Shown here: one piece after another, positions 1 through 64,000 of the stretch
How positions within the stretch are numbered: position 1 is the first letter of the stretch
Layout: each line of letters starts with the position of its first letter
DNA from: Olivibacter sp. SDN3
GTDB taxonomy: Bacteria > Bacteroidota > Bacteroidia > Sphingobacteriales > Sphingobacteriaceae
Assembly: GCF_014334135.1 (NCBI RefSeq)
Contig: NZ_CP060497.1
Location: 1,674,001 to 1,738,000 of the forward strand
Reading direction: 5' to 3'
DNA length: 64,000 nucleotides
Position numbers and translations under genes: made by a program
Notes under the pieces: generated by a model
The model's database searches: none
What the model was told of the DNA's origin: nothing
Seen by the model: only the letters and a program-made list of their open reading frames with translations

Positions 1-765
1 TTAACATTGCCTGGACCAGGATTTACTATTGGCGGCCGCCACCCACTTTCGTTGGTTAGAAAAGAGATTGTGGAGATTTTTAAAAAGCTTGGATTTATAG
101 TTGCAGAGGGACCGGAGATTGAAGATGATTGGCATAATTTTACGGCACTGAATTTTCCAGAAGAACATCCTGCGCGCGATATGCAGGATACCTTTTTTAT
201 CCGGAAGCAACAAGGGAACGATATTGCATTGCGTACACATACTTCTTCGGTACAAGTTCGTATGATGGAAAATGGTAAACCGCCCTTCCGAGCAATTATG
301 CCGGGAAGGGTTTATAGAAACGAGGCTATTTCTGCCCGAGCCCATTGTTTTTTCCACCAGATAGAGGGCTTGTATATAGATGAAGGGGTTTCGTTTGCTG
401 ACTTGAAGCAAACCCTTTTCCACTTTGTACAGGAGCTTTATGGAGAGGGTACCAAGGTGCGTTTCAGACCTTCTTATTTTCCCTTTACCGAGCCTTCGGC
501 GGAGATGGATATTTCTTGTACTATCTGTAAGGGTGCAGGATGTAATATGTGTAAATACACAGGTTGGGTGGAGATTCTAGGTTGTGGGATGGTAGACCCC
601 AATGTATTGGAAAATAGTGGTATAGACTCGAAAAAATATACAGGATTTGCTTTTGGGATGGGAATTGAGCGCATTGCCAACTTAAAATACGAAATTAAAG
701 ATTTAAGGTTGTTTTCAGAAAATGACATTCGTTTCCTAAGACAGTTCGAAACGGAAATTATTTAG
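1..765 (+). CDS. pheS: Phenylalanine--tRNA ligase alpha subunit, 5' end missing
   Basis: Catalytic alpha subunit of the (alpha-beta)2 class II synthetase that charges tRNA-Phe in the cytoplasm. The frame is open from base 1, so the N-terminal tRNA-binding coiled coil lies outside the window; the visible part begins with the LPGPGF segment typical of PheS. Class II motif 2 is visible as [13 protein letters not shown], and motif 3 as [16 protein letters not shown] near the C-terminus. Between them lies a small cysteine-rich insert ([12 protein letters not shown], bases 517-552) of pattern CxxC-x4-CxxC, absent from E. coli PheS and likely a metal knuckle (inference). The next gene starts 10 bases downstream on the same strand. 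Identification is certain. Confidence 0.97.
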
Positions 766-775
766 GTGAAAAACA

Positions 776-1183
776 ATGAAAACGCTTCGCTGCTTGTTCG
801 TCCCTTTGGTTTTGGCGATTTGTGCCTGCCAAAAGGATTATTACGGTATTCCGGAAGTGTTCGTGAATGAAGTTTTTTCCTTAAATGAATATCACCAGTT
901 AGTTGCGGCAGGGGGCTATGCAACTTCTGCCAGAGGAGGTGTTGCTGGTATTTTGGTTTATAATACGGGGAACGGTATTGTGGCTTTTGATAGGTGTAGT
1001 ACTGTTAATCCAGAAAAAAGATGTGCTGTGGAAGTCGATTCAACAGGGATTATCATAGTTGATCCATGTAGCGAAGCGAAGTTTGATATCAGAAATGGTA
1101 TGCCCTCAAAAGCACCGGCTGAGCGGCCACTGAAACCTTACGAAGTTAGATGGGAGGGAAACATTATTAGAGTTTTAAACTAG
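776..1183 (+). CDS. Rieske-fold-like small lipoprotein with lost cluster ligands
   Basis: 135 residues. The N-terminal hydrophobic segment ends in ICAC, a usable lipobox, followed by QKD, so an envelope lipoprotein is likely. The rest resembles small Bacteroidota Rieske-domain lipoproteins: a glycine-rich strand (GGVAGILVY), a first loop FDRCSTV, a second loop DPCSEAKFD, and a closing PxKAPAERPLKPY strand. A canonical Rieske centre needs CxH and CxxH; here both loops keep one cysteine but neither keeps a histidine, so a normal [2Fe-2S] cluster is improbable. It may be structural or use its cysteines otherwise. It lies between pheS and a TetR gene with short gaps (10 and 4 bases), suggesting co-transcription. 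Function unknown. Confidence 0.7.
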   Translation: MKTLRCLFVPLVLAICACQKDYYGIPEVFVNEVFSLNEYHQLVAAGGYATSARGGVAGILVYNTGNGIVAFDRCSTVNPEKRCAVEVDSTGIIIVDPCSEAKFDIRNGMPSKAPAERPLKPYEVRWEGNIIRVLN

Positions 1184-1187
1184 CTAG

Positions 1188-1769
1188 ATGGAAGCAGATA
1201 AAATAAAAGAAAGCATTAAACGATCGGCCAAAGAGCTTTTTAGGCGTTACGGTTACAATAAAACCAGCGTAAATGAAATCGCGAAAAAAGCAAAAATTGC
1301 TAAAGCGACCATTTATAAATATTTTGACAGTAAAGAGATGGTGCTACATGCCATCCTAATGGATTATATACGCGTTGGTGTTGATGATTTAATTCATAAC
1401 CCGAGTACGGAGACAGATCAGGAAACGTACTTAAGTAACCTTATCCTAAAGGTTAGTAGGCTGACTTACACCATTTGCAATGAGTTTATTGGATGGGATT
1501 TTATACGCGAATCAGCCAATGCGCAGGAGTACCTAAAAACACTCTCAGATGATTTGGAAAATTTACTGATCAGCTCTTTTAATGAAAGTAGCGTAATAGA
1601 TTCCCGTATACCTAAGGAAAACCTAGTGTTCCTGATAAAATCAAGTAAGAGTATTGTTTTTTCTTTTGCTTTTACTGCAGTCAGTGTAGCCGACGTGCGC
1701 AAGTATTTTGTTTCTTTCCAAAAAGAATTGCTACCGTACCTTGTGAAAGCTACTGTAAGGAACAGTTAG
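1188..1769 (+). CDS. TetR/AcrR family transcriptional regulator
   Basis: 193 residues. The N-terminal 60 residues form the TetR helix-turn-helix (AKELFRRYGYNKTSVNEIAKK followed by AKATIYKYFDSKE, the recognition helix). The C-terminal ligand domain is divergent and gives no ligand. Four bases separate it from the preceding Rieske-like gene. It is convergent with the SSS symporter gene (19-base gap), so it is not obviously the symporter's local repressor. Family assignment is firm; the regulon is unknown. Confidence 0.92.
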   Translation: MEADKIKESIKRSAKELFRRYGYNKTSVNEIAKKAKIAKATIYKYFDSKEMVLHAILMDYIRVGVDDLIHNPSTETDQETYLSNLILKVSRLTYTICNEFIGWDFIRESANAQEYLKTLSDDLENLLISSFNESSVIDSRIPKENLVFLIKSSKSIVFSFAFTAVSVADVRKYFVSFQKELLPYLVKATVRNS

Positions 1770-1788
1770 CCGAAGAAAGACAGTTTCG

Positions 1789-3501
1789 TTACCGATTTGG
1801 TAATTCGCTTGGCCGGCCTAAAATGTTTCTGATATATTGTATCATTAAAGCAATGATCACGACAAAAACGCAACCTACCAAATTGAGCCATAAAAATGCC
1901 ATCAGATCAAATTTCCAGCATAAAATAACGAGCGCTTCTGTAAGGATGGCAGCAACGAACGTAGCTGTTCCTTGGACGTATTTCAGGTAAAAGGCGACAA
2001 CGAATATGCCTAAGATGGTACCGTAGAAGAGCGATCCTAAAATATTGACGGCTTCTAGGAGATTGCCTAGTTTGCTCGCATACAAAGCAATAATGATAGA
2101 AAATACGCCCCAAAAAAACGTCATTATTCTAGAAACATTCAAGTACTTAATATCGCTACCGTTGTCGTTAATGAACCGTTTGTAGATATCTACCACAGTT
2201 GTAGAGGCTAAGGAGTTTAACGCACTGGCGGTAGATCCCATGGACGCTAGAAAAACAATTGCAATGAGCAGACCAATGAGCCCTTTTGGCAGTTTTTCCG
2301 TAACAAAGTTAAGGAATATGTAGTTGTTATCGTTTGTATCGGCCTTTGGATCATTTTTTTCCATCAGGTCTGTCAACTCTTTTCGAATGGTTGAAGTTTT
2401 TTCGTTAGCAGCAGATAACCGTTGTCGTACATCGTTGACGGTTTGCTTGTCATCATTATCCAATGCTGCGCTTAAACGATCTATCTGCGCTTGCTTTTCA
2501 TCGAAAATCGAAGCATAATCTTCTTTGATTTTGGTGAGCTCAGTTTGATAAGGACTCTGCTCTATTTTCTTTAATTCCACTTTATTAAAGAACAGTGGTG
2601 GTTGGTTGTATTGATAGTAGGCAAAAACCAATATGCCAATCATTAAAATCAAAAATTGTAAAGGAACCTTAACCAAACCATTCATTAGTAGACCTAATCG
2701 ACTATCACGGATAGAAGACCCTGTGAGGTATCGACCTACCTGACTCTGGTCTGTGCCAAAATAAGAAAGTTGTAGAAAGAAACCACCTATTAGTCCACTC
2801 CATAAAGTATATTGGTTGTTCCAATCAAAGGAGAAATCGATCGCATTTGCCCTGCCTGATTTCCCGGCAATATGTAGGGCTTTGACTAGGCCAATATCTT
2901 TCGGTAAAAGGTGTACAACCATCACGCCTGCTAGGAACAGTCCTATAAAAATGATGCCCATCTGAAGCAATTGCGTATATGATACGGCTTTTGTACCGCC
3001 ATAAACGGTGTAAAATATTACAATACAGCCAATAAGTAGTGTGGTATAGGTTGCGTTGACCTGTAATATACTGGACAATATAACAGAAGGGGCGTAGATA
3101 GTAATACCAGTAGATAAGCCTCTTTGCAATAGAAATAGAAAAGCAGTAAAGGCGCGCGTTTTTACATCGAATCGCTTTTCCAGATATTCATACGCGGTAA
3201 ATACGCGCATCCGATGGAATATAGGTACGAAAGTGATGCTGAGTACAATCATTGCCAACGGAACTCCGAAATAGAATTGTGCAAAACTCATCCCCGAAGT
3301 ATATGCTAAACCTGGCGCAGATAGAAAGGTGATGGCACTGGCTTGGGTAGCCATCACTGAAAAGCCTATATGATACCATGGGAGCGACTTACTTCCTAAT
3401 AGATAACCATCAATGTTTTTGTTGCCACGGCTTTTAAAAACACCATAGCCAACAATTATTATAAGGGTACAGCAGAGTACTATCCAATCGATTAAACTCA
3501 T
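1789..3501 (-). CDS. Sodium:solute symporter (SSS family) with coiled-coil insert
   Basis: 570 residues, with the multiple hydrophobic helices and N-terminal signature region (SVMATQASAITFLSAPGLAY) of LeuT-fold Na+/solute symporters; inner membrane. The substrate cannot be read from sequence. Unusual for the family is a charged, heptad-like stretch at about residues 308-385, rich in K, E, Q and L, between two membrane segments; it should form a coiled coil in an inter-helix loop. The gene is the last of a leftward set after a PIG-L deacetylase and a 65-residue membrane protein, so the transported solute may be a product of that secreted deacetylase (inference from neighbourhood). A -7-like box lies about 30 bases upstream, so it may also have its own promoter. 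Confidence 0.92.
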   Translation of the reverse strand: MSLIDWIVLCCTLIIIVGYGVFKSRGNKNIDGYLLGSKSLPWYHIGFSVMATQASAITFLSAPGLAYTSGMSFAQFYFGVPLAMIVLSITFVPIFHRMRVFTAYEYLEKRFDVKTRAFTAFLFLLQRGLSTGITIYAPSVILSSILQVNATYTTLLIGCIVIFYTVYGGTKAVSYTQLLQMGIIFIGLFLAGVMVVHLLPKDIGLVKALHIAGKSGRANAIDFSFDWNNQYTLWSGLIGGFFLQLSYFGTDQSQVGRYLTGSSIRDSRLGLLMNGLVKVPLQFLILMIGILVFAYYQYNQPPLFFNKVELKKIEQSPYQTELTKIKEDYASIFDEKQAQIDRLSAALDNDDKQTVNDVRQRLSAANEKTSTIRKELTDLMEKNDPKADTNDNNYIFLNFVTEKLPKGLIGLLIAIVFLASMGSTASALNSLASTTVVDIYKRFINDNGSDIKYLNVSRIMTFFWGVFSIIIALYASKLGNLLEAVNILGSLFYGTILGIFVVAFYLKYVQGTATFVAAILTEALVILCWKFDLMAFLWLNLVGCVFVVIIALMIQYIRNILGRPSELPNR

Positions 3502-3530
3502 TCAAAATAGATTTTGAATAAGTAAAACGA

Positions 3531-3538
3531 CAAAATTA
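3531..3538 (-). promoter_or_regulatory. Candidate -7 box (TAATTTTG) for the symporter gene
   Basis: On the minus strand the bases read TAATTTTG, matching the Bacteroidota -7 consensus TAnnTTTG, about 30 bases before the symporter start codon. No clear TTTG -33 element at the usual 19-21 base spacing was found. Confidence 0.4.
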
Positions 3539-3612
3539 GAATAAATAACCAAGTCAACACCAATAAATAAAATTGGTGCCAGCTATTTACAAAAGGGGGT
3601 AAGCCATTGTCT

Positions 3613-3810
3613 TTAGGCCGATTCTTCTTCACTCTTACGCTTCACTAATACATTTAAAAAAAACATGGCAATAAATAAACCTATAACCAAGCCCCCAAAA
3701 GCTCCCCAGAAAGATTCAGTACAAACACCACCTGTTAGGGTTCCAAAAAAAGCTCCAATGATATAGAATAGCCTGTCTGTGTTAATTTTTTTTTGTTCTT
3801 GAGTCTCCAT
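3613..3810 (-). CDS. Small two-helix membrane protein, unknown function
   Basis: 65 residues: a polar N-terminus (METQEQKKINTDR), two glycine-rich hydrophobic segments at about residues 14-32 and 36-53, and a charged tail (KRKSEEESA). It starts 9 bases after the stop codon of the PIG-L deacetylase gene and is followed by the symporter, so it belongs to that unit. I do not recognise a named family. Coding is supported by tight spacing, a hydrophobic pattern consistent with two transmembrane helices, and the absence of a better reading frame. Confidence 0.7.
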   Translation of the reverse strand: METQEQKKINTDRLFYIIGAFFGTLTGGVCTESFWGAFGGLVIGLFIAMFFLNVLVKRKSEEESA

Positions 3811-3819
3811 TTTTATATG

Positions 3820-6297
3820 TTAATTGTTTTCGTTAGCCAGCAAATTTACAAATAATCTGTATGCTCCCGGTACTCCGGCAGGCAATTGTCTAAAAAAAGC
3901 TAAGGAAGTATAGACATACTTACCTTTGCCATATTTGGCTACCAATAAAGCGCCATTGCTGACCGGTTCACCCGGATCGTTCATTTGCAATGGCTGTTTA
4001 TACCGGTCGTCCACTTCGTCTGCGAAATATAGGCCCCGTTCTTGTATCCATCCTTCAAAATCCTCTTGATTAATTATATTCGGATAATGCAAAATAGGAT
4101 TTGAAGTATCGCTAAACGAAACGGTTGCTGTTTCGTCTGTTACCCTGTCACGGGATATACGAAAAGGGTAAGGGCCAATATTTGCTGTTTTTAGTCCCCC
4201 ACTTACGTTGTATTGCTCAACTAACGTACCGCCATTTTTTACGTAATCGAGCAGTTTTGGTTGCATGAACCGTATGCGGTTATTTACGTTGTAAATACGA
4301 ATGCCCGTGATAATGGCATCATAAATGGAAAGATCTTGGTGCATAACATCGTTCTCACTGAGTATGTCTACCCTTAAACCAATTTCACGTAGAGACTGCG
4401 CGACTAAATCACCTGCTCCAGAAATATATCCAATACGTTTGGCAGAAACGTTTGTTTCTATTTTACTCAGTTTAGCACTGGCTAAAGGAAACCAAGTAAT
4501 TTGAGGAATATGCTCATAATTGATTGCTCGCAATGATCTGGCTTTTTCTTCATGGCCATTATACGAAACAAGAAAGGTTAGGGAGTCGGTACTTGCGGGG
4601 TTTTCAGGAGGGTATATGGTAGCGGTGACTAATTGTTCGTCGTTACGGTGTTTAAGGTCTACGTCAAAAGAACTGGGGCTGATTTTCCAGCCTTCGGGTA
4701 ATATGGGGCTAATTTTAGCCAATACCTGATCCGTATTGGCTGTTAACGATAGTTCGATTTCTTTCGGTTGATTGCCGTTGAAAATAACTGCTTTTTGTTC
4801 AAGATTAAGCGTTAGCGGTGGAGCGACAACCAACGGATTTTTTATTTCTCCCCTTACCGGATCGTTAAAAGAATAAACAATAGGTGTTTGATAAGTAATT
4901 GTCTTTCCTTCGATTGAAAACAAGGCCGTTACCTGAGGGAGATCATCAGACTCGGGTAATCCGATGAGCTGTTGCTCTTCAACTGTAAAAGATCCTAAGC
5001 TATGTGGTTGCAGAAGCCAATAAGGTTGTGTGATATCCTTTACACGATGGTTTGTGGAGAAACTTTCGAGCTTACTATAAATAAGTTCTTTCCGATCTTT
5101 TATTGCGTCGTCGTTTCCTTCTGTGTGAAGGGACAATAAGCTTACTTGGATATTTTCAGCTTGTAAGACAATATCAGTTTTTACATCGACGACTTCATTA
5201 ACGGCATATTTTGGGCCGGAGGCATAGCTCTCTATCCAGATGCCCGCACAAGCAATGATGATGTCTTGTACTTCTTTTGCCTTTTGTTTGGCCCAATAAT
5301 GATCACCCAGCTTTTCTATTTCCGTCAGGAGCTTAATTAGATCTTTAACAGCATATTCAGGGTGCTCCATATCAAAGCTAGAAGAGATATGATCAACAAG
5401 AGACTGTATCTTTTCAGTGCCGGGAATTCTTGACCACCCAATGTCTATGCCTTCGAACAGAGATTCCTTGAGCGGGTCTCCTGCTAAGGTTTCAAAATAT
5501 TCATACATTTGTCCTCGTTGGGCGGTGGAACCGAAACCTTGACTCTTGTGATTTGTACGGCTAATGGCTGCTATTTCACCATAGGTATGGCCTAACAATG
5601 GATTATATTGACTCAGGTTTATTCTTAATTGTCCTTCCTTGATGGTGTTGGCACTTCCAAAGTTGTAGGTGTTCCATAGTAGTCGCTCGGCTCGCCAGGG
5701 CTTTACATAGGCAAGCTGTTCGGGATATCGCTTCGGATCGGCGGCTGCTTCAAAAGCTTCCTGGGCAATCAGTGAGGAGGCTTGGTGGTGGCCATGACCT
5801 GCTCTCGGGTCACCGGGGAACCGGGTAATAATTACATCGGGCTGGAAGTTACGTATTATCCAAACGGCATCGGACAAAATTTTATCCTTATTCCAGATAT
5901 CAAATGTCTCGTCAAATGTTTTAGAGAAACCGAAATCATTCGCTCTTGAGAAAAACTGTTCACCTCCGTCGTCACGTCGGGCCGCAAGAAGCTCCTGAGT
6001 TCGAATTAAGCCTAGTTCTTCCGCTTGCTCTGTACCAATCAGATTTTGCCCCCCGTCGCCACGGGTTAAGGATAAATAGCCGGTACGATATAACTGTTCA
6101 TTGGCTAACCAACCGATCAGGCGCGTGTTTTCGTCATCAGGATGGGCTGCAAAATATAAGACACTCCCCAAGGTGTTTAGCTTTTTTATCTTTAACCGAA
6201 TAAATGCAGCATTATTTGGAGAAGCCTGTTGTGCGAAAGAAAGGCTAGTAATAAAACCAAGAAAAACAAATAAGAGTACAATTTTCTTATAAATCAT
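3820..6297 (-). CDS. Secreted PIG-L (LmbE-like) family deacetylase
   Basis: 825 residues from the chosen ATG (MIYKKIVLLF), which gives a clean signal peptide ending near SFAQQ; an upstream extension would overlap the rdgB gene and is rejected. The N-terminal third is the LmbE/PIG-L zinc deacetylase domain: AAHPDDE at residues 51-56 and GHGHHQAS near residue 170 supply the expected metal and catalytic residues. The middle is probably beta-rich. The C-terminal part resembles a glutamine-amidotransferase-like fold (LREIGLRVDILSEND, KNGGTLVEQYN). The family removes N-acetyl groups from amino sugars; the true substrate is unknown. Four bases after rdgB, followed by a small membrane protein and a symporter: plausibly a hydrolyse-and-import set. 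Confidence 0.9.
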   Translation of the reverse strand: MIYKKIVLLFVFLGFITSLSFAQQASPNNAAFIRLKIKKLNTLGSVLYFAAHPDDENTRLIGWLANEQLYRTGYLSLTRGDGGQNLIGTEQAEELGLIRTQELLAARRDDGGEQFFSRANDFGFSKTFDETFDIWNKDKILSDAVWIIRNFQPDVIITRFPGDPRAGHGHHQASSLIAQEAFEAAADPKRYPEQLAYVKPWRAERLLWNTYNFGSANTIKEGQLRINLSQYNPLLGHTYGEIAAISRTNHKSQGFGSTAQRGQMYEYFETLAGDPLKESLFEGIDIGWSRIPGTEKIQSLVDHISSSFDMEHPEYAVKDLIKLLTEIEKLGDHYWAKQKAKEVQDIIIACAGIWIESYASGPKYAVNEVVDVKTDIVLQAENIQVSLLSLHTEGNDDAIKDRKELIYSKLESFSTNHRVKDITQPYWLLQPHSLGSFTVEEQQLIGLPESDDLPQVTALFSIEGKTITYQTPIVYSFNDPVRGEIKNPLVVAPPLTLNLEQKAVIFNGNQPKEIELSLTANTDQVLAKISPILPEGWKISPSSFDVDLKHRNDEQLVTATIYPPENPASTDSLTFLVSYNGHEEKARSLRAINYEHIPQITWFPLASAKLSKIETNVSAKRIGYISGAGDLVAQSLREIGLRVDILSENDVMHQDLSIYDAIITGIRIYNVNNRIRFMQPKLLDYVKNGGTLVEQYNVSGGLKTANIGPYPFRISRDRVTDETATVSFSDTSNPILHYPNIINQEDFEGWIQERGLYFADEVDDRYKQPLQMNDPGEPVSNGALLVAKYGKGKYVYTSLAFFRQLPAGVPGAYRLFVNLLANENN

Positions 6298-6301
6298 AGG
6301 G

Positions 6302-6886
6302 CTATATATTGTTCCTGTCTTTAAGAAATGATACAAGTTTGGCTGTTGCAATAGCACGGTGACTAATGCTGTTTTTCTCCTCAGGGGCCATTTCCGCAAA
6401 TGTTTTATCATAACCGTTAGGAATAAATATGGGATCGTAACCAAAACCTTCAATACCTATACGTTCATCAGTGATAATACCGTTAATCGTTCCTTCAAAC
6501 AAATGATGTTCACCATCAATACGTAATGAAATAACGGTACGAAAACGTGCGTTACGGTTCATGTTGTTGCCTAATCTGGATAAAAGGAGGTCAATGTTGG
6601 CTTCCATATTCCGTGTGCCGGAATACCTGGCTGAAAACACCCCAGGTTCATTTTGAAGTGCCTCTACTTCCAGTCCTGAATCATCCGCAAAGCAATCCAA
6701 CTGATAATGATGGAGAATATAAGCGCTTTTTTGCGAGGCATTCCCTTCAAATGTGTCGGCTGTTTCAGGGATGTCTTCTATAATATCCATGTCGGCGAGT
6801 GAACTTATGGTAAACAGTTTTCCTACCATTGCTTGTACTTCAGATAGCTTATGCTGATTGTTTGTGGCAAATACGAGCTTGTTCAT
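6302..6886 (-). CDS. rdgB: RdgB/HAM1 family dITP/XTP pyrophosphatase
   Basis: 194 residues, normal length for the family. Hydrolyses non-canonical purine nucleoside triphosphates (dITP, XTP) to monophosphates and pyrophosphate, keeping them out of DNA. Visible motifs are the start LVFATNNQHKLSEV (TNNxxK substrate motif), FADDSGLEVEAL (metal-binding aspartates), PGVFSARYSG, and GFGYDPIFIP with SHRAIA near the end. It lies between an unknown protein upstream and the PIG-L gene 4 bases downstream, all leftward. Identification is certain. Confidence 0.97.
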   Translation of the reverse strand: MNKLVFATNNQHKLSEVQAMVGKLFTISSLADMDIIEDIPETADTFEGNASQKSAYILHHYQLDCFADDSGLEVEALQNEPGVFSARYSGTRNMEANIDLLLSRLGNNMNRNARFRTVISLRIDGEHHLFEGTINGIITDERIGIEGFGYDPIFIPNGYDKTFAEMAPEEKNSISHRAIATAKLVSFLKDRNNI

Positions 6887-6932
6887 TTTTCTTAATATTA
6901 TTTCTTTTTTACATGAAAAACAATTTCTGGCA

Positions 6933-7442
6933 CTACAAATTTTTGACTTGCATCCAGAATGTTTTTTTCTTGTTTATCTCCTGCAGCATTTCTTCAAAGG
7001 TATAAGTGTAAAGCATATGAATATTTTTTTCCTTTGCAGCTTGATTCAGTGGCAATTGTGGTAACCCATATTGGTCTGGAGAAGGCCCTGAAAATATTAT
7101 CTTTTGCGGATTAAAAAAATGGACGATCTTTTCGAACGTAATTTCGGTGCTTTGACGGGCCACATTCATTACTGCTACATCAACCATTGACAGGTTGAGT
7201 GCTTGTACAGTTTTAGAAAAAGCATCCAAGGCTTTCTCGGAAAAGTATTCATACTGTTGATCTTCAATCAGATAAAGAATATGTTGTTTGTTTTCACCCA
7301 AGAACGTATAACCTGTAATAGGTTTGTTTGATATGGTATCGATGGACGGTACATTCGATGTTTCATTTGTCTGAAATGTATAGATGAGGTCATCCATTAG
7401 GTAACCTAATACAACAGGATCAGTAGTATTTAAGTGGGCCAT
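6933..7442 (-). CDS. Conserved-looking protein of unknown function (169 residues)
   Basis: A soluble protein with no signal peptide or membrane helix. Mixed alpha/beta pattern: hydrophobic strands (VDVAVMNVA, KIIFSGPSP, IHMLYTYT) alternate with amphipathic helices, as in a small Rossmann-like or uracil-glycosylase-like fold, but no catalytic motif stands out. It precedes rdgB by 46 bases on the same strand and has a good -7 box 16 bases upstream, so it may open the rdgB-deacetylase unit. I cannot assign a function. Confidence 0.75.
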   Translation of the reverse strand: MAHLNTTDPVVLGYLMDDLIYTFQTNETSNVPSIDTISNKPITGYTFLGENKQHILYLIEDQQYEYFSEKALDAFSKTVQALNLSMVDVAVMNVARQSTEITFEKIVHFFNPQKIIFSGPSPDQYGLPQLPLNQAAKEKNIHMLYTYTFEEMLQEINKKKTFWMQVKNL

Positions 7443-7458
7443 TTATTAAGGGTTTGCT

Positions 7459-7466
7459 CAAAGATA
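7459..7466 (-). promoter_or_regulatory. Candidate -7 box (TATCTTTG) for the 6.9-7.4 kb gene and rdgB
   Basis: The minus strand reads TATCTTTG, an exact TAnnTTTG match, with the downstream start codon 16 bases away. A -33 TTTG is not evident. Confidence 0.45.
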
Positions 7467-7490
7467 GCGTTTTTAAGTAGGAATTATGTC

Positions 7491-8180
7491 TTAAGAAACA
7501 GTGTTGTTACGCTTCTTAGTGGTTAATAATTTGCCATTTAAGGTGTTTGAGCAAAACCAATCTGCTTTTCCAAAAAGCCAGAGCAAGTGTAGGGCAAAGA
7601 ATGTTCCAATAGTAGCACCTGCCATTAGGTCTTTAAAAAAGTGTTGTGAGAGGTAAACTCTTGAAAAGGCTACGGTAAGCGCAATTAAAAAGAACCAGAA
7701 TTGATGCCTCCGTGAAAAGAAAATATAAGAAAGGCTGATTGCAAGGGAAAAAACACAGGTGGTATGCCCAGAAGGAAAACTTAGGGAATTTTCCAATACA
7801 TAATTTTTTATGGTGTAAATAGGCTCCAATGATTCAAAGTAAACAGAAGGCCTGGGGTGTTTTACTATTAATTTAATCAATTGGGTAAAAAAGCCCGTAT
7901 ATAACATGGTAGAGACAAGCACCAATGCATACCTAAATTGAATGAATAGATAGATAATGGCTAAACCAACGGTAAAGGGCCAGTCTCCCATATGGGTGAT
8001 TACCATAAAAACCTTATCAGCAAGTGGCTGATGTAAATGATTGATCACTAAAAATAAATCAGCCTGTGAGTAAATGGAAGAAAAAATAAAACCTATTAGC
8101 AGTGATAAAAGCAATAAGAAAATAAATAGGTCAAAATTTTTAATGAAGGTAAAATAACTTACAGGTTTTGATTTCTCCAT
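7491..8180 (-). CDS. PAP2 (type 2 phosphatidic acid phosphatase) family membrane protein
   Basis: 229 residues with about six membrane helices. All three signature motifs of the superfamily are present: KLIVKHPRP (KxxxxxxRP), SFPSGHTT (PSGH), and SRVYLSQHFFKD (SRxxxxxHxxxD), which supply the catalytic histidines. Such enzymes dephosphorylate lipid phosphates such as undecaprenyl pyrophosphate, phosphatidate or lipid A precursors in the inner membrane; the substrate cannot be told here. It is divergent from the SurA-like gene across a 250-base gap. Confidence 0.93.
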   Translation of the reverse strand: MEKSKPVSYFTFIKNFDLFIFLLLLSLLIGFIFSSIYSQADLFLVINHLHQPLADKVFMVITHMGDWPFTVGLAIIYLFIQFRYALVLVSTMLYTGFFTQLIKLIVKHPRPSVYFESLEPIYTIKNYVLENSLSFPSGHTTCVFSLAISLSYIFFSRRHQFWFFLIALTVAFSRVYLSQHFFKDLMAGATIGTFFALHLLWLFGKADWFCSNTLNGKLLTTKKRNNTVS

Positions 8181-8429
8181 TGTCGAAATGAATTTTTTAA
8201 AATAAACGCTATATACCTTGCGTTTGTATAAAGTATGTTTATTAATTTTACAGCAGAAGTGAATTAAATTTACTCGTAGCTCGTATGAAGTGTAAACATA
8301 AACAAAAAATGAGCAAATTGGTAGAATCCTTATTTCTTGTTAAAATTCGTTAAATATGGTTTTAGTGTAACGGATTTGTGTAACTTAGCGCTCTTTAAAG
8401 CTGTTGGTAGAAATAGAAATTGATCACAA

Positions 8430-9818
8430 ATGAAGAAGTATGCAGGCATATTTGCACTTTTGATGCTTTATCTTGGCACTTTAAGTGCGCAAGAGGTAAA
8501 GGTAATAGATAAAGTGGCTGCGGTTGTGGGGGGAAGTATTATCCTTCAATCGGATATAGAAATGCAATATGCACAATATTTATCAGAAGGAAATAACCCA
8601 GATCCAAGTGTTAGATGCCTAATATTGGAACAGTTATTAACCAATAAGTTGCTAACTCAACAGGCTGTTATCGATTCGATTGAGGTTGGAGAAGATGAAG
8701 TTGACGATAATATTAATAACCGTTTGCGGTACATGACGCAACGGGCGGGCGGGCAAGAACAATTGGAAAAGTTTCTTAACCGTTCATTGCTTCAATATAA
8801 GGAAGAAATGCGTCCTGCTGTGAAAGAGCAGTTAATTGCGGAACGAATGCAGGCTAGTATCACGGAGAAAACAGGGATTACTCCACAAGAAGTTAAGCGT
8901 TATTTTGAAAATATCCCCTCAGATAGTTTGCCTAATTATAACACTGAAGTGGAAGTAGGTGAACTAGTTGTTTTCCCTTCTTTGACGAAGGAGGAAAAAC
9001 AACCTTTTTACGATCGAGCTGAATCTTTACGAATGGGTATCAAGGCAGGAGATGATTTTGGTACTATGGCAAGACTTTACTCTCAAGATCCCGGTTCGGC
9101 CTCAGCAGGTGGTGATCTGGGTTTCTTCGATCGGTCGAGCATGGTGAAACAATTTACTGCTATTGCTTTCCGGTTGAAGCCGGGAGAGATATCTAATGTT
9201 TTTGAAACAGAGTATGGCTATCATTTTATGCAAGTATTGGAGCGAAGAGGGGAGCAGGTACGGGCTAGACATATTCTGATCGGTACGAAGCCAACAGCTA
9301 CGAGCATGGAAAGGGCGAAAGGGCATATCGATAGTATTTATCAACAAGTTAAAGAAAGCAAGTTGCCATTTTCTACAGCAGCATCTTTATATTCAGATAA
9401 TGAAATGTCTAAATATAATGGTGGAATGATGCTAAACGCTGAGAACCAACAAAGTAGAACGACTTATATTCCTGTAGATCGGCTCGATGCCAAGGATTTC
9501 GCGGCAATCGACACATTAAAAGCGGGAGAATACTCAAGACCTTTTGAATTTTCCGATCCACAGACTCAAAAGACCGGTTATCGGTTTCTTTATTTGAAAT
9601 CACGAACTGAGCCTCATAAAGCCTCCTTGGAGCAAGACTATGCTAAGGTCAAAGAACTTGCAGAAGAAGATAAGCTGAATAGGGTAGTGAGTGAATGGTT
9701 TGAACGGCGTAGAAAAACAACATATATTAGAATGGATGATGAGTATCTTACCTGTCCTGAGTTGAAAGAGTGGGTTAAGGAAGATACTACGGCAACTGCG
9801 CAAGCGAATAACGAATAA
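8430..9818 (+). CDS. SurA-like periplasmic peptidylprolyl isomerase
   Basis: 462 residues. A signal peptide (MKKYAGIFALLMLYLGTLSA) leads into a SurA-type N-terminal chaperone domain (VDKVAAVVGGSIILQSDIE pattern). Two parvulin domains follow: the first at about residues 170-275 (YSQDPGSASAGGDLGFFDR, GYHFMQVLE) and a more divergent second at about 280-400 (ARHILIGTKP, YRFLYLKS). By family knowledge it helps unfolded outer-membrane proteins through the periplasm. Monocistronic by context: divergent neighbour upstream and a hairpin terminator after the stop. It may be one of several SurA paralogues, so the symbol is withheld. Confidence 0.92.
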   Translation: MKKYAGIFALLMLYLGTLSAQEVKVIDKVAAVVGGSIILQSDIEMQYAQYLSEGNNPDPSVRCLILEQLLTNKLLTQQAVIDSIEVGEDEVDDNINNRLRYMTQRAGGQEQLEKFLNRSLLQYKEEMRPAVKEQLIAERMQASITEKTGITPQEVKRYFENIPSDSLPNYNTEVEVGELVVFPSLTKEEKQPFYDRAESLRMGIKAGDDFGTMARLYSQDPGSASAGGDLGFFDRSSMVKQFTAIAFRLKPGEISNVFETEYGYHFMQVLERRGEQVRARHILIGTKPTATSMERAKGHIDSIYQQVKESKLPFSTAASLYSDNEMSKYNGGMMLNAENQQSRTTYIPVDRLDAKDFAAIDTLKAGEYSRPFEFSDPQTQKTGYRFLYLKSRTEPHKASLEQDYAKVKELAEEDKLNRVVSEWFERRRKTTYIRMDDEYLTCPELKEWVKEDTTATAQANNE

Positions 9819-9841
9819 AATAGTACGAAGTATAATTTAAT

Positions 9842-9889
9842 AACAAAAGTGCGACATAGCTTATATTATGTGCCCTCTTTTGTTTTTTT
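9842..9889 (+). terminator. Rho-independent terminator after the SurA-like gene
   Basis: Arms AACAAAAG (9842-9849) and CTTTTGTT (9877-9884) pair, with an inner ACATA/TATGT extension, followed by a run of T to 9889. It sits 24 bases after the stop codon and between convergent genes, so it may serve both. Confidence 0.7.
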
Positions 9890-9910
9890 ATCTGCCGCTA
9901 ACCTCGCAAA

Positions 9911-10786
9911 TCATTTCTTGAAATACATCTCAACGATTACCTTCCACATAGCATCTTCCTGTAGCTCCCAAATACGGATATAATGACAGTTAACCGCTTC
10001 GTCGTTTTGCATAATAACGGCATTACCATTGCTATAAGCTAATTCTCCACTGTATGCCCTGTCGACATTGTTTGCGGTTGTTTCGATAGTTATTGCTTGC
10101 TTTTTTAAGAAGGTTTTGATGTGGTCTAAGCCAATAACTGGTTGTTGATCAGGTAAATACAGCCTCGAATTTTGTGTTAGAAACTCATTAAAGGCCGTTT
10201 GATTATCAGCTTTTAAAATGGTTGAAAAAAGTTGATCGGTGCTTAGAATGATATCTTCTCGTTGCCGTAAACGGGCTTTTGACCGGGATTTTCTAAATTG
10301 GTTGTCTACGGGACTTTCAAATGTAGTGTTAATTTTACCTGCAGGTTTACCATGTTCAGTTTCTGCTCGGTAGGCTATTTTCCATTCGCCTTTCCTATTA
10401 CGCTTCCATACACACAGGTACTCCCCATATTTTTTACTGAAACCAATTCGCTGCCAATTGATAGGGCCGGTGGTAAATCCCCACTCATCGCTTTTCGCAA
10501 CTTTAGCAAAAACCGGTTTCCAGGACATGATATCTGGAAGATCAGGTTTGTTCTTTAGGAAGTCAAGGCCATTTTTGGGGGCGGGAGTGAAAAATATGGT
10601 GTTTTCGTCACTAAATGCTTTGTAAGCGGTGAGGACATCCCGGTTCGCTGCGAGCACAGACATGTTGTACTCCGCGCTGATCAGCTGGTTTATCTGTTCT
10701 TGATCACCCTGTTGGGCATAACATCTTAATCCACAGGTAAAAAGAATTAATATAAAGTAAGGTGTTTTTAACATAAAAATGTTCAC
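9911..10786 (-). CDS. Secreted protein with two SnoaL/DUF4440-like domains
   Basis: 291 residues. An N-terminal signal peptide (LKTPYFILILFTCGLRCYA) precedes an alpha+beta segment at about residues 30-150 (EYNMSVLAANRDVLTAYKAFSDENTIFFTP) and a second, shorter similar segment at about 185-290 (LFSTILKADNQTAFNEFLTQNSRLYLPD). Both follow the cone-fold pattern of NTF2/SnoaL-like proteins, so a tandem duplication is likely. No active site can be named; these domains often bind small ligands or degrade metabolites. The internal ATG giving MLKTPYF may be the true start. It is alone on the strand before cysS, 79 bases away. Confidence 0.8.
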   Translation of the reverse strand: MNIFMLKTPYFILILFTCGLRCYAQQGDQEQINQLISAEYNMSVLAANRDVLTAYKAFSDENTIFFTPAPKNGLDFLKNKPDLPDIMSWKPVFAKVAKSDEWGFTTGPINWQRIGFSKKYGEYLCVWKRNRKGEWKIAYRAETEHGKPAGKINTTFESPVDNQFRKSRSKARLRQREDIILSTDQLFSTILKADNQTAFNEFLTQNSRLYLPDQQPVIGLDHIKTFLKKQAITIETTANNVDRAYSGELAYSNGNAVIMQNDEAVNCHYIRIWELQEDAMWKVIVEMYFKK

Positions 10787-10865
10787 TTAAGTCTGCCCCT
10801 AGAGGCGATAGGGCTTTAAGGCTCCAAGGAAACCAAAATTAATGCCAATAATTAAAAGTTGTTGT

Positions 10866-12329
10866 CTATAATTTGTTCCAAAGGGTCTCCTCTTTACTGT
10901 CTTTTAGTTGGATGCCGATTTCCTGCAATCCGTTACGGATGAGGTCTGATGTAGCATAATCTTTAGCAGATTTGGCATCGTTACGTAATTTGATAATAAA
11001 TTCCATTATTTTACTTAAATCGTCATTTGTGCTATTACTGTCATCTGTTAGCCCCAAGATGTTATAAACAAAATCGTTCACTAAGACTTTTAGGGCCTCC
11101 AAATCTGCGGAGTTAATACTGGTTTTATTGTCGTAGACACTATTGATAAGACGTACCACTTCAAATAGCTCAGCAATTAGAACTGGACTGTTAAAGTCAT
11201 CGTTCATAGCGGCAATACATCGGTTTCTTATATCGTCGATATTTACACTGCTTGTTTTGGATATTTTTAATTTAGGTATTAGGGCAATAGCACTCATGAG
11301 GCGCTTATATCCCTTGTCTGAGGCCTCTAAAGCTTCATTTGAGAAATCTAGTGTACTTCTATAGTGTGCTTGCAGCATAAAGAAACGTACAGACATGGGG
11401 GAGTAACCACGGGTGAGTAGCGGATGGTCTCCGGAGAACAGTTCCTGAGGCAGAAAACCATTGCCGGAAGATTTGGACATGCGCGCACCGTTTACTGTCA
11501 GCATATTTGTGTGCATCCAATACTTCGCGGGACTTGTGTGATTACATGCCCGCGACTGTGCGATCTCGTTAGTGTGGTGAGTGGCCGCTAGGTCCATTCC
11601 TCCTCCATGGATATCAAACTGATCACCTAAATATTTACTGCTCATTGCCGAGCATTCTATGTGCCATCCCGGGAAACCTACGCCCCAAGGAGATGGCCAA
11701 CGCATGAGATGCTCCGGTTTGGCTTTTATCCACAAAGCAAAGTCCAAGCGTCCCTTTTTTTCTTCTTGTCCACCCAGCTCTCTGGTGTTATTTAACATAT
11801 CTTCAAGCTGTCTGTTGGTGAGAATCGTATAATCGTTGCTTCCGCCGTATTTCTCTACATCGAAATACACCGATCCGTTTACTTCGTAGGCGTAACCGTT
11901 GGCAATGATCTTTTTTATCATTTCTATCTGCTCCGATATATGTCCGGTAGCCGTAGGTTCAATACTTGGAGGCAACGTGTTGAATAAACGTAACACATCG
12001 TGGAAACCTATTGTGTACTTTTGAACAACCTCCATGGGTTCCAACTGTTCCAGCTTAGCTTTCTTGGCGAACTTGTCATCACCTTCATCGCGGTCTCCTT
12101 CTAAGTGTCCGGCATCGGTTATGTTACGAACATAGCGAACTTTATATCCAAGGTATAGTAAGTACCTGAACACAAGGTCGAAAGACACAAAAGTGCGACA
12201 ATTACCTAAGTGCACATCGCTATATACCGTAGGGCCACATACATATAAGCCAACCAAGGGAGGGTTTAGCGGAGTGAATATTTCTTTTTTTCGGCTAAGT
12301 GTATTATAGATAACTAAAGAGCTGTTCAT
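10866..12329 (-). CDS. cysS: Cysteine--tRNA ligase
   Basis: 487 residues, class I synthetase that attaches cysteine to tRNA-Cys. Seen: [13 protein letters not shown] with zinc ligand Cys31 and the HIGH-equivalent HLGN (residues 40-43); the zinc-site region WHIECSAMS with [17 protein letters not shown]; and the KMSKS loop as ARMSKSSGN. Length is normal. The 266 bases upstream (12330-12595) hold no gene, so it probably has its own promoter. Identification is certain. Confidence 0.98.
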
Positions 12330-12595
12330 TCAAAAAAAATTTCATTAGACGGAACGTTAAGCAGCAGTTAAACTAGTTCATCAGATCCGCTCGTTAATGG
12401 GCTTGTTGTTCTCGTTGCGAATTTAATAAATTTCATCTACAAAAGCAGTTTATCAATAGGAGATGAAGGGGATAATCTCCTGTTTCCTTATAAGTTTACA
12501 TATATCCTATATAAAGCACATGTCGATTGTTCCTAAGATCAAGAACAGTAGGGCAAAATATTAAGGAACGGATGTGTCTTAAGGCATATTTAGGA

Positions 12596-13726
12596 TTATA
12601 AATGAAGGTCACTCCACACGGCATAATGATCAGAAAGCTTCTTTTTTAGGATTTGATATTCTTTCACCTTAAAGGATCGTGAAGAAAGTATATAATCAAT
12701 TTGAAAGTTCGGGAAATCCCCGTTATACGTCCTACCTAAACCACTCCCCTTCTCGACAAAACTGTTGTTAAGTTCGGAGCCTATAGTATTTACTGCATAA
12801 GATAAAGGGGTATCATTAAAATCTCCCGTGATGATAACTGGTTTTCTGCATCGGTCAATCTCTTGGCGTAAATGTTTAGCCTGTTCACTTCTTTCGATAA
12901 ACGCACGTTTTAATCTACCGCCTATCCTCTTGGTTGACGTTACATTATCTTTTTCAAAAGCGTGTTTTTTTACATCTTTAACAAAAGCATAGTCCTGCGG
13001 TTGAAACCCGATAGACTGAAGATGTACATTATAAACCCTAAAAGCGCGACCATGCCTAACGATATCAGCATAAATGACACGATTGAGCGTTTTCTTGCCC
13101 GTATAAGAGGGAATAGAGCCGGAGTTTTGTATAGGGTAACGTGATGCGATGAGCAGCCCATAAGCTTCGTATTCGTTCTCTACAACAGCGTGAAAATAGC
13201 TATAAGGCAAGTTTAACGCGCCAGTGATACTTTGTCTGATGTTATGTATGCCTTTTTTTCTCGTATAAAATTCTTGTATACATACCACATCTGGTGTTAC
13301 CGATTTAATCAGGTTCGTAACTTCTTCTTTGGTCTTCGGTTGCGTGTCATGATCATTTTCCCTAAACAGGTGTACGTTGTATGTGAGTACGCGTAGGTCG
13401 GTAGAATCTCGGTTGCTTATGGTTTCCTGGCTAGGGCCGGAATGGAAACCAACATGTTTTTTTAAAGGCTTATACCCAATCAATATTGCCACTAGGGAAA
13501 CGAATAGATATATTGATTTTTTGATAAGCCAAAAGACCACGCAAAGAATATTAACGATAAGCAACAAAGGGTATCCTATACCAAAAAACGCAATAGGCCA
13601 ATATTTTTGAGGATCTGAATAGGGAGCTAAATAGCTTATGAGCAAGGCAATGCATACCATTAAGTTTAACCCTAACAGTAGTCGAGTCCGTTTCGCATAT
13701 TTTTTTTTCTTTCTTCTAGGGCTCAT
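12596..13726 (-). CDS. Endonuclease/exonuclease/phosphatase family membrane-anchored protein
   Basis: 376 residues. Three hydrophobic helices in the first 90 residues anchor the protein, with a basic N-terminus (SPRRKKKKYAKR). The EEP domain follows: VLTYNVHLFREND, VCIQEFYTRK (metal-binding Glu), VITGDFNDTPLSY (catalytic Asp-Asn), DYILSS and LSDHYAVW (catalytic His). The superfamily cleaves phosphodiesters in DNA, RNA, phospholipids or inositol phosphates; the membrane anchor argues against a cytoplasmic repair nuclease. It is the last gene of the leftward run ltaE-mutL-rhomboid-rhomboid, 11 bases after the second rhomboid gene. Confidence 0.9.
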   Translation of the reverse strand: MSPRRKKKKYAKRTRLLLGLNLMVCIALLISYLAPYSDPQKYWPIAFFGIGYPLLLIVNILCVVFWLIKKSIYLFVSLVAILIGYKPLKKHVGFHSGPSQETISNRDSTDLRVLTYNVHLFRENDHDTQPKTKEEVTNLIKSVTPDVVCIQEFYTRKKGIHNIRQSITGALNLPYSYFHAVVENEYEAYGLLIASRYPIQNSGSIPSYTGKKTLNRVIYADIVRHGRAFRVYNVHLQSIGFQPQDYAFVKDVKKHAFEKDNVTSTKRIGGRLKRAFIERSEQAKHLRQEIDRCRKPVIITGDFNDTPLSYAVNTIGSELNNSFVEKGSGLGRTYNGDFPNFQIDYILSSRSFKVKEYQILKKKLSDHYAVWSDLHL

Positions 13727-13737
13727 GCATCGAGTGA

Positions 13738-14592
13738 TTAATCTTGGTCTTGCTTGCCTGCATTAAAAAGGGCCTCTTTTTCGTCTTTGCTTAAACTATT
13801 ATATCCGGATTTGGATATCTTGTCTAAGATACTGTCAATATATTCTTGGTTGGTGAAGGACGTTTTACTCTTTCGCGGAGGATGTTCATTTTTTACAACT
13901 CTTAATCTTTTCTTTTGATTTTTAAACAGCCTGCTCCAGTCGGTACCCTTACGTAATTGATTAATGTATAAAAAGCCGAGCAAGGCTCCCCCCAAGTGAG
14001 CTAGGCTTCCTCCAATATTGCTTCCGCCTAAACCGAGGAAATTTAAAACAATAAACGCTATGGCTAAATACTTGAGGCGGACATTGCCAAAGAAAAGCAT
14101 ACGAATGGTATAATCCGGCACTAAAGTTGCCGTTGCAATCACTACTGCATATACACTGCCTGAAGAGCCAACAAGTAGCGCGGAGCTGGAATAAAAAGCA
14201 GGCACCACATTATAGAGTATAAGAAAAATAAGTCCGCCTACAAACCCACCAGCGAGGTACACAAATACAAGTTGCCTGTTATTTAGAAAGCTGAGGAAAA
14301 TAATACCTAACCAATAAAGCCATAACATGTTAAATAGAAAGTGAAAAAAGCCATTTTGCGTGAACATGTAGGTTAGTATGGTCCAGGGTCGGTAGATCAG
14401 CTTTTCTAAACTTGCCGGTAACGCGAGCTGCGTTAGCGTGGTGATACCGATAGTTGTGTTAGCAAAGAAATCTATTAACGCAAGGATGCCGAGCAATAAG
14501 AAAATAATAGTATTAATTGCTATAAAGAAGTTAAGCTTATTGCCAGACTGAAATGCTTTAAAGTACAATTCACCTAAAAAAGATCTCTTCAT
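13738..14592 (-). CDS. Rhomboid family intramembrane serine protease (second copy)
   Basis: 284 residues, about six membrane helices plus a charged, lysine-rich cytoplasmic tail (residues 213-284). The Ser-His dyad is present: VGSSGSVYAV with Ser144, and SLAHLGGALLGF with His199. Residues 84-88 (HFLFN) give the HxxxN motif of helix 2. Rhomboids cleave transmembrane substrates inside the bilayer. Its neighbour 24 bases upstream is another rhomboid of different length and loop structure, so the pair is an old tandem duplication rather than a recent copy. Confidence 0.93.
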   Translation of the reverse strand: MKRSFLGELYFKAFQSGNKLNFFIAINTIIFLLLGILALIDFFANTTIGITTLTQLALPASLEKLIYRPWTILTYMFTQNGFFHFLFNMLWLYWLGIIFLSFLNNRQLVFVYLAGGFVGGLIFLILYNVVPAFYSSSALLVGSSGSVYAVVIATATLVPDYTIRMLFFGNVRLKYLAIAFIVLNFLGLGGSNIGGSLAHLGGALLGFLYINQLRKGTDWSRLFKNQKKRLRVVKNEHPPRKSKTSFTNQEYIDSILDKISKSGYNSLSKDEKEALFNAGKQDQD

Positions 14593-14616
14593 AGTTTTTA
14601 GTAATTAACGAGGTGT

Positions 14617-15357
14617 TTAACCCCATAATGTTGGACGTTTTATTCGCCAAAGCTTTATTAGTATGAAGCCAAATAGTGCCCCCCCGAGGTGGGCAAAATG
14701 TGCTACCGAGTCGCCTGCAAATCTTGATACCCCTAAAAATAATTCCAATATAATATAAATCGGGATAAATATCTTAGCTTTTATCGGAACAGGAATAAAC
14801 ATGAGATAAAGTTCTGTGTTTGGGAAAAGGTACCCAAAGGCCACTAATAATCCAAAAATAGCTCCCGAGGCACCTACCATGGGAATAACATAGACTGACA
14901 GTAGGGTGTTGATCTGGTCTTGATCAAGTCCTTGAAGTGCCGGTCCAACGGCCGAGCGTTGTACCACATTGACGTCCATATGCTGGCTTGCCGCAACTGT
15001 TCCGGTAATGGCGTTTACCTCATAAGCTTGTACTGCAAATTGCAGTGCGAGGGCACCGAGTCCGGTTATTAAATAATAATTGATAAACCGCTTAGGGCCG
15101 AGTATCTGTTCCAGCACCGGACCAAACATAAAAAGGGCGAACATATTAAAGAATATGTGCATGAAGTTTCCGTGCATGAACATGTAGGTAAACACTTGCC
15201 ACCAGTGGAAGGCCGGAGAATCTGGGTAGTAAACACCAAATAGTAATGTCGCCTTTTCAAATATGAGTGAGCCAATAAAGCACACGATATTCATGATCAG
15301 CAAATTTTTTACGATGGGAGGCAGTCCTGTAAAAGGCGATGAAGAGTTGTTGAGCAT
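14617..15357 (-). CDS. Rhomboid family intramembrane serine protease (first copy)
   Basis: 246 residues with about six membrane helices. Motifs: HGNFMHIFFNM in helix 2 (residues 62-72), PMVGASGAIFGLL with catalytic Ser164, and HFAHLGGALFGF with catalytic His223. A long loop at residues 111-150 between helices 3 and 4 (AYEVNAITGT onward) is larger than in typical bacterial rhomboids and could gate or bind substrate (inference). It follows mutL by 17 bases and precedes the second rhomboid by 24, in one leftward transcript. Confidence 0.94.
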   Translation of the reverse strand: MLNNSSSPFTGLPPIVKNLLIMNIVCFIGSLIFEKATLLFGVYYPDSPAFHWWQVFTYMFMHGNFMHIFFNMFALFMFGPVLEQILGPKRFINYYLITGLGALALQFAVQAYEVNAITGTVAASQHMDVNVVQRSAVGPALQGLDQDQINTLLSVYVIPMVGASGAIFGLLVAFGYLFPNTELYLMFIPVPIKAKIFIPIYIILELFLGVSRFAGDSVAHFAHLGGALFGFILIKLWRIKRPTLWG

Positions 15358-15374
15358 ATTCTTTTAAATATCAA

Positions 15375-17237
15375 TTATTTGTCAAATCTTTCAAGCAGTT
15401 CTTTGAGGGTAAAGGTACTAATTATGGGCTTACCGCTCAAGGAAATGTTTGGTGATGAACAAGCAAAGAGCTTGTCGATAATGTCGTTCATCTCATCAAT
15501 AGCGAGAGGAGTGCCCGATTTAATGGCCGCGTTGCGTGCGAGGCTTCTTGCCAGATTCTCGCGTTTATTTAATTTGAGCGTTGCGTGATTGTTTTTATAA
15601 GCTTCTAGTAGCTGTTCAAGTACCTGGGACTCGCTGATGCCTGGACCAATATCTGCGGGAATGCCTTCTACCACAAAGGTGTTTTTGCCAAAGGCCCTCA
15701 CCTGAAATCCTAATGAGTGGATGTCGGGTAACAGATCATCGATTAGTTCGGCATCTGCAGGGCTTAACTGGATGGTCTGAGGGAAAAGGCTCTGCTGACA
15801 GGCTCCCTGGTGATTTTCTAATTGCTGTAAAAAACGTTCAAAGAGTATACGTTCGTGTGCAGCTTGTTGGTCAATGAGTATAAATCCAGATCGGATTTGT
15901 GATAAAATAAAGCGGTTGTGTAAGTGAAAAATAAGTTTGCCGGCCGGTTTTTCCTGCTGGTCTATTTCTCGTTCTGTACCGGTATTTGGCGCATCTAAGA
16001 TTAACTGGTGATCAGTAATTTTATGACTTATTTCGTATAGCGTATCCCAATTTTGAGGAATACCACTTCCTTTTCTTGCCAACGGACCGCCGAAGTTATC
16101 TTTAGGCGCTTTGGACGAAGTCCCGGTATCAAATGGATTGAATTGTGGGTTAAAATTTATTGTTGGAGGGACAATATCTTCAGTTTTCTTATGCGAGATC
16201 AAATGGCTGAATCCGGTTTCCTGGTTAAAGTCTAAACTCGGTGTGATGTTATATTTACCTAAAGAGCGTTTTATCGCAGATCGAATAATAGCGTAAATAG
16301 AGCGTTCATCTTGATATTTAATTTCTGTTTTTGTGGGGTGCACATTGATGTCTATCTGCGAAGGATCAATCTCGATAAATAAGACATACAAAGGGTAGCT
16401 TTCTGCCGGGAGAATTTCATCATAAGCGTTAAGTACCGCGTGGTTTAAATAAGGATCTTTTATAAATCGATTATTAACAAAGAAATATTGCTCTCCACGT
16501 GTTTTCTTTGCGTACTCAGGCTTTCCTATGAAACCATTTAGGTTAATGATGGTGGTTGACTCTTCAACTGGAACCAAGCGTTGGTTATAATTGTTGCCAA
16601 AGATATGCACGATGCGTTGTTTGAGCCCCTCCGCGGGAAGATGAAAAACTTCATTGCCATCGCTGTGCAAAGTGAAGAAAATTTTGGGGTGCGCCAATGC
16701 TACCCGTTGAAATTCCTCTATAATATGGCGCATTTCAACCGCGTTGCTCTTCAAAAAGTTACGACGGGCAGGGGTGTTGAAAAAAAGGTTTTTCACACTG
16801 ATACTTGTTCCCGCCGGACCCGCAGTAGGTTCTTGGTTCATAACTTCTGATCCCTCTATGGTGATGGATGTGCCTAATTCCTCTTCATGTTTGCGGGTTT
16901 TAAGTTCTACATGTGCGATCGCTGCTATAGACGCCATCGCTTCTCCCCGAAACCCCATGGTACGTATAGCAAATAAATCTTCGGCTTTACGAAGCTTTGA
17001 TGTCGCATGCCTTTCAAAACATCTGCGCGCATCAGTAACGCTCATGCCGCAACCGTTATCGATTATCTGGATAAGCGATTTTCCTGCATCTTTAATTATT
17101 AATTGAATCTTGTCTGCACCTGCGTCAATAGCATTCTCGATCAGCTCTTTTACAGCGGATGCCGGACGTTGTACTACCTCGCCTGCCGCAATTTGGTTGG
17201 CCACCGAATCAGGTAGTAATTGAATGATATCTGACAT
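15375..17237 (-). CDS. mutL: DNA mismatch repair protein MutL (endonuclease type)
   Basis: 620 residues. The N-terminal GHKL ATPase shows VKELIENAIDAGAD (motif I, catalytic Glu), IIDNGCGM (motif II), and the ATP lid TMGFRGEAMASIAAI (motif III). After a proline-rich linker (residues 350-430) the C-terminal dimerisation domain carries DQQAAHERILFE, a variant of the DQHAxxExxxxE metal site of nicking MutL proteins (His replaced by Gln). This indicates the methyl-independent mismatch-repair mode expected for a lineage without MutH. It sits between ltaE (11 bases upstream) and the rhomboid pair. Confidence 0.97.
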   Translation of the reverse strand: MSDIIQLLPDSVANQIAAGEVVQRPASAVKELIENAIDAGADKIQLIIKDAGKSLIQIIDNGCGMSVTDARRCFERHATSKLRKAEDLFAIRTMGFRGEAMASIAAIAHVELKTRKHEEELGTSITIEGSEVMNQEPTAGPAGTSISVKNLFFNTPARRNFLKSNAVEMRHIIEEFQRVALAHPKIFFTLHSDGNEVFHLPAEGLKQRIVHIFGNNYNQRLVPVEESTTIINLNGFIGKPEYAKKTRGEQYFFVNNRFIKDPYLNHAVLNAYDEILPAESYPLYVLFIEIDPSQIDINVHPTKTEIKYQDERSIYAIIRSAIKRSLGKYNITPSLDFNQETGFSHLISHKKTEDIVPPTINFNPQFNPFDTGTSSKAPKDNFGGPLARKGSGIPQNWDTLYEISHKITDHQLILDAPNTGTEREIDQQEKPAGKLIFHLHNRFILSQIRSGFILIDQQAAHERILFERFLQQLENHQGACQQSLFPQTIQLSPADAELIDDLLPDIHSLGFQVRAFGKNTFVVEGIPADIGPGISESQVLEQLLEAYKNNHATLKLNKRENLARSLARNAAIKSGTPLAIDEMNDIIDKLFACSSPNISLSGKPIISTFTLKELLERFDK

Positions 17238-17248
17238 ACGTTGCGAAT

Positions 17249-18298
17249 TTACAAATAAGAACTGAGACTCTCTTTATTTAGCAGAGACAGCTTTTTGTCA
17301 AACCTTTCGATTTCATCTTCCAACGTATCAAAAGAGCACATGAGTCGTACCTCATGGATGGATTCATCCCATGTATAAAAAGAGAATTCTTCTTGGAGCA
17401 AGGGAATCCAAGGAGCCGGCATTGTAGCAAAAATAGCATTTACTTCGACGGGTTTCGTTAGGGTAATCTGTGGGTATTTTTTTAATGTATTGGCTAGTTT
17501 TTTAGTTCGCGCTAACGCAATGGAACTATATTTTTGCCACGTTTTTTGATGTAGAAGCGCTAAAAATTGAGCAGCAATAAAACGGTTCTTAGAGGCAAGT
17601 TGCATACTTCTTTTGTGAAGGAAAGGGGCTTTTTCACTGCAAATCGGATTGAAAATCAATACTGCCTCCCCATAGAGCATACCCGCTTTTGTTCCTCCGA
17701 TAGAGATAACATCCACATCGCTGGCTGCAATAATATCTTTCAATTCGCAACCTAGGGCAGTTGCAGCGGTAAAAATACGTGAACCATCGATGTGAAATAA
17801 TAGTTTGTAACGTCTGGTAAGTTCACCTAGTTTTTGCAGCTCATCTAGTGTATAGAGTGTGCCATATTCTGTTGGTTGTGCGATGCTCAGTACCTTCGCT
17901 TGCGGATGATGAAGGTCCCCCTGTCTTTTTATAGACTTTTCGATAATATCGACGGATAATTTTCCCTGGTTGTCAACCTTTAGTGGTAGCAGCCTACAAC
18001 CCATTAAGGTTTCCGGCGCAGTTGATTCATCTACATAGATATGGGCTGTTTCTGCACAGAGTACCGAACTAAAAGGATCAACCATGCAGCTTAGACCAAG
18101 TAAATTAGCTCCTGTACCGTTAAAGACTAGGTACATGCTCAGTTGCTCTCTATTGAGGATGGAAGCAAAAGATTTTTTTAGGCTACTTGTTGTTTGATCG
18201 TTTCCATACGCCGGGGCATGTAAATTGTTTTCGTTAATAAGAGATGCTATAACTTCAGGAATGGCCCCTGCGTAATTATCGCTCGCAAATGACTTCAT
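17249..18298 (-). CDS. ltaE: Low-specificity threonine aldolase / beta-eliminating lyase family PLP enzyme
   Basis: 349 residues, fold type I PLP enzyme cleaving L-threonine or L-allo-threonine to glycine and acetaldehyde. Features: SDNYAGAIPEVIASL at the start, FNGTGANLLGLS (cofactor phosphate loop), HIDGSRIFTAA (PLP-binding Asp and Arg), and VISIGGTKAGMLYGEA with the Schiff-base lysine. Length matches the family. First gene of the mutL-rhomboid run; 460 bases of noncoding DNA lie upstream. The gene name is by family; exact stereospecificity cannot be read. Confidence 0.9.
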   Translation of the reverse strand: MKSFASDNYAGAIPEVIASLINENNLHAPAYGNDQTTSSLKKSFASILNREQLSMYLVFNGTGANLLGLSCMVDPFSSVLCAETAHIYVDESTAPETLMGCRLLPLKVDNQGKLSVDIIEKSIKRQGDLHHPQAKVLSIAQPTEYGTLYTLDELQKLGELTRRYKLLFHIDGSRIFTAATALGCELKDIIAASDVDVISIGGTKAGMLYGEAVLIFNPICSEKAPFLHKRSMQLASKNRFIAAQFLALLHQKTWQKYSSIALARTKKLANTLKKYPQITLTKPVEVNAIFATMPAPWIPLLQEEFSFYTWDESIHEVRLMCSFDTLEDEIERFDKKLSLLNKESLSSYL

Positions 18299-18410
18299 GG
18301 TTTTATATTAATTTTTATTTTGTATTTGCCTCAAAGGTTTTCAGGTTTCTGCTAATTTTTTTGGGCGGACCTCAATGGAGTTTTTATTAAAGTAATAAAG
18401 CCCTTTTAAC

Positions 18411-18447
18411 ACAGAAACCGTCGTGCATCAATCACGACGGTTTCTGT
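18411..18447. repeat. Perfect 15-bp inverted repeat
   Basis: Arms ACAGAAACCGTCGTG (18411-18425) and its complement (18433-18447) flank a 7-base loop CATCAAT. There is no T-run on the plus side, and only a loose one on the minus side. It lies 110 bases upstream of ltaE with no gene ending nearby, so terminator function is uncertain. Confidence 0.75.
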
Positions 18448-18700
18448 AAATTAACAATTAAAAAATCTTGTTCTTTAAGCGGGCTTTCAAGTTATGACAC
18501 ATCACTGCGTGAGTCGAAATGTACTACAATGGCATTAAAAAGCGACTTAAAGCATTAACCTTTAACACTAGTAAATTTACAAAAATAAAAACGTTCCGGT
18601 AAATTAGTTTTCAACAGCTTGTAGCGTTTTCAACATGTTTTTGTGGAAAACATTGTGTTGCTGTTAGTTGTGGTTTTATACAGGTTAAGGTTGCAGGATA

Positions 18701-18740
18701 AACAACGAGCGGAACATTTAGAAATGTTCCGCTCGTTGTT
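18701..18740 (-). terminator. Terminator hairpin after the peroxiredoxin-thioredoxin operon
   Basis: Perfect 19-bp arms (AACAACGAGCGGAACATTT and complement) separated by two bases; an A/T-rich tip opens the real loop. It starts 18 bases after the stop of the 86-residue gene, and on the minus strand it is followed by TTTATCC. It is unusually long and GC-balanced for a terminator. Confidence 0.75.
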
Positions 18741-18758
18741 AAATATAGCTGAAGTTCT

Positions 18759-19019
18759 CTATTGGTCTATCGAACCTAAAACACGTTTCATAAAAGCATT
18801 TAGAGCGTCTTTTTTTTCCATGCCTTCTTCCTTAATTAACTTATTAACTTCTACGGCACCATACATATTGGAAATTAGCTCTCCAATTACATCCAGCTCT
18901 TCGTCTTTTAATGATGGAACCTCTGTTAGGGATTCCAGTGTTTCAATCGTTTCAATGACATAATCCTCATCATTCTCCTCAATGAATTGAGTTAAATGCT
19001 TAATTACTGGTAACTTCAT
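18759..19019 (-). CDS. Small acidic protein of the peroxiredoxin-thioredoxin operon (86 residues)
   Basis: An all-helical, acidic, cysteine-free protein (KLPVIKHLTQFIEENDEDYV, ETLESLTEVPSLKDEELDVIGE). I believe this is a conserved Bacteroidota family of unknown function (DUF6952-like; from memory, not verified). Its start codon lies inside the thioredoxin gene (20-base overlap), which argues for translational coupling and a shared job in peroxide handling. A strong hairpin follows the stop. Confidence 0.8.
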   Translation of the reverse strand: MKLPVIKHLTQFIEENDEDYVIETIETLESLTEVPSLKDEELDVIGELISNMYGAVEVNKLIKEEGMEKKDALNAFMKRVLGSIDQ

Positions 19020-19314
19020 TTACTAATTGTGTTAAGGCGTCCAATTTGTTGGTTTGCACTTGATTGATAAGCTTTCCACCTCTGAAGGCTGCAAAGGTAG
19101 GCAGGTTGCTTACATTCGCGAGCTTTCTGGACTCAGGAAGCTTTTCGGCATCAACAATTACAAAAGGAATACCCTCATTTTCGGAAGCCAATTTTTTAAA
19201 TTTTGGTTTCATAATTTTACAGTTACCGCACCAGGTTGCTGCATATTGTACAAACACAATATCATTATCGGTTACGATAGTTGCTAAATTATCACTTTCT
19301 AATTCTTGTAACAT
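19000..19314 (-). CDS. Thioredoxin family protein
   Basis: 104 residues, a single thioredoxin fold with the active site ATWCGNCKIMKPKF (CGNC rather than the classical CGPC) and the cis-proline region VSNLPTFAAF. It should reduce a partner's disulfide in the cytoplasm. Placed 7 bases after the peroxiredoxin gene, it is the obvious candidate reductant for that enzyme. The CGNC motif changes the redox potential relative to thioredoxin (family knowledge). Confidence 0.93.
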   Translation of the reverse strand: MLQELESDNLATIVTDNDIVFVQYAATWCGNCKIMKPKFKKLASENEGIPFVIVDAEKLPESRKLANVSNLPTFAAFRGGKLINQVQTNKLDALTQLVNEVTSN

Positions 19315-19321
19315 AATGTTA

Positions 19322-19960
19322 TTAGTTTGCAGATAAGTAATTTGCTACGCCATCACGATTAGCGGTCATCGCCTCCTTGCCTTCTTCCCAGTTAGCAGGA
19401 CAAACTTCTCCAAAGTTCTGAACGTGCGCGTAAGCATCGATTAAACGTAAATATTCTTTTACATTTCTACCAAGAGGCATATCGTTTACGCTTTCATGAA
19501 AAATTTTTCCATCTTCGTCTACCAGATAAGTGGCCCTGAATGTAACGTTCGATCCTTCAACAATTAAAGAATCTAGCTCTTCATCATAAGCTGCCTTCTG
19601 TATATCTAAAATACCTAAAACATTTGCTAAGTTACGGGTGGTATCTGCTAAAATAGGATAAGTAACGCCTTCAATACCTCCGTTATCTTTTGCGGTGTTT
19701 AGCCAAGCAAAGTGTACTTCGTTGGTGTCGCATGATGCGCCTATAACGATAGTATTTCTTTTTTCAAACTCTGGTAAAGCTTCCTGGAAAGCATGTAGCT
19801 CTGTAGGACAAACAAAAGTAAAATCTTTTGGATACCAGAACAATAACACTTTCTTACCTTTTTTAGTCGCTTCTTCTAATACGTTTATTTTTAAATCATC
19901 GCCCATGTGATCCATGGCGTCTACAGTGATGTTCGGAAATTTTTTACCTACTAAACTCAT
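19322..19960 (-). CDS. Peroxiredoxin (AhpC/TSA family, typical 2-Cys)
   Basis: 212 residues from the ATG giving MSLVGKKFPNITV; a longer form would add ten residues with no family support. The peroxidatic cysteine lies in FTFVCPTELHAFQE, and the resolving cysteine in EVCPANWEEGKEAM near the C-terminus. It reduces hydrogen peroxide and organic peroxides. It is the first gene of the operon with thioredoxin and the 86-residue protein; a TATCTTTG -7 box lies 27 bases upstream. No peroxide-sensor binding site was recognised. Confidence 0.95.
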   Translation of the reverse strand: MSLVGKKFPNITVDAMDHMGDDLKINVLEEATKKGKKVLLFWYPKDFTFVCPTELHAFQEALPEFEKRNTIVIGASCDTNEVHFAWLNTAKDNGGIEGVTYPILADTTRNLANVLGILDIQKAAYDEELDSLIVEGSNVTFRATYLVDEDGKIFHESVNDMPLGRNVKEYLRLIDAYAHVQNFGEVCPANWEEGKEAMTANRDGVANYLSAN

Positions 19961-19987
19961 AATAAAATTTTTTCGTTTTTGTTGCTG

Positions 19988-19995
19988 CAAAGATA
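19988..19995 (-). promoter_or_regulatory. Candidate -7 box (TATCTTTG) for the peroxiredoxin operon
   Basis: Exact TAnnTTTG match on the minus strand, 27 bases before the peroxiredoxin start codon. The -33 position shows only TTTC-like sequence. Confidence 0.45.
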
Positions 19996-20158
19996 AATGT
20001 TTAACCGACAGAAAAGTATCTTATTTAACTATACTAGTATAAATAAAAACTATAATGACGATATGGTGATATTGATAAAGCGAATATAATAAAACGATGT
20101 TTACCATCATATACGCTGTAGGGGTACCGCAACTTAAACGGTAAATAATACAGCGTAA

Positions 20159-20189
20159 TTGCAATTAAAAACATTTTTATCTAAGTTTG
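20159..20189 (+). promoter_or_regulatory. Promoter of the tRNA-Arg gene
   Basis: TTG at 20159-20161 and TAAGTTTG at 20182-20189 are separated by 20 bases, matching the Bacteroidota TTTG-N19-21-TAnnTTTG promoter. The predicted transcript start lies about 8 bases before the tRNA. Confidence 0.65.
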
Positions 20190-20202
20190 CATCTCTTAAT
20201 GG

Positions 20203-20274
20203 GGCCCTGTAGTTCAACGGATAGAATAGAAGTTTCCTAAACTTTAGATATGGGTTCGATTCCCGTCGGGGCTA
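20203..20274 (+). tRNA. tRNA-Arg, anticodon CCT
   Basis: 72 nucleotides fold into a full cloverleaf. Acceptor stem 20203-20209 with 20267-20273 (one G-U at each of positions 1-72 and 6-67); D stem GTTC/GAAT; anticodon stem GAAGT/ACTTT with loop TTCCTAA and anticodon CCT at 20236-20238; T stem ATGGG/CCCGT with loop TTCGATT; discriminator A at 20274. CCA is not encoded. It decodes AGG. The gene borders a decayed recombinase, fitting the use of tRNA 3' ends as integration targets. Confidence 0.95.
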
Positions 20275-20278
20275 CTTG

Positions 20279-20319
20279 ATGGGAAAGGTTTAATTTTAAA
20301 GAACTTTTCCCATTTTTTT
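20279..20319 (+). terminator. Terminator of the tRNA-Arg gene
   Basis: ATGGGAAA (20279-20286) pairs with TTTCCCAT (20306-20313), followed by a run of seven T. It begins 5 bases after the tRNA. Confidence 0.75.
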
Positions 20320-20657
20320 ATGCCTTTTAATTGCCTGTTTATCAGTAAGAAAACTCCGATGGGCTCGCTCAACCTGGCGGTTCGATGTTCTGTTCCATCG
20401 AAGCATATATTTTCAGGGTACATTGAACCTATGATACTCCGCCTCTCTTCAATTTCGGCCTTCCCGAACCTTTCATCGATGTTTGTGTACCGTTCTACTA
20501 CAATATCAAGCAAGGCCTCCAACGTTTTGGTTTTGATTTTTTGAAAGCAACTCATTCAGCTTTTCCTCTAGTTTACGAAGCTCTGTGTTACATTCCTTTT
20601 TTAGTTATGTTAAAATCATCGACATCAATCTCTTCTTTCATAAAATTGCGCCTTGCA
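20320..20657 (-). pseudogene. Decayed C-terminus of a serine recombinase
   Basis: Read on the minus strand in two or three frames, this gives the coiled-coil and tail of large Bacteroidota serine recombinases: KEEIDVDDFNI, then ECNTELRKLEEKLNELLS in a second frame, then IIGSMYPENICFDGTEHRTA in a third. The last piece, with its (S)MxPExxxFDGxxxRTxR pattern, is the C-terminal signature of these transposon recombinases. At least two frameshifts separate the parts; the catalytic N-terminal domain and zinc ribbon are absent. The frame runs on without signature into the tRNA terminator, so the true 3' end is blurred. A relic of an element once inserted beside tRNA-Arg. Confidence 0.72.
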
Positions 20658-20723
20658 TTATTTGGCATAGTTTCCTTCCGCCAAAGCTTTGTTCGCCTTT
20701 ATAAAAATATCCTGATTACTCAT
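20658..20723 (-). pseudogene. Truncated 5' end of an NTF2/SnoaL-like gene
   Basis: A 21-codon frame, MSNQDIFIKANKALAEGNYAK then stop, resembles the first helix of NTF2-like (SnoaL) proteins, which are normally about 120-140 residues. Homology stops abruptly where the recombinase relic begins, so the gene was cut by insertion or deletion. It lies 25 bases beyond the stop of the oxidoreductase gene on the same strand, as a former operon member would. Confidence 0.5.
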
Positions 20724-20748
20724 ATCTGATCTTTGTTTAATGACTGTT

Positions 20749-21717
20749 TTAATTACCTATCTGTACACCGACCTTACCATAGAAATCTTCGTCACCTTCC
20801 TTAAATTCAAGTAGGCTATGTGCCTTACCTATTTCCGACAATGGGAAAACTTTGTTTAACACAGGCTTCAGCTTTCCGGACTCTATCAGCTTGGTGAGTT
20901 CGTCCAGTTTGTTTCTGCTCTGCCTGGTAAATACAAAATGGTAAGTGGCATTTTTCCCCCACGCGTGGATCAGGTTTTGCGGCTTTTCAATATCAACTAA
21001 TGTTACGACCTGTCCCATTTGACTTAAGATCTTACCGCTGTCCGAAAGTGTGTTACCGCCTATTGTATCGATCACAACGTCCACGCCTTTATTATCTGTC
21101 AGCGCTAAGATCGCATCGATATAATTTTCCTTTTCATAGTCAATGATATGATCCGCTCCCAATCCTGTGAGAAACTCATGGTGCACAGTTCTCGCCGTCG
21201 TATAAACGGTCGCACCCATAGCTTTTGCCATTTGAATAGTGGGTATTCCGACGCCGCCTGCACCACCGTGTATCAAAATCGTTTGATTGATCTTAAGTTG
21301 TGCCCTGGTATAGAGCATTTCCCAGGCAGTACCGGCTGCTAAAGGAAATGTCGCGGCTTCCAAATGGCTTACGTTTTTCGGTTTGATACCGATTATGGAT
21401 TCCTTGGCAACATGATATTCTGCATAGCTCCCCTGCCCTTTAAAGATTTCCGGAGTGTAATATACCTCATCACCGACCTTAAAATTTTTGACCCCTGTTC
21501 CAATCTCTACGATCACGCCGGACACATCATGCCCGGTGATAACCGGAAGATGCAACTCATTTTTATAATCCCCCCGGCGGACCTGAAAATCCAGGGGATT
21601 CACTGATGTCGCCAATACTTTTACAAGTACTTCATCAAATCCCGGTTTTGGGGTTGGGACATCTAATATTTCAAACTTTTCTACCGAGCCGAATTCGTTT
21701 AACACTGCTGCTTTCAT
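20749..21717 (-). CDS. MDR-family NAD(P)-dependent oxidoreductase (quinone-reductase type)
   Basis: 322 residues of the zinc-independent medium-chain dehydrogenase/reductase family. The GroES-like N-terminal domain (LDVPTPKPGFDEVLVKV, GHDVSGVI) is followed by a Rossmann domain with the dinucleotide loop HGGAGGVG at about residues 149-156. Cysteine zinc ligands of alcohol dehydrogenases are lacking, so it is a quinone or enone reductase rather than an alcohol dehydrogenase. An ArsR-type regulator lies 62 bases upstream on the same strand. Probably part of the acquired tRNA-Arg segment. Confidence 0.88.
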   Translation of the reverse strand: MKAAVLNEFGSVEKFEILDVPTPKPGFDEVLVKVLATSVNPLDFQVRRGDYKNELHLPVITGHDVSGVIVEIGTGVKNFKVGDEVYYTPEIFKGQGSYAEYHVAKESIIGIKPKNVSHLEAATFPLAAGTAWEMLYTRAQLKINQTILIHGGAGGVGIPTIQMAKAMGATVYTTARTVHHEFLTGLGADHIIDYEKENYIDAILALTDNKGVDVVIDTIGGNTLSDSGKILSQMGQVVTLVDIEKPQNLIHAWGKNATYHFVFTRQSRNKLDELTKLIESGKLKPVLNKVFPLSEIGKAHSLLEFKEGDEDFYGKVGVQIGN

Positions 21718-21779
21718 GATCTTTTGTGTTTAGTTATTTATGTATTTAGGTAAATTCCTAATTTTATATTAAAAAAATT

Positions 21780-22085
21780 TTATAAGTTATCTTTGATCAA
21801 CTGAGCTAACTGTTGTATTGCTTTTTCATTACGTTTATAATATGTCCATTGATCTTTTCTTGTCGACACCAAAAGATTTGCTGCTGACATATTTTTAAGA
21901 TAAACTGAAACCGTCGGAATAGACATTTTTGCCTTTTTTGCAATATCGGAGACACAGACACCTAATGATGGTTTGTAGTCAGCCAACTCCTCGGCCGGAA
22001 AATAAGCAACAGGGTCTTTCAACCAAGTAAGGATATTCAGACGAGTTTGATTAGATATCGATTTAATTACTTCCAGCATTTTCAT
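21780..22085 (-). CDS. ArsR-type winged-helix transcriptional regulator
   Basis: 101 residues. A winged-helix DNA-binding domain: SISNQTRLNILTWLKDP, a sensor-region loop, then VCVSDIAKKAKMSIPTVSVY as the recognition helix and STRKDQWTYYKRNEK as the wing. It lacks the CxC metal site of metal-sensing ArsR proteins, so the signal is something else. It precedes the MDR oxidoreductase by 62 bases and probably controls it and itself. Confidence 0.88.
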   Translation of the reverse strand: MKMLEVIKSISNQTRLNILTWLKDPVAYFPAEELADYKPSLGVCVSDIAKKAKMSIPTVSVYLKNMSAANLLVSTRKDQWTYYKRNEKAIQQLAQLIKDNL

Positions 22086-22219
22086 TCAACAAATTTAGGA
22101 ATTTACCTAAACACCTACAAGTAAACTTTTGAAATTTACACCTTTATGACAAAGGATAAGCAAGTACAATACCAATAAGATCGGCAACGCTTTTCATTAC
22201 CCTGCCGATTGTTCTGGCA

Positions 22220-22253
22220 AGCCGCCATGAACAATGCCACAACTGTGGCGGCT
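22220..22253 (-). terminator. Hairpin downstream of the second oxidoreductase gene
   Basis: AGCCGCCA (22220-22227) pairs with TGGCGGCT (22246-22253); an alternative inner hairpin GCCACA/TGTGGC (22235-22248) competes with it. It lies 30 bases beyond the stop of the leftward gene at 22283. No strong T-run, so termination is only likely. Confidence 0.45.
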
Positions 22254-22282
22254 ATTATATTTTAACATTGCTATAAGATAGC

Positions 22283-23218
22283 TTAAAGGGTAACCACAAC
22301 CTTGCCTACGGTACGACCACTTTCCACCTGTAAATGTGCATCTGCCATTTGTTCAAATGGATATGTTGATGAAACATGTGCTTTCAAAATGCCTTTCTCT
22401 AGCAACGTTGCGATCTTTTGCATATCGCTACCGTTTGATTGAACCAGAATGAAATAACCCTTAACGCCTTTGGCTTTTGCTTTTTCGGTAACCGCTTCAT
22501 TTAAACCGGTTGGAATGCTGATTACGGTTCCTCCGTTTTTAGTCACTAAAAGCGATTTGTCGATCGTATCACCGCCAACGGTGTCTAAAACAAAATCAAA
22601 CTCTCCGGGATGATTTGCCCAGTCGTATAAAGTATAATCGATATGCTCGTCAGCACCCAACGATAGAATAAAATCCGCATTTCTGGCAGATGATGTACCT
22701 GTTACATGAGCACCAAGATGTTTGGCTATTTGTACGGCGAAATGGCCTACACCGCCTGCGGCCGCGTGAACCAGCACTTTCTGACCTGCCTGAACATTGG
22801 CATTATGAACTATTACCTGATAAGCAGTTAATACTGCCAATGTTGAAGCCGCCGCTTCTTCATGTGAGATGTTTGCCGGTTTGATAGCAAGATGCGATGC
22901 CGGTGCCGTAACATATTCAGCATAAGCCTTTCCGTGACCAGGGAAATTTACCATGCCGAAAACTTCATCGCCTGTTTTGAACTGTTCGGCTTTTGATTCT
23001 GTGATCACACCTGAAATATCCCAGCCCAAAATCAGCGGGGTTTGATCTTTAATTCGTCCATAAACGCCCTTGCCAGCACGGGTCTTAACATCTACAGGAT
23101 TGATACTGATGGCCTTAACCTGTACCAGTACTTCGCCGATCTGAATGGCTGGTTTATCGATGTCTTTTAATTGTAACTGGCTTACTTCACCAGGGGAATT
23201 CAGAATAAATACTTTCAT
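22283..23218 (-). CDS. NADP-dependent MDR-family oxidoreductase
   Basis: 311 residues, same superfamily as the gene at 20.7 kb but clearly a separate lineage. GroES-like half with ISINPVDVKTRAGKG and LGWDISGVI, nucleotide loop HAAAGGVGHFAVQIAK, and the VLDTVGGDTI segment. No zinc ligands. Likely reduces a reactive carbonyl or quinone in the cytoplasm. It is divergent from an AraC regulator across an 86-base shared promoter region, the usual layout for an inducible detoxifying reductase. Its sequence appears somewhat richer in G+C than neighbouring core genes (by eye), consistent with transfer. Confidence 0.9.
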   Translation of the reverse strand: MKVFILNSPGEVSQLQLKDIDKPAIQIGEVLVQVKAISINPVDVKTRAGKGVYGRIKDQTPLILGWDISGVITESKAEQFKTGDEVFGMVNFPGHGKAYAEYVTAPASHLAIKPANISHEEAAASTLAVLTAYQVIVHNANVQAGQKVLVHAAAGGVGHFAVQIAKHLGAHVTGTSSARNADFILSLGADEHIDYTLYDWANHPGEFDFVLDTVGGDTIDKSLLVTKNGGTVISIPTGLNEAVTEKAKAKGVKGYFILVQSNGSDMQKIATLLEKGILKAHVSSTYPFEQMADAHLQVESGRTVGKVVVTL

Positions 23219-23304
23219 AATAATGTTATCTTTTTGTGAAAGTAAAGTTATACTTAAAAATGTAAATATATTTGGTATATTTTTGCCATAAATCAGTATA
23301 TGTT

Positions 23305-24165
23305 ATGAAACGTGAAGATCTGCACGAACCTTTTTCGATAGAATACAAGACGTTGGATGAAGGTCCGCGTGATAGCCACAAGCATAGTTTTTTTGAACTA
23401 GTGTATATAGTAGAAGGGACCGGCATTCAATGTATTAATCAAAGCCAGTTCTCTTACCAGCCGGGCCATATGTTTCTCATCACACCCGAAGATTGCCATT
23501 CGTTTGATGTGAAGAGCACGACTACTTTTTTCTATTTGCGGTTCAATGATATTTATATCAGAGCGTCAGGTATTTTGACAAGCAATATTCGAAAACTGGA
23601 GTTCATTTTACAGAATGCTAATCATAAACCTGGCTGTATCCTGAAAAATATAGTAGATAAACAGGTAGTAAAGCCCCTGGTTGATGCCATTATACGTGAA
23701 TATGAAACCTTCGATATTTATAATCAGGAACTGATCCATCAGTATATTAACACGCTTATTGTGCTGGTAGCGCGTAATATCGCCAAATTCCTGCATCTTG
23801 AGCTTTCCGAGAGTGCTGACCAGAGGGCGGCAAATATTCTCAATTTTATACAAGCCAATATCTATTATCCTGATAAACTCCGCGCCAAGTACTTGTGCAG
23901 GCACTTCAACGTTTCGATCAATTATTTAGGCAAGTATTTCAAGCAACATACCGGCAGCACCTTGCAAAGGTACATTACGCAATACCGGCAAACATTGATC
24001 GAGCACCGTTTAGTGCACAGTGATAAAAGATTGGGCGAGATCGTGGACGAATTTGGTTTTACCGATGAAAGCCATCTCAACAAATTTTTCAGGAACAATA
24101 AGGGAATGAGTCCAAAGGCATTTCGGCTAAACAGTTCCGCAAGATTATCGGCCTTACAGACTTAA
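23305..24165 (+). CDS. AraC family transcriptional regulator
   Basis: 286 residues from the ATG giving MKREDLHEPFSI; an upstream TTG is less likely. The N-terminal cupin-type sensor domain (HKHSFFELVYIVEGTG, FSYQPGHMFLITPEDCHSF) is followed by the two helix-turn-helix units of the AraC domain at about residues 185-280 (LCRHFNVSINYLGKYFKQHT; VDEFGFTDESHLNKFFRNN). It presumably binds a small molecule and activates the divergent oxidoreductase gene, whose start lies 86 bases away. Confidence 0.93.
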   Translation: MKREDLHEPFSIEYKTLDEGPRDSHKHSFFELVYIVEGTGIQCINQSQFSYQPGHMFLITPEDCHSFDVKSTTTFFYLRFNDIYIRASGILTSNIRKLEFILQNANHKPGCILKNIVDKQVVKPLVDAIIREYETFDIYNQELIHQYINTLIVLVARNIAKFLHLELSESADQRAANILNFIQANIYYPDKLRAKYLCRHFNVSINYLGKYFKQHTGSTLQRYITQYRQTLIEHRLVHSDKRLGEIVDEFGFTDESHLNKFFRNNKGMSPKAFRLNSSARLSALQT

Positions 24166-24477
24166 TTCTCTTGATAATGACCGGATTCTATAAGATAGGG
24201 GCAATGAAACTGATTCAAGTTTAAATTGCCCCAAGAACGCCCCAAAAAAATAAGTATGGCCCGAATCCAAAAAAGAAGTACCGGACAAGACAAAATAGAT
24301 CAGTTTTGAATTTAGCCATCTCTTTTTTTCGGTCTGACGGTTATTCTTCATTCATTGAATTTTTTTCCGAATGACGACCGTTCCAAAATAAAGGCCCCCA
24401 ATGGATATGGCATAGGGTTTTTGATATAATCAAGAAGAACTAGACCCTTACTTACAAGTCAGGCAGAGAAAAAAAGT

Positions 24478-24620
24478 TCAAAAATATTCTTCAAAAAGGT
24501 ATACGAAAAACCCTAGCCCCGTCAAAGATAAATGATTTTCTTTTTGACGTAGGTAGGGTAATATTTGTTATATCGTCTAATCTCTTAAATCTATTGAACT
24601 TTTTTCGAAGAAATATTTGA
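24478..24620. repeat. Two nested imperfect inverted repeats
   Basis: Outer arms at 24478-24500 and 24597-24620 (TTCAAAAATATTCTTC against the reverse complement TCAAATATTTCTTCG). Inner arms at 24510-24530 and 24541-24559 (ACCCTAGCCCCGTCAAAGA against TCTTTTTGACGTAGGTAGGGT read as complement) with an 11-base centre. Both are centred on about the same point (24535-24550). This could be an element end, a transfer origin, or a structured RNA. Confidence 0.6.
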
Positions 24621-24660
24621 TTTCTTAAAGGTCTAAACCTTTACCAAGTTATTTCTCCAC

Positions 24661-24687
24661 AAAAAACCGAAAACGCTTTATTTTCGG
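24661..24687 (-). terminator. Rho-independent terminator on the minus strand
   Basis: CCGAAAA/TTTTCGG stem (24667-24673 with 24681-24687), 7-base loop, and six T on the minus strand (24661-24666). It is positioned to end transcripts of the RidA-like gene about 175 bases after its stop; a T-rich tract on the other side makes it possibly bidirectional. Confidence 0.75.
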
Positions 24688-24860
24688 GGTTTATTTTTTT
24701 AGGTGTAATAAGGTTTAATACTTGTTTATTCATTTTCTTTATTCTAAATCAAGTACACCGCCATTACAAAACCAATCGTTTTCATATAAAGCCCCATAAA
24801 AAGTGGTCCTGTAGCTAAAAGTCTTACGAACGAGGTGTCTGTATAAAAATCAACTTGTCT

Positions 24861-25253
24861 TTATTTGACTACCGTTGCCTCAAACTCAATATTGAGTGTT
24901 TCGTAAAGTGAGTTTACCTCCATAGCAGTAAGAGCAGTCTGTACATTATTTTTTTTAGCCCAGTTTACATAAACATCAAAACAGGTCGATAAAAGTTCTT
25001 CTGTTGATGTTGAAAAAAGGTTTAAACGAACGATGTTTTTGCACTCATAACCTGCTTCGGAAATGACTTTTTCCAAATTTTGCAATGCTATTTTCATTTG
25101 AGTCTTCATGTCTGCATCGCTAGATGTTCCATCGGAAAGCACTGCCGCCTGACCGGCACAATACAATGTGCTTTCTACTTGTTTTACTTCTACTGCTTGC
25201 ACATATCCTCGGTCTTCTGACCATGTCCAGGGATTAATGATTCTTTTTTGCAT
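24861..25253 (-). CDS. RidA family protein
   Basis: 130 residues from the ATG giving MQKRIINPWTWSED, preceded by a purine-rich AAGAGAGAG ribosome site; a longer frame into the regulator gene is rejected. The YjgF/YER057c/UK114 fold is shown by LYCAGQAAVLSDG, MKTQMKIALQNLEKVI, VRLNLFST and ALTAMEVNSLY. RidA hydrolyses reactive enamine/imine intermediates; the typical substrate arginine is not at the expected end position, so it may be a divergent subfamily with another role. It follows a Crp-type regulator by 97 bases on the same strand. Confidence 0.88.
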   Translation of the reverse strand: MQKRIINPWTWSEDRGYVQAVEVKQVESTLYCAGQAAVLSDGTSSDADMKTQMKIALQNLEKVISEAGYECKNIVRLNLFSTSTEELLSTCFDVYVNWAKKNNVQTALTAMEVNSLYETLNIEFEATVVK

Positions 25254-25350
25254 CTCTCTCTTTATTTTAATTATGAATGATACTACAAAGATGAGGAGAT
25301 TTAGGTCCAGGTTCCTGTGACATAGGTCACTATTTATACAGACCAAATTT

Positions 25351-25914
25351 TCATAAAGTAAGTCTGCTAAGCGTTTCTCTTGAAACGCCGAGATAAGATG
25401 CAAGCAGCGTTTTAGATACCCGTTGAAATAAAGAAGGATAGCGATGAAGCAGTTGCTCGTATCGATCCTGCGCGCTCGAACTTAGGAGGGATAGTATGCG
25501 CTGTTGGGATGCAATATGCCCGGATGTTGCTTTCTCAAGAAAAAATGAAACGATTTTTGGTAAAATAGTGCACAGATGAAGGTAGTCTTCCAAGGTAATG
25601 CGAAGAACCTCGGTATCTTCTAGGCACTGCAGAGACATAGTGGCATTGGATGTAGTATAAAAGGCCCGATAATCGGTTTCCCACCAGTCTTCCATTGCGA
25701 ACGACAGAATATGTTCTTTTCCGGATTCATCGTGATAGATAAGTTTTAAAAGTCCGGAAATAACGAAATAAGTATGTTTTACTCTTTCTCCTTGGTGAAT
25801 CAAAAAATCATTTTTCTTGAATTTTTGGAAGGTAAAATGTGATGTAATCAATGAAAACTCATTATCGGTAAGCGGTACAATTTCTTCTATATGACGTCTT
25901 AGCTCGTTGTGCAT
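25351..25914 (-). CDS. Crp/Fnr family transcriptional regulator
   Basis: 187 residues. The cyclic-nucleotide-binding-like beta barrel (KKNDFLIHQGERVKHTYFV, GLLKLIYHD, EDTEVLRITLEDYL) is followed by a dimer helix and a short helix-turn-helix (VSKTLLASYLGVSRETLSRL), the compact form common in Bacteroidota. There is no cysteine cluster, so it is not an Fnr-type oxygen sensor. The RidA-like gene downstream is the natural target. Confidence 0.9.
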   Translation of the reverse strand: MHNELRRHIEEIVPLTDNEFSLITSHFTFQKFKKNDFLIHQGERVKHTYFVISGLLKLIYHDESGKEHILSFAMEDWWETDYRAFYTTSNATMSLQCLEDTEVLRITLEDYLHLCTILPKIVSFFLEKATSGHIASQQRILSLLSSSAQDRYEQLLHRYPSLFQRVSKTLLASYLGVSRETLSRLTL

Positions 25915-26259
25915 AGGTGCTTACGAAAAGTTAAATATCCTACGCAAGATACATCACAAAATTTATTTACTCGTAGGTAAGGTGGCTTTTTTCTTTATTG
26001 AGCTGGCGCTTAAGTGTTAAAATCAAATATATTTTGCGTAAAGGTAATGCCAGACAATGGCTACCACCTGCTTAGCTTCCTTCAGGTCCTAGTCCCCTCC
26101 TATCCACGGTATATCCCCTGTATATCCGCCTTTAGGGTAGTAAAAGCGGACTAACAGTGAACTAATAGTGGGTAAACAGGGGCTAAATAGGGAGTGAAGC
26201 ACAGGTGGATAGCGCAGGGAGCTTATTAAGAGGCACTGTCAATTTGAATGAAAATGATA
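25915..26259. other. 345-base intergenic region with nested hairpins
   Basis: Upstream region of the Crp-type gene and downstream region of the 26.3-27.4 kb gene. It contains a G/C-rich, purine-biased block (26094-26220) with three nested complementary arm pairs and a 12-base near-tandem repeat; otherwise nothing recognisable. Confidence 0.6.
26100..26212. repeat. Nested three-tier inverted repeat with tandem 12-mers
   Basis: Arm pairs in order: CTATCCAC (26100-26107) with GTGGATAG (26205-26212); CCCCTGT (26115-26121) with ACAGGGG (26176-26182); CCGCCTTT (26126-26133) with AAAAGCGG (26142-26149, one mismatch). Between the last two lie GGACTAACAGTG and AACTAATAGTGG (26148-26171), near-copies. 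It begins 48 bases after the stop of the leftward gene. Confidence 0.65.
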
Positions 26260-27357
26260 TTAACCAGAGCGTTTCAATTTGTGGTCTTCTGACTCAACCG
26301 GTAAATATTCTTCCGCAGTTTGATCATCGGTAAGCGCATGTAAGCGTATTATATTATTACCCTGGATGATGGTGGTAAATAAGAGGTGACTGTCATAAGT
26401 GATAGCGAAAGATTGATTTATATCAAAGGGGCTTTCTGTTCTGAATATTCGTTCATATTCCAATTCGCCTGTTTCAGTATATCGCGAAACGACGAAGTGT
26501 CCGGCCAGGCCATTCGGCTTAATCAAATACCAGGCACCTTCTCCCACACCGCCGAGCCACTGTGCTTCTTCTGGTAGGCTAGTCGGCCTTTTACTCGCTT
26601 CCATTGCACCTATAATCGTATCGTCGGGAAGCGACAATGCACGCCTGGTAGAAACGTTGTCATATAACTGCTGAAGCAAGAAGGCTATTGACTGAAAACG
26701 AGACATACGGATGCGCTTCAACCCATTTAGATCATCGTAAAGATAAACAAGTCGGTCCCTTCTTACGTTGACCACATTGCTCATCGGACTCGATTTGATC
26801 GTCTCTGGATAGCGGATACCGTGGAAGAGGCCGTATTTTTTGGATGAGCTTGCTAAGAGTCGGGTGACGAACCGCGAGCAATTGTTGTTGCCACGGGCAA
26901 CGGCTCCATAGAGCATGGAGCCCTCCTTGACCAAGTCATCTGCATACTTCTTTGCCTTGATAAACGACAATCCCTCTGCCACCGAAAAATATATGCGTCC
27001 CACACCTTGGGTGATCTCCTTTATGCTGTCCATTTCTTCCATGATTTCGTATAGATTGCATATTTGGTTGTTTCGGTCGATTTTGGCTTTGGTGTGGAGT
27101 CGGAGTCTCGGATCGGAAAGTACTGACCTTGCCCTGCCGTAACCCCTCGGTGAAATATATCGGCCGAAATCGTAGTATAATAAGCGTTTGGTTTCGGGGT
27201 CGACCAAGATGATGGCGGTGTGACCAACTCTGAAGTTCAGGTTTTTGACTAGTCCGATTTTTTTGAAAAACATCATCCAGTTTTCATCACCTCTCATAGT
27301 TGCATCTGGCCACGCGATGATAATGGCCAAATCATTGTATGTAAGATTCTCAATCAA
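26260..27357 (-). CDS. Unknown protein, candidate circularly permuted papain-like fold
   Basis: 365 residues, no signal peptide. Residues 41-60 (FRVGHTAIILVDPETKRLLY) hold a conserved-looking GH, and residues 157-164 (NNNCSRFV) hold a cysteine at the head of a helix. The order His then Cys is that of permuted NlpC/P60-LRAT-type papain-like proteins, which act as amidases, thioesterases or acyltransferases. A basic region (YDFGRYISPRGYGRARSV) follows the His strand. The C-terminal 130 residues look beta-rich and lack motifs. I believe it matches a Bacteroidota family of unknown function (DUF6695-like; not verified). It starts at a TTG overlapping the end of an upstream 31-codon frame. Confidence 0.72.
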   Translation of the reverse strand: MIENLTYNDLAIIIAWPDATMRGDENWMMFFKKIGLVKNLNFRVGHTAIILVDPETKRLLYYDFGRYISPRGYGRARSVLSDPRLRLHTKAKIDRNNQICNLYEIMEEMDSIKEITQGVGRIYFSVAEGLSFIKAKKYADDLVKEGSMLYGAVARGNNNCSRFVTRLLASSSKKYGLFHGIRYPETIKSSPMSNVVNVRRDRLVYLYDDLNGLKRIRMSRFQSIAFLLQQLYDNVSTRRALSLPDDTIIGAMEASKRPTSLPEEAQWLGGVGEGAWYLIKPNGLAGHFVVSRYTETGELEYERIFRTESPFDINQSFAITYDSHLLFTTIIQGNNIIRLHALTDDQTAEEYLPVESEDHKLKRSG

Positions 27358-27445
27358 AGTTTTCTGCTTTTACTCGTACTGTTAAACCATTCTGAGGTGC
27401 TTTAGCAATTTCACGCCATGGCCTCATCATGATCCAGTAATTCAT
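27350..27445 (-). CDS. 31-residue overlapping frame, possible true N-terminus of the next gene
   Basis: ATG-initiated frame reading MNYWIMMRPWREIAKAPQNG and ending KAENFD, with its TGA overlapping the TTG start of the papain-like candidate by 8 bases (TTGATTGA). Its codon usage looks like coding DNA. Either it is a coupled leader peptide, or a one-base frameshift separates the first 31 residues from the rest of one protein. No strong ribosome site precedes it. Confidence 0.45.
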   Translation of the reverse strand: MNYWIMMRPWREIAKAPQNGLTVRVKAENFD

Positions 27446-28078
27446 TTTAGTTCATAATTTGTTTTACGTCAGTACTATTCTACATCGTAAATATAAAATA
27501 TAAATTGATTCAACCATTCTATACTTGCCTAAGTGGAAATGATGGTGACGAATATGTAAAATTACACTATTGCTGTGTGATTTAATAAATTTATTAATAT
27601 TATCCATGGTGTAGAATGAAGCTTGCCTTTTTCGATTATGAAATCGTTTAAGGTGTATGGTAATTATTTCCGTTGTTCGCACTATCGGTTTGTTTTATAT
27701 CTCTTAACTTTTTTACTTACTTTTTCTGTATTATTAAAAAAATGTTTTAATAATACATATACTGCCAATTTGTTTACGAGAAAACAGTTAGCATTATTCT
27801 TTCTCGCAATGTTGATCAATGAGTGTTTGAGCGAATGCTTTGCTTTATTATTATGGAGACAACTTATACCATTAATACCACTATAACAAAAGGATATTTC
27901 CTTTCTTTTTATTCTATCGAGATCAAGGTGTATGGTATCCTCTGTTGGATTTATTAAGAATAGATCATTCTAGGCTTTTTTATAAGTTTAAGCTGGTTTG
28001 ACTATGGCTGAAGAGCTTACCATACAATAAGTTTAGCCCGATCGTTGGAACAATTTAGAAGGATAATCGAAGGAGAAT
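27446..28078. other. 633-base A+T-rich stretch without a supported gene
   Basis: Two frames of 72 codons (minus) and 87 codons (plus) exist but overlap each other, lack ribosome sites and have low-complexity composition; neither is accepted. A short palindrome (AAAGGA/TCCTTT near 27888-27903) is the only structure noted. It holds the promoter of the unit downstream on the minus strand. Confidence 0.55.
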
Positions 28079-28630
28079 TTATTTAAAACTACAACCTACC
28101 TCATGATCGTTTACCATTCCCACCGCTTGCATAAATGCGTAACATATCGTGCTTCCGAAAAACTTCATGCCTCTTTTTTTTAAATCTTTTGAGATAAGGT
28201 CAGATTCGGGCGAGGTGGTCATGAAGTTTCCATAATCGTTAACATCATTGTTGATAGGTGACTGATCTGGCATAAAGGAGTAGAGGTAGGCATAGAACGA
28301 TCCGAACTCTTTCTGGATGCTAAGAAAAATCTGTGCATTGGTGACGGTTGCCTGAATCTTACCTTTATTTCGGATAACACCGGGGTCTTGTAAAATCTTT
28401 TCTACGTCTTCATCGCTGAAAGACGCTACTTTTCTCGCATCAAAGTCTGCGAAGTTTCGCTGGTAGCCGACCCTTTTTCTCAAGATGGTTATCCAGCTTA
28501 AACCTGCTTGTGCAGACTCGAGTATTAAAAACTCAAATAATGTACGATCATCGTTAACGTGTTTCCCCCATTCCCGATCATGATATGCTACATATAACGG
28601 GTCATTTCCGCACCAAGCACAACGTTTCAT
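28079..28630 (-). CDS. tag: DNA-3-methyladenine glycosylase I
   Basis: 183 residues from the ATG giving MKRCAWCGNDPLY. It excises 3-methyladenine from alkylated DNA. Tag signatures: CAWCGNDPLYVAYHDREWG with the zinc-binding cysteine and the conserved aspartates, FEFLILESAQAGLSW with the active-site Glu, and a C-terminal zinc histidine-cysteine pair (DHEVGC). Its ATG overlaps the TGA of the alkyltransferase-like gene (ATGA), so the two are translationally coupled. Confidence 0.95.
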   Translation of the reverse strand: MKRCAWCGNDPLYVAYHDREWGKHVNDDRTLFEFLILESAQAGLSWITILRKRVGYQRNFADFDARKVASFSDEDVEKILQDPGVIRNKGKIQATVTNAQIFLSIQKEFGSFYAYLYSFMPDQSPINNDVNDYGNFMTTSPESDLISKDLKKRGMKFFGSTICYAFMQAVGMVNDHEVGCSFK

Positions 28631-28962
28631 ATAATGTCCTCTACTAAGGGGTCCCAAAAAACGGATTTAAAATTTATCACACGATCGTTTTTTATTTGCA
28701 CACCCTCGTTTTCCAATAATTGCTGCATGAGATTCGGGTGGCCAAAAGCGGCTTTGGCACTGAGCTCGCCCTTACTGTTCAATACACGATGTGCAGGAAC
28801 CGGTGGTTCTGCTTTTCCTGCGTTTCCCATCGCATACCCTACTATTCGAGCTGCGCCTTCACGACCTAATGCCCTAGCAATAGCACCGTAAGAGGTAACT
28901 CTACCTTCTGGAATATGCCGAGCTAAGGCATAAACACTTTCATAGAAATTTAAATCTTCCAT
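28627..28962 (-). CDS. Alkyltransferase-like (ATL/MGMT-fold) protein
   Basis: 111 residues: only the DNA-binding C-terminal domain of O6-alkylguanine alkyltransferases. The helix-turn-helix (VTSYGAIARALGREGAARIV) and the GYAMGNA and HRVLNSKGELS segments are intact, but the alkyl-accepting PCHR motif reads PAHR, with alanine in place of cysteine. Such ATL proteins bind O6-alkylguanine and hand it to nucleotide excision repair instead of repairing it themselves (family knowledge). It starts a two-gene unit with tag: alkylation repair. Confidence 0.93.
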   Translation of the reverse strand: MEDLNFYESVYALARHIPEGRVTSYGAIARALGREGAARIVGYAMGNAGKAEPPVPAHRVLNSKGELSAKAAFGHPNLMQQLLENEGVQIKNDRVINFKSVFWDPLVEDII

Positions 28963-29032
28963 GCTTCTTCGGTATTCTTTTAATGCCTTGCTAAAATAGT
29001 GAAATTCTATTCAAAAAATGCATCTTTGTATT

Positions 29033-29740
29033 ATGCTCAAAGGAACTTTATACTTAATACCCGTACCGTTGACAGAAAATGGAGCGGCCGTTTCTTATAC
29101 GCCCTTCCTAACGGAAACCATTAATACCATTGATGAGTATATTGTAGAAAACGAAAAAAGTGCCCGTAAATTTTTGAAGTTGGCGAATTTGAAAATAGCC
29201 CAAAGTGAGCTGATTATACACGATTATGGTAAACACTCGAGACATCAAAACGATCAGTCTCATTTTTACCAAGGTTTACTTGCGGGTAAGGATGTAGGCC
29301 TAATGAGTGAAGCGGGGTGTCCTGCAATTGCTGATCCGGGCGCGGACATTGTCATGCGTGCGCACCAACTGGGTATACCTGTTAAACCATTGGTAGGACC
29401 AAATGCTATGATCTTGGCATTAATGGCTTCCGGGCTAAATGGGCAGAGTTTTGCATTTCATGGCTATCTACCTATAGACAAAGGGGGCCGATCGAAGAAA
29501 ATAAAAGAACTTGAACAGCTGGCTCAAAGGTACCATCAGACACAGTTGTTTATGGAAACGCCCTTTAGAAACAACCAATTGCTAGAGGAAGTATTGAAAG
29601 TGTGCTCGCCAAAAACAAAACTGTGTGTAGCATGTAATATAACTGCTTCCGACGAGCTGATTACTACAGAGACCATAGCACAGTGGCGTAAAAGAAAGAT
29701 AGATCTGCATAAGAAACCAGCGATATTCCTCTTACTGTAA
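29033..29740 (+). CDS. SAM-dependent methyltransferase, RsmI-like tetrapyrrole-methylase fold
   Basis: 235 residues from the ATG giving MLKGTLYLIPVPL; the ATG 15 bases upstream would add MHLCI and fits the family less well. The fold is seen in GLMSEAGCPAIADPGADIV (SAM-binding loop), VGPNAMILALMASGL and ETPFRNNQLLEE. It belongs to the shorter relatives of RsmI, the enzyme that 2'-O-methylates C1402 of 16S rRNA; many Bacteroidota carry this version beside a true RsmI, and its substrate is not established. It is divergent from the ATL-tag unit by 70 bases. Confidence 0.85.
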   Translation: MLKGTLYLIPVPLTENGAAVSYTPFLTETINTIDEYIVENEKSARKFLKLANLKIAQSELIIHDYGKHSRHQNDQSHFYQGLLAGKDVGLMSEAGCPAIADPGADIVMRAHQLGIPVKPLVGPNAMILALMASGLNGQSFAFHGYLPIDKGGRSKKIKELEQLAQRYHQTQLFMETPFRNNQLLEEVLKVCSPKTKLCVACNITASDELITTETIAQWRKRKIDLHKKPAIFLLL

Positions 29741-29796
29741 AGCAGTAATAAGAATACCATGAGGTAAAACATTGCAGAACTATCGATTCCTAATTT

Positions 29797-31326
29797 TTAG
29801 AATGACTCGGTAATTGTGTCGTCCCAGTGATGATTCCAGTCTATAAGAAATCCACCTGTGCGGTCCGTGCCGGAGAGCAGTTCGCCCTTAAATATGAGTT
29901 GTACGTTATTTGGAGCTTTACCCTGCAGAGCAAACGTCCTCAATAGATTTCCATGTTGGTCTAACACCGTTATCTCATAATCAAGTTCTAGTGGAACTGC
30001 TGTTTCGCCAAGAAACTGATTGAAACTTATGATGTTTTCCCCATCGGTAAAGGGGGTGCTAAACCGGATAGTCGCTGCGTCTGTGATAGGTTGTGCCTCC
30101 GGAGAGCCAAAGGGAGTATAGGTAATGTTTTCATGTACCCGGCTAATATGGATTTCACCGATTTCCGTGAGATCCTCCTCATCGGTAAATTCAAACAAAA
30201 TATTGCTAAAATGTCTATTCAGTATTACATCTAATTGTACATTCGTGCTCATGTCAAAGGTTGGCGTGGTTGCGCCGAAAATAATAGCTTGGGCATTATC
30301 AAAGTGGTTGGCAATATATAGATCAGAAGCCTGGTTTATTTCGGCAGGGAGCAATAAATCCTTTGAGGAGGTATTGGAAACGAAAAACGCGTAATAAGTA
30401 CCTGAAGGCAATCTGATGGAAAGCTGGTTTTCTTCTTCCGTTTTTTCATCTAATGCAGATATACCCTCGGTAGCTAATTGATGGTCATCGGCGTTAAAAA
30501 TATAATAATGAATTTGATTGATAAGAGGTTCTTTATCATCAATAATTTCGCCATCGAAAACGCCCGATAGTCGAAAGTTGTCTACCCGAAAAGTTCCTGT
30601 TTTATCATTATATTCACCTGCAGAGCCTCGATCACCTGCAAAAGGTTCGATCTTAATCAGGAAATCCGGCTCATCAAGGGCGTCGGTCAACTCACTTAAA
30701 TCAAAGGTAAATTGATTACGTGCCTGGGCATTCATATTGGTAAATTGGTTGTCGTCTGAGATTAAGGTAAATTCATTTCCTCCATCAACCGAATAGTAAA
30801 TCCCAAAATTCTTTGGGCCGGTGTTTGAGCTTCCAACGTCTAAGGCCAAACTACTAAGCTCTGATACCTCGTTAAGGGGCATTGCGAATAACAGACTTTG
30901 TGTGCCACGGGTGCTGAGACAGTAGCCTGCAGGAAACTGATCATTACCGTATCCAGGAAAATAAGATGCTTGATCATCTTCAGATTCAAGCGTAATCCCC
31001 GAACCGGCACGGTGAATAGCGACGTCGGGGAGCAGGTTACTGCTGTTAAACGACCAAAAGTATAAATACGATGTTTCGGATGCATTAAGTGTGTTACTGA
31101 AATTCTGCTGTTGGGAAAAACTCATACCCGCTGCTTGCCGATTGGCATGAGCAGTAGTAGCTAGTGGTTTAATAACGGAAGAGAAGCCTTTAAACTTGAA
31201 TGTTACCTCTTGGAGTTCAATATCTTCCTCGGAGTTGGGTAACGTTGTTTCCTTTTTGCAGCTTGTTAGTCCCGCTAGAAACAGGTTAAGGAAAATAAAC
31301 ACTTGGAGTAGAGATTTTTTTTTCAT
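29797..31326 (-). CDS. Surface lipoprotein, Mfa2/FimB-like C-terminal part
   Basis: 509 residues. Signal peptide with lipobox LTSC at about residue 23, followed by KKE, so an outer-membrane lipoprotein. The central part (about 85-260) looks like a jelly-roll domain (LYFWSFNSSNL, RVDNFRLSGVF). The C-terminal part (about 265-490) resembles fimbrillin-anchoring Mfa2/FimB-like domains (INQIHYYIFNADDHQLATEG, LPSGTYYAFFVSN). A structural or adhesive role is inferred. It is convergent with the methyltransferase gene. No partner fimbrillin gene is visible nearby. Confidence 0.72.
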   Translation of the reverse strand: MKKKSLLQVFIFLNLFLAGLTSCKKETTLPNSEEDIELQEVTFKFKGFSSVIKPLATTAHANRQAAGMSFSQQQNFSNTLNASETSYLYFWSFNSSNLLPDVAIHRAGSGITLESEDDQASYFPGYGNDQFPAGYCLSTRGTQSLLFAMPLNEVSELSSLALDVGSSNTGPKNFGIYYSVDGGNEFTLISDDNQFTNMNAQARNQFTFDLSELTDALDEPDFLIKIEPFAGDRGSAGEYNDKTGTFRVDNFRLSGVFDGEIIDDKEPLINQIHYYIFNADDHQLATEGISALDEKTEEENQLSIRLPSGTYYAFFVSNTSSKDLLLPAEINQASDLYIANHFDNAQAIIFGATTPTFDMSTNVQLDVILNRHFSNILFEFTDEEDLTEIGEIHISRVHENITYTPFGSPEAQPITDAATIRFSTPFTDGENIISFNQFLGETAVPLELDYEITVLDQHGNLLRTFALQGKAPNNVQLIFKGELLSGTDRTGGFLIDWNHHWDDTITESF

Positions 31327-31548
31327 AATCGTTTATTTTTTAATAAATCAGTAGTCGACCTGAAGGAAAACACAAGTCAACAAAAGGTGACAGATTTACA
31401 ATAGTAGAAAATAGAATCTAAAGAAGTGACCTTGTTCATATAATGAACGAAAATGAATGAAAGATTGGTAGAGGCTTATTTAAGAGAAGGCCTATGGAAA
31501 AAGATAGTCAATTTATTCCATAAGCCTTTAAAGGGGAAAAATAAAGAG

Positions 31549-32826
31549 CTAATCGATAAGATCGAAACCGATGTCTCTCCTGAAGTTTTTACCGTCGAAA
31601 AATATCCTGCCGGCATCGGCCGTTGCCTGCTGCAATGCATCGAGCAGGTTATCTCGAAGTGCGGTAACCGCTAGTACACGTCCTCCTGCAGTTTTTACTT
31701 CATCATGAGATAAGGTAGTGCCTGCATGGAAGAGGATGGACTCCTTAATATTTTCTAAGCCCGTGATGGTTTTGCCGTTTTCATAGGTTCCAGGATAACC
31801 TCCCGAAACTAACATTACCGTTGCTGCGGTTTTTTCGGATACTTTTAATGTTTTCTGTGCTAAATTTTCTTCCGCAACACCCAGTAGTAATTCTACAAAA
31901 TCACTTTCTATTCTAGGCAAAACGCTTTCTGTTTCGGGATCGCCCATCCGTACATTATATTCAATGACATAGGGGTTGCCGTCGTCGTTCATTAAACCGA
32001 TGAATATAAAGCCTTTATAAGGGATGCCATCAGTCTTAAGTCCTTCGATAGTGGGTATAACAATACGGTCTTCAACCTTCTTTAGGAAAGCGTCATCCGC
32101 AAAGGGAACTGGAGAAACTGACCCCATCCCACCTGTATTAAGCCCGGTGTCGCCTTCCCCGATACGTTTGTAGTCTTTTGCCGACGGTAATATTTTGTAA
32201 TCCTTGCCATCCGTAAGTACAAAAACCGATAGTTCAATGCCTTGAAGAAAGTCTTCTATAACTACCTTGCTGCTGGCCGCTCCAAATTTGGCATCGGCTA
32301 ACATCGCTTTCAACTCTTTTTTCGCTTCTTCAAGCGTAGCGCATATTAGTACCCCCTTACCTGCGGCTAAACCATCAGCTTTTAATACGATGGGTAGCTG
32401 CTTGTCTGCCAAATACGCTAATCCTTCTTGCAAGGAGTCTTTGGTAAAAGATCGTGAATGGGCGGTTGGTATACGATGCCGAAGCATAAATTGTTTAGAA
32501 AAATCTTTACTGCCTTCTAATTGTGCCCCTTGGGCCTGAGGGCCAATAACAGGAATTTTGTGTAGCTGCTCGTTGTTTAGAAAGAAGTCATGTATACCTT
32601 TCACTAAGGGTTCTTCAGGGCCTACCACAACTAGTTTGATGTCGTTTTCTATGACAAACCTGCCTATTGCTTCAAAATCGGTAACTTTGATGTTTATATT
32701 TTTTCCGTACGTTTCTGTCCCGGCGTTCCCCGGCGCAATAAACAGCTGAGTATTTCGCGGACTTTGTGAAATTTTATAAGCAAAGGCGCTTTCTCTTCCG
32801 CCCGAACCGATTAATAGAATGTTCAT
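31549..32826 (-). CDS. purD: Phosphoribosylamine--glycine ligase
   Basis: 425 residues. ATP-grasp enzyme of purine synthesis joining phosphoribosylamine and glycine to GAR. Motifs: IGSGGRESAFAYK at the start (usually GGREHA), VLKADGLAAGKGVLI (ATP-grasp loop), TGGMGSVSPVPFAD, and EYNVRMGDPETESVLPRIESD (metal-binding Glu and Asn). Length is normal. A TATCTTTG -7 box lies 22 bases upstream. No other pur gene is adjacent, as is usual for dispersed purine genes in this phylum. Confidence 0.97.
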   Translation of the reverse strand: MNILLIGSGGRESAFAYKISQSPRNTQLFIAPGNAGTETYGKNINIKVTDFEAIGRFVIENDIKLVVVGPEEPLVKGIHDFFLNNEQLHKIPVIGPQAQGAQLEGSKDFSKQFMLRHRIPTAHSRSFTKDSLQEGLAYLADKQLPIVLKADGLAAGKGVLICATLEEAKKELKAMLADAKFGAASSKVVIEDFLQGIELSVFVLTDGKDYKILPSAKDYKRIGEGDTGLNTGGMGSVSPVPFADDAFLKKVEDRIVIPTIEGLKTDGIPYKGFIFIGLMNDDGNPYVIEYNVRMGDPETESVLPRIESDFVELLLGVAEENLAQKTLKVSEKTAATVMLVSGGYPGTYENGKTITGLENIKESILFHAGTTLSHDEVKTAGGRVLAVTALRDNLLDALQQATADAGRIFFDGKNFRRDIGFDLID

Positions 32827-32848
32827 TGTATTTTATTTGATGACCTCA

Positions 32849-32856
32849 CAAAGATA
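32849..32856 (-). promoter_or_regulatory. Candidate -7 box (TATCTTTG) for purD
   Basis: Exact TAnnTTTG on the minus strand, 22 bases before the purD start codon; no clear -33 element. Confidence 0.45.
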
Positions 32857-33002
32857 TTTTTTTTAGTGGACTTCCCTTCCCTTGGTCACTCTTTTTATTC
32901 GGAGCTGCTGATTTTCGCAAAAAAAATCTATATACTGAGGGTGATCGCTATAAACCTTTCTTGTTGTTTTTTGTTTAAAATAAACTGTTAACGCCGCTCC
33001 CG

Positions 33003-35723
33003 ATGAGAAAACAATTGTTTTTTTTGTTGCTTTTGATATCTCCTTCCTGTCTATTGCTGGCTCAGCAAAAAACAGATACTAGCGATGCGCTTAATGGTAT
33101 GTTGGCGAACTTAAAAAAATATCAGCAGCAGTATCCACAAGAAAAGGTTTACTTACACATGGATAAGCCATATTATGTGGCGGGAGAAGATATTTGGTTT
33201 AAGGCCTACGTAACAGTAAGTCAGTTCAACTTTCTTTCTGCTGTCAGTAAAATTATGTATGTGGAGCTCATTAATAATAGTAATGAAATTGTACAGTCGA
33301 GAAGGTTGCCGGTAATTTCCGGGTTAGCTGTAGGTGATTTTAAATTACCTGATACTTTGGCAGAAGGTAGTTATCGTGTGCGTGCTTATACGAACTGGAT
33401 GCGAAATTTTGATGACGACTTTTTTTTCGATAAAACCTTTGTGATCGGTAACAGCATGTCTGACGGTTTGATTACCTCCAGTGAATTTACCTTAAGTAAA
33501 AATGAAAAGGAGCAAGAGATTGTACATAGTATCATCAAGTTAAAAGATCTCAATGGTGAACCGGTAGGTGAAAGGCAGGTAAACTATGAAATAAAATTGG
33601 ACGCTAAAAGTACAGCGAAGGGAAAAGCGAAATTTGATGAAACCGGCACATTGAATTTAGATTTTGCGAGTAAAGATGGTGTCGATGTGCGTAAAGGGTT
33701 TCTTACCTTACACATAGAAAACATGGATAGACCGCCCATCGTTAAGCGCATCCCGATACAAGTAGCGGCAACTGCACATGCTGTACAGTTCTATCCTGAA
33801 AGCGGAGCCCTTTTAAGCAATATTTTTAGTAAAGTAGGGTTTAAAGCAACTCAAGGTGAGGGAAAAGGAGCTAAAGTGACTGGTTATGTGGAAAGCGAAG
33901 GGGAGCGCATCGTAGATTTTTCGAGTGACCACGCGGGGATGGGCAATTTTTCATTAGCAGCAACAGCCGATCGTGAATATATTGCCGTGGTGGAATTTGA
34001 AGACGGTGAGCAGATAAAAACGAACTTACCTGCCCCCTTAAAAGAAGGTTTTGGTTTAGCCGTGAATAATGCGGTTGAAGATGCGGTTTGGATACAGGTT
34101 GCGGCATCTCCATCCATCATCAAAGGCCAGCAAATTTCTGTGATTGCGCAAACTAACGGTCAGGTTTTTTATGCAGCTAAGAGTAAATTAGAAAAAAGCG
34201 ATCTTACGGTTAGCATACCTAGAAAAAGTATTCCTTCGGGTGTTGTGAAAATATCGCTCCTTGATGAGCAAATGGATTTGGTTGCCGATAGGGCGATCTT
34301 TAATATCAATCCGGAGGATATATTGCCTTTGCAGTTAGAAGCTAACAAACAAAGCTATACCCGGCGTGAAAAAGTTGATCTAAAGATTAAGGCTACAGGA
34401 ATTAACGATTCCACACGGGTGGGCACTTTTTCTATTGCCGTAACGAATATGGATAAAGTACCGGATAGCGCAAAAAAAGAGATAAGTATTTTGTCTACAC
34501 TATTACTAAGTACAGATACCAAGGGATATATTGAAAGGCCTGGCTATTATTTTGAAGAGGAAAACGCAGCGATAAAACGGCAAATGGACAACTTAATGTT
34601 AACACAGCTCCCAGATCAATCTTTCTGGCAAAATATAAAGGACGATAACCTGCCGGAACTATCTTATAAGTCGGAAAAAGAGATAAGAATAAGCGGAACG
34701 ATTACCAAATCTAACGGCGATCCGGTTGACAAAGCGAAGGTAACGGTTATTTCGCCACAAAATGCTTCTGTAATGGATACGTTAACAGGCCCTGATGGCC
34801 GGTTCAATTTTGATAAAATTATCTTTTATGATAGCACTAACTTTGTTGTACAGGCTAGGGATGCCAGGGGGCGAAAAAATGTGGAAATTAAATTAGATGA
34901 AGTTCCAAAACAACAAGTGTCGCAGAATAGAAATTCACCTGATGTTACGGTCGACGCTAACCAGTCATTGGGCAGTTATCTGGAAGATACGGATAAATCG
35001 CTTGAAGAATTACAGAAATATGGTTTTTTGGAACGGAGTATTGTGCTGGAAGAGGTGGAGGTGCGCGATAAAAAGGAAAATCCGGCCAAATACTCTGCAA
35101 ACTTAAACGGTCCGGGCAGAGCTGATCAAATTATTAGCGGCGATGAAGTCTTTTTTAACGGCTGCCCTACGTTGGATGTCTGTTTAAATGGGCGTTTAGT
35201 AGGTGTGATCTTTAGAAATGGTATTCCCTATAGCATGCGCTCGCAAAACCAGCCTATGCAAATTATATTGGATGGAATGTATATGGATGCGTCTGCGCTC
35301 AACATCATCAACCCTTTTGATGTGGCCTCAGTAGAAGTGTTACGAACGATTGGAAATACCGCTATATACGGTATGTATGGCAGTGGAGGTGTGTTAATTA
35401 TTACCACGAGAAGAGGAGATCAACCAAGGAATTTCAGTAGGGAACTCTTTACTCCCGGAATTACCACTTTTAGTCCACAAGGCTTTTATGAGATAAGGGA
35501 ATTCTATTCGCCTGATTATAGTACGCCTGAGGCAGAAAACGGGGATATGTCCGACCTTCGTTCTACCATTTATTGGAAACCCGATATCGTGACAAATGAA
35601 AACGGAGAAGCAGCTATATCTTTTTATACGGCCGACGAACCGGGCATGTATCAGATTGTTGTTGAAGGATTAGATACTGAAGGTCACATTGGGAGAGTGA
35701 TTCGTTATATTAGGGTCGAGTAA
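33003..35723 (+). CDS. MG2-type protein with C-terminal TonB plug domain
   Basis: 906 residues. Signal peptide ending at LLAQQ, then a macroglobulin-like MG2 domain (EKVYLHMDKPYYVAGEDIWF, typical of Bacteroidota surface proteins), several beta domains, and a carboxypeptidase-like regulatory insert (RISGTITKSNGDPVDKAKVT, about residues 565-640). A TonB-receptor plug domain follows at about 715-810 (MQIILDGMYMDASALNIINP, SVEVLRTIGNTAIYGMYGSG), then a closing beta domain. There is no 22-strand barrel, so it is not a complete receptor; it may be an accessory export or stalk protein at the outer membrane. Role unknown. Confidence 0.85.
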   Translation: MRKQLFFLLLLISPSCLLLAQQKTDTSDALNGMLANLKKYQQQYPQEKVYLHMDKPYYVAGEDIWFKAYVTVSQFNFLSAVSKIMYVELINNSNEIVQSRRLPVISGLAVGDFKLPDTLAEGSYRVRAYTNWMRNFDDDFFFDKTFVIGNSMSDGLITSSEFTLSKNEKEQEIVHSIIKLKDLNGEPVGERQVNYEIKLDAKSTAKGKAKFDETGTLNLDFASKDGVDVRKGFLTLHIENMDRPPIVKRIPIQVAATAHAVQFYPESGALLSNIFSKVGFKATQGEGKGAKVTGYVESEGERIVDFSSDHAGMGNFSLAATADREYIAVVEFEDGEQIKTNLPAPLKEGFGLAVNNAVEDAVWIQVAASPSIIKGQQISVIAQTNGQVFYAAKSKLEKSDLTVSIPRKSIPSGVVKISLLDEQMDLVADRAIFNINPEDILPLQLEANKQSYTRREKVDLKIKATGINDSTRVGTFSIAVTNMDKVPDSAKKEISILSTLLLSTDTKGYIERPGYYFEEENAAIKRQMDNLMLTQLPDQSFWQNIKDDNLPELSYKSEKEIRISGTITKSNGDPVDKAKVTVISPQNASVMDTLTGPDGRFNFDKIIFYDSTNFVVQARDARGRKNVEIKLDEVPKQQVSQNRNSPDVTVDANQSLGSYLEDTDKSLEELQKYGFLERSIVLEEVEVRDKKENPAKYSANLNGPGRADQIISGDEVFFNGCPTLDVCLNGRLVGVIFRNGIPYSMRSQNQPMQIILDGMYMDASALNIINPFDVASVEVLRTIGNTAIYGMYGSGGVLIITTRRGDQPRNFSRELFTPGITTFSPQGFYEIREFYSPDYSTPEAENGDMSDLRSTIYWKPDIVTNENGEAAISFYTADEPGMYQIVVEGLDTEGHIGRVIRYIRVE

Positions 35724-35805
35724 TGGCGATGTACCGTGAAAAACGGTGGTGCCTATGCCGCTTTGTTAAAGGATTAGTTAGAAAAAATAATATAGAAATT
35801 AATAT

Positions 35806-36570
35806 ATGGAATATTTAAAGCTGGAAGTCAGAGAACGTGTTGCTCATTTGATCATGAACCGAGGGAGTTCGAATGCTATCGACGATGAGATGGTAAAAGA
35901 GTTAAAGGGTACCTTGGAAATTATTCAGAAAGATGATAACATTGGAGGGCTTGTTTTGCATGGGAAAGAAGGTTTTTTTAGTTCCGGACTGGATTTGATT
36001 ACTTTATATAACTACGATCACGATCAGATAAAGGATTTTTGGCACCATTTTCTCGATTTGATTAAGGCTTTCGTTTCTTTTAGTAAGCCCGCCATTGCCG
36101 CTATCGGAGGGCACAGCCCAGCTGGGGGTTGTGTGCTGGCCTTATGTTGTGACTATCGTGTGATGGTGGAGGGGGATTACGTCATTGGTTTGAATGAAGT
36201 GCCCGTTGGAATTATTGTTCCGGATAGTATTTTTGATCTCTATAGCTTTTGGCTGGGAAGAGCAAGGGCATACCGCTTTTTACTAGAAGGGGCTTTATTG
36301 CAACCTCAGCGTGCGTTAAAAGTTGGTTTGGTTGACGAGATGGTACCCGCTAACCAAATACATACAGCAGTGGAAAAGCAAATGAAAAAATATATCCAAC
36401 TTAATTGGGAGACGTGGCAAAAAAGTAAGTTGAATATGCGAAAAGAGCTTATCACGCATTTTGATCAAGATCCTACCGAGGCAATCGACATGGTTTTAAA
36501 ACAATGGTGGGAACCTTCTACGCGATCGATGTTAAAAACCATTATAGAAAATCTTAAAAAGGGAAAATAA
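35806..36570 (+). CDS. Enoyl-CoA hydratase/isomerase family protein
   Basis: 254 residues of the crotonase fold. Oxyanion-hole loops are visible: GLVLHGKEGFFSSGLDL and AIGGHSPAGGCVLALCCDYR. The catalytic-glutamate region is GLNEVPVGIIVPDSI. The exact reaction (hydration, isomerisation or other acyl-CoA chemistry) cannot be told. It is followed after 4 bases by a dienoyl-CoA-reductase-type SDR, so the pair probably serves beta-oxidation of unsaturated fatty acids. Confidence 0.9.
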   Translation: MEYLKLEVRERVAHLIMNRGSSNAIDDEMVKELKGTLEIIQKDDNIGGLVLHGKEGFFSSGLDLITLYNYDHDQIKDFWHHFLDLIKAFVSFSKPAIAAIGGHSPAGGCVLALCCDYRVMVEGDYVIGLNEVPVGIIVPDSIFDLYSFWLGRARAYRFLLEGALLQPQRALKVGLVDEMVPANQIHTAVEKQMKKYIQLNWETWQKSKLNMRKELITHFDQDPTEAIDMVLKQWWEPSTRSMLKTIIENLKKGK

Positions 36571-36574
36571 ATTT

Positions 36575-37453
36575 ATGAATATTAGTAATGGCGCTTTGCG
36601 TGAAAATGCCTTACAAGGGAAGGTTATAGTGGTAACTGGCGGCGGAACGGGGCTCGGAAAAGCGATGAGCACTTATTTTTTGCAGCTTGGGGCACAGGTA
36701 GTTATCGCCAGTAGAAAACAAGATGTTTTAGATCGAACTGCAGAGGAGCTGATGAAAAAAACAGGGCAACAAGTTTTGCCGCTGGCTTGTGATGTGCGAG
36801 ATATACAGGCCATTGAAGATTTGCTGAATAAGTCTGTTAATACCTTTGGTCATGTAGATGGATTGGTAAATAACGCAGCTGGAAATTTTATCTCTCCCAC
36901 TGAAAGACTTTCTGCGAATGCCTTTTCAACGGTTATTGATATCGTATTGAAGGGTACAGTAAACATGAGTTTAACTTTTGGTAAACACTGGATAAGTCAA
37001 CGGCAACCTGCTGCCATTGTAAATATTGTAACCACATACGCTTTTACTGGTTCGGCGTATGTAGCGCCTTCTGCTGCGGCAAAAGGAGGAGTGCTTGCGC
37101 TCACGCGCTCTCTCGCAGTAGAGTGGGGAAAGTACGGTATTCGGAATAACGCTATAGCACCTGGCCCTTTCCCAACAAAGGGGGCCTGGGACCGCTTATT
37201 GCCAGGAGATTTAGCGGAAAAATTTGATTTCAAACAGCGTGTCCCTTTGAAAAGAGTGGGCGAGCATCAGGAGCTTGCTAATCTAGCCGCTTTCCTGATG
37301 TCTGATTATGCTGGATTTATCAATGGAGAAGTCGTAACCATTGATGGCGGAGAATGGTTGCAGGGCGCGGGGCAATTTAGTGCGCTTGAAGCCGTTCCTG
37401 AAAAACTGTGGGACCAATTGGCCGCGCAGATAAAAAAAACAAAGGGAGGCTGA
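36575..37453 (+). CDS. Short-chain dehydrogenase, 2,4-dienoyl-CoA reductase type
   Basis: 292 residues. Nucleotide loop VTGGGTGLGKAM and LVNNAAGNF are classical SDR. The usual YxxxK site is absent; instead Tyr (TTYAFTG), then Ser and Lys (SAAAK), lie 15 and 4 residues apart from the lysine, the spacing known for 2,4-dienoyl-CoA reductases (Tyr199, Ser210, Lys214 in human DECR1). It would reduce dienoyl-CoA with NADPH during degradation of unsaturated fatty acids. Coupled to the enoyl-CoA hydratase gene (4-base gap). Confidence 0.88.
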   Translation: MNISNGALRENALQGKVIVVTGGGTGLGKAMSTYFLQLGAQVVIASRKQDVLDRTAEELMKKTGQQVLPLACDVRDIQAIEDLLNKSVNTFGHVDGLVNNAAGNFISPTERLSANAFSTVIDIVLKGTVNMSLTFGKHWISQRQPAAIVNIVTTYAFTGSAYVAPSAAAKGGVLALTRSLAVEWGKYGIRNNAIAPGPFPTKGAWDRLLPGDLAEKFDFKQRVPLKRVGEHQELANLAAFLMSDYAGFINGEVVTIDGGEWLQGAGQFSALEAVPEKLWDQLAAQIKKTKGG

Positions 37454-37788
37454 GAGATGAAAACCATCCGATTTCCGATTAATATTACAATTAAATAGCA
37501 CCTGCTTATATTTTTTAAGGAGCTTTATGTATTTTTGTTAAAAATATTTAACAAAAATTGGCAATGCCTGTATATAGGTATATATCCGTCAAAAAAGTAA
37601 GTTTAGTTAGGTATACTTGATCCCTCTGTTAAAATAGGTTCTCAACGGCAGAGGAGAGATAGACAAATTGCATTTTATATGCTGTCTGCATTTTTTTGCA
37701 TACAAAATACAATTACTCATGCTAATTGTTATCAACGGTATTCATGAATGCGTGGCATTTTATTTAATTTTGTGATTAAAGGGTGATA
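37454..37788. other. 335-base intergenic region with a perfect 12-bp hairpin
   Basis: Holds the 3' region of the beta-oxidation pair and the clpS promoter. A perfect 12-bp inverted repeat (37531-37542 with 37547-37558, ATTTTTGTTAAA and complement, 4-base loop) may end transcription of the upstream pair. No gene seen. Confidence 0.6.
37765..37772 (+). promoter_or_regulatory. Candidate -7 box (TAATTTTG) for clpS
   Basis: Exact TAnnTTTG match, 16 bases before the clpS ATG. The transcript leader would be about 10 bases and contains the AAAGGG ribosome site. Confidence 0.45.
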
Positions 37789-38073
37789 ATGGCAGATACA
37801 CAGGTACAGGAAGAAACTTTTACACTGGAAGAAATCCTTGCAGCAACAAAGGAATATCATCGGTTGATTTTATGGAACGATGAAGTTAACACCTTTGAAC
37901 ATGTTATCAATTGTTTGATGAAGTATTTGGATTACAGCGAGAGTCAGGCAGAAAAAATAGCATGGAAGGTGCATAACGAAGGTAAATGTGCGGTGTTAGA
38001 AGGTACTTTTACAGAGGTAGATGTGTATCGTAAAATACTTAAAGAGGAGGGGTTGACTGTAAGTATTGAATAG
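37789..38073 (+). CDS. clpS: ATP-dependent Clp protease adaptor ClpS
   Basis: 94 residues from the ATG giving MADTQVQEETF; an in-frame GTG two codons earlier is less likely because AAAGGG is well spaced from the ATG. ClpS delivers N-degron proteins to ClpAP/ClpCP. Seen: LILWNDEVNTFEHVINCLMK (binding-pocket Asn-Asp), the AEKIAWKVHNEGKCAV helix-strand and the ATPase-contacting end. The disordered acidic N-terminus fits the family. Confidence 0.95.
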   Translation: MADTQVQEETFTLEEILAATKEYHRLILWNDEVNTFEHVINCLMKYLDYSESQAEKIAWKVHNEGKCAVLEGTFTEVDVYRKILKEEGLTVSIE

Positions 38074-38102
38074 ATACTATATTCATAATGGAGAATAAAA
38101 CT

Positions 38103-38699
38103 TTATTCCATTGAGTCAAGTAGCTCAGCTAACTCCTTCTGTGTTGTTATCGTTTTATCTTTGGTGTACCAAAGCATTACGCGTTCTATCCACTCTTCTT
38201 TATCTAATCCTTTCGCTTTGAGGTCATTTATATATAATTGTAGCTGCTTAGGCCTGGGACCCCAGTGAACTACTTCTTTTGCTGTTGCTAGATCATAAAT
38301 AATTAACTTTGGAATACTTCTGGTTCCATTGGTTAGGTATTTATCCATAAACAACGGGTTTTCATCTCTAAGTACCAACTGTAGGTCAATGTGGGTAGGG
38401 TTTGCCGTGGCAATATGGTAGATGATCGGTAATATTTGAGCAGCGTCACCACACCACGCTTCCGTAATAACAATAAACAGATATCTCTTTTTTAGTTGAC
38501 TAATGATCGTTTGAAGTTCTTCCTCAAATATGAATGTCTTTACAATCCGCTGCATACGTGTTAAATTCAAAGCAGTGAATTTAACAAGGAAATCGGATTG
38601 ATCGGGTCCAGTTGTTGAATTATTTACTAAAAGTTCTTTGACAAACGATAGATATGCTTCGTAGTCAAATCTTCGCTGAGGTACAGTATTCACGAGCAT
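38103..38699 (-). CDS. Thioredoxin-like protein with CGDA active site
   Basis: 198 residues. Helical N-terminus, then a thioredoxin-fold core: LFIVITEAWCGDAAQILPII, where the second active-site cysteine of CxxC is alanine, and the cis-Pro loop SIPKLIIYD. A single remaining cysteine means no classical dithiol exchange; such proteins may be thiol-binding or redox sensors. It is cytoplasmic (no signal) and convergent with clpS (29-base gap). Confidence 0.85.
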   Translation of the reverse strand: MLVNTVPQRRFDYEAYLSFVKELLVNNSTTGPDQSDFLVKFTALNLTRMQRIVKTFIFEEELQTIISQLKKRYLFIVITEAWCGDAAQILPIIYHIATANPTHIDLQLVLRDENPLFMDKYLTNGTRSIPKLIIYDLATAKEVVHWGPRPKQLQLYINDLKAKGLDKEEWIERVMLWYTKDKTITTQKELAELLDSME

Positions 38700-38787
38700 G
38701 TGGGTAAATATACGGCAATAACTGTAATAATGGTGTTACTGGTTAATCTTATTACATAAAATGAAGTCATACCCTGATTGATTATAT

Positions 38788-38795
38788 TAATTTTG
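38788..38795 (+). promoter_or_regulatory. Candidate -7 box (TAATTTTG) for the outer-membrane receptor gene
   Basis: Exact TAnnTTTG match, 34 bases before the receptor start codon; the -33 element is unclear. Confidence 0.4.
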
Positions 38796-38829
38796 GCCCT
38801 GTCAGAACAACTAAAAACAAGTAAATACA

Positions 38830-41301
38830 ATGAAGGTACTTTTGCTAAGGAATGTAGCGTTATTTTTAATCCTATTTTTAGGAGTGCGTGGGCATGCTCA
38901 AGACCAAACGAGCATAAGTGGGAGAGTAATAGACTCTGTTAATAATCAGCCTATTGATTTTGCGAGCGTCACCTTGCTAAATCAACAAAATAAGCAAGCT
39001 GTGAAAGGTGGTCAAACAGACGAAAAAGGAGAATTTAATTTTACTGGAATAGCGGCAGGTACTTATATTATTCGTGCAAGTTTTGTTGGTTATAATGCTT
39101 ATGAACAGCTTGCCGTCCGCATAAGCTCAGGGCAACAATTATCTCTTGGAAATATTAGACTAAGCCCCTCTTCATCAACCTTGTTGAAAGAGGTCGTAAT
39201 CGACGGTACACCTCCAGCTATGGAGATGGGGATTGATCGTAAGGTGTTTAATGTAGAGCAGAGTATTGTAAGTGAGGGAGGGACCGCAACAGAATTATTA
39301 CAGAATGTACCCTCGCTATCCGTAGATATGGATGGCAATGTTGGTTTAAGAGGGTCTAGTAACGTCACTATTCTGATAGATGGCCGACGGTCTGCCTTAG
39401 CAGGAAGTAATATCAATGACCTATTAGAATCGCTTCCGGCTAATTCGGTTCAACGAGTGGAGGTAATGACTAACCCTTCATCTAAATATGATCCGGAAGG
39501 TCAGGGAGGTATTATCAATATTATTCTTAAAAAGAATGTGCGTACAGGTTTTAACGGCATGGTGCGTGCAGGGGGCGGGTCTTACCATAATTACAACGCC
39601 GGACTTGATCTGAATTATCGTGACACAAAATTTAACTACTTCGCCGGTTACAACTTCAGGAGAAGAAATTCTCCAGGTAACGGGTTTAATGATAACCGAT
39701 ATAACGATGGTTCGCGTGTATTCAACACCAGTGAGAATGCCCGTACCGGTTTAAGTCATATGATACGTTTGGGTGCGGACTATTTCCTGGATGAAAAAAC
39801 AACCATTGGGTTATCTGGTAACATGAATGTAAGGGATAATGTACGTTCGGAAGATTTATTTTATACCTACTATGATACATTGGGCGGTGTTATCGGTACC
39901 AGCCCGCGCTATACTAGGCAGGATGAAGATGATTTTGCCTACGAGCTTAGTTTCGATTTTAAGCGAGAGTTCAGGCGTGAAGGAGAAGAGTTAGTAGCGA
40001 ACTTTTCATATGGGAGAAGTAAGGAGGATGGTATACAAACTTTTGAACAGTCGGCATCGAATGCAGCTATTCCAATTGACAATAACCGAATCAATGATAC
40101 TTATGAGGATGGTAAAAATACCAATATCCAGATCGATTATACTTTGCCCTTTAGTAAGGAACAAAAACTCGAGGCCGGTTATCGAACGACTATTCGTAGG
40201 GGTGAAGAACAACAGCTTTCTGACATGTTTCTGCCCGACAGTGGCCGTTGGGTAAGAGATTATGGAATAACCAATGACTTTAACCTGGAAGATATTGTTC
40301 ACGCCCTATATACGAACTACCAAAATAAATTAACGGACAGATTTGGTTATCAGATTGGGTTGCGGGCGGAGCAGGCATATCTTAATACGGAATACATTTC
40401 ATTCGATCCTGAACTGCCTCCTGATGATCGCATTGCAAGAGGACGCTTGGATTATTTCAGGATTTATCCGAGCATATACCTTACACAGGAACTGACCGAA
40501 GGCCAAAACCTCCAGTTGAGTTATACGCGTAGAGTGAATAGGCCCCGTGGATGGCAGGTAAATCCTTTCATTAATGTTTCTGACCCCATGAACCTTCGCC
40601 AAGGTAATCCTAATCTTATGCCTGAAGATATACATTCTTTTGAATTGGCTTACTCTAAGCAATGGGATAAGGTTAATTTTACCTCCTCGGTTTATCACCG
40701 TAGAACTAACGATGTAATCGAAATGATTGTTGATTCTGCTTCAAGCGAAACAAATGCAACCTTTTCAAGATTCCAGAATATCAGCAGAAATGAAGCAACA
40801 GGAATTGAGCTCATCTCTCAGTTTACACTCAGTCCCCGTTTTGATGTAACAGCAAATTTTAACGGGAACTATTTAGCCTTTAAAGGAAGCGAAGAGTTCG
40901 GAGTTCCTGAGAACAGCGGTATAAATTGGGATGCTAATCTTACCGGAAACGGAAGAATAGCAAAAAATTTGACGGCACAGATGCGGGCAAATTATATGGC
41001 GCCGAGAGTAATGGCGCAAGGACGGTCTATCGATATGTTTATGCTGGATGCGGGGGTTAAAATGGATGTGCTTGATAATAAGGGTAGTATTCTGTTTAAT
41101 GTGCGCGATCTTCTAAACCAGCGTCGATTTGGTGGGGAGCAGTCTACGGCACAATTCGTTCGAGAGTTTCAGAGAAGATGGATGAGAGGTCCGGTGGTGA
41201 TGGTTACCTTCTCTTATCGTTTTGGAAACCGCGATTTAAATCAGAAAGATGACAAAAGAGAAGATACCGATGATTACCAAAATGGGGGAGAAATGCCATA
41301 A
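38830..41301 (+). CDS. Outer-membrane beta-barrel protein, TonB-dependent receptor type
   Basis: 823 residues. Signal peptide ends near RGHA; a carboxypeptidase-like regulatory domain follows (SISGRVIDSVNNQPIDFASV, residues 28-105). A plug domain (LLQNVPSLSVDMDGNVGLRG, ILIDGRRSALAG, NPSSKYDPEGQGGIINIIL) leads into a long barrel ending in a strand with aromatic residues and an acidic tail (KDDKREDTDDYQNGG). It belongs to the group common in Bacteroidota that lacks a SusD partner; none is adjacent, so the substrate is unknown and a siderophore, metal or peptide is possible. It is 41 bases before the next gene. Confidence 0.92.
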   Translation: MKVLLLRNVALFLILFLGVRGHAQDQTSISGRVIDSVNNQPIDFASVTLLNQQNKQAVKGGQTDEKGEFNFTGIAAGTYIIRASFVGYNAYEQLAVRISSGQQLSLGNIRLSPSSSTLLKEVVIDGTPPAMEMGIDRKVFNVEQSIVSEGGTATELLQNVPSLSVDMDGNVGLRGSSNVTILIDGRRSALAGSNINDLLESLPANSVQRVEVMTNPSSKYDPEGQGGIINIILKKNVRTGFNGMVRAGGGSYHNYNAGLDLNYRDTKFNYFAGYNFRRRNSPGNGFNDNRYNDGSRVFNTSENARTGLSHMIRLGADYFLDEKTTIGLSGNMNVRDNVRSEDLFYTYYDTLGGVIGTSPRYTRQDEDDFAYELSFDFKREFRREGEELVANFSYGRSKEDGIQTFEQSASNAAIPIDNNRINDTYEDGKNTNIQIDYTLPFSKEQKLEAGYRTTIRRGEEQQLSDMFLPDSGRWVRDYGITNDFNLEDIVHALYTNYQNKLTDRFGYQIGLRAEQAYLNTEYISFDPELPPDDRIARGRLDYFRIYPSIYLTQELTEGQNLQLSYTRRVNRPRGWQVNPFINVSDPMNLRQGNPNLMPEDIHSFELAYSKQWDKVNFTSSVYHRRTNDVIEMIVDSASSETNATFSRFQNISRNEATGIELISQFTLSPRFDVTANFNGNYLAFKGSEEFGVPENSGINWDANLTGNGRIAKNLTAQMRANYMAPRVMAQGRSIDMFMLDAGVKMDVLDNKGSILFNVRDLLNQRRFGGEQSTAQFVREFQRRWMRGPVVMVTFSYRFGNRDLNQKDDKREDTDDYQNGGEMP

Positions 41302-41342
41302 AAAGATTGTATTTTTGTAGGCAACGACAAAAACTAAACAAT

Positions 41343-41795
41343 ATGTACACAGGACTTAAACATCTGCATTCGGGGCTACGTTATGTGGTACTCATATTAT
41401 TGATATTGGCAATTGTGACGGCTATAGGCGGGCTTCTAGGGAAAAAAAGCTATACCGAAGGTAATAGAAAACTCAATTTATTTACCTTAATAGCTACACA
41501 TGTACAACTGCTTGTTGGTCTCTTTTTATATGCTCTGAGTACCATGGTTACTTTCAATGATATGGGTACGGTTATGAGAACAGCTAACTTACGGTACTGG
41601 ACGGTAGAACATATCAGTATGATGGTGGTTGCAGTGATTTTAATTACCATAGGACATGCTAAATCGAAGAAAGGGACTACTGCTGTTGCTAAACACAAAT
41701 CTATAGCAATATTTTACACCATTGCTTTTGTAATTATTATGGCTGCAATTTTAATGGCTGTAAATAAAGGGTTTATAACATTTTGGGGTTTTTAA
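41343..41795 (+). CDS. Four-helix membrane protein (cytochrome b561-like length)
   Basis: 150 residues from the ATG giving MYTGLKHLHSGL; a longer frame upstream has no support. Four hydrophobic helices (about residues 11-30, 45-66, 79-99 and 118-140) and several histidines near the membrane (HLHSGLRY, ATHVQLL, VEHISMM) could bind haem as in small cytochrome-b proteins. A haem role is inference. It follows the receptor gene closely (41 bases) and may share its transcript. Confidence 0.7.
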   Translation: MYTGLKHLHSGLRYVVLILLILAIVTAIGGLLGKKSYTEGNRKLNLFTLIATHVQLLVGLFLYALSTMVTFNDMGTVMRTANLRYWTVEHISMMVVAVILITIGHAKSKKGTTAVAKHKSIAIFYTIAFVIIMAAILMAVNKGFITFWGF

Positions 41796-41859
41796 GTGAG
41801 AAGGTACAGCCAACAAAAAGTGATGGCAATCAAAAAAGTCATAAAAAATTTACACAAAG

Positions 41860-41890
41860 TTTGAAATGTTGAAATTTTATATTAGGTTTG
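41860..41890 (+). promoter_or_regulatory. Promoter of the trp leader and trpEGC operon
   Basis: TTTG at 41860-41863 and TAGGTTTG at 41883-41890 are spaced by 19 bases, an exact match to the Bacteroidota TTTG-N19-TAnnTTTG promoter. The predicted transcript start (about 41895-41898) falls at or just before the leader-peptide ATG at 41898. Confidence 0.8.
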
Positions 41891-41897
41891 CTTCATC

Positions 41898-41969
41898 ATG
41901 ACAGTCGAAACTAAAGATATACGTAACTGGTGGTGGCATGCAAAACGCAGCGCCGGGAGCATATATTAA
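41898..41969 (+). CDS. trpL: trp operon leader peptide (three tandem Trp codons)
   Basis: 23-codon frame: ATG, nine codons, then TGG TGG TGG at 41928-41936, ending with TAA at 41967-41969. Three adjacent Trp codons in so short a frame directly in front of trpE have no plausible meaning other than Trp-dependent ribosome stalling. By analogy with E. coli trpL, low charged tRNA-Trp stalls the ribosome on these codons and leaves the antiterminator segment free. There is little or no 5' leader, so translation may start on a near-leaderless mRNA. Confidence 0.88.
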   Translation: MTVETKDIRNWWWHAKRSAGSIY

Positions 41970-42030
41970 TGGCATAGATTGATCAACCATAGCCTAAAAG
42001 AACCCGACGCGTAATTCGTCGGGTTTTTTT
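41950..42030 (+). terminator. trp attenuator: antiterminator segment and intrinsic terminator
   Basis: The terminator stem is AACCCGACG (42001-42009) with CGTCGGGTT (42017-42025) and a T run to 42030. GCGCCGGG at 41950-41957, inside the leader frame 14 bases after the Trp codons, is complementary to CCCGACGC (42003-42010) with one C-A mismatch in eight. It is the competing segment: when it is free, the terminator arm is sequestered. A ribosome reaching the leader stop covers it, so the terminator forms. trpE begins 33 bases downstream. Confidence 0.85.
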
Positions 42031-42062
42031 GTGTGTATTGAATCGGATAAAATAAAATATAA

Positions 42063-43472
42063 ATGAATGTATATCAACTAAAGACAAGGTTTAAAAAACT
42101 ATTAGCAGATACCACAACTCCCGTAAGCATTTACTTGAGACTGCGGGATGTCTTCCCTAATAGCTTATTGTTGGAAAGCTCGGATTATCATAGTAAAGAG
42201 AACAGTATGAGTTATGTCTGTTGCGAACCGATGGCCGGCATAACATTAGATGAGAAGTCCTTAGAAATATATTATCCCGATGGCAAAAAGATAGCTAGGG
42301 CTGCAAATAGTATTAATCTACGAGAAGAGGTTTCTTTATTTCGTCAGTCTTTTAAGGTAGTAAATGAGCCGCCCTTTAAGTTCATTTCAAACGGATTATT
42401 TGGTTATTTTACATTTGATGCAGTCGCACACTTTGAAGATATTACGCTCCATACTCCGATAGATGACGTTCGAAATATCCCTTATTTGCAGTATCATATA
42501 TATCGATATGTAATCGCAATTGATCATTTTCGTAATGAGCTTTATATCTTTGAACATACCTATGGAACGCAACCAGACGATGGGTTGGACAAAATTCAAT
42601 ACCTCATACAAAACAAAAACTTTCCTGAGTATCGCTTTGAATTGAATGGCGACGAGACGTCTAATAAGACTGATGAAGAATATATGGCCTTAGTGGAAAA
42701 GACCAAAGAACATATATTTCGGGGAGATGTATTTCAAATTGTGCCATCCAGAGCTTTCAGTAGGCCATTTCTCGGTGACGAATTTAACGTATACCGCAGC
42801 CTAAGATCGGTGAACCCCTCTCCTTACCTCTTCTATTTTGACTATGGAGATTTTAAACTATTTGGCTCTTCGCCAGAAGCACAATTGACAATAAAAGATA
42901 AGGAAGCTTGCATTTATCCTATCGCGGGTACATTTAAGCGTACAGGGAGCATGACGGAGGATTTACAGATTGCAGAAAAATTGAAATCAGACCCAAAAGA
43001 AAGTGCCGAGCACGTGATGTTAGTAGATCTCGCTCGAAATGATCTGAGCAGACACTGTGTGGGTGTTGACGTTAAATCATTCAAAGAAGCGCAGTTTTAT
43101 TCGCACGTAATCCACTTGGTGTCTAAGGTTGCAGGCACGCTTCAGGAAGGGGTGAACTCATTCGATGTGGTTGGCGATACATTTCCTGCCGGTACACTTA
43201 GCGGAGCACCTAAACATATGGCCATGCAGCTCATTGACAGATACGAAAAACAACAGCGTGGCTTCTACAGCGGTGCGATAGGGTTTATGGGTTTTAACGG
43301 TGACTTCAATCATGCGATTATGATTCGGACTTTTCTGAGCAAAAAAAATAGATTGCACTATCAGGCAGGGGGGGGCGTCGTCGCAGATTCTTCTGCTGAA
43401 GGCGAATTGAATGAAGTTAATAATAAAATTGCAGCTTTGAGAAAGGCGTTAGCTTTAGCAGAAAGCATTTAG
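42063..43472 (+). CDS. trpE: Anthranilate synthase component I
   Basis: 469 residues. Converts chorismate to anthranilate with TrpG-supplied ammonia. The N-terminal regulatory motif LLLESSDY (about residue 33) is the LLES site for feedback inhibition by tryptophan. The chorismate-binding core shows FQIVPSRAFSR, FGSSPEAQL, YPIAGTFKRTG, EHVMLVDLARNDL, and GDTFPAGTLSGAPK. Control is thus double: attenuation and feedback. trpG follows after 44 bases. Confidence 0.97.
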   Translation: MNVYQLKTRFKKLLADTTTPVSIYLRLRDVFPNSLLLESSDYHSKENSMSYVCCEPMAGITLDEKSLEIYYPDGKKIARAANSINLREEVSLFRQSFKVVNEPPFKFISNGLFGYFTFDAVAHFEDITLHTPIDDVRNIPYLQYHIYRYVIAIDHFRNELYIFEHTYGTQPDDGLDKIQYLIQNKNFPEYRFELNGDETSNKTDEEYMALVEKTKEHIFRGDVFQIVPSRAFSRPFLGDEFNVYRSLRSVNPSPYLFYFDYGDFKLFGSSPEAQLTIKDKEACIYPIAGTFKRTGSMTEDLQIAEKLKSDPKESAEHVMLVDLARNDLSRHCVGVDVKSFKEAQFYSHVIHLVSKVAGTLQEGVNSFDVVGDTFPAGTLSGAPKHMAMQLIDRYEKQQRGFYSGAIGFMGFNGDFNHAIMIRTFLSKKNRLHYQAGGGVVADSSAEGELNEVNNKIAALRKALALAESI

Positions 43473-43516
43473 GATTCAAAAGCAAGTTAACTGCTTATAG
43501 TGATTGAAAATATAAA

Positions 43517-44110
43517 ATGATACACAACGAACTTGCTACCGAACCAAAGATTTTGGTGGTAGATAATTATGATTCATTTACCTTTAACCTGGTACATCTC
43601 CTACAGGAATGTGGAATGGATTGTACCGTAATAAGGAATGATAAATTTAACATTGAAGACGTGGCTGCTTATGATAAGATTCTTTTATCACCTGGACCGG
43701 GAATTCCGGAAGAATCCGGCTTATTATTAGAGGTCATTCGGGTATATGGCACCTCAAAAAGTATTCTAGGTATTTGTTTGGGGCAACAGGCAATAGCAGA
43801 AGTGTATGGAGGCAAATTGTTTAACCTCAAGAGACCTGTGCACGGCACGGCCACACCTTTAAAAGTGATTGATGAGGAAGAACCGTTATTCTCTGGACTA
43901 CCAACATCTTTTATGGTTGGTCGTTATCATTCTTGGGCAGTAGACAGAGAAGGGTTTCCTAGCGAGTTGGAAATAACTGCATTGGACGAGGAAGGGGTTA
44001 TCATGGCGCTCAGGCATAAAACGTATGATGTAAAAGGGCTACAGTTTCATCCAGAGTCTGTATTAAGTGTACATGGAAAAAAAATCATTGAGAATTGGTT
44101 GAAACGTTGA
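43517..44110 (+). CDS. trpG: Anthranilate/aminodeoxychorismate synthase component II
   Basis: 197 residues, class I glutamine amidotransferase. Catalytic triad: Cys in LGICLGQQAIAE, His and Glu in LQFHPESVLS near the C-terminus; oxyanion-loop SPGPGIPEESG. It releases ammonia for TrpE. In genomes with one such subunit it also serves PabB, so it may be shared with folate synthesis (family knowledge). trpC starts 51 bases downstream. Confidence 0.95.
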   Translation: MIHNELATEPKILVVDNYDSFTFNLVHLLQECGMDCTVIRNDKFNIEDVAAYDKILLSPGPGIPEESGLLLEVIRVYGTSKSILGICLGQQAIAEVYGGKLFNLKRPVHGTATPLKVIDEEEPLFSGLPTSFMVGRYHSWAVDREGFPSELEITALDEEGVIMALRHKTYDVKGLQFHPESVLSVHGKKIIENWLKR

Positions 44111-44161
44111 TTGATAGCAAACTAACAAGTTTACTAAGTACAAGTGAATAGTTGAAAATAG

Positions 44162-44950
44162 ATGGATATCTTAGATAAAATTATAGAAAGAAAAAAGCGA
44201 GAGGTAGCTGAAGCAAAGGAAAAAGTTAGTTTAGAAGAACTAAAAAACACACCACTTTATGGCCGAACCTGTTATAGGCTGCGTGATTTTGTGTTAGACA
44301 ATGCGCGAACAGGGGTGATAGCTGAATTTAAAAGGGCATCTCCTTCAAAAGGTATTATTAATGATAGCGTAGAGCTGAACGAAGTGGTAAAAAGTTACGC
44401 AATTTCCGGAGCCTCGGCTATTTCGGTACTGACCGATTCTTTCTTTTTTAAGGGATCATTGGATGATTTAAAGGAGGCTAGATCACAAGTAGATATTCCT
44501 CTATTGAGAAAAGACTTTGTGCTAGATGTTTATCAAATTGAAGAGGCAAAGGCTTATGGCGCAGATATTATTTTGCTCATAGCAGCAGTGCTGTCAAAAG
44601 AGGATGTAGGACGATTCTCAAAATATGCAAAGGCATTAGGCTTAAATGTACTGCTTGAAATACATAACGAAGAAGAGCTTGTAGGAAACACCTATGCCGA
44701 AATAGACGCAATAGGCGTTAATAATAGAAATCTGAAAGATTTTTCTGTTTCCATCCAGCACTCTCTGGATCTGGTGGATAAAATTCCCGACCAATATATC
44801 AAAGTGTCGGAGAGTGGTATAAGCGATCCTGGTACAATTAGAAAGTTAAAACACGCTGGTTTTCAAGCATTCCTTATTGGTGAAAATTTTATGAAAACGG
44901 AAGATCCTTCCGCTGCGGTTATAAATTTTACAAAGGAGCTACGAAAATAG
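44162..44950 (+). CDS. trpC: Indole-3-glycerol-phosphate synthase
   Basis: 262 residues, single-function TIM barrel closing the indole ring of CdRP. Seen: IAEFKRASPSKG (catalytic Lys), LLRKDFVLDVYQIEEA (catalytic Lys and Asp), IGVNNRNLKDF (Asn for the anthranilate ring) and VSESGISD. No fused TrpF domain. The next gene (anmK) runs the other way 9 bases on, so trpD, trpF, trpB and trpA are not in this operon; between trpG and trpC, where trpD normally sits, there are only 51 bases. Confidence 0.96.
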   Translation: MDILDKIIERKKREVAEAKEKVSLEELKNTPLYGRTCYRLRDFVLDNARTGVIAEFKRASPSKGIINDSVELNEVVKSYAISGASAISVLTDSFFFKGSLDDLKEARSQVDIPLLRKDFVLDVYQIEEAKAYGADIILLIAAVLSKEDVGRFSKYAKALGLNVLLEIHNEEELVGNTYAEIDAIGVNNRNLKDFSVSIQHSLDLVDKIPDQYIKVSESGISDPGTIRKLKHAGFQAFLIGENFMKTEDPSAAVINFTKELRK

Positions 44951-44959
44951 GTTTGTCTA

Positions 44960-46150
44960 CTAATAAGGTAAACTTATCTTTCCTAAAGAAACAGTTGGGG
45001 CCCCTATTCCTCCCATCATACCTTGTGGGTTTCCTGCGATTGTTTCGTTAGCCAGCAAGGCGAATAAGATTGCTTCTTTTGCATCGCTGGTAACACCCAG
45101 TTCGTCCAGTGGATTTACGATATAAGATGGGAGCCTTTTTTGTAGATGGTACATTAAATTTGAATTGTGAAAACCGCCACCACTTACAAGGATTTTTTTT
45201 ATGGTATCGTTTGTTTGAATACTTTCGATGGATAGGGCAATGCTATTGACAGTGAAAGCCGCCAAAGTAGCCATGACATCTTCATGTGCTAACTTTTGTG
45301 TAGAAGAGTTTTTTTGTGCCGCTGTTAAATATGCTAGGTTGAATAGCTCAGGACCGGTCGTTTTTGGCGTTGGAAGGGCAAAAAATGAATGATCAAATAG
45401 CGCTTCGAGTAATTTCGGGTGAACTGTGCCCTTGGAAGCAAATTGGCCATCATCATCGAAAGCTTGATTAAAGTGTTGTTGCATGTAGTGATTCATTAAT
45501 GTGTTGCCAGGACCTGTATCAGTTGATAGTAAATTGTCTGTATCATATTTTGCGGCTGGAAGGTATGTAAAATTGGAAATGCCACCTATGTTCAGTAGGA
45601 AACGATCCTCTTCCTTGTGCGAAAAGAGTAATCTGTCTCCATATACAGCTAAAGGGGCGCCCTCCCCCCCTGCGGCCACATGTTTCTGTCTGAAATCTGA
45701 TAAAGTGATGATGCCGGTCTTCACCGCTACATGATCGCCGTCGCCAATTTGTAGTGTGCTATTTGGCACGTGATAATTGCCTGTGAGGGATTGAGGCGCA
45801 TGATAAACGGTTTGTCCATGTGAGGCGATTAAATCGACCTCCTTCCTAGGTGTATTCCAATCTTCCAACGTATCTAATACCATCGCGGCATGAGTAGAAC
45901 CGATGATTGCGTTCATGGCGCATAATTTAGCCAGGTCAATCCTAGGTTTTGAAAAAATAGCTTTTACTTCTTTTACAAAAGAGGGTGCATAGGATATTGT
46001 TTTAAATTGGAGTACTTCCAACGAAGTGTCTTTGCCTGCTCCCCGGATAACGCAAAGGGCTAGATCCAGCCCATCGAGAGAAGTGCCCGACATCATACCT
46101 AAAATAGTCCGTTCTTGTTTGTTTGCAATTTCTGCGAGTTTTGCTATCAT
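44960..46150 (-). CDS. anmK: Anhydro-N-acetylmuramic acid kinase
   Basis: 396 residues, sugar kinase of the ASKHA superfamily that cleaves and phosphorylates 1,6-anhydro-MurNAc from cell-wall turnover to MurNAc-6-phosphate. The ATP-binding start GMMSGTSLDGLDLALC, LIASHGQTVYHAP, DTGPGNTLMN and VSGGGFHNSNLM are diagnostic. Divergent from nagB, which works later on the same recycled amino sugars; a TAATTTTG -7 box for anmK lies at 46209-46216. Identification is certain. Confidence 0.96.
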   Translation of the reverse strand: MIAKLAEIANKQERTILGMMSGTSLDGLDLALCVIRGAGKDTSLEVLQFKTISYAPSFVKEVKAIFSKPRIDLAKLCAMNAIIGSTHAAMVLDTLEDWNTPRKEVDLIASHGQTVYHAPQSLTGNYHVPNSTLQIGDGDHVAVKTGIITLSDFRQKHVAAGGEGAPLAVYGDRLLFSHKEEDRFLLNIGGISNFTYLPAAKYDTDNLLSTDTGPGNTLMNHYMQQHFNQAFDDDGQFASKGTVHPKLLEALFDHSFFALPTPKTTGPELFNLAYLTAAQKNSSTQKLAHEDVMATLAAFTVNSIALSIESIQTNDTIKKILVSGGGFHNSNLMYHLQKRLPSYIVNPLDELGVTSDAKEAILFALLANETIAGNPQGMMGGIGAPTVSLGKISLPY

Positions 46151-46299
46151 TATGTTCTCTCTCTAAAATTGGAAAAATTTACGCACTCGATTGATTAATG
46201 TATAGAACCAAAATTAAATTAAAAACATGATGAAAGTACTACGATCAAAACATTATTTCATTATTTTTGCTTCTCACCTTAAATGAAACTATCCTAAAA

Positions 46300-48222
46300 A
46301 TGGCTAGATTAAATCTATTGGAAGAAACGCGTTTCGAGAAACTTCCCGTGAGCGTCTACAAAAATTCTAGAGAGGCATCATTATCAGTTGCTGCCCGTAT
46401 CGCAACATTAATTAAAGAAAAGCAAGCAAAAGGTGAGCAGGCTGTAATAGGTCTTGCTACAGGAGCAACTCCTGTTCAAGTGTATGCTGAGCTTGTACGT
46501 CTTCATCGTGAAGAAGGATTGAGCTTTAAAGATGTCATCACATTCAATTTGGATGAGTATTATCCTATGCAGCCGGACGCTGTGCAGAGTTATGTCACCT
46601 TTATGAATAAGCACTTGTTTGATCATATTGACATCGACAAAGCAAATGTACACATCCCGGATGGGACGCTGGATTTGGCAGATATCCCGGCTTATTGTGT
46701 AGAGTATGAGCGTAAAATTACGGCGTTGGGAGGGCTGGATTTTCAGCTCTTAGGTATTGGCCGTACCGGACATATCGGTTTTAATGAACCGGGATCTGCG
46801 CCTAACTCAGGAACACGATTGGTGACCTTAGATGATCTCACGCGCCGTGACGCGTCTCGCGACTTTGGAGGAAAGGAAAATGTGCCTACTAAGGCGATCA
46901 CCATGGGTATTGGAACCATTTTCAAAGCGAGGGAGATTATATTGATGGCTTGGAATCCTGTAAAAGCAGAAATTGTTAAAAAAGCGGTTGAAGGCGAAAT
47001 TTCGTCCGATGTACCTGCAACTTATTTACAGCTTTCAGACCACGTAGAATTTATTTTGGATGAGGGGGCTGCGAGCGAACTTACACGATTTAATACGCCC
47101 TGGTTGGTGACGGATTGTGTTTGGGATTCGCAAACAATAAAAAAGGCTGTGATCTGGTTAGCAGAGGCGGTTGACAAACCGATATTGAAATTAACCGAAG
47201 AAGATTATAATAACCATGGCATGGCTCAATTAGCAACAGAAAAAGGGCCTGTATATAATATCAACATAGATATTTTTAATCAGCTACAACATACCATTAC
47301 CGGATGGCCTGGCGGTAAACCGAATGCAGATGATAGTCAACGCCCGGAGCGAGCAGTGCCAGCGAAGAAAAATGTTATTATATTTTCTCCACATCCAGAT
47401 GATGACGTAATTTCCATGGGTGGGACATTTATTCGGCTGGCAGATCAGGGGCATAACGTACATGTTGCTTATCAAACTTCGGGGAATACTGCCGTATGGG
47501 ATGATGATGTGCTGAGGTATCTTGAGTTTGCTACGGATTTTATAAAATCTTTGGATGTAGAAACCAGCAAATTGGATGCCCTGTATGCTGATACCAGAAA
47601 GTTTATTGCTGCTAAAAAGCCTAATCAGATAGATACTGAAGAAATCAGGACTGTAAAGGGACTCATTCGCAAAGGGGAGGCGATTGCGGGTGCGCGTTTT
47701 GCCGGGCTTCCAGACGAGCATATACATTTTCAGAATCTTCCTTTTTATGACAGAGGTAAATTTTCCAAAGAAGTTTCCTATGAAGATGATGTTCAGCAAA
47801 CCATGGAGTTGTTACGGAAGGTGAAACCGCATCAGGTATTTGCGGCCGGTGATTTTGCCGATCCTCATGGAACACATAAAGTGTGCTTTGACATTATTTT
47901 AGAAGCGCTTGTGAGGCTGCGACAAACAGATGAATGGACGAAGGATTGCTGGTTATGGTTATATAGAGGTGCTTGGCATGAGTTTGAAATTCATGAAATT
48001 GAAATGGCCGTTCCGCTATCTCCTCAAGAGGTAATTCGAAAAAGACATGCAATATTTAAGCATCAGTCTCAGAAAGACTTACCGGTATTCCCTGGAGATG
48101 ACGCTCGCGAATTTTGGGTTCGTGCAGAAGATAGAACGAGTGAAACGGCTAGAAAATACGATGCTCTGGGACTAGCGGATTACGAAGCAATCGAGGCGTT
48201 TATCAGGTGGAAATTGGATTAA
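46300..48222 (+). CDS. nagB: Glucosamine-6-phosphate deaminase fused to a PIG-L/LmbE domain
   Basis: 640 residues from the ATG giving MARLNLLEETRF. The first 270 or so are NagB: AVIGLATGATPVQVY, FNLDEYYPM (catalytic Asp), GRTGHIGFNEPGSAPNS (catalytic His-Glu). After a linker with a NagB-like swivel (residues 270-350), the LmbE-type deacetylase domain follows: IIFSPHPDDDVISMGGT (zinc-binding HPDD) and DPHGTHKVCF. The long form occurs in other Bacteroidota (family knowledge). It could both remove an acetyl group and deaminate, but a metal-dependent deacetylase activity is inference. A -7-like box TATTTTTG is at 46262-46269. Confidence 0.93.
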   Translation: MARLNLLEETRFEKLPVSVYKNSREASLSVAARIATLIKEKQAKGEQAVIGLATGATPVQVYAELVRLHREEGLSFKDVITFNLDEYYPMQPDAVQSYVTFMNKHLFDHIDIDKANVHIPDGTLDLADIPAYCVEYERKITALGGLDFQLLGIGRTGHIGFNEPGSAPNSGTRLVTLDDLTRRDASRDFGGKENVPTKAITMGIGTIFKAREIILMAWNPVKAEIVKKAVEGEISSDVPATYLQLSDHVEFILDEGAASELTRFNTPWLVTDCVWDSQTIKKAVIWLAEAVDKPILKLTEEDYNNHGMAQLATEKGPVYNINIDIFNQLQHTITGWPGGKPNADDSQRPERAVPAKKNVIIFSPHPDDDVISMGGTFIRLADQGHNVHVAYQTSGNTAVWDDDVLRYLEFATDFIKSLDVETSKLDALYADTRKFIAAKKPNQIDTEEIRTVKGLIRKGEAIAGARFAGLPDEHIHFQNLPFYDRGKFSKEVSYEDDVQQTMELLRKVKPHQVFAAGDFADPHGTHKVCFDIILEALVRLRQTDEWTKDCWLWLYRGAWHEFEIHEIEMAVPLSPQEVIRKRHAIFKHQSQKDLPVFPGDDAREFWVRAEDRTSETARKYDALGLADYEAIEAFIRWKLD

Positions 48223-48270
48223 CCCCTAATTGGATAAGTAGAGAGGCGATAAATTTCGCTGTCAATAGCC

Positions 48271-48309
48271 AAAGGGTCTGCAAAAAACTTAAATTTTTGC
48301 AGACCCTTT
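48271..48309 (+). terminator. nagB terminator, 16-bp perfect stem
   Basis: AAAGGGTCTGCAAAAA (48271-48286) and its complement (48294-48309) enclose the 7-base loop ACTTAAA, with T-rich sequence after it. Strong intrinsic terminator 49 bases after the nagB stop. Confidence 0.9.
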
Positions 48310-48505
48310 TTATATTAAACTTATATACGCGTCACGGGGCTTTTTGGATTAGCACCTGGTTTTATGGTATTACTCATTAAATGCCCGGTTCATGCGGTTC
48401 ATGAGAACGCTTCGCCAAGTTTGGTTACTTTTTTGCGGGAACCTTCCGGTTAAAGGAAAGCTTGAATACCTTCAATAAGCAATTGATTAAAAAATAACAT
48501 ATCTT

Positions 48506-49831
48506 TCAATATTGAAATACTCCTGTATTGGTTACCCGCACGTTAAATGGTTGTAAATAGGTGTCTATTAAAACCGCTAATTCTCTTCTGGTTAATTCCT
48601 TTCCTAAATCGTACGATTGGTCGAATTTAAAACGTTTGGACCATCCTTTTTCTATCTCAGCATCTAACTCATCGCCGCGGTTAGCAACGTATTTTATAAG
48701 GTTTAATAGATCTTTAAGCTTAAGAACAGGTATGTCTTTGCCTTTAAACCAGATTTGACTGCGTGTATAAAGCTGTTCGATAATAGGTTCTATTTCTTTA
48801 GAAGAAACAAGGCTGTCTGGTTGGAACATGAAGCTGTTTACCCCATTGGAAGTAGTGTATACGCCCTGTAGAATGCCAGTAGCTCCTACGCGTTGTATTG
48901 CTGTACAGTGCGGGTCTTGAAGTGGTATGTCTTGAAAGGGAATGATAAAGCTTTTAAACGCCAGTAACTCGCCCTGCAAGGTCCGGACATTAATTTTATC
49001 GGTAGTGGTTTTGAAAAAAGCGCAATATGCCGCGGCTGCGCCACAGGCTTGTGCCTGTAACATTAATAAGGGAATGGCTTTAACAGGATCATCAAGTAAT
49101 TCATATATACCCTCCAAAGATCTGGTTGCGAAATAATTTGGGATACTGTCGGGGAATATGCTTGCCATCGGAATAGTAAAAACGTCATTTGCTAGGTTAC
49201 CTACAACAACACCCGTTCGATAGATCGTTTGGCTGTAATCCACCTGCCTCTGCTGATCGAATGGAATGGTGGTTTTTATTTGTTGGTTTTGTCGTTCTTG
49301 CGAATGAACATATTGGTATAAATCGGAGTTTACGGAAGCGTCTATCAATGCTAAAACTTTTATTTTTTCCCCATTATCCAATTGTACTTGCCACCCTTTT
49401 CCTGATCGTTGTACTTTTGCGATTTTACTATTTTTCTTCAACTGCAAACGATTGATGGTATCCGACATCGCTTCTAGAGTGTTTTGTGCGATGCGTGGAG
49501 GGATATTGTTTTTGGCCGCAATGGCGGTCGAATCGGCTAGCTCCTCGGCGTTTGCCAATTTTGTTAAGAATAGTGCCCATGTGCCTACATCGAGCTGCTT
49601 ATTGGCAGAGACTTTTTTGTTCCCTCCCATAATGACGTCCCCTCCAATGGCCGAGGAATCGACAACCCACAGCGTCTCCACGCCGGATTGCGCCGCTTGC
49701 ATAGCTGCCGAAAAAGCATCTACACAATGTCCATAAACGAGTACCTGTGGCTTTTGTTGTTTTGCACGTTTCTGCCCAAATAATGGCAAAGAGATAAACG
49801 AAAGGAAAATTAAGACATAAAGCCGGTCCAT
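48506..49831 (-). CDS. Secreted FAD-dependent oxidoreductase-like protein
   Basis: 441 residues. Signal peptide (LIFLSFISLPLFGQ). The FAD-binding beta-alpha-beta unit reads QVLVYGHCVDAFSAAMQAAQSG followed by an acidic strand end (LWVVDSSAIGG). The usual GxGxxG is GHCVDA here, so dinucleotide binding is uncertain. Secreted homologues with an FAD_oxidored domain act on polysaccharide or xanthan-like substrates, but the C-terminal half has no recognised motif. It is followed on its strand only by noncoding DNA with the nagB terminator. Function not assignable. Confidence 0.75.
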   Translation of the reverse strand: MDRLYVLIFLSFISLPLFGQKRAKQQKPQVLVYGHCVDAFSAAMQAAQSGVETLWVVDSSAIGGDVIMGGNKKVSANKQLDVGTWALFLTKLANAEELADSTAIAAKNNIPPRIAQNTLEAMSDTINRLQLKKNSKIAKVQRSGKGWQVQLDNGEKIKVLALIDASVNSDLYQYVHSQERQNQQIKTTIPFDQQRQVDYSQTIYRTGVVVGNLANDVFTIPMASIFPDSIPNYFATRSLEGIYELLDDPVKAIPLLMLQAQACGAAAAYCAFFKTTTDKINVRTLQGELLAFKSFIIPFQDIPLQDPHCTAIQRVGATGILQGVYTTSNGVNSFMFQPDSLVSSKEIEPIIEQLYTRSQIWFKGKDIPVLKLKDLLNLIKYVANRGDELDAEIEKGWSKRFKFDQSYDLGKELTRRELAVLIDTYLQPFNVRVTNTGVFQY

Positions 49832-50016
49832 AGATCAGGTTTTTGTGTTTAACAGGTGAAATTAAGCATTTTTGACAGTTAGGCATATGAATTAGGATTT
49901 TTTAACAATTATCCTGCCGGAGGAGTTCTAGTTGGCGGTTCAAATAAAAGGCCGGGATACGTTTTAAGGTATGCCCAGCCTGTATGTGGTTTAAAAATCC
50001 TCAATAGAAAGTAAAA

Positions 50017-50706
50017 CTACAACGAGCTTTGCTGTTGAGCTTCTTCTTTCATTTTTTCATTTGCAACAATAACAATTTCTACCCGACGGTTTTGCGCACG
50101 ACCTGCTTCCGTATCGTTATCGCCAATAGGTTCACTAAAACTTTTGCCCTCTGTTTTTACACGCCCAGAAGCTAAACCTTGCGATACTGCATAGTTTTTA
50201 ACGGCATTGGCTCTGCGCTCGGATAGCCCTTGATTGTATTGTTCAGTCCCTTTATTATCCGTATGGCCGATAACCAATATATCGGTGTCGGGATTGTCGT
50301 TCAGAGATTTTACCAAATTTTTAATGTTCGTTTGGGCTTCTGCACGTAAATCTGTTTGATCAAAACCAAACAAAATACCTGAATCAAATTTAACGATAAT
50401 GCCCTCTCCGGCTTTCACTACCTCCGCACCATCTACCGTGCGTTCAATCTCTGCAGCCTGTCTGTCCATTTTTTTACCAATAAATCCCCCGGCAACTCCG
50501 CCTAAGGCACCACCTATAATAGCACCTACAGCAGTATTGCCCGCTTTACTACCTATTAATGCTCCTATACCTGCTCCTCCGGCAGCTCCTATACCCGCAC
50601 CTTTTTGTGTGTTATTCAATGATTTTACTGTATTACATCCCGTGAATAACATGCCGGAGGTTGCTAGGGCAATGCCAAAAATTGCTATGTTTTTTGATAT
50701 GTTCAT
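50017..50706 (-). CDS. OmpA family lipoprotein with glycine zipper
   Basis: 229 residues from the ATG giving MNISKNIAIFGI (a longer start would add 26 residues and break the signal peptide). Lipobox LFTGC, then a glycine-zipper stretch (GAGIGALIGSKAGNTAVGAI) that may insert in a membrane. The C-terminal OmpA peptidoglycan-binding domain (FDQTDLRAEAQTNIK, VIGHTDNKGTEQYNQGLSER) has the conserved Asp and Arg, and ends in NRRVEIVI. Anchors the outer membrane to the cell wall. Confidence 0.93.
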   Translation of the reverse strand: MNISKNIAIFGIALATSGMLFTGCNTVKSLNNTQKGAGIGAAGGAGIGALIGSKAGNTAVGAIIGGALGGVAGGFIGKKMDRQAAEIERTVDGAEVVKAGEGIIVKFDSGILFGFDQTDLRAEAQTNIKNLVKSLNDNPDTDILVIGHTDNKGTEQYNQGLSERRANAVKNYAVSQGLASGRVKTEGKSFSEPIGDNDTEAGRAQNRRVEIVIVANEKMKEEAQQQSSL

Positions 50707-51007
50707 TGTATTGTTTTTTGATATATTAAAAAGTATACAAACTAAATGCCAAAAAGTTTCCTCCTCAAATCGCAAATTAGCCAACTATTATTCGATAAAA
50801 CAATGCCACGTAAAAAGAAAATTTTATTTGTATGCTTTTGGCCTATAACATCGGCTATCGGTACTTGGTCACAAGAGCTGTACAAATGGGAGACTAACAT
50901 ATATCCTATAAATAGATAAACTTTATGAACAGTATAACTTCAAGAGATTGACTTGATAACTATTTTCGACTATTAACCGAAGAGCAATTATTCTGGCTAC
51001 TTAATAC
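50707..51007. other. 301-base intergenic stretch, nothing recognised
   Basis: A+T-rich sequence between two leftward genes. It holds the OmpA-family promoter region but no clear -33/-7 pair, terminator or reading frame. Confidence 0.5.
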
Positions 51008-51778
51008 TTAATATTCTTTTTCGTTTAATCGTTGAGGAGGAATATTAAGTTTCGGCAAGGTATCAGCTTTAGGCCTACCGTCTTCCTCAAATTTTTTAAG
51101 AGAGATTTTAAGATAATCGCGTATATCGTATTCGTTCCAGTACCTTGACTGGTTATAAGTAGGTCTATATAACGCCATAAAGTTTGTTAGGTCTTCTCCT
51201 TCCAAACCAGTAATTTCTGATACATTGTATTTGTTAAACTTTTTGTCTATCTCTGTTTCTTGTATTTCGTTTTCCGCATAGGTACTGAATCGCCGTGCAT
51301 TCTTAGCAGATCTACTAAAGGTATTATATAGCGCACTTAAGGGGCTAAATACATATTGGAGGGGTTTCGTTTTACCGTTATTATAAACTCCCTGTTTCCG
51401 ATAATCGTCCATAATGTCTTTCAGTTCATCTTTTCGTGTTTTTCCCGTAACGGTAACCGTTTCAAGCTCAATAATTGGATTTAAATTAACAACGATGTTT
51501 TTGGGATCAACGATGGTATAATATTCCGATGAATAGGCATATTTTGTTACAATGAGTGTGTCGCCTGGCTTTGCAGGTATAACGAAACCACCTTCATTAT
51601 TGGAAAGGGCCTTTTCAAGGGTCCGTCTATTGGTGATGGTTGCTTCAGCGACACGTTTAGGTGTCCCCTTTTCTACCACAATACCTTGGAGACCTTCCTG
51701 CGCAATACAACCTAGTGATGATGCTATCAATAAGATGAAGCAGAGAAAAGAAATGATATTTAGATGCTCTTTTTTCAT
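51008..51778 (-). CDS. Secreted protein with carboxypeptidase-like regulatory domain
   Basis: 256 residues. Signal peptide (HLNIISFLCFILLIASSLG), then a beta-sandwich regulatory domain (GLQGIVVEKGTPKRVAEATI, FVIPAKPGDTLIVTKYAYS, residues 28-105). The remaining 150 residues are helical and charged (MDDYRKQGVYNNGK, STYAENEIQETEID) without a catalytic motif. It is common beside OmpA-type and barrel proteins; probably a periplasmic or surface component. Function unknown. Confidence 0.75.
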   Translation of the reverse strand: MKKEHLNIISFLCFILLIASSLGCIAQEGLQGIVVEKGTPKRVAEATITNRRTLEKALSNNEGGFVIPAKPGDTLIVTKYAYSSEYYTIVDPKNIVVNLNPIIELETVTVTGKTRKDELKDIMDDYRKQGVYNNGKTKPLQYVFSPLSALYNTFSRSAKNARRFSTYAENEIQETEIDKKFNKYNVSEITGLEGEDLTNFMALYRPTYNQSRYWNEYDIRDYLKISLKKFEEDGRPKADTLPKLNIPPQRLNEKEY

Positions 51779-51891
51779 TTTTATTCATCGTAAACATAAC
51801 AAATCATACGCATTTGGGATGCAAAAAAATGTTAAAATTGCCGCTCGTTAACAGTTTTTTCCTGCTGGTGAAGGAATTAACCATTTTTCGC

Positions 51892-51899
51892 TACCTTTG
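51892..51899 (+). promoter_or_regulatory. Candidate -7 box (TACCTTTG) for yicC
   Basis: Exact TAnnTTTG match only 3 bases before the yicC ATG at 51903, so a transcript started here would be leaderless or nearly so. The -33 position is weak. Confidence 0.5.
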
Positions 51900-51902
51900 C
51901 AT

Positions 51903-52778
51903 ATGATAAAATCCATGACGGGCTTTGGATTAGGAACCAAAGAAAGTGCCAAAGCAAAATACACCGTAGAAATTAAGTCGCTGAACTCAAAATACTTGGA
52001 ACTTAATTTAAAATTACCTAAGACGTTTTCTGAAAAAGAATTGCGCTTACGTAACGAGTGTACCAAACACTTGGAAAGAGGTAAGGTGAATATCACTATT
52101 AACGTGGATTATACAAATCCGGCTTCCCGTGCTGCGAAAATAGACACCGGACTGTTTAAAAATTATTATTCTCAACTGAAAAACATTGCTGAGGAGCTGG
52201 GCGACGAAGTGAAAAATGTATTTGAATTAGCGCTCACGTTACCTGATGTAATTGATTATGCCGAGGATGCTGCGGATGATGAAGAATGGCAGGATTTATT
52301 GGAAGCATTTTACCTGGCTGTACACAAATTTCAGGATTTTCGTAATGACGAAGGGCTCGTGCTCAAAGACGATTTATTTAAACGGGCGGAGACGATCTTA
52401 TCTTTGCTTAAGGTTGTTGAAAGCCAGGAGACTGCTCGGGTGCCAATGATTAGAGAACGTATCAATCGTTATTTAGAGGAAACTGTAGGAGCAGAGAATA
52501 TAGATAAAAATCGCTTCGAGCAGGAGCTGATCTATTACATTGATAAGCTGGATATAACAGAAGAAAAAGTAAGATTGCGAAGTCACTGTGAGTATTTTTT
52601 GAAGATATTGGACGCAGAGGATGCTAATGGAAAGAAATTAGGGTTCATCTCTCAGGAAATGGGTAGGGAAATCAATACCTTAGGCTCTAAAGCCAATCAT
52701 GCCCAGATTCAGCAAACGGTTGTGCAGATGAAGGAGGAGCTGGAAAAGATTAAAGAGCAGCTATTAAATATTTTGTAA
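51903..52778 (+). CDS. yicC: YicC family endoribonuclease-like protein
   Basis: 291 residues from ATG giving MIKSMTGFGLG, the invariant start of the family. The N-terminal YicC domain (EIKSLNSKYLELNLKLP) and the C-terminal domain (RLRSHCEYFLKIL, LGFISQEMGREINTLGSKAN) are complete. Members cleave and regulate small RNAs in E. coli; the role in Bacteroidota is not established. It heads a run with gmk (19 bases) and nadD (33 bases). Confidence 0.95.
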   Translation: MIKSMTGFGLGTKESAKAKYTVEIKSLNSKYLELNLKLPKTFSEKELRLRNECTKHLERGKVNITINVDYTNPASRAAKIDTGLFKNYYSQLKNIAEELGDEVKNVFELALTLPDVIDYAEDAADDEEWQDLLEAFYLAVHKFQDFRNDEGLVLKDDLFKRAETILSLLKVVESQETARVPMIRERINRYLEETVGAENIDKNRFEQELIYYIDKLDITEEKVRLRSHCEYFLKILDAEDANGKKLGFISQEMGREINTLGSKANHAQIQQTVVQMKEELEKIKEQLLNIL

Positions 52779-52797
52779 ATCGCCACGTTTTAATTCA

Positions 52798-53364
52798 ATG
52801 GAAGGAAAACTTATTATATTCTCTGCCCCTTCAGGAGCAGGAAAAACAACTATTGTAAAAAGATTATTGGAAAGATACGGAGATAAAATAGCTTTTTCTA
52901 TTTCAGCAAGTACCAGACAACCCCGTGGAGAAGAAATAGATGGTAAAGATTATTATTTTATAAGTAAAGAGGAGTTTTTACATCGTATCGCAAAAAAAGA
53001 GTTTGTGGAGTTTGAAGAGGTGTATTCGGGGACCTTTTATGGTACGCTCCGTTCGGAGATAGAGCGTATATGGGCAAGCGGAAAATCCGTTATATTTGAT
53101 ATCGATGTAATTGGTGGTCTACACCTGAAGCGTAAATTCGGAGAGAATGCACTGGCCATTTTTGTGCAACCGCCCAGTATGGGTGCTTTAATAGAGCGTT
53201 TGCGCGGGCGTGGGACTGATAGTGAGGAGAAATTACAGGAGCGTATAAACAAGGCAGATAAAGAGCTGGGCTTTGCTGAGCATTTCGATATCATCTTAAA
53301 TAACGACGATTTAGAGGAAGCTTGCGAACAAGCTTCAAGGCTTTTGCTGGATTTTATTAATTAG
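52798..53364 (+). CDS. gmk: Guanylate kinase
   Basis: 188 residues. Phosphorylates GMP to GDP, essential in nucleotide synthesis and ppGpp balance. Walker A SAPSGAGKTTIVKR at the start; the GMP-binding segment SISASTRQPRGEEIDGKDYY; and lid VIFDIDVIGGLHLK. Normal length. In the yicC-gmk-nadD run. Confidence 0.97.
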   Translation: MEGKLIIFSAPSGAGKTTIVKRLLERYGDKIAFSISASTRQPRGEEIDGKDYYFISKEEFLHRIAKKEFVEFEEVYSGTFYGTLRSEIERIWASGKSVIFDIDVIGGLHLKRKFGENALAIFVQPPSMGALIERLRGRGTDSEEKLQERINKADKELGFAEHFDIILNNDDLEEACEQASRLLLDFIN

Positions 53365-53397
53365 TGAGGTTTTAAATCTTATTTTTTTACATTTTTC

Positions 53398-53976
53398 ATG
53401 CAGAAAATCGGACTTTTCTTCGGGTCTTTCAACCCTATACATACAGGCCATCTTATTATCGCTAATTATATGGCCAATCATACCGACCTGTCAGAAGTTT
53501 GGTTAATTGTTTCTCCGCATAATCCGCTGAAAAAGAAAGACAGTCTATTGAATATGTACGATAGATTAGAGATGGTAAACTTAGCATTAGAGGAAGCTGA
53601 GAACATCCGGCCTAACGATATTGAGTTCAGGTTGCCTCAACCTTCATATACGATTGATACACTGATCCATCTACAGGATAAATATCCCAGTAAGGAGTTT
53701 GTGTTAATTATGGGGTCGGACAACTTATTAACGTTAAAGAAGTGGAAAAACTATGAAATTATTCTCCGGGATTTTTCGATTTATGTTTATCCTAGACCGC
53801 TATATGATGCCCTTGAATGGGCGGATCACCCTTCGGTAACCTTAACGCGGACGCCATTAATGGAGATTTCCTCTACATTTATTAGACAGGCAATAAAAGC
53901 GCGCAAGAATGTACGTTATTTTCTACCTAACAAAGTATTAGATTTTATAGATAAAAAAGGATTATACCTTTCGTAA
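53398..53976 (+). CDS. nadD: Nicotinate-nucleotide adenylyltransferase
   Basis: 192 residues. Joins nicotinate mononucleotide and ATP to deamido-NAD. GLFFGSFNPIHTGHLIIANY holds the HxGH nucleotidyltransferase motif, and SSTFIRQAIKARKNVRYFLP the SxTxxR phosphate-binding motif; MGSDNLLTLKKWK is the NMN site. Normal length, last gene of the run. No regulator seen. Confidence 0.95.
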   Translation: MQKIGLFFGSFNPIHTGHLIIANYMANHTDLSEVWLIVSPHNPLKKKDSLLNMYDRLEMVNLALEEAENIRPNDIEFRLPQPSYTIDTLIHLQDKYPSKEFVLIMGSDNLLTLKKWKNYEIILRDFSIYVYPRPLYDALEWADHPSVTLTRTPLMEISSTFIRQAIKARKNVRYFLPNKVLDFIDKKGLYLS

Positions 53977-53997
53977 TGTTATCTTGATAGTAGCCTA

Positions 53998-54348
53998 TCA
54001 GTTTCCAAGCTCTTCGAGTTCAGCCTTCTCGTCAATGGGTACATCCAGAATAAAAGAATCATAATATTCCGCATCTTGATCAGAATAGGTGCCGTAGGCA
54101 TTTAAAAGAAATCCTTTTTTTCCATCTGCCGTTTCTATGGCATAGAGAATTGACATATCCGCAGGGTCGCTTTCGCCTTCAAACCGGTAAGAACGCACGA
54201 TTGTTAAATCGCTCGCTTGGTAAATGGGCGTGGTTGAAGCGCCAATGGTTGCACCCTCTTTTTTTATGTTTAACTCGTCTTCGTAGCCTTTTTCAGCTAA
54301 ACGTTCCATCACTTTTGATAATGGTGTCATCGATGCAGAAGTGCTCAT
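53998..54348 (-). CDS. Small conserved protein of unknown function
   Basis: 116 residues from the ATG giving MSTSASMTPLSKVM; a longer frame adds an unlikely hydrophobic lead. Helix then a beta-rich part (LTIVRSYRFEGESDPADMSI, GKKGFLLNAYGTYSDQDAEY). Relatives are sometimes labelled phosphoribosylpyrophosphate synthetase, but none of the motifs of that enzyme are visible, so the label should be ignored. Convergent with nadD (21-base gap). Confidence 0.8.
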   Translation of the reverse strand: MSTSASMTPLSKVMERLAEKGYEDELNIKKEGATIGASTTPIYQASDLTIVRSYRFEGESDPADMSILYAIETADGKKGFLLNAYGTYSDQDAEYYDSFILDVPIDEKAELEELGN

Positions 54349-54858
54349 AATAATAATTTGATAAATATTGTTATTCAGTATATGTTTAATAACAGGATTC
54401 AAATGAAATGGTTTTTATTCCTATTTTGTCATTGGCGATCCTGAAGCTATTAACCTCTCGGGAGCTAGGTGCGCTACTAATCTGTTTAGAACATACAAAG
54501 CACCGCAGGAGCTACTGCCTATTTAGGGAGGATAAACGACAAGTGTGATTTTGTCGTACAATCGGTGAAAAGGTAGACAGGTAATAGGCACTTTTTAAAC
54601 ATGTGTTAATATTGGGCTATTCTATTAACTTTGTAAACGACCAATGCAAGATAGTGTGTAAGGAGTTGCTGAATGACAGCACTTATTCATGCATCCATCT
54701 TGCTGGAGATAGTTTGAAAATGACGACTTCGTGATAGCAGAAGATGTTCGAAGCGTTTATAAAATAAAGTTATTTATTTTGAAGGGTAATTCTTGGCTTT
54801 TAAAAGACAAATCGAAATGAATGTTGCCCTTCGGCAATTAAGAGCAGATTATATTTAA
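54349..54858. other. 510-base stretch upstream of polA
   Basis: A TAACTTTG -7-type box at 54626-54633 would give polA a leader of about 220 bases. A 7-bp complementary pair (GCAAGAT at 54646-54652 with ATCTTGC at 54697-54703) and smaller hairpins lie within it. A 13-codon frame ends immediately before the polA ATG (TAAATG). No gene supported. Confidence 0.5.
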
Positions 54859-57645
54859 ATGAAACTTTTTTTATTAGATGGTATGGCCCTGATATACCGG
54901 GCACATTTTGCTTTAAGTAAAAATCCGAGGTTTACGTCTACTGGCTTAAACACCTCTGCTGTCATGGGGTTTACCAACACTCTTTTGGAAGTGCTAAAAA
55001 AGGAAAATCCTACGCATATTGCAGTGGTGTTTGATACAGAGGCACCCACAGAACGTCATACGGCATTTGAGGCATATAAAGCTCATAGGGAGGCAATGCC
55101 TGAAGATCTGGCTACTGCTATTCCTTATATCTTCCGTTTAATTGAAGGATTTAATATACCGGTTATTACAAAGGATGGCTATGAGGCTGATGATATTATA
55201 GGAACGCTCGCCAAAGAAGCAGAAAGTAATGGCTTTGACGTTTTTTGCATGACGCCGGATAAAGATTATGCACAGTTGGTGAGTGATCGTATCAAGATCT
55301 ACAAGCCTGCCCGTATGGGTAATGGGCATGAAATTCTCGGAGTAAAAGAAGTTTTGGAGAAATGGGAGGTTACCCGCGTGGAACAGGTAGTCGACATTTT
55401 AGGACTTTGGGGGGATGCAGTGGATAACATACCAGGTATACCAGGCATTGGAGAGAAGACTGCTAAAAAACTCATTCAGGAATTCGGTTCCATTGAGGAG
55501 ATTATTGCTAATAGTAACCAGTTGAAAGGCAAGCAACGGGAGAATGTAGAAACCTATGCGGAGCAAGGGCTGATTTCGAAAAAATTAGCCACTATTATCT
55601 TAAATGTGCCAATAGATTTTGATGCAGAGGCGCTAACTCTTAAAGAACCCGATAGGGAGTTATTGGAATCCTTGTTTGCCGAGCTTGAATTCAGAACACT
55701 TGGCAAAAGAGTTTTTGGAGATGACTTTAATGTGTTAGATAGCAAAGGAGGAAATGGTGGACAAATGGATTTGTTCGACTCTTCAAGTGATGGAGTAGAA
55801 ACGCAGGCGATTAAAGAGGTTGCAATTGCCGGTAAACATCTGGGAAACACCGAACATACTTATATTTTTGTAGAGACGTCTCTGCAACAGACAGAACTGA
55901 TTGAAGCCCTTCAACAACAGAAAGCTATTTGCTTTGATACAGAAACTACAGGTACCGATGCAAATAATTGTGAACTCGTTGGACTGAGTTTCTCGGTGGA
56001 AAAAGGAAAGGCGTGGTATGTGCCAGCTCCGGAAGATCGGCCATCCTGTCAAGAACTGGTGGAAAAGTTCCGTTCAATATTTGAAGACGACAAGATACTG
56101 AAGATTGGTCAAAATCTTAAGTATGATATATTGGTACTAAGTTGGTATGATATCCGGGTAAAGGGCGCATTGTTTGATACGATGTTAGCACACTACCTGA
56201 TCGACCCTGAGACGAGACACGGCATGGATGTATTAGCGGAGAATTATTTAGGGTATACACCGGTTTCTATTACTAGTTTAATTGGGCCTAAAGGTAAAAA
56301 ACAGCTTAATATGCGCGATATATCCCCCGCCGTGGTAAGCGATTATGCTGCAGAAGACGCAGATATTACTCTGCAGTTGAAAGATGTTTTTCAACCCATG
56401 CTTCAAGAGGTGGAGGCAAACAAGTTAGCTGAAGAAGTGGAATTTCCGTTAGTTTATGTACTTGCAGATATGGAGCGGGAAGGTGTAAAGATCGATGTAG
56501 AGGTGTTAAAGGGGTTTTCGTTAGCGATACAGCAGGAAGTCACCATACTTGAAGAGCGTATTTATGAGAAGGCCGGCGTGCCTTTTAATATAGCATCTCC
56601 AAAACAGTTAGGAGAAGTTCTTTTTGATCGGCTGAAACTTGATCCCAAGGCTAAAAAAACGAAAACAGGGCAGTATCAAACCGGTGAAGATGTTTTAATT
56701 GCATTAGCAAATAAAAGCGACATCGTACAAGAGATCTTAAGCTATCGGCAGTTGCAAAAGCTAAGATCGACCTATGTAGATACACTTCCCTTGTTGATTA
56801 ATCCAAAAACAGGAAGAGTTCATACTTCCTATAATCAAGCCGTGGCAGCTACCGGACGACTAAGCTCTAATAATCCTAATTTACAGAATATCCCAATAAA
56901 AACAGAAAGGGGAAGAGAAGTGCGGAAAGCTTTCATCGCCCGTGATGATAGCCATGTTTTGTTATCGGCCGATTATTCTCAGATAGAGTTAAGACTAATA
57001 GCTGAGATTAGTAAAGACCGCAATATGTTGGATGCATTTGCAAAAGGACTGGATATCCATACAGCAACAGCTGCAAAGGTTTATGGTGTTGATTTGACGG
57101 CTGTTACTCCAATGCAGCGACGAAATGCAAAAGCAGTAAATTTTGGCATTATATACGGACAATCTGCTTTTGGCTTGTCGCAAAGCTTAGGTATACCCCG
57201 CAGAGAAGCCGCCGACATGATTGCGCAATATTTCATACAATATCCTGGTATTAAAGATTATATGAATAATACCATTGCGTTTGCGAAAGAACATGGTTAT
57301 GTTGAAACACTTTTGAAACGTCGACGTTATTTAAGGGATATCAATTCGGCAAATGCTACTGTCCGTGGTTTTGCTGAAAGGAATGCGATCAATGCACCAA
57401 TCCAGGGATCTGCGGCGGATTTAATTAAAATAGCCATGATTGATATTCATCAAGATATTATTGCTGCAGGTTTGAGGGGTAAGATGACGATGCAGGTGCA
57501 TGATGAATTGGTTTTTGACGTGCCTAAAGAGGAGGTTGAAACTTTTAAAACCATTATACAGGAGCGGATGAAGAGCGCCATTAAAACAGAGGTGCCAATT
57601 GTGGTGGAAATAGGCGAAGGAAGAAATTGGCTTGAAGCACATTAA
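54859..57645 (+). CDS. polA: DNA polymerase I
   Basis: 928 residues, three domains: 5' nuclease (about 1-300; MALIYRAHFALS, MTPDKDYAQL, IPGIPGIGEKTA), 3'-5' exonuclease (about 320-510; CFDTETTGTDANN with catalytic Asp and Glu intact, KIGQNLKYDILVL) and polymerase (about 540-928; SADYSQIELRLIAE, RRNAKAVNFGIIYG, QVHDELVFDV). Proofreading residues are present, unlike in several bacterial PolA enzymes. Used in Okazaki fragment processing and repair. The MORN/TonB-C gene starts 4 bases beyond its stop. Confidence 0.97.
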   Translation: MKLFLLDGMALIYRAHFALSKNPRFTSTGLNTSAVMGFTNTLLEVLKKENPTHIAVVFDTEAPTERHTAFEAYKAHREAMPEDLATAIPYIFRLIEGFNIPVITKDGYEADDIIGTLAKEAESNGFDVFCMTPDKDYAQLVSDRIKIYKPARMGNGHEILGVKEVLEKWEVTRVEQVVDILGLWGDAVDNIPGIPGIGEKTAKKLIQEFGSIEEIIANSNQLKGKQRENVETYAEQGLISKKLATIILNVPIDFDAEALTLKEPDRELLESLFAELEFRTLGKRVFGDDFNVLDSKGGNGGQMDLFDSSSDGVETQAIKEVAIAGKHLGNTEHTYIFVETSLQQTELIEALQQQKAICFDTETTGTDANNCELVGLSFSVEKGKAWYVPAPEDRPSCQELVEKFRSIFEDDKILKIGQNLKYDILVLSWYDIRVKGALFDTMLAHYLIDPETRHGMDVLAENYLGYTPVSITSLIGPKGKKQLNMRDISPAVVSDYAAEDADITLQLKDVFQPMLQEVEANKLAEEVEFPLVYVLADMEREGVKIDVEVLKGFSLAIQQEVTILEERIYEKAGVPFNIASPKQLGEVLFDRLKLDPKAKKTKTGQYQTGEDVLIALANKSDIVQEILSYRQLQKLRSTYVDTLPLLINPKTGRVHTSYNQAVAATGRLSSNNPNLQNIPIKTERGREVRKAFIARDDSHVLLSADYSQIELRLIAEISKDRNMLDAFAKGLDIHTATAAKVYGVDLTAVTPMQRRNAKAVNFGIIYGQSAFGLSQSLGIPRREAADMIAQYFIQYPGIKDYMNNTIAFAKEHGYVETLLKRRRYLRDINSANATVRGFAERNAINAPIQGSAADLIKIAMIDIHQDIIAAGLRGKMTMQVHDELVFDVPKEEVETFKTIIQERMKSAIKTEVPIVVEIGEGRNWLEAH

Positions 57646-57649
57646 CAAA

Positions 57650-58798
57650 ATGAGTGATTGGAGAAACATCTGGATGCGGGTAATTTGGACCTTCCTTATA
57701 ACCTGTTTGGTAGTAGAAACGGAAGCCCAGGAAAAACTGGAAGAGCAAGAAGAAAAGCCTGTTTATTTTGAACAGGTTGATAGCGGTTTAACACAGTTTT
57801 ACTTTGATGAACATTATTTTTTGGTCGACAAATTCTGTCAGTTTAAGACGATTGAGCGAGTAGGTAAATATAACCTTGAGTTAAAGAGTTTTGACGGAAA
57901 ATTTATCGATTATAACAACGAGGGGGAGGTGGTGCTGACCGGTAATTATGCTAACGGAAAAAAGAACGGAGTATTTACATCGTATTTTGCCAATGGCCAA
58001 ATTAACTGGGTAACAACATTTAAAGACGGTGAACCGGAGGGCATTTCTACTTATAATTATCCTGACGGATTGCCTATGATGGAAGTCCTGTACAAAGATG
58101 GCCAAGTTTATGTACAAAATTTTTGGGATACACGCAGGAGGCAGCGTGTGACCGACGGTAATGGTAAATATGCTTTTGCGGTTAAAGCAGAGGGGTATAA
58201 TGAATATGGCTATGAGTATATACGTTATCAAGGGAATATAAAAAGAGGTAAGCCTGATGGGCATTGGGATTTCTTTTTGGTATATGAGAAAAACGAGAGC
58301 TATTATGCGGGTTATGAAAAATTTAAAGAGGGGAAATTTACTGCGGGTTATGATGAAATAAAGGGGGAGCCTTATTTTAAGAACTCTAAACTGCAGGTAG
58401 GCCCGTCGATTTTTTTTGTGCAGGCAGAAAATATGATGAGTAAGAAATGCTCAATTGATGAGAATCAGGATTTCAGCTTGTTCCTTATCAATAGACTAGA
58501 TGCCTCATTTGCACACTACGATGCCTCATCTGTGGAAACGGGGCTTATAGAAGTGCAGGCCGAAATAGATAAATCAGGCTCGCTTAAAGATCTTGAAGTT
58601 ATAAAAGGCTTCCCGGAGGAAGATATAGATGCTTTGCTCCTGAAAGCTATTAAATCTGTAGAATACTGGATTCCCTCTTATGCAGACGGCGAGTATATTG
58701 ACGACAATTTCCTTATTACGAGTGATGTAATGGTTGATACGGAGAGTAAACAAATGAAATTCTACAACTTAAAAATCACCCGTGAAAATGGGACATAA
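57650..58798 (+). CDS. MORN-repeat protein with TonB C-terminal-like domain
   Basis: 382 residues from the ATG giving MSDWRNIWMRVIW. N-terminal signal/anchor helix. The centre carries MORN-type beta-hairpin repeats (GNYANGKKNGVFTSYFANGQ, EPEGISTYNYPDGLPM, GNIKRGKPDGHWDFF). The last 90 residues look like the C-terminal domain of TonB-type energy transducers (VQAEIDKSGSLKDLEVIKGF, SVEYWIPSYADGE). There is no proline-rich linker, so it is not a standard TonB. The combination suggests envelope anchoring. 4 bases after polA, so it is co-transcribed. Confidence 0.82.
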   Translation: MSDWRNIWMRVIWTFLITCLVVETEAQEKLEEQEEKPVYFEQVDSGLTQFYFDEHYFLVDKFCQFKTIERVGKYNLELKSFDGKFIDYNNEGEVVLTGNYANGKKNGVFTSYFANGQINWVTTFKDGEPEGISTYNYPDGLPMMEVLYKDGQVYVQNFWDTRRRQRVTDGNGKYAFAVKAEGYNEYGYEYIRYQGNIKRGKPDGHWDFFLVYEKNESYYAGYEKFKEGKFTAGYDEIKGEPYFKNSKLQVGPSIFFVQAENMMSKKCSIDENQDFSLFLINRLDASFAHYDASSVETGLIEVQAEIDKSGSLKDLEVIKGFPEEDIDALLLKAIKSVEYWIPSYADGEYIDDNFLITSDVMVDTESKQMKFYNLKITRENGT

Positions 58799-58812
58799 TA
58801 CCTGTTTTCTTT

Positions 58813-58867
58813 AAATATTTCTTTTTCCGTTTTGCATGATAAATGCAAAACGGAAAAAGAAATATTT
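58813..58867. terminator. Bidirectional terminator, perfect 25-bp inverted repeat
   Basis: Arms of 25 bases (58813-58837 and 58843-58867) are exact complements around the 5-base loop GATAA. It sits between the stops of two convergent genes, with T-rich flanks on both sides. The T-rich left arm and A-rich right arm form a stem of unusual length. Confidence 0.85.
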
Positions 58868-58885
58868 ATATATCGACAATTCCCT

Positions 58886-59569
58886 TTACAAAGTTAACGA
58901 AGCGCCAATCGGTAGCAGATGTAAATTTATACCGGCATCTGCAAATTTTTGTTTTGCCTCTTCCTCATCAATTACGATCGGTGGAAAGGTATTGTAATGA
59001 ATGCCAACAATATTCTTGCAATTGATGAACCCGGCAGCTTTGATGGCGTCGTCTACACCCATCGTAAAATGATCACCTATTGGCAGAAAGGCCCAATCAA
59101 GCTTTTCGTCTGCTAAGAGTTTCATTTCTAAAGTCAATGCCGTATCACCTGCAAAATAGATCTTTTTGTCTCCACTTTTTATCAAGTAGCCAACGGGAAC
59201 ACCTCCGTATTGTAAATCAGGTGTGCTATTTGTGTGCAATGCATAAACCATTTTTGCGGTACCGAACTTGGTATTAATGGTACCACCAAAGTTAAAAGCA
59301 ATAATTTTATCACCTTTTATACCTTGTTTATTTGCCCACGCAGCGGTTTCCACTACAGCAACGACCGTACAATCGGAACTTTTCTGTATGGCTACTACAT
59401 CTGCTACATGATCATCGTGTGCATGAGTTAATAGTATATAGTCTGGTTTTAAAGTATCAATATCGATAGCTTTGGCCTGCTCGTTAGGGGTGATGAAGGG
59501 ATCGAACAAAACAGAAGCTCCTTCAAGTGCTAAAGCAACGGTAGCATGTCCATAAAAAGTCGCTTTCAT
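58886..59569 (-). CDS. Metal-dependent hydrolase of the MBL fold (UPF0173 type)
   Basis: 227 residues. The metallo-beta-lactamase fold is complete: LTHAHDDHVADV (HxHxDH), VGYLIKSGDKKIYFAGDTAL, AFLPIGDHFTMG, and GIHYNTFP with the late histidine. No N-terminal signal. The substrate is unknown; relatives hydrolyse phosphodiesters or lactones. It is the last of a leftward set with YbaB 35 bases upstream. Confidence 0.9.
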   Translation of the reverse strand: MKATFYGHATVALALEGASVLFDPFITPNEQAKAIDIDTLKPDYILLTHAHDDHVADVVAIQKSSDCTVVAVVETAAWANKQGIKGDKIIAFNFGGTINTKFGTAKMVYALHTNSTPDLQYGGVPVGYLIKSGDKKIYFAGDTALTLEMKLLADEKLDWAFLPIGDHFTMGVDDAIKAAGFINCKNIVGIHYNTFPPIVIDEEEAKQKFADAGINLHLLPIGASLTL

Positions 59570-59604
59570 AAATATAAAATATTACAGGTTAGAAAATAAT
59601 TCTT

Positions 59605-59910
59605 TTATCCGCCGAACATACCTCCAAGGCCTCCCAACATATCTTTAGTAGCAGCTTGCATTTCGGTTTGACTGACATTGTCCGCCTGTTGCAAAGCTTT
59701 ATTTACCGCAACTGTAAGGAGCTCTTCGAGTTCTTCAATAGCAGCTTCGGAATGAAATGAAGGGTCTATGGTAATAGATTGAATTTCTTTATTGGCTGTA
59801 GCCGTTACTTTGATCGCGCCGCCTTCCGCTTCTCCTATAACACTAATGTTGTTTAGTCTTTTCTTTATTTCTTCTGCCTTTTGCTGGGCTTCAAATAGCT
59901 TATCAAACAT
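59605..59910 (-). CDS. YbaB/EbfC family nucleoid-associated protein
   Basis: 101 residues. The N-terminal helix (MFDKLFEAQQKAEEIKKRL), the central strands and the VNKALQQADNVSQTEMQAAT helix give the YbaB dimer fold; the glycine-methionine tail (MLGGLGGMFGG) is typical. Binds DNA; usually it lies next to dnaX or recR, which are absent here. Confidence 0.93.
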   Translation of the reverse strand: MFDKLFEAQQKAEEIKKRLNNISVIGEAEGGAIKVTATANKEIQSITIDPSFHSEAAIEELEELLTVAVNKALQQADNVSQTEMQAATKDMLGGLGGMFGG

Positions 59911-59989
59911 AATGAATTATTTATTTTGTTTTAAAAAATGCTTGTTTTTTATATAAACAACGAGTATCGGCTTTTGTTCCTAATAAAAC

Positions 59990-61174
59990 CTAGTTGCCTA
60001 CATAATCTCCACTACCATTATACGCTCCTTGTCGTATGACAGGCATTTTTAGGATTTTGTATAGATCGTCTAGATGTATGAGGCTATTATTGGCCATATT
60101 GGTTAGCAATATGATGGTAATGTCATTTTTCAGATCTCGTATGTAAAGACTCTTGAAGCCATGCCACCAGCCGGTATGATAAACCACATGTTCTTTTTCC
60201 CGTTCAAATGTACGCCAGCCATATCCATAATTAAAAACCCCCTTCATTGATTTTTGATTATGGGGGGCGTAAGCCGAATCTTGCAGTGTTTCATCAAGTA
60301 AGCGGCCTTCTCGTAAGGCTTGGTCGAATAAAAATAGGTCTTTAACGGTACTATATATACCTTTATCTCCAACAGGACCGTCATGAAAGTTCTGAACAAC
60401 AGATCGACGCCAAATTTTATCATGACCGACCACACCTGTTGGTATTTTTTCGTAGTCAGCCTTGGAGTAAACAGCAGTATTTTTCATACCTGCGGGCTTA
60501 AATATCTTTTCTTGCATAAATACAGTAAAAGATTTACCCGTAACCTTCTCGATAATTGCTGCCAGGATCATGTAGTTCGAATTGTTATAATGAAAGCGAG
60601 CATCGGGCTTTGCGTAAGGGGCTGGTTTATGAGTGGTAAGGATGTCCATGACCTCCATGTTGCTCATGCCCTTTGATTTATCTTTCCATAAATCATCTGT
60701 GAAGTAGACGTAATTGATGAGACCGGAGCGATGGGTCAACAAAAGACGGATCGTTATATCATCGTATGGGAAATCAGGGAAAAAATCCTTTACCTGCTGA
60801 TCAAGGTTCAGTTTTTTCTCTTGAACGAGCATTAGAATACCGGTGGCAGTTAGTGGTTTGGATACTGAAGCAAGCTCAAATTGTGAATTAATATTCAGAC
60901 TATCTTTGCGAAGGTAATCAGCCCAGCCAAAGGTGTTTTCGTAGATGATTTTGCCTTTTTTTGCAACGAGAACATTTCCATTGAAAGCAGATTTTTTATG
61001 CAGTTTTTGCATAAAAGCATCAATTTGTTTGTCGCCAGTGCTTGCATCATAGATTAAACGTAAACTGTCTGTAATTGCTTGTTCACGTGCTTTTTTTGCC
61101 TTTTTCTTTTCTGATGAACCACAGCCCCCTAAACCGATGGTAAGTACGAGCAAAAAGTTTAATAATAGCTTCAA
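59990..61174 (-). CDS. Serine hydrolase, class C beta-lactamase / DD-peptidase family lipoprotein
   Basis: 394 residues. Lipobox GLGGC at about residue 18 with a lysine-rich start (GSSEKKKAKKAR). SxxK motif LASVSKPLTATG, the YxN-like HYNNSNYMI, and HTGWWHGF at the KTG position: the complete catalytic set of the family. Its members cleave beta-lactams, D-Ala peptides or esters; which cannot be told. Attached to the envelope by its lipid. No ampR-like gene beside it. Confidence 0.9.
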   Translation of the reverse strand: MKLLLNFLLVLTIGLGGCGSSEKKKAKKAREQAITDSLRLIYDASTGDKQIDAFMQKLHKKSAFNGNVLVAKKGKIIYENTFGWADYLRKDSLNINSQFELASVSKPLTATGILMLVQEKKLNLDQQVKDFFPDFPYDDITIRLLLTHRSGLINYVYFTDDLWKDKSKGMSNMEVMDILTTHKPAPYAKPDARFHYNNSNYMILAAIIEKVTGKSFTVFMQEKIFKPAGMKNTAVYSKADYEKIPTGVVGHDKIWRRSVVQNFHDGPVGDKGIYSTVKDLFLFDQALREGRLLDETLQDSAYAPHNQKSMKGVFNYGYGWRTFEREKEHVVYHTGWWHGFKSLYIRDLKNDITIILLTNMANNSLIHLDDLYKILKMPVIRQGAYNGSGDYVGN

Positions 61175-61313
61175 TGGAATAATCTGTTTGTTGTTAATAA
61201 TCTGTATTAAATATGGAATGGCGAATTTGATAAAATATTGTGTTAAAAACTAGTTTTTTGGTAAAATTATTGGGAATAAAAGGAGGAAGATTAGCCCAAG
61301 TCTTTATCTTTTT

Positions 61314-61321
61314 TAACTTTG
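61314..61321 (+). promoter_or_regulatory. Candidate -7 box (TAACTTTG) for fumC
   Basis: Exact TAnnTTTG match, 25 bases before the fumC ATG. The -33 element is only TTAG-like. Confidence 0.45.
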
Positions 61322-61346
61322 TACTATTAAATCAAAAACGATAAGA

Positions 61347-62744
61347 ATGACCTATAGAATAGAACGCGACACCATGGGCGAGGTAAATGTACCTGCCGAG
61401 AAGTACTGGGGCGCGCAAACAGAGCGATCGCATGAAAATTTTAAAATTGGCGCTGAAGGATCGATGCCGAAAGAAATCATTGAAGCTTTTGCATATTTGA
61501 AAAAAGCAGCGGCTTACACCAATGCTGATGCAGGAGTTTTACCGGCTGAAAAACGCGATTTAATTGCACAGGTTTGTGACGAGATCCTAACAGGGCAACA
61601 TGTAGATGAGTTCCCTTTGGTAATCTGGCAAACCGGCTCTGGGACGCAGTCTAATATGAATATCAATGAGGTTGTAGCTAACCGTGCACATGTTATTCAA
61701 GGGAATAAGCTGGGAGAAGGTAAAACGTTTATACACCCAAATGACGATGTAAACAAATCGCAATCGTCAAACGACACCTTCCCTACAGCTATGCACATTG
61801 CAGCATATAAGATATTGCTTGAAACAACCATTCCGGGTGTAGAAAAGCTGCGGAATACCTTAAAGGAAAAGTCAGAAGTTTTCAACAACGTGGTAAAAAT
61901 TGGCCGTACTCATTTAATGGATGCAACACCATTAACGTTAGGTCAGGAATTTTCAGGCTATGTTTCGCAGTTAAACCATGGGTTAAAGGCCTTGAATAAT
62001 ACCTTAGATCATTTGTCGGAATTGGCTTTGGGAGGTACAGCTGTTGGAACAGGGATTAACACGCCTAAAGGATACGATGTAAATGTAGCGAAATATATTG
62101 CGGAGTTTACAGGCTTGCCTTTTCGTACCGCAGAAAATAAGTTTGAAGCTTTGGCTGCTCACGATGCCATTGTCGAAAGTCATGGCGCTTTAAAGCAATT
62201 GGCTGTTGCATTGATGAAAATAGCCAATGATATACGGATGTTGGCTTCTGGACCTCGCTCCGGTATCGGAGAAATATTAATACCTGAAAATGAACCAGGA
62301 TCTTCTATTATGCCAGGAAAAGTGAACCCAACACAATGTGAGGCCTTAACCATGGTTGCTGCACAGGTAATGGGTAACGATGTTGCCATTAGTATCGGTG
62401 GTGCTAACGGACATTATGAGTTAAACGTGTTCAAGCCTTTAATGGCAGCCAACTTTTTGCAATCCGCCCGTCTGTTGGGAGATGCCTGTGTTTCTTTCAA
62501 TGATCATTGTGCTGTTGGTATCGAACCAAATTACGCTGGGATAAAAAAGCACTTGGAAAATTCATTGATGTTAGTTACGGCATTAAATCCACATATAGGC
62601 TATGAGAATGCCGCTAAAATAGCAAAAAAGGCGCACAAGGAAAATAAATCACTGCGCGAAGCAGCCTTGGAGCTAGAACTTCTTACCAATGAAGAGTTCG
62701 ATAAGTGGGTGCGTCCGGAGGATATGATTGGTGGTTTGAAGTAG
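61347..62744 (+). CDS. fumC: Fumarate hydratase, class II
   Basis: 465 residues. Iron-independent interconversion of fumarate and malate in the TCA cycle. [23 protein letters not shown] at the start, [28 protein letters not shown], and the superfamily signature [15 protein letters not shown] with catalytic Ser. Length normal. Followed by a lipoprotein gene 14 bases on. Confidence 0.97.
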
Positions 62745-62758
62745 CTCTAGGTTTAAGC

Positions 62759-63286
62759 ATGAACGTCAGGTTTGATGGCTTTATCAACAATCGTGCACAC
62801 TGGTTGGTGTTGATTAGTGTGTGCGCATTGCTTGTCTTAGGATGTAGGTTTAATCCCAATATTCAAGGAGAGGGTGAGCCCTTTTTGCAAGGTGTTTGGG
62901 TACAGGATACGATTCCTCACCAAGACGATTATTTGACCTACTCGCTATATACACTTAAGTTTAGCTGTGACTCGGTATTTATAAAGCTGGATACTTACAG
63001 TAAAGTTAAAACAACTGTGGACTCTTGTTATAATAATGGACACTGGACGGAATATGCCAGAGGGGTTTACATCATACGAAATGACAGTTTGTTGATTGAA
63101 TCTGTTTTTACACATGACACTTGGCGGCAGAAGTTATCCGGGTGTTATCGTATAGGCGAGTTTTTGCCGATGTTTAAACTCACAAGGCATACGAAAGATT
63201 CCTTATTTTTACAAAGTCAATATCATCAAACGCCTATCTATATGAACAAGGTTGCTGATATTACTTGTGTGCCAAAGCCTATTTAA
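62759..63286 (+). CDS. Lipoprotein downstream of fumC, unknown function
   Basis: 175 residues from the ATG giving MNVRFDGFIN; a longer frame overlapping fumC is rejected. Signal peptide with lipobox LVLGC at about residue 29. The rest is a small beta-rich domain with several cysteines (FSCDSVF, VDSCYNNG, LSGCYRIGE). In databases such proteins are often mislabelled fumarate hydratase because of position; nothing in the sequence suggests that activity. It is 14 bases after fumC, so co-transcribed. Function unknown. Confidence 0.75.
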   Translation: MNVRFDGFINNRAHWLVLISVCALLVLGCRFNPNIQGEGEPFLQGVWVQDTIPHQDDYLTYSLYTLKFSCDSVFIKLDTYSKVKTTVDSCYNNGHWTEYARGVYIIRNDSLLIESVFTHDTWRQKLSGCYRIGEFLPMFKLTRHTKDSLFLQSQYHQTPIYMNKVADITCVPKPI

Positions 63287-63325
63287 TTCACGTTGTATGT
63301 CTAACAATTTATTAATTGCTAATTT

Positions 63326-64000
63326 ATGGGCTTGAGCTTACCCCGCGTTGGGTTGATATCAATACTGTTATGTGTTTTTTGCAGTAATTTAAATGCGCAG
63401 GGAAAAAATGGTGGGTTATATGATAAATTCATGAATAGCTCACTCATGCAAAGCAAGTTGGTGCAACGCTTTATTTCTTCTGAAAAGGATAGTACCCGTT
63501 CAGCGGGATTTCTGGTATTGCCGTTGCTAGGGTATGCCCCAGAAACGGGACTAGAATATGGTTTATCAGGTATTTACAATTTTTACCTTAATAAGGAAGA
63601 CACCTTGATTCGTACTTCTAGTATAGTATTGCAAGGATCATTGACAACAAAAAGCCAATCCAGCTTAAAATTAACTTCCGATATCTGGACGACCGGAAAT
63701 AATTATCATTACTATACGGAAATACGTTATCGTGATTTTCCCTTTAATTTCTATGGCATAGGTGGCGATACCTGGCAGGCAGATAAGGACTCTTTAACAC
63801 AAAGACTTTTCCGGCTAAAAGTTGAAGGAGAAAAAAAGATTGTGCAGCATTATTATGCCGGAGTGGCGCTCATGTATGAAAATTATGCTTATACTGATGA
63901 GGCGGTTGGAGGAATTTATGATTGGACTCCTCTATATGGAAAAGCTGGAGGAAAATATTTGGCTTTTGGCATATCACAGGTCTATGATAGTAGAAACTCA
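63326..64000 (+). CDS. Outer-membrane barrel protein of the BamA/TamA (surface antigen) type, 3' end missing
   Basis: At least 225 residues; open to the end of the window. Signal peptide (GLISILLCVFCSNLNA). After residue 60 the amphipathic beta strands begin (FLVLPLLGYAPETGLEYGLS, YNFYLNKEDTLIRTS), with a glycine-aspartate turn (FNFYGIGGDTW) and YDSRNS at the window edge, the pattern of Omp85-type barrels without POTRA domains in front. Likely in the outer membrane. It follows the fumC lipoprotein by 39 bases on the same strand. Confidence 0.8.
   Translation, partial: MGLSLPRVGLISILLCVFCSNLNAQGKNGGLYDKFMNSSLMQSKLVQRFISSEKDSTRSAGFLVLPLLGYAPETGLEYGLSGIYNFYLNKEDTLIRTSSIVLQGSLTTKSQSSLKLTSDIWTTGNNYHYYTEIRYRDFPFNFYGIGGDTWQADKDSLTQRLFRLKVEGEKKIVQHYYAGVALMYENYAYTDEAVGGIYDWTPLYGKAGGKYLAFGISQVYDSRNS

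Follow-up and report, generated by a model that had tools for sequence, protein, structure and literature searches.

A probable ribosome-mediated tryptophan attenuator upstream of trpE in Olivibacter sp. SDN3 and related Sphingobacteriales

We describe a region upstream of trpE in Olivibacter sp. SDN3 (positions 41883-42030 of the window, by which we mean the whole stretch of 64,000 nucleotides that was analyzed) which we regard, with a probability of roughly 0.93, as a tryptophan-responsive transcription attenuator of the classical, ribosome-mediated kind (Table 1). An attenuator of this kind upstream of trpE in a member of the Bacteroidota had been proposed in an earlier sequence-only reading, and the proposal is supported by conservation, co-variation, an arm-swapping test and folding in three ribosome states. 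The parts were found where that reading had placed them, namely the 23-codon leader frame with TGG TGG TGG at 41928-41936, the segment GCGCCGGG (41950-41957), which is complementary in seven of eight positions to CCCGACGC (42003-42010), and the 9-bp terminator with its T-run (42001-42030). The trpE start codon (ATG at 42063) had likewise been correctly located 33 bases past the terminator and T-run, and the identity of the gene is given by its Pfam matches. Two features had been missed: a promoter directly before the leader ATG and a second attenuator on trpDFBA.

Table 1. Parts of the tryptophan leader region upstream of trpE, the genes that follow it and the second leader upstream of trpD.
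Feature	Coordinates	Strand	Basis or remark
Probable -33 element TTTG	41860..41863	+	19 nt 5' of the -7 box; fits the Bacteroidetes consensus TTTG/TAnnTTTG (PMC6847099, PMC7366714)
-7 promoter box TAGGTTTG	41883..41890	+	Predicted transcription start ~41895-41896
trp leader peptide ORF MTVETKDIRNWWWHAKRSAGSIY, 23 codons, 3 Trp	41898..41969	+	Sequence; conserved in 80/80 relatives
Control codons TGG TGG TGG (TGGTGGTGG)	41928..41936	+	Sequence; columns near-invariant in alignment A1
Segment 1 (CUGGUG)	41927..41932	+	Folding: partner 41951-41956 in ribosome-free RNA
Segment 2, antiterminator arm GCGCCGGG, within the leader ORF	41950..41957	+	9 nt 5' of the stop codon; duplex and swap tests
Segment 3, terminator 5' arm AACCCGACG	42001..42009	+	Antiterminator partner CCCGACGC 42003-42010; terminator co-variation
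Segment 4, terminator 3' arm CGTCGGGTT	42017..42025	+	Terminator pattern scan and co-variation
T-run, predicted premature termination site	42024..42030	+	Sequence
trpE, anthranilate synthase component I	42063..43472	+	Pfam PF00425 6.4e-80, PF04715 1.9e-25
trpG, anthranilate synthase glutamine amidotransferase	43517..44110	+	Pfam PF00117 4.4e-49
trpC, indole-3-glycerol phosphate synthase; final gene in the trpE half of the split pathway	44162..44950	+	Pfam PF00218 3.8e-79
Second Trp leader MEIRVAYQSWWWHKE before trpD	Start codon G000:C1 4638844 (region ~4638720-4638850; L162)	-	WWW leader

Comparative conservation is the decisive evidence that the attenuator is real. Among 80 fetched Sphingobacteriales trpE loci, which were anchored on the protein, a leader with at least two Trp codons was present in every case, ~150-340 nt upstream of trpE; conservation of the Trp codons was one of the checks that the earlier reading had suggested. 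The leaders carry WW or WWW in 76 of these relatives, and the other four, all Pedobacter, have TGG CTT TGG (Trp-Leu-Trp). Outside the Trp run, the leader peptide shows little conservation from genus to genus. A CCCGACG..CGTCGGG-type terminator can be found behind the leader in nearly all 80 loci, and its stem co-varies: 98% of cells are paired (23-48% in slid controls), 36 cells are changed on both sides compared with 11.6 in shuffles, and compensatory changes occur in five of the nine pairs. Each of the 29 trpE loci sampled in other families of class Bacteroidia has a Trp leader followed by a terminator, as do three of five sampled in other classes (L141, L143, L144); WWW leaders occur in the other Bacteroidia families.

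This pattern bears on an alternative explanation, in which the hairpin serves as a plain terminator for the gene upstream (41307-41795) and the Trp-containing ORF arose by chance. That gene has the same orientation and stops 200 nt short of the hairpin, and a pattern scan of 14 kb yielded about as many terminator-like sites as shuffled sequence did (13 versus 11), so the hairpin pattern alone is weak evidence. However, a promoter separates this gene from the hairpin, and the Trp leader, promoter and terminator are conserved jointly in 80/80 relatives as well as in other families. We consider the plain-terminator explanation highly improbable, and the conservation of the TGG codons refutes it in practice. 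The upstream gene itself encodes a small predicted membrane protein with a weak DUF996 match below cut-off. The longest terminator-like stem in the scanned 14 kb belongs to a strong inverted repeat at 48271-48309, with a 16-bp stem and a T-rich tail, 3' of a gene ending at 48222.

Tryptophan could also be sensed without a ribosome, through a T-box, a TRAP-like protein site or a Trp riboswitch, and it is general knowledge that such elements too place a terminator before trp genes. At gathering score, however, Rfam returned only tRNA and no leader family for the whole window, inspection of 41895-42000 showed no series of (G/U)AG repeats, and conservation falls on in-frame UGG codons and on segments whose position is phased to the ORF. 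The T-box and TRAP readings were rejected on these grounds, and ribosome-free sensing in general strikes us as scarcely credible.

None of 200 dinucleotide shuffles folds as well as the 141-nt leader (z -4.4). Folding with blocked segments had been recommended in the sequence-only reading, and we folded the leader in the form it has until segment 4 is transcribed, placing a ribosome footprint at different positions. Within this footprint model, the probability of the antiterminator helix between segments 2 and 3 in the window is ~0.85 when the ribosome is stalled at the first, second or third Trp codon and 0.00 when it is at the stop codon. It is also 0.00 with no ribosome, because segment 1, which consists of the Trp codons themselves, holds segment 2. 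Over 78 loci, the median probabilities are 0.85 (stalled), 0.003 (at stop) and 0.34 (free). The stalled and stop states differ by more than 0.1 in 65 loci, and the 13 with little difference mostly have a stop codon far past segment 2. When the spacer was shuffled, the stalled probability was 0.36 versus 0.81 for the loci's own spacers, which gave the higher value in 78/78. Once segment 4 is included, equilibrium folding always favours the terminator, so the modelled switch would have to be kinetic, decided during transcription, as in E. coli.

The antiterminator duplex of the window has a predicted energy of -12.7 kcal/mol, compared with -6.5 in shuffles (p 0.01). We also used an alignment-independent swap test, in which the stretch after the Trp codons was matched to its own terminator arm or to those of other species; over 57 loci, the own arm gave a mean of -11.88 kcal/mol and swapped arms -10.53 +/- 0.26 kcal/mol (0/2000 permutations). 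In almost every locus, the best antiterminator site follows the final Trp codon at a distance of 12-19 nt. One trpE locus (L054) showed no convincing antiterminator in these tests, and the automatic choice of terminator arm failed in three (L039, L046, L072). By alignment columns, 75.9% of the cells in this helix are paired versus 28-42% when slid, with a co-variation score slightly above shuffles, a weakness that is partly due to register shifts between genera. The covarying arms that the earlier reading had asked to be compared were confirmed for the terminator by compensatory changes; those of the antiterminator were recovered by the species-own swap test and came out weakly by columns.

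That reading had seen no strong pause hairpin between segments 1 and 2 and had taken the arrangement to be simpler than that of E. coli. Both statements need correction, since the free leader pairs 41927-41932 with 41951-41956 plus 2 bp on folding, and the three-way logic is complete. In the trpE relatives this hairpin is variable, as the median free-RNA probability given above reflects. A fixed-column CCCGA/UCGGG hairpin common to all genera was tried and found little support, because segment 1 corresponds to the Trp codons in Olivibacter and to the codons after them in Sphingobacterium. In Sphingobacterium and its relatives (L020-L060), the region linking segment 2 to the terminator contains a strongly conserved stretch, AATCAACCAAAACC. 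Its counterpart in the window is GATCAACCATAGCC (41981-41994), which possibly pairs with UUGGU just 3' of segment 2.

From these parts and their folding, we infer the start of transcription, translation of the leader, termination and its dependence on tryptophan as follows. RNA polymerase would start at ~41895, and a ribosome would begin the leader ORF almost at the RNA 5' end. When charged tRNA-Trp is scarce, the ribosome would stall on UGG UGG UGG and enclose segment 1. Segment 2, left exposed, would pair with segment 3 (42003-42010) while segment 4 is still untranscribed, allowing read-through into trpE-G-C. When charged tRNA-Trp is plentiful, the ribosome would reach the stop codon and cover segment 2 or, alternatively, segment 1 would pair with segment 2 after ribosome release. 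In either case segment 3 would be free for segment 4, and transcription would end at ~42030.

In 75 of the 81 Sphingobacteriales loci, the gap between the end of a TAnnTTTG box and the leader start codon is 3-10 nt (mode 7), compared with 1.7% of random upstream positions. Transcription in F. johnsoniae starts 4-5 nt past the G of the -7 box (PMC6847099), and the box position combined with this spacing would put the start 0-6 nt before the AUG, at ~41895 in the window. The leader mRNA is probably leaderless or nearly so, with a predicted 5' UTR of 2-3 nt in the window. Leaderless mRNAs are a small minority in the phylum (3.7-5.5%, two species mapped): they are put at 5.5% in the mapped species of one report (PMC9723704), and ~3.7% of mRNAs have a 5' UTR under 10 nt in another (PMC7366714). 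If the leader ORFs do begin almost at the RNA 5' end, sensing would rest on initiation at a 5'-terminal AUG.

Alternatively, the leader may be translated from a longer 5' UTR, with the TAnnTTTG box acting as a secondary promoter. The box lies ~24-28 nt before the ATG in most sampled Flavobacteriaceae, which corresponds to a ~13-nt UTR, and a leaderless start is therefore not required for the mechanism; the window box is also atypical in its GG at -10/-9, where G almost never occurs in F. johnsoniae (PMC6847099). Against a longer UTR stand the box-to-ATG gap across the Sphingobacteriales loci and, in the window, the -33 TTTG at the right spacing. We regard the longer UTR as unlikely, while allowing it a modest chance.

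The Olivibacter genome is a single 6.12-Mb contig, and the nearest named match of the TrpE encoded in the window is from O. domesticus (85%). Four further genes, trpD, trpF, trpB and trpA (the last two named from sequence and order), lie together 2.9 Mb from trpE. The genes trpG and trpC follow trpE in 76 of the 78 relatives that gave matches, which indicates that the pathway split is general in Sphingobacteriales. The leader before trpD (Table 1) is followed by a terminator, AAAAGGCTTGC/GCAAGCCTTTT, with the complementary segment TTATGGCAA, and the footprint model gives antiterminator probabilities of 0.69 (stalled), 0.00 (at stop) and 0.06 (free). A Trp leader before trpD was found in 28 of 29 relatives, the remaining locus (L164) being shorter and probably cut by its contig. 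Among the relatives' loci the trpD terminator co-varies well, and the hairpin between segments 1 and 2 has 24 cells changed on both sides versus 10.8 (0/500 shuffles). The core of the trpD antiterminator is 90% paired and near-invariant, and its co-variation is not above shuffles. With a second attenuator of the same logic on trpD-F-B-A, both halves of the split pathway would answer to the same signal. We lean towards a general model for Sphingobacteriales in which two Trp attenuators (trpEGC and trpDFBA) run the whole split pathway from leader ORFs near the RNA 5' end, with initiation at a 5'-terminal AUG lacking a Shine-Dalgarno sequence. The -7 box of the trpD leaders is mostly CATATTTG (L163-L192), ~8-13 nt before the ATG, with a conserved C for the first T of TAnnTTTG, which perhaps marks a weaker or differently read promoter.

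Whether the terminated leader RNA or its peptide also acts in trans is raised by Sinorhizobium meliloti rnTrpL/peTrpL (PMC7298713), where the trp operons are likewise split and the leader starts at its ATG; the RNA released in Olivibacter would be ~135 nt. The poor conservation of the peptide outside the Trp run speaks against this possibility, and trans action is not needed since the second operon has its own attenuator. Such action appears improbable.

In the trpL attenuator of E. coli and other Enterobacteria (Yanofsky), segment 2 comes after the leader stop codon. The Olivibacter element resembles trpL, as generally known, in its leader ORF with tandem Trp codons, its alternative 1:2, 2:3 and 3:4 hairpins, the location of Trp codons within segment 1 and a T-run terminator before trpE. 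It differs from E. coli in the position of segment 2, which forms part of the leader ORF and precedes the stop codon, and in its near-zero predicted 5' UTR, its promoter type and the distribution of its trp genes over two operons.

Outside the Enterobacteria, the S. meliloti trpLE(G) leader shares split trp operons and a leaderless trp leader (predicted in Olivibacter); its trpE(G) attenuator RNA, however, acts in trans on trpDC, whereas Olivibacter trpD has its own attenuator (PMC7298713). Streptomyces lividans trpL1 (MFAHSTRNWWWTAHPAAH) is also a leaderless WWW leader before trpE, the leaderless state again being predicted in Olivibacter, and differs in its actinobacterial promoter and monocistronic trpE; an RNWWW stretch is identical in trpL1 and the window, most likely by chance (PMC8079986). 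Within the phylum, leader-peptide attenuators before amino-acid operons have been predicted in Flavobacterium psychrophilum from a transcription start site map and structure (PMC9723704). These share the proposed mechanism and belong to a different family, and the main text of that report names the pheA and hisG elements and not trp (PMC9723704). In most sampled Flavobacteriaceae trpE leaders, the predicted antiterminator target is the terminator loop and 3' arm, compared with the 5' arm in Sphingobacteriales. The arm GTCGTGA overlaps the TGA stop in leaders of the Flavobacteriaceae type (L112-L128, family f4), and its complement TCACGAC lies in the terminator loop and 3' arm.

The Pfam family Trp_leader1 (PF08055) scored 17.2 bits against a cut-off of 25 on the window leader, over residues 7-15 only, and we do not count the leader as a member; the same model had no match in four other Bacteroidota leaders. 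None of the Pfam and NCBIfam leader models scored above cut-off for these leaders. As no curated RNA or peptide family covers them, annotation pipelines likely miss such leaders. Our literature search found no description of trp attenuation in Bacteroidota; the survey of Lopatovskaya et al. (2010) may cover it, and priority is uncertain.

In conclusion, the element upstream of trpE is a well-supported trp attenuator of the classical type with a mildly unusual layout, in a phylum where amino-acid leader-peptide attenuation had already been predicted for Flavobacterium. On comparative evidence, our findings extend the range of the textbook trp attenuator to a phylum in which Shine-Dalgarno sequences are lacking and promoters are of a type of their own; the switch is carried by both halves of a split pathway. 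They also provide defined leaders for studying transcription-translation coupling and initiation at 5'-terminal AUGs in Bacteroidota.
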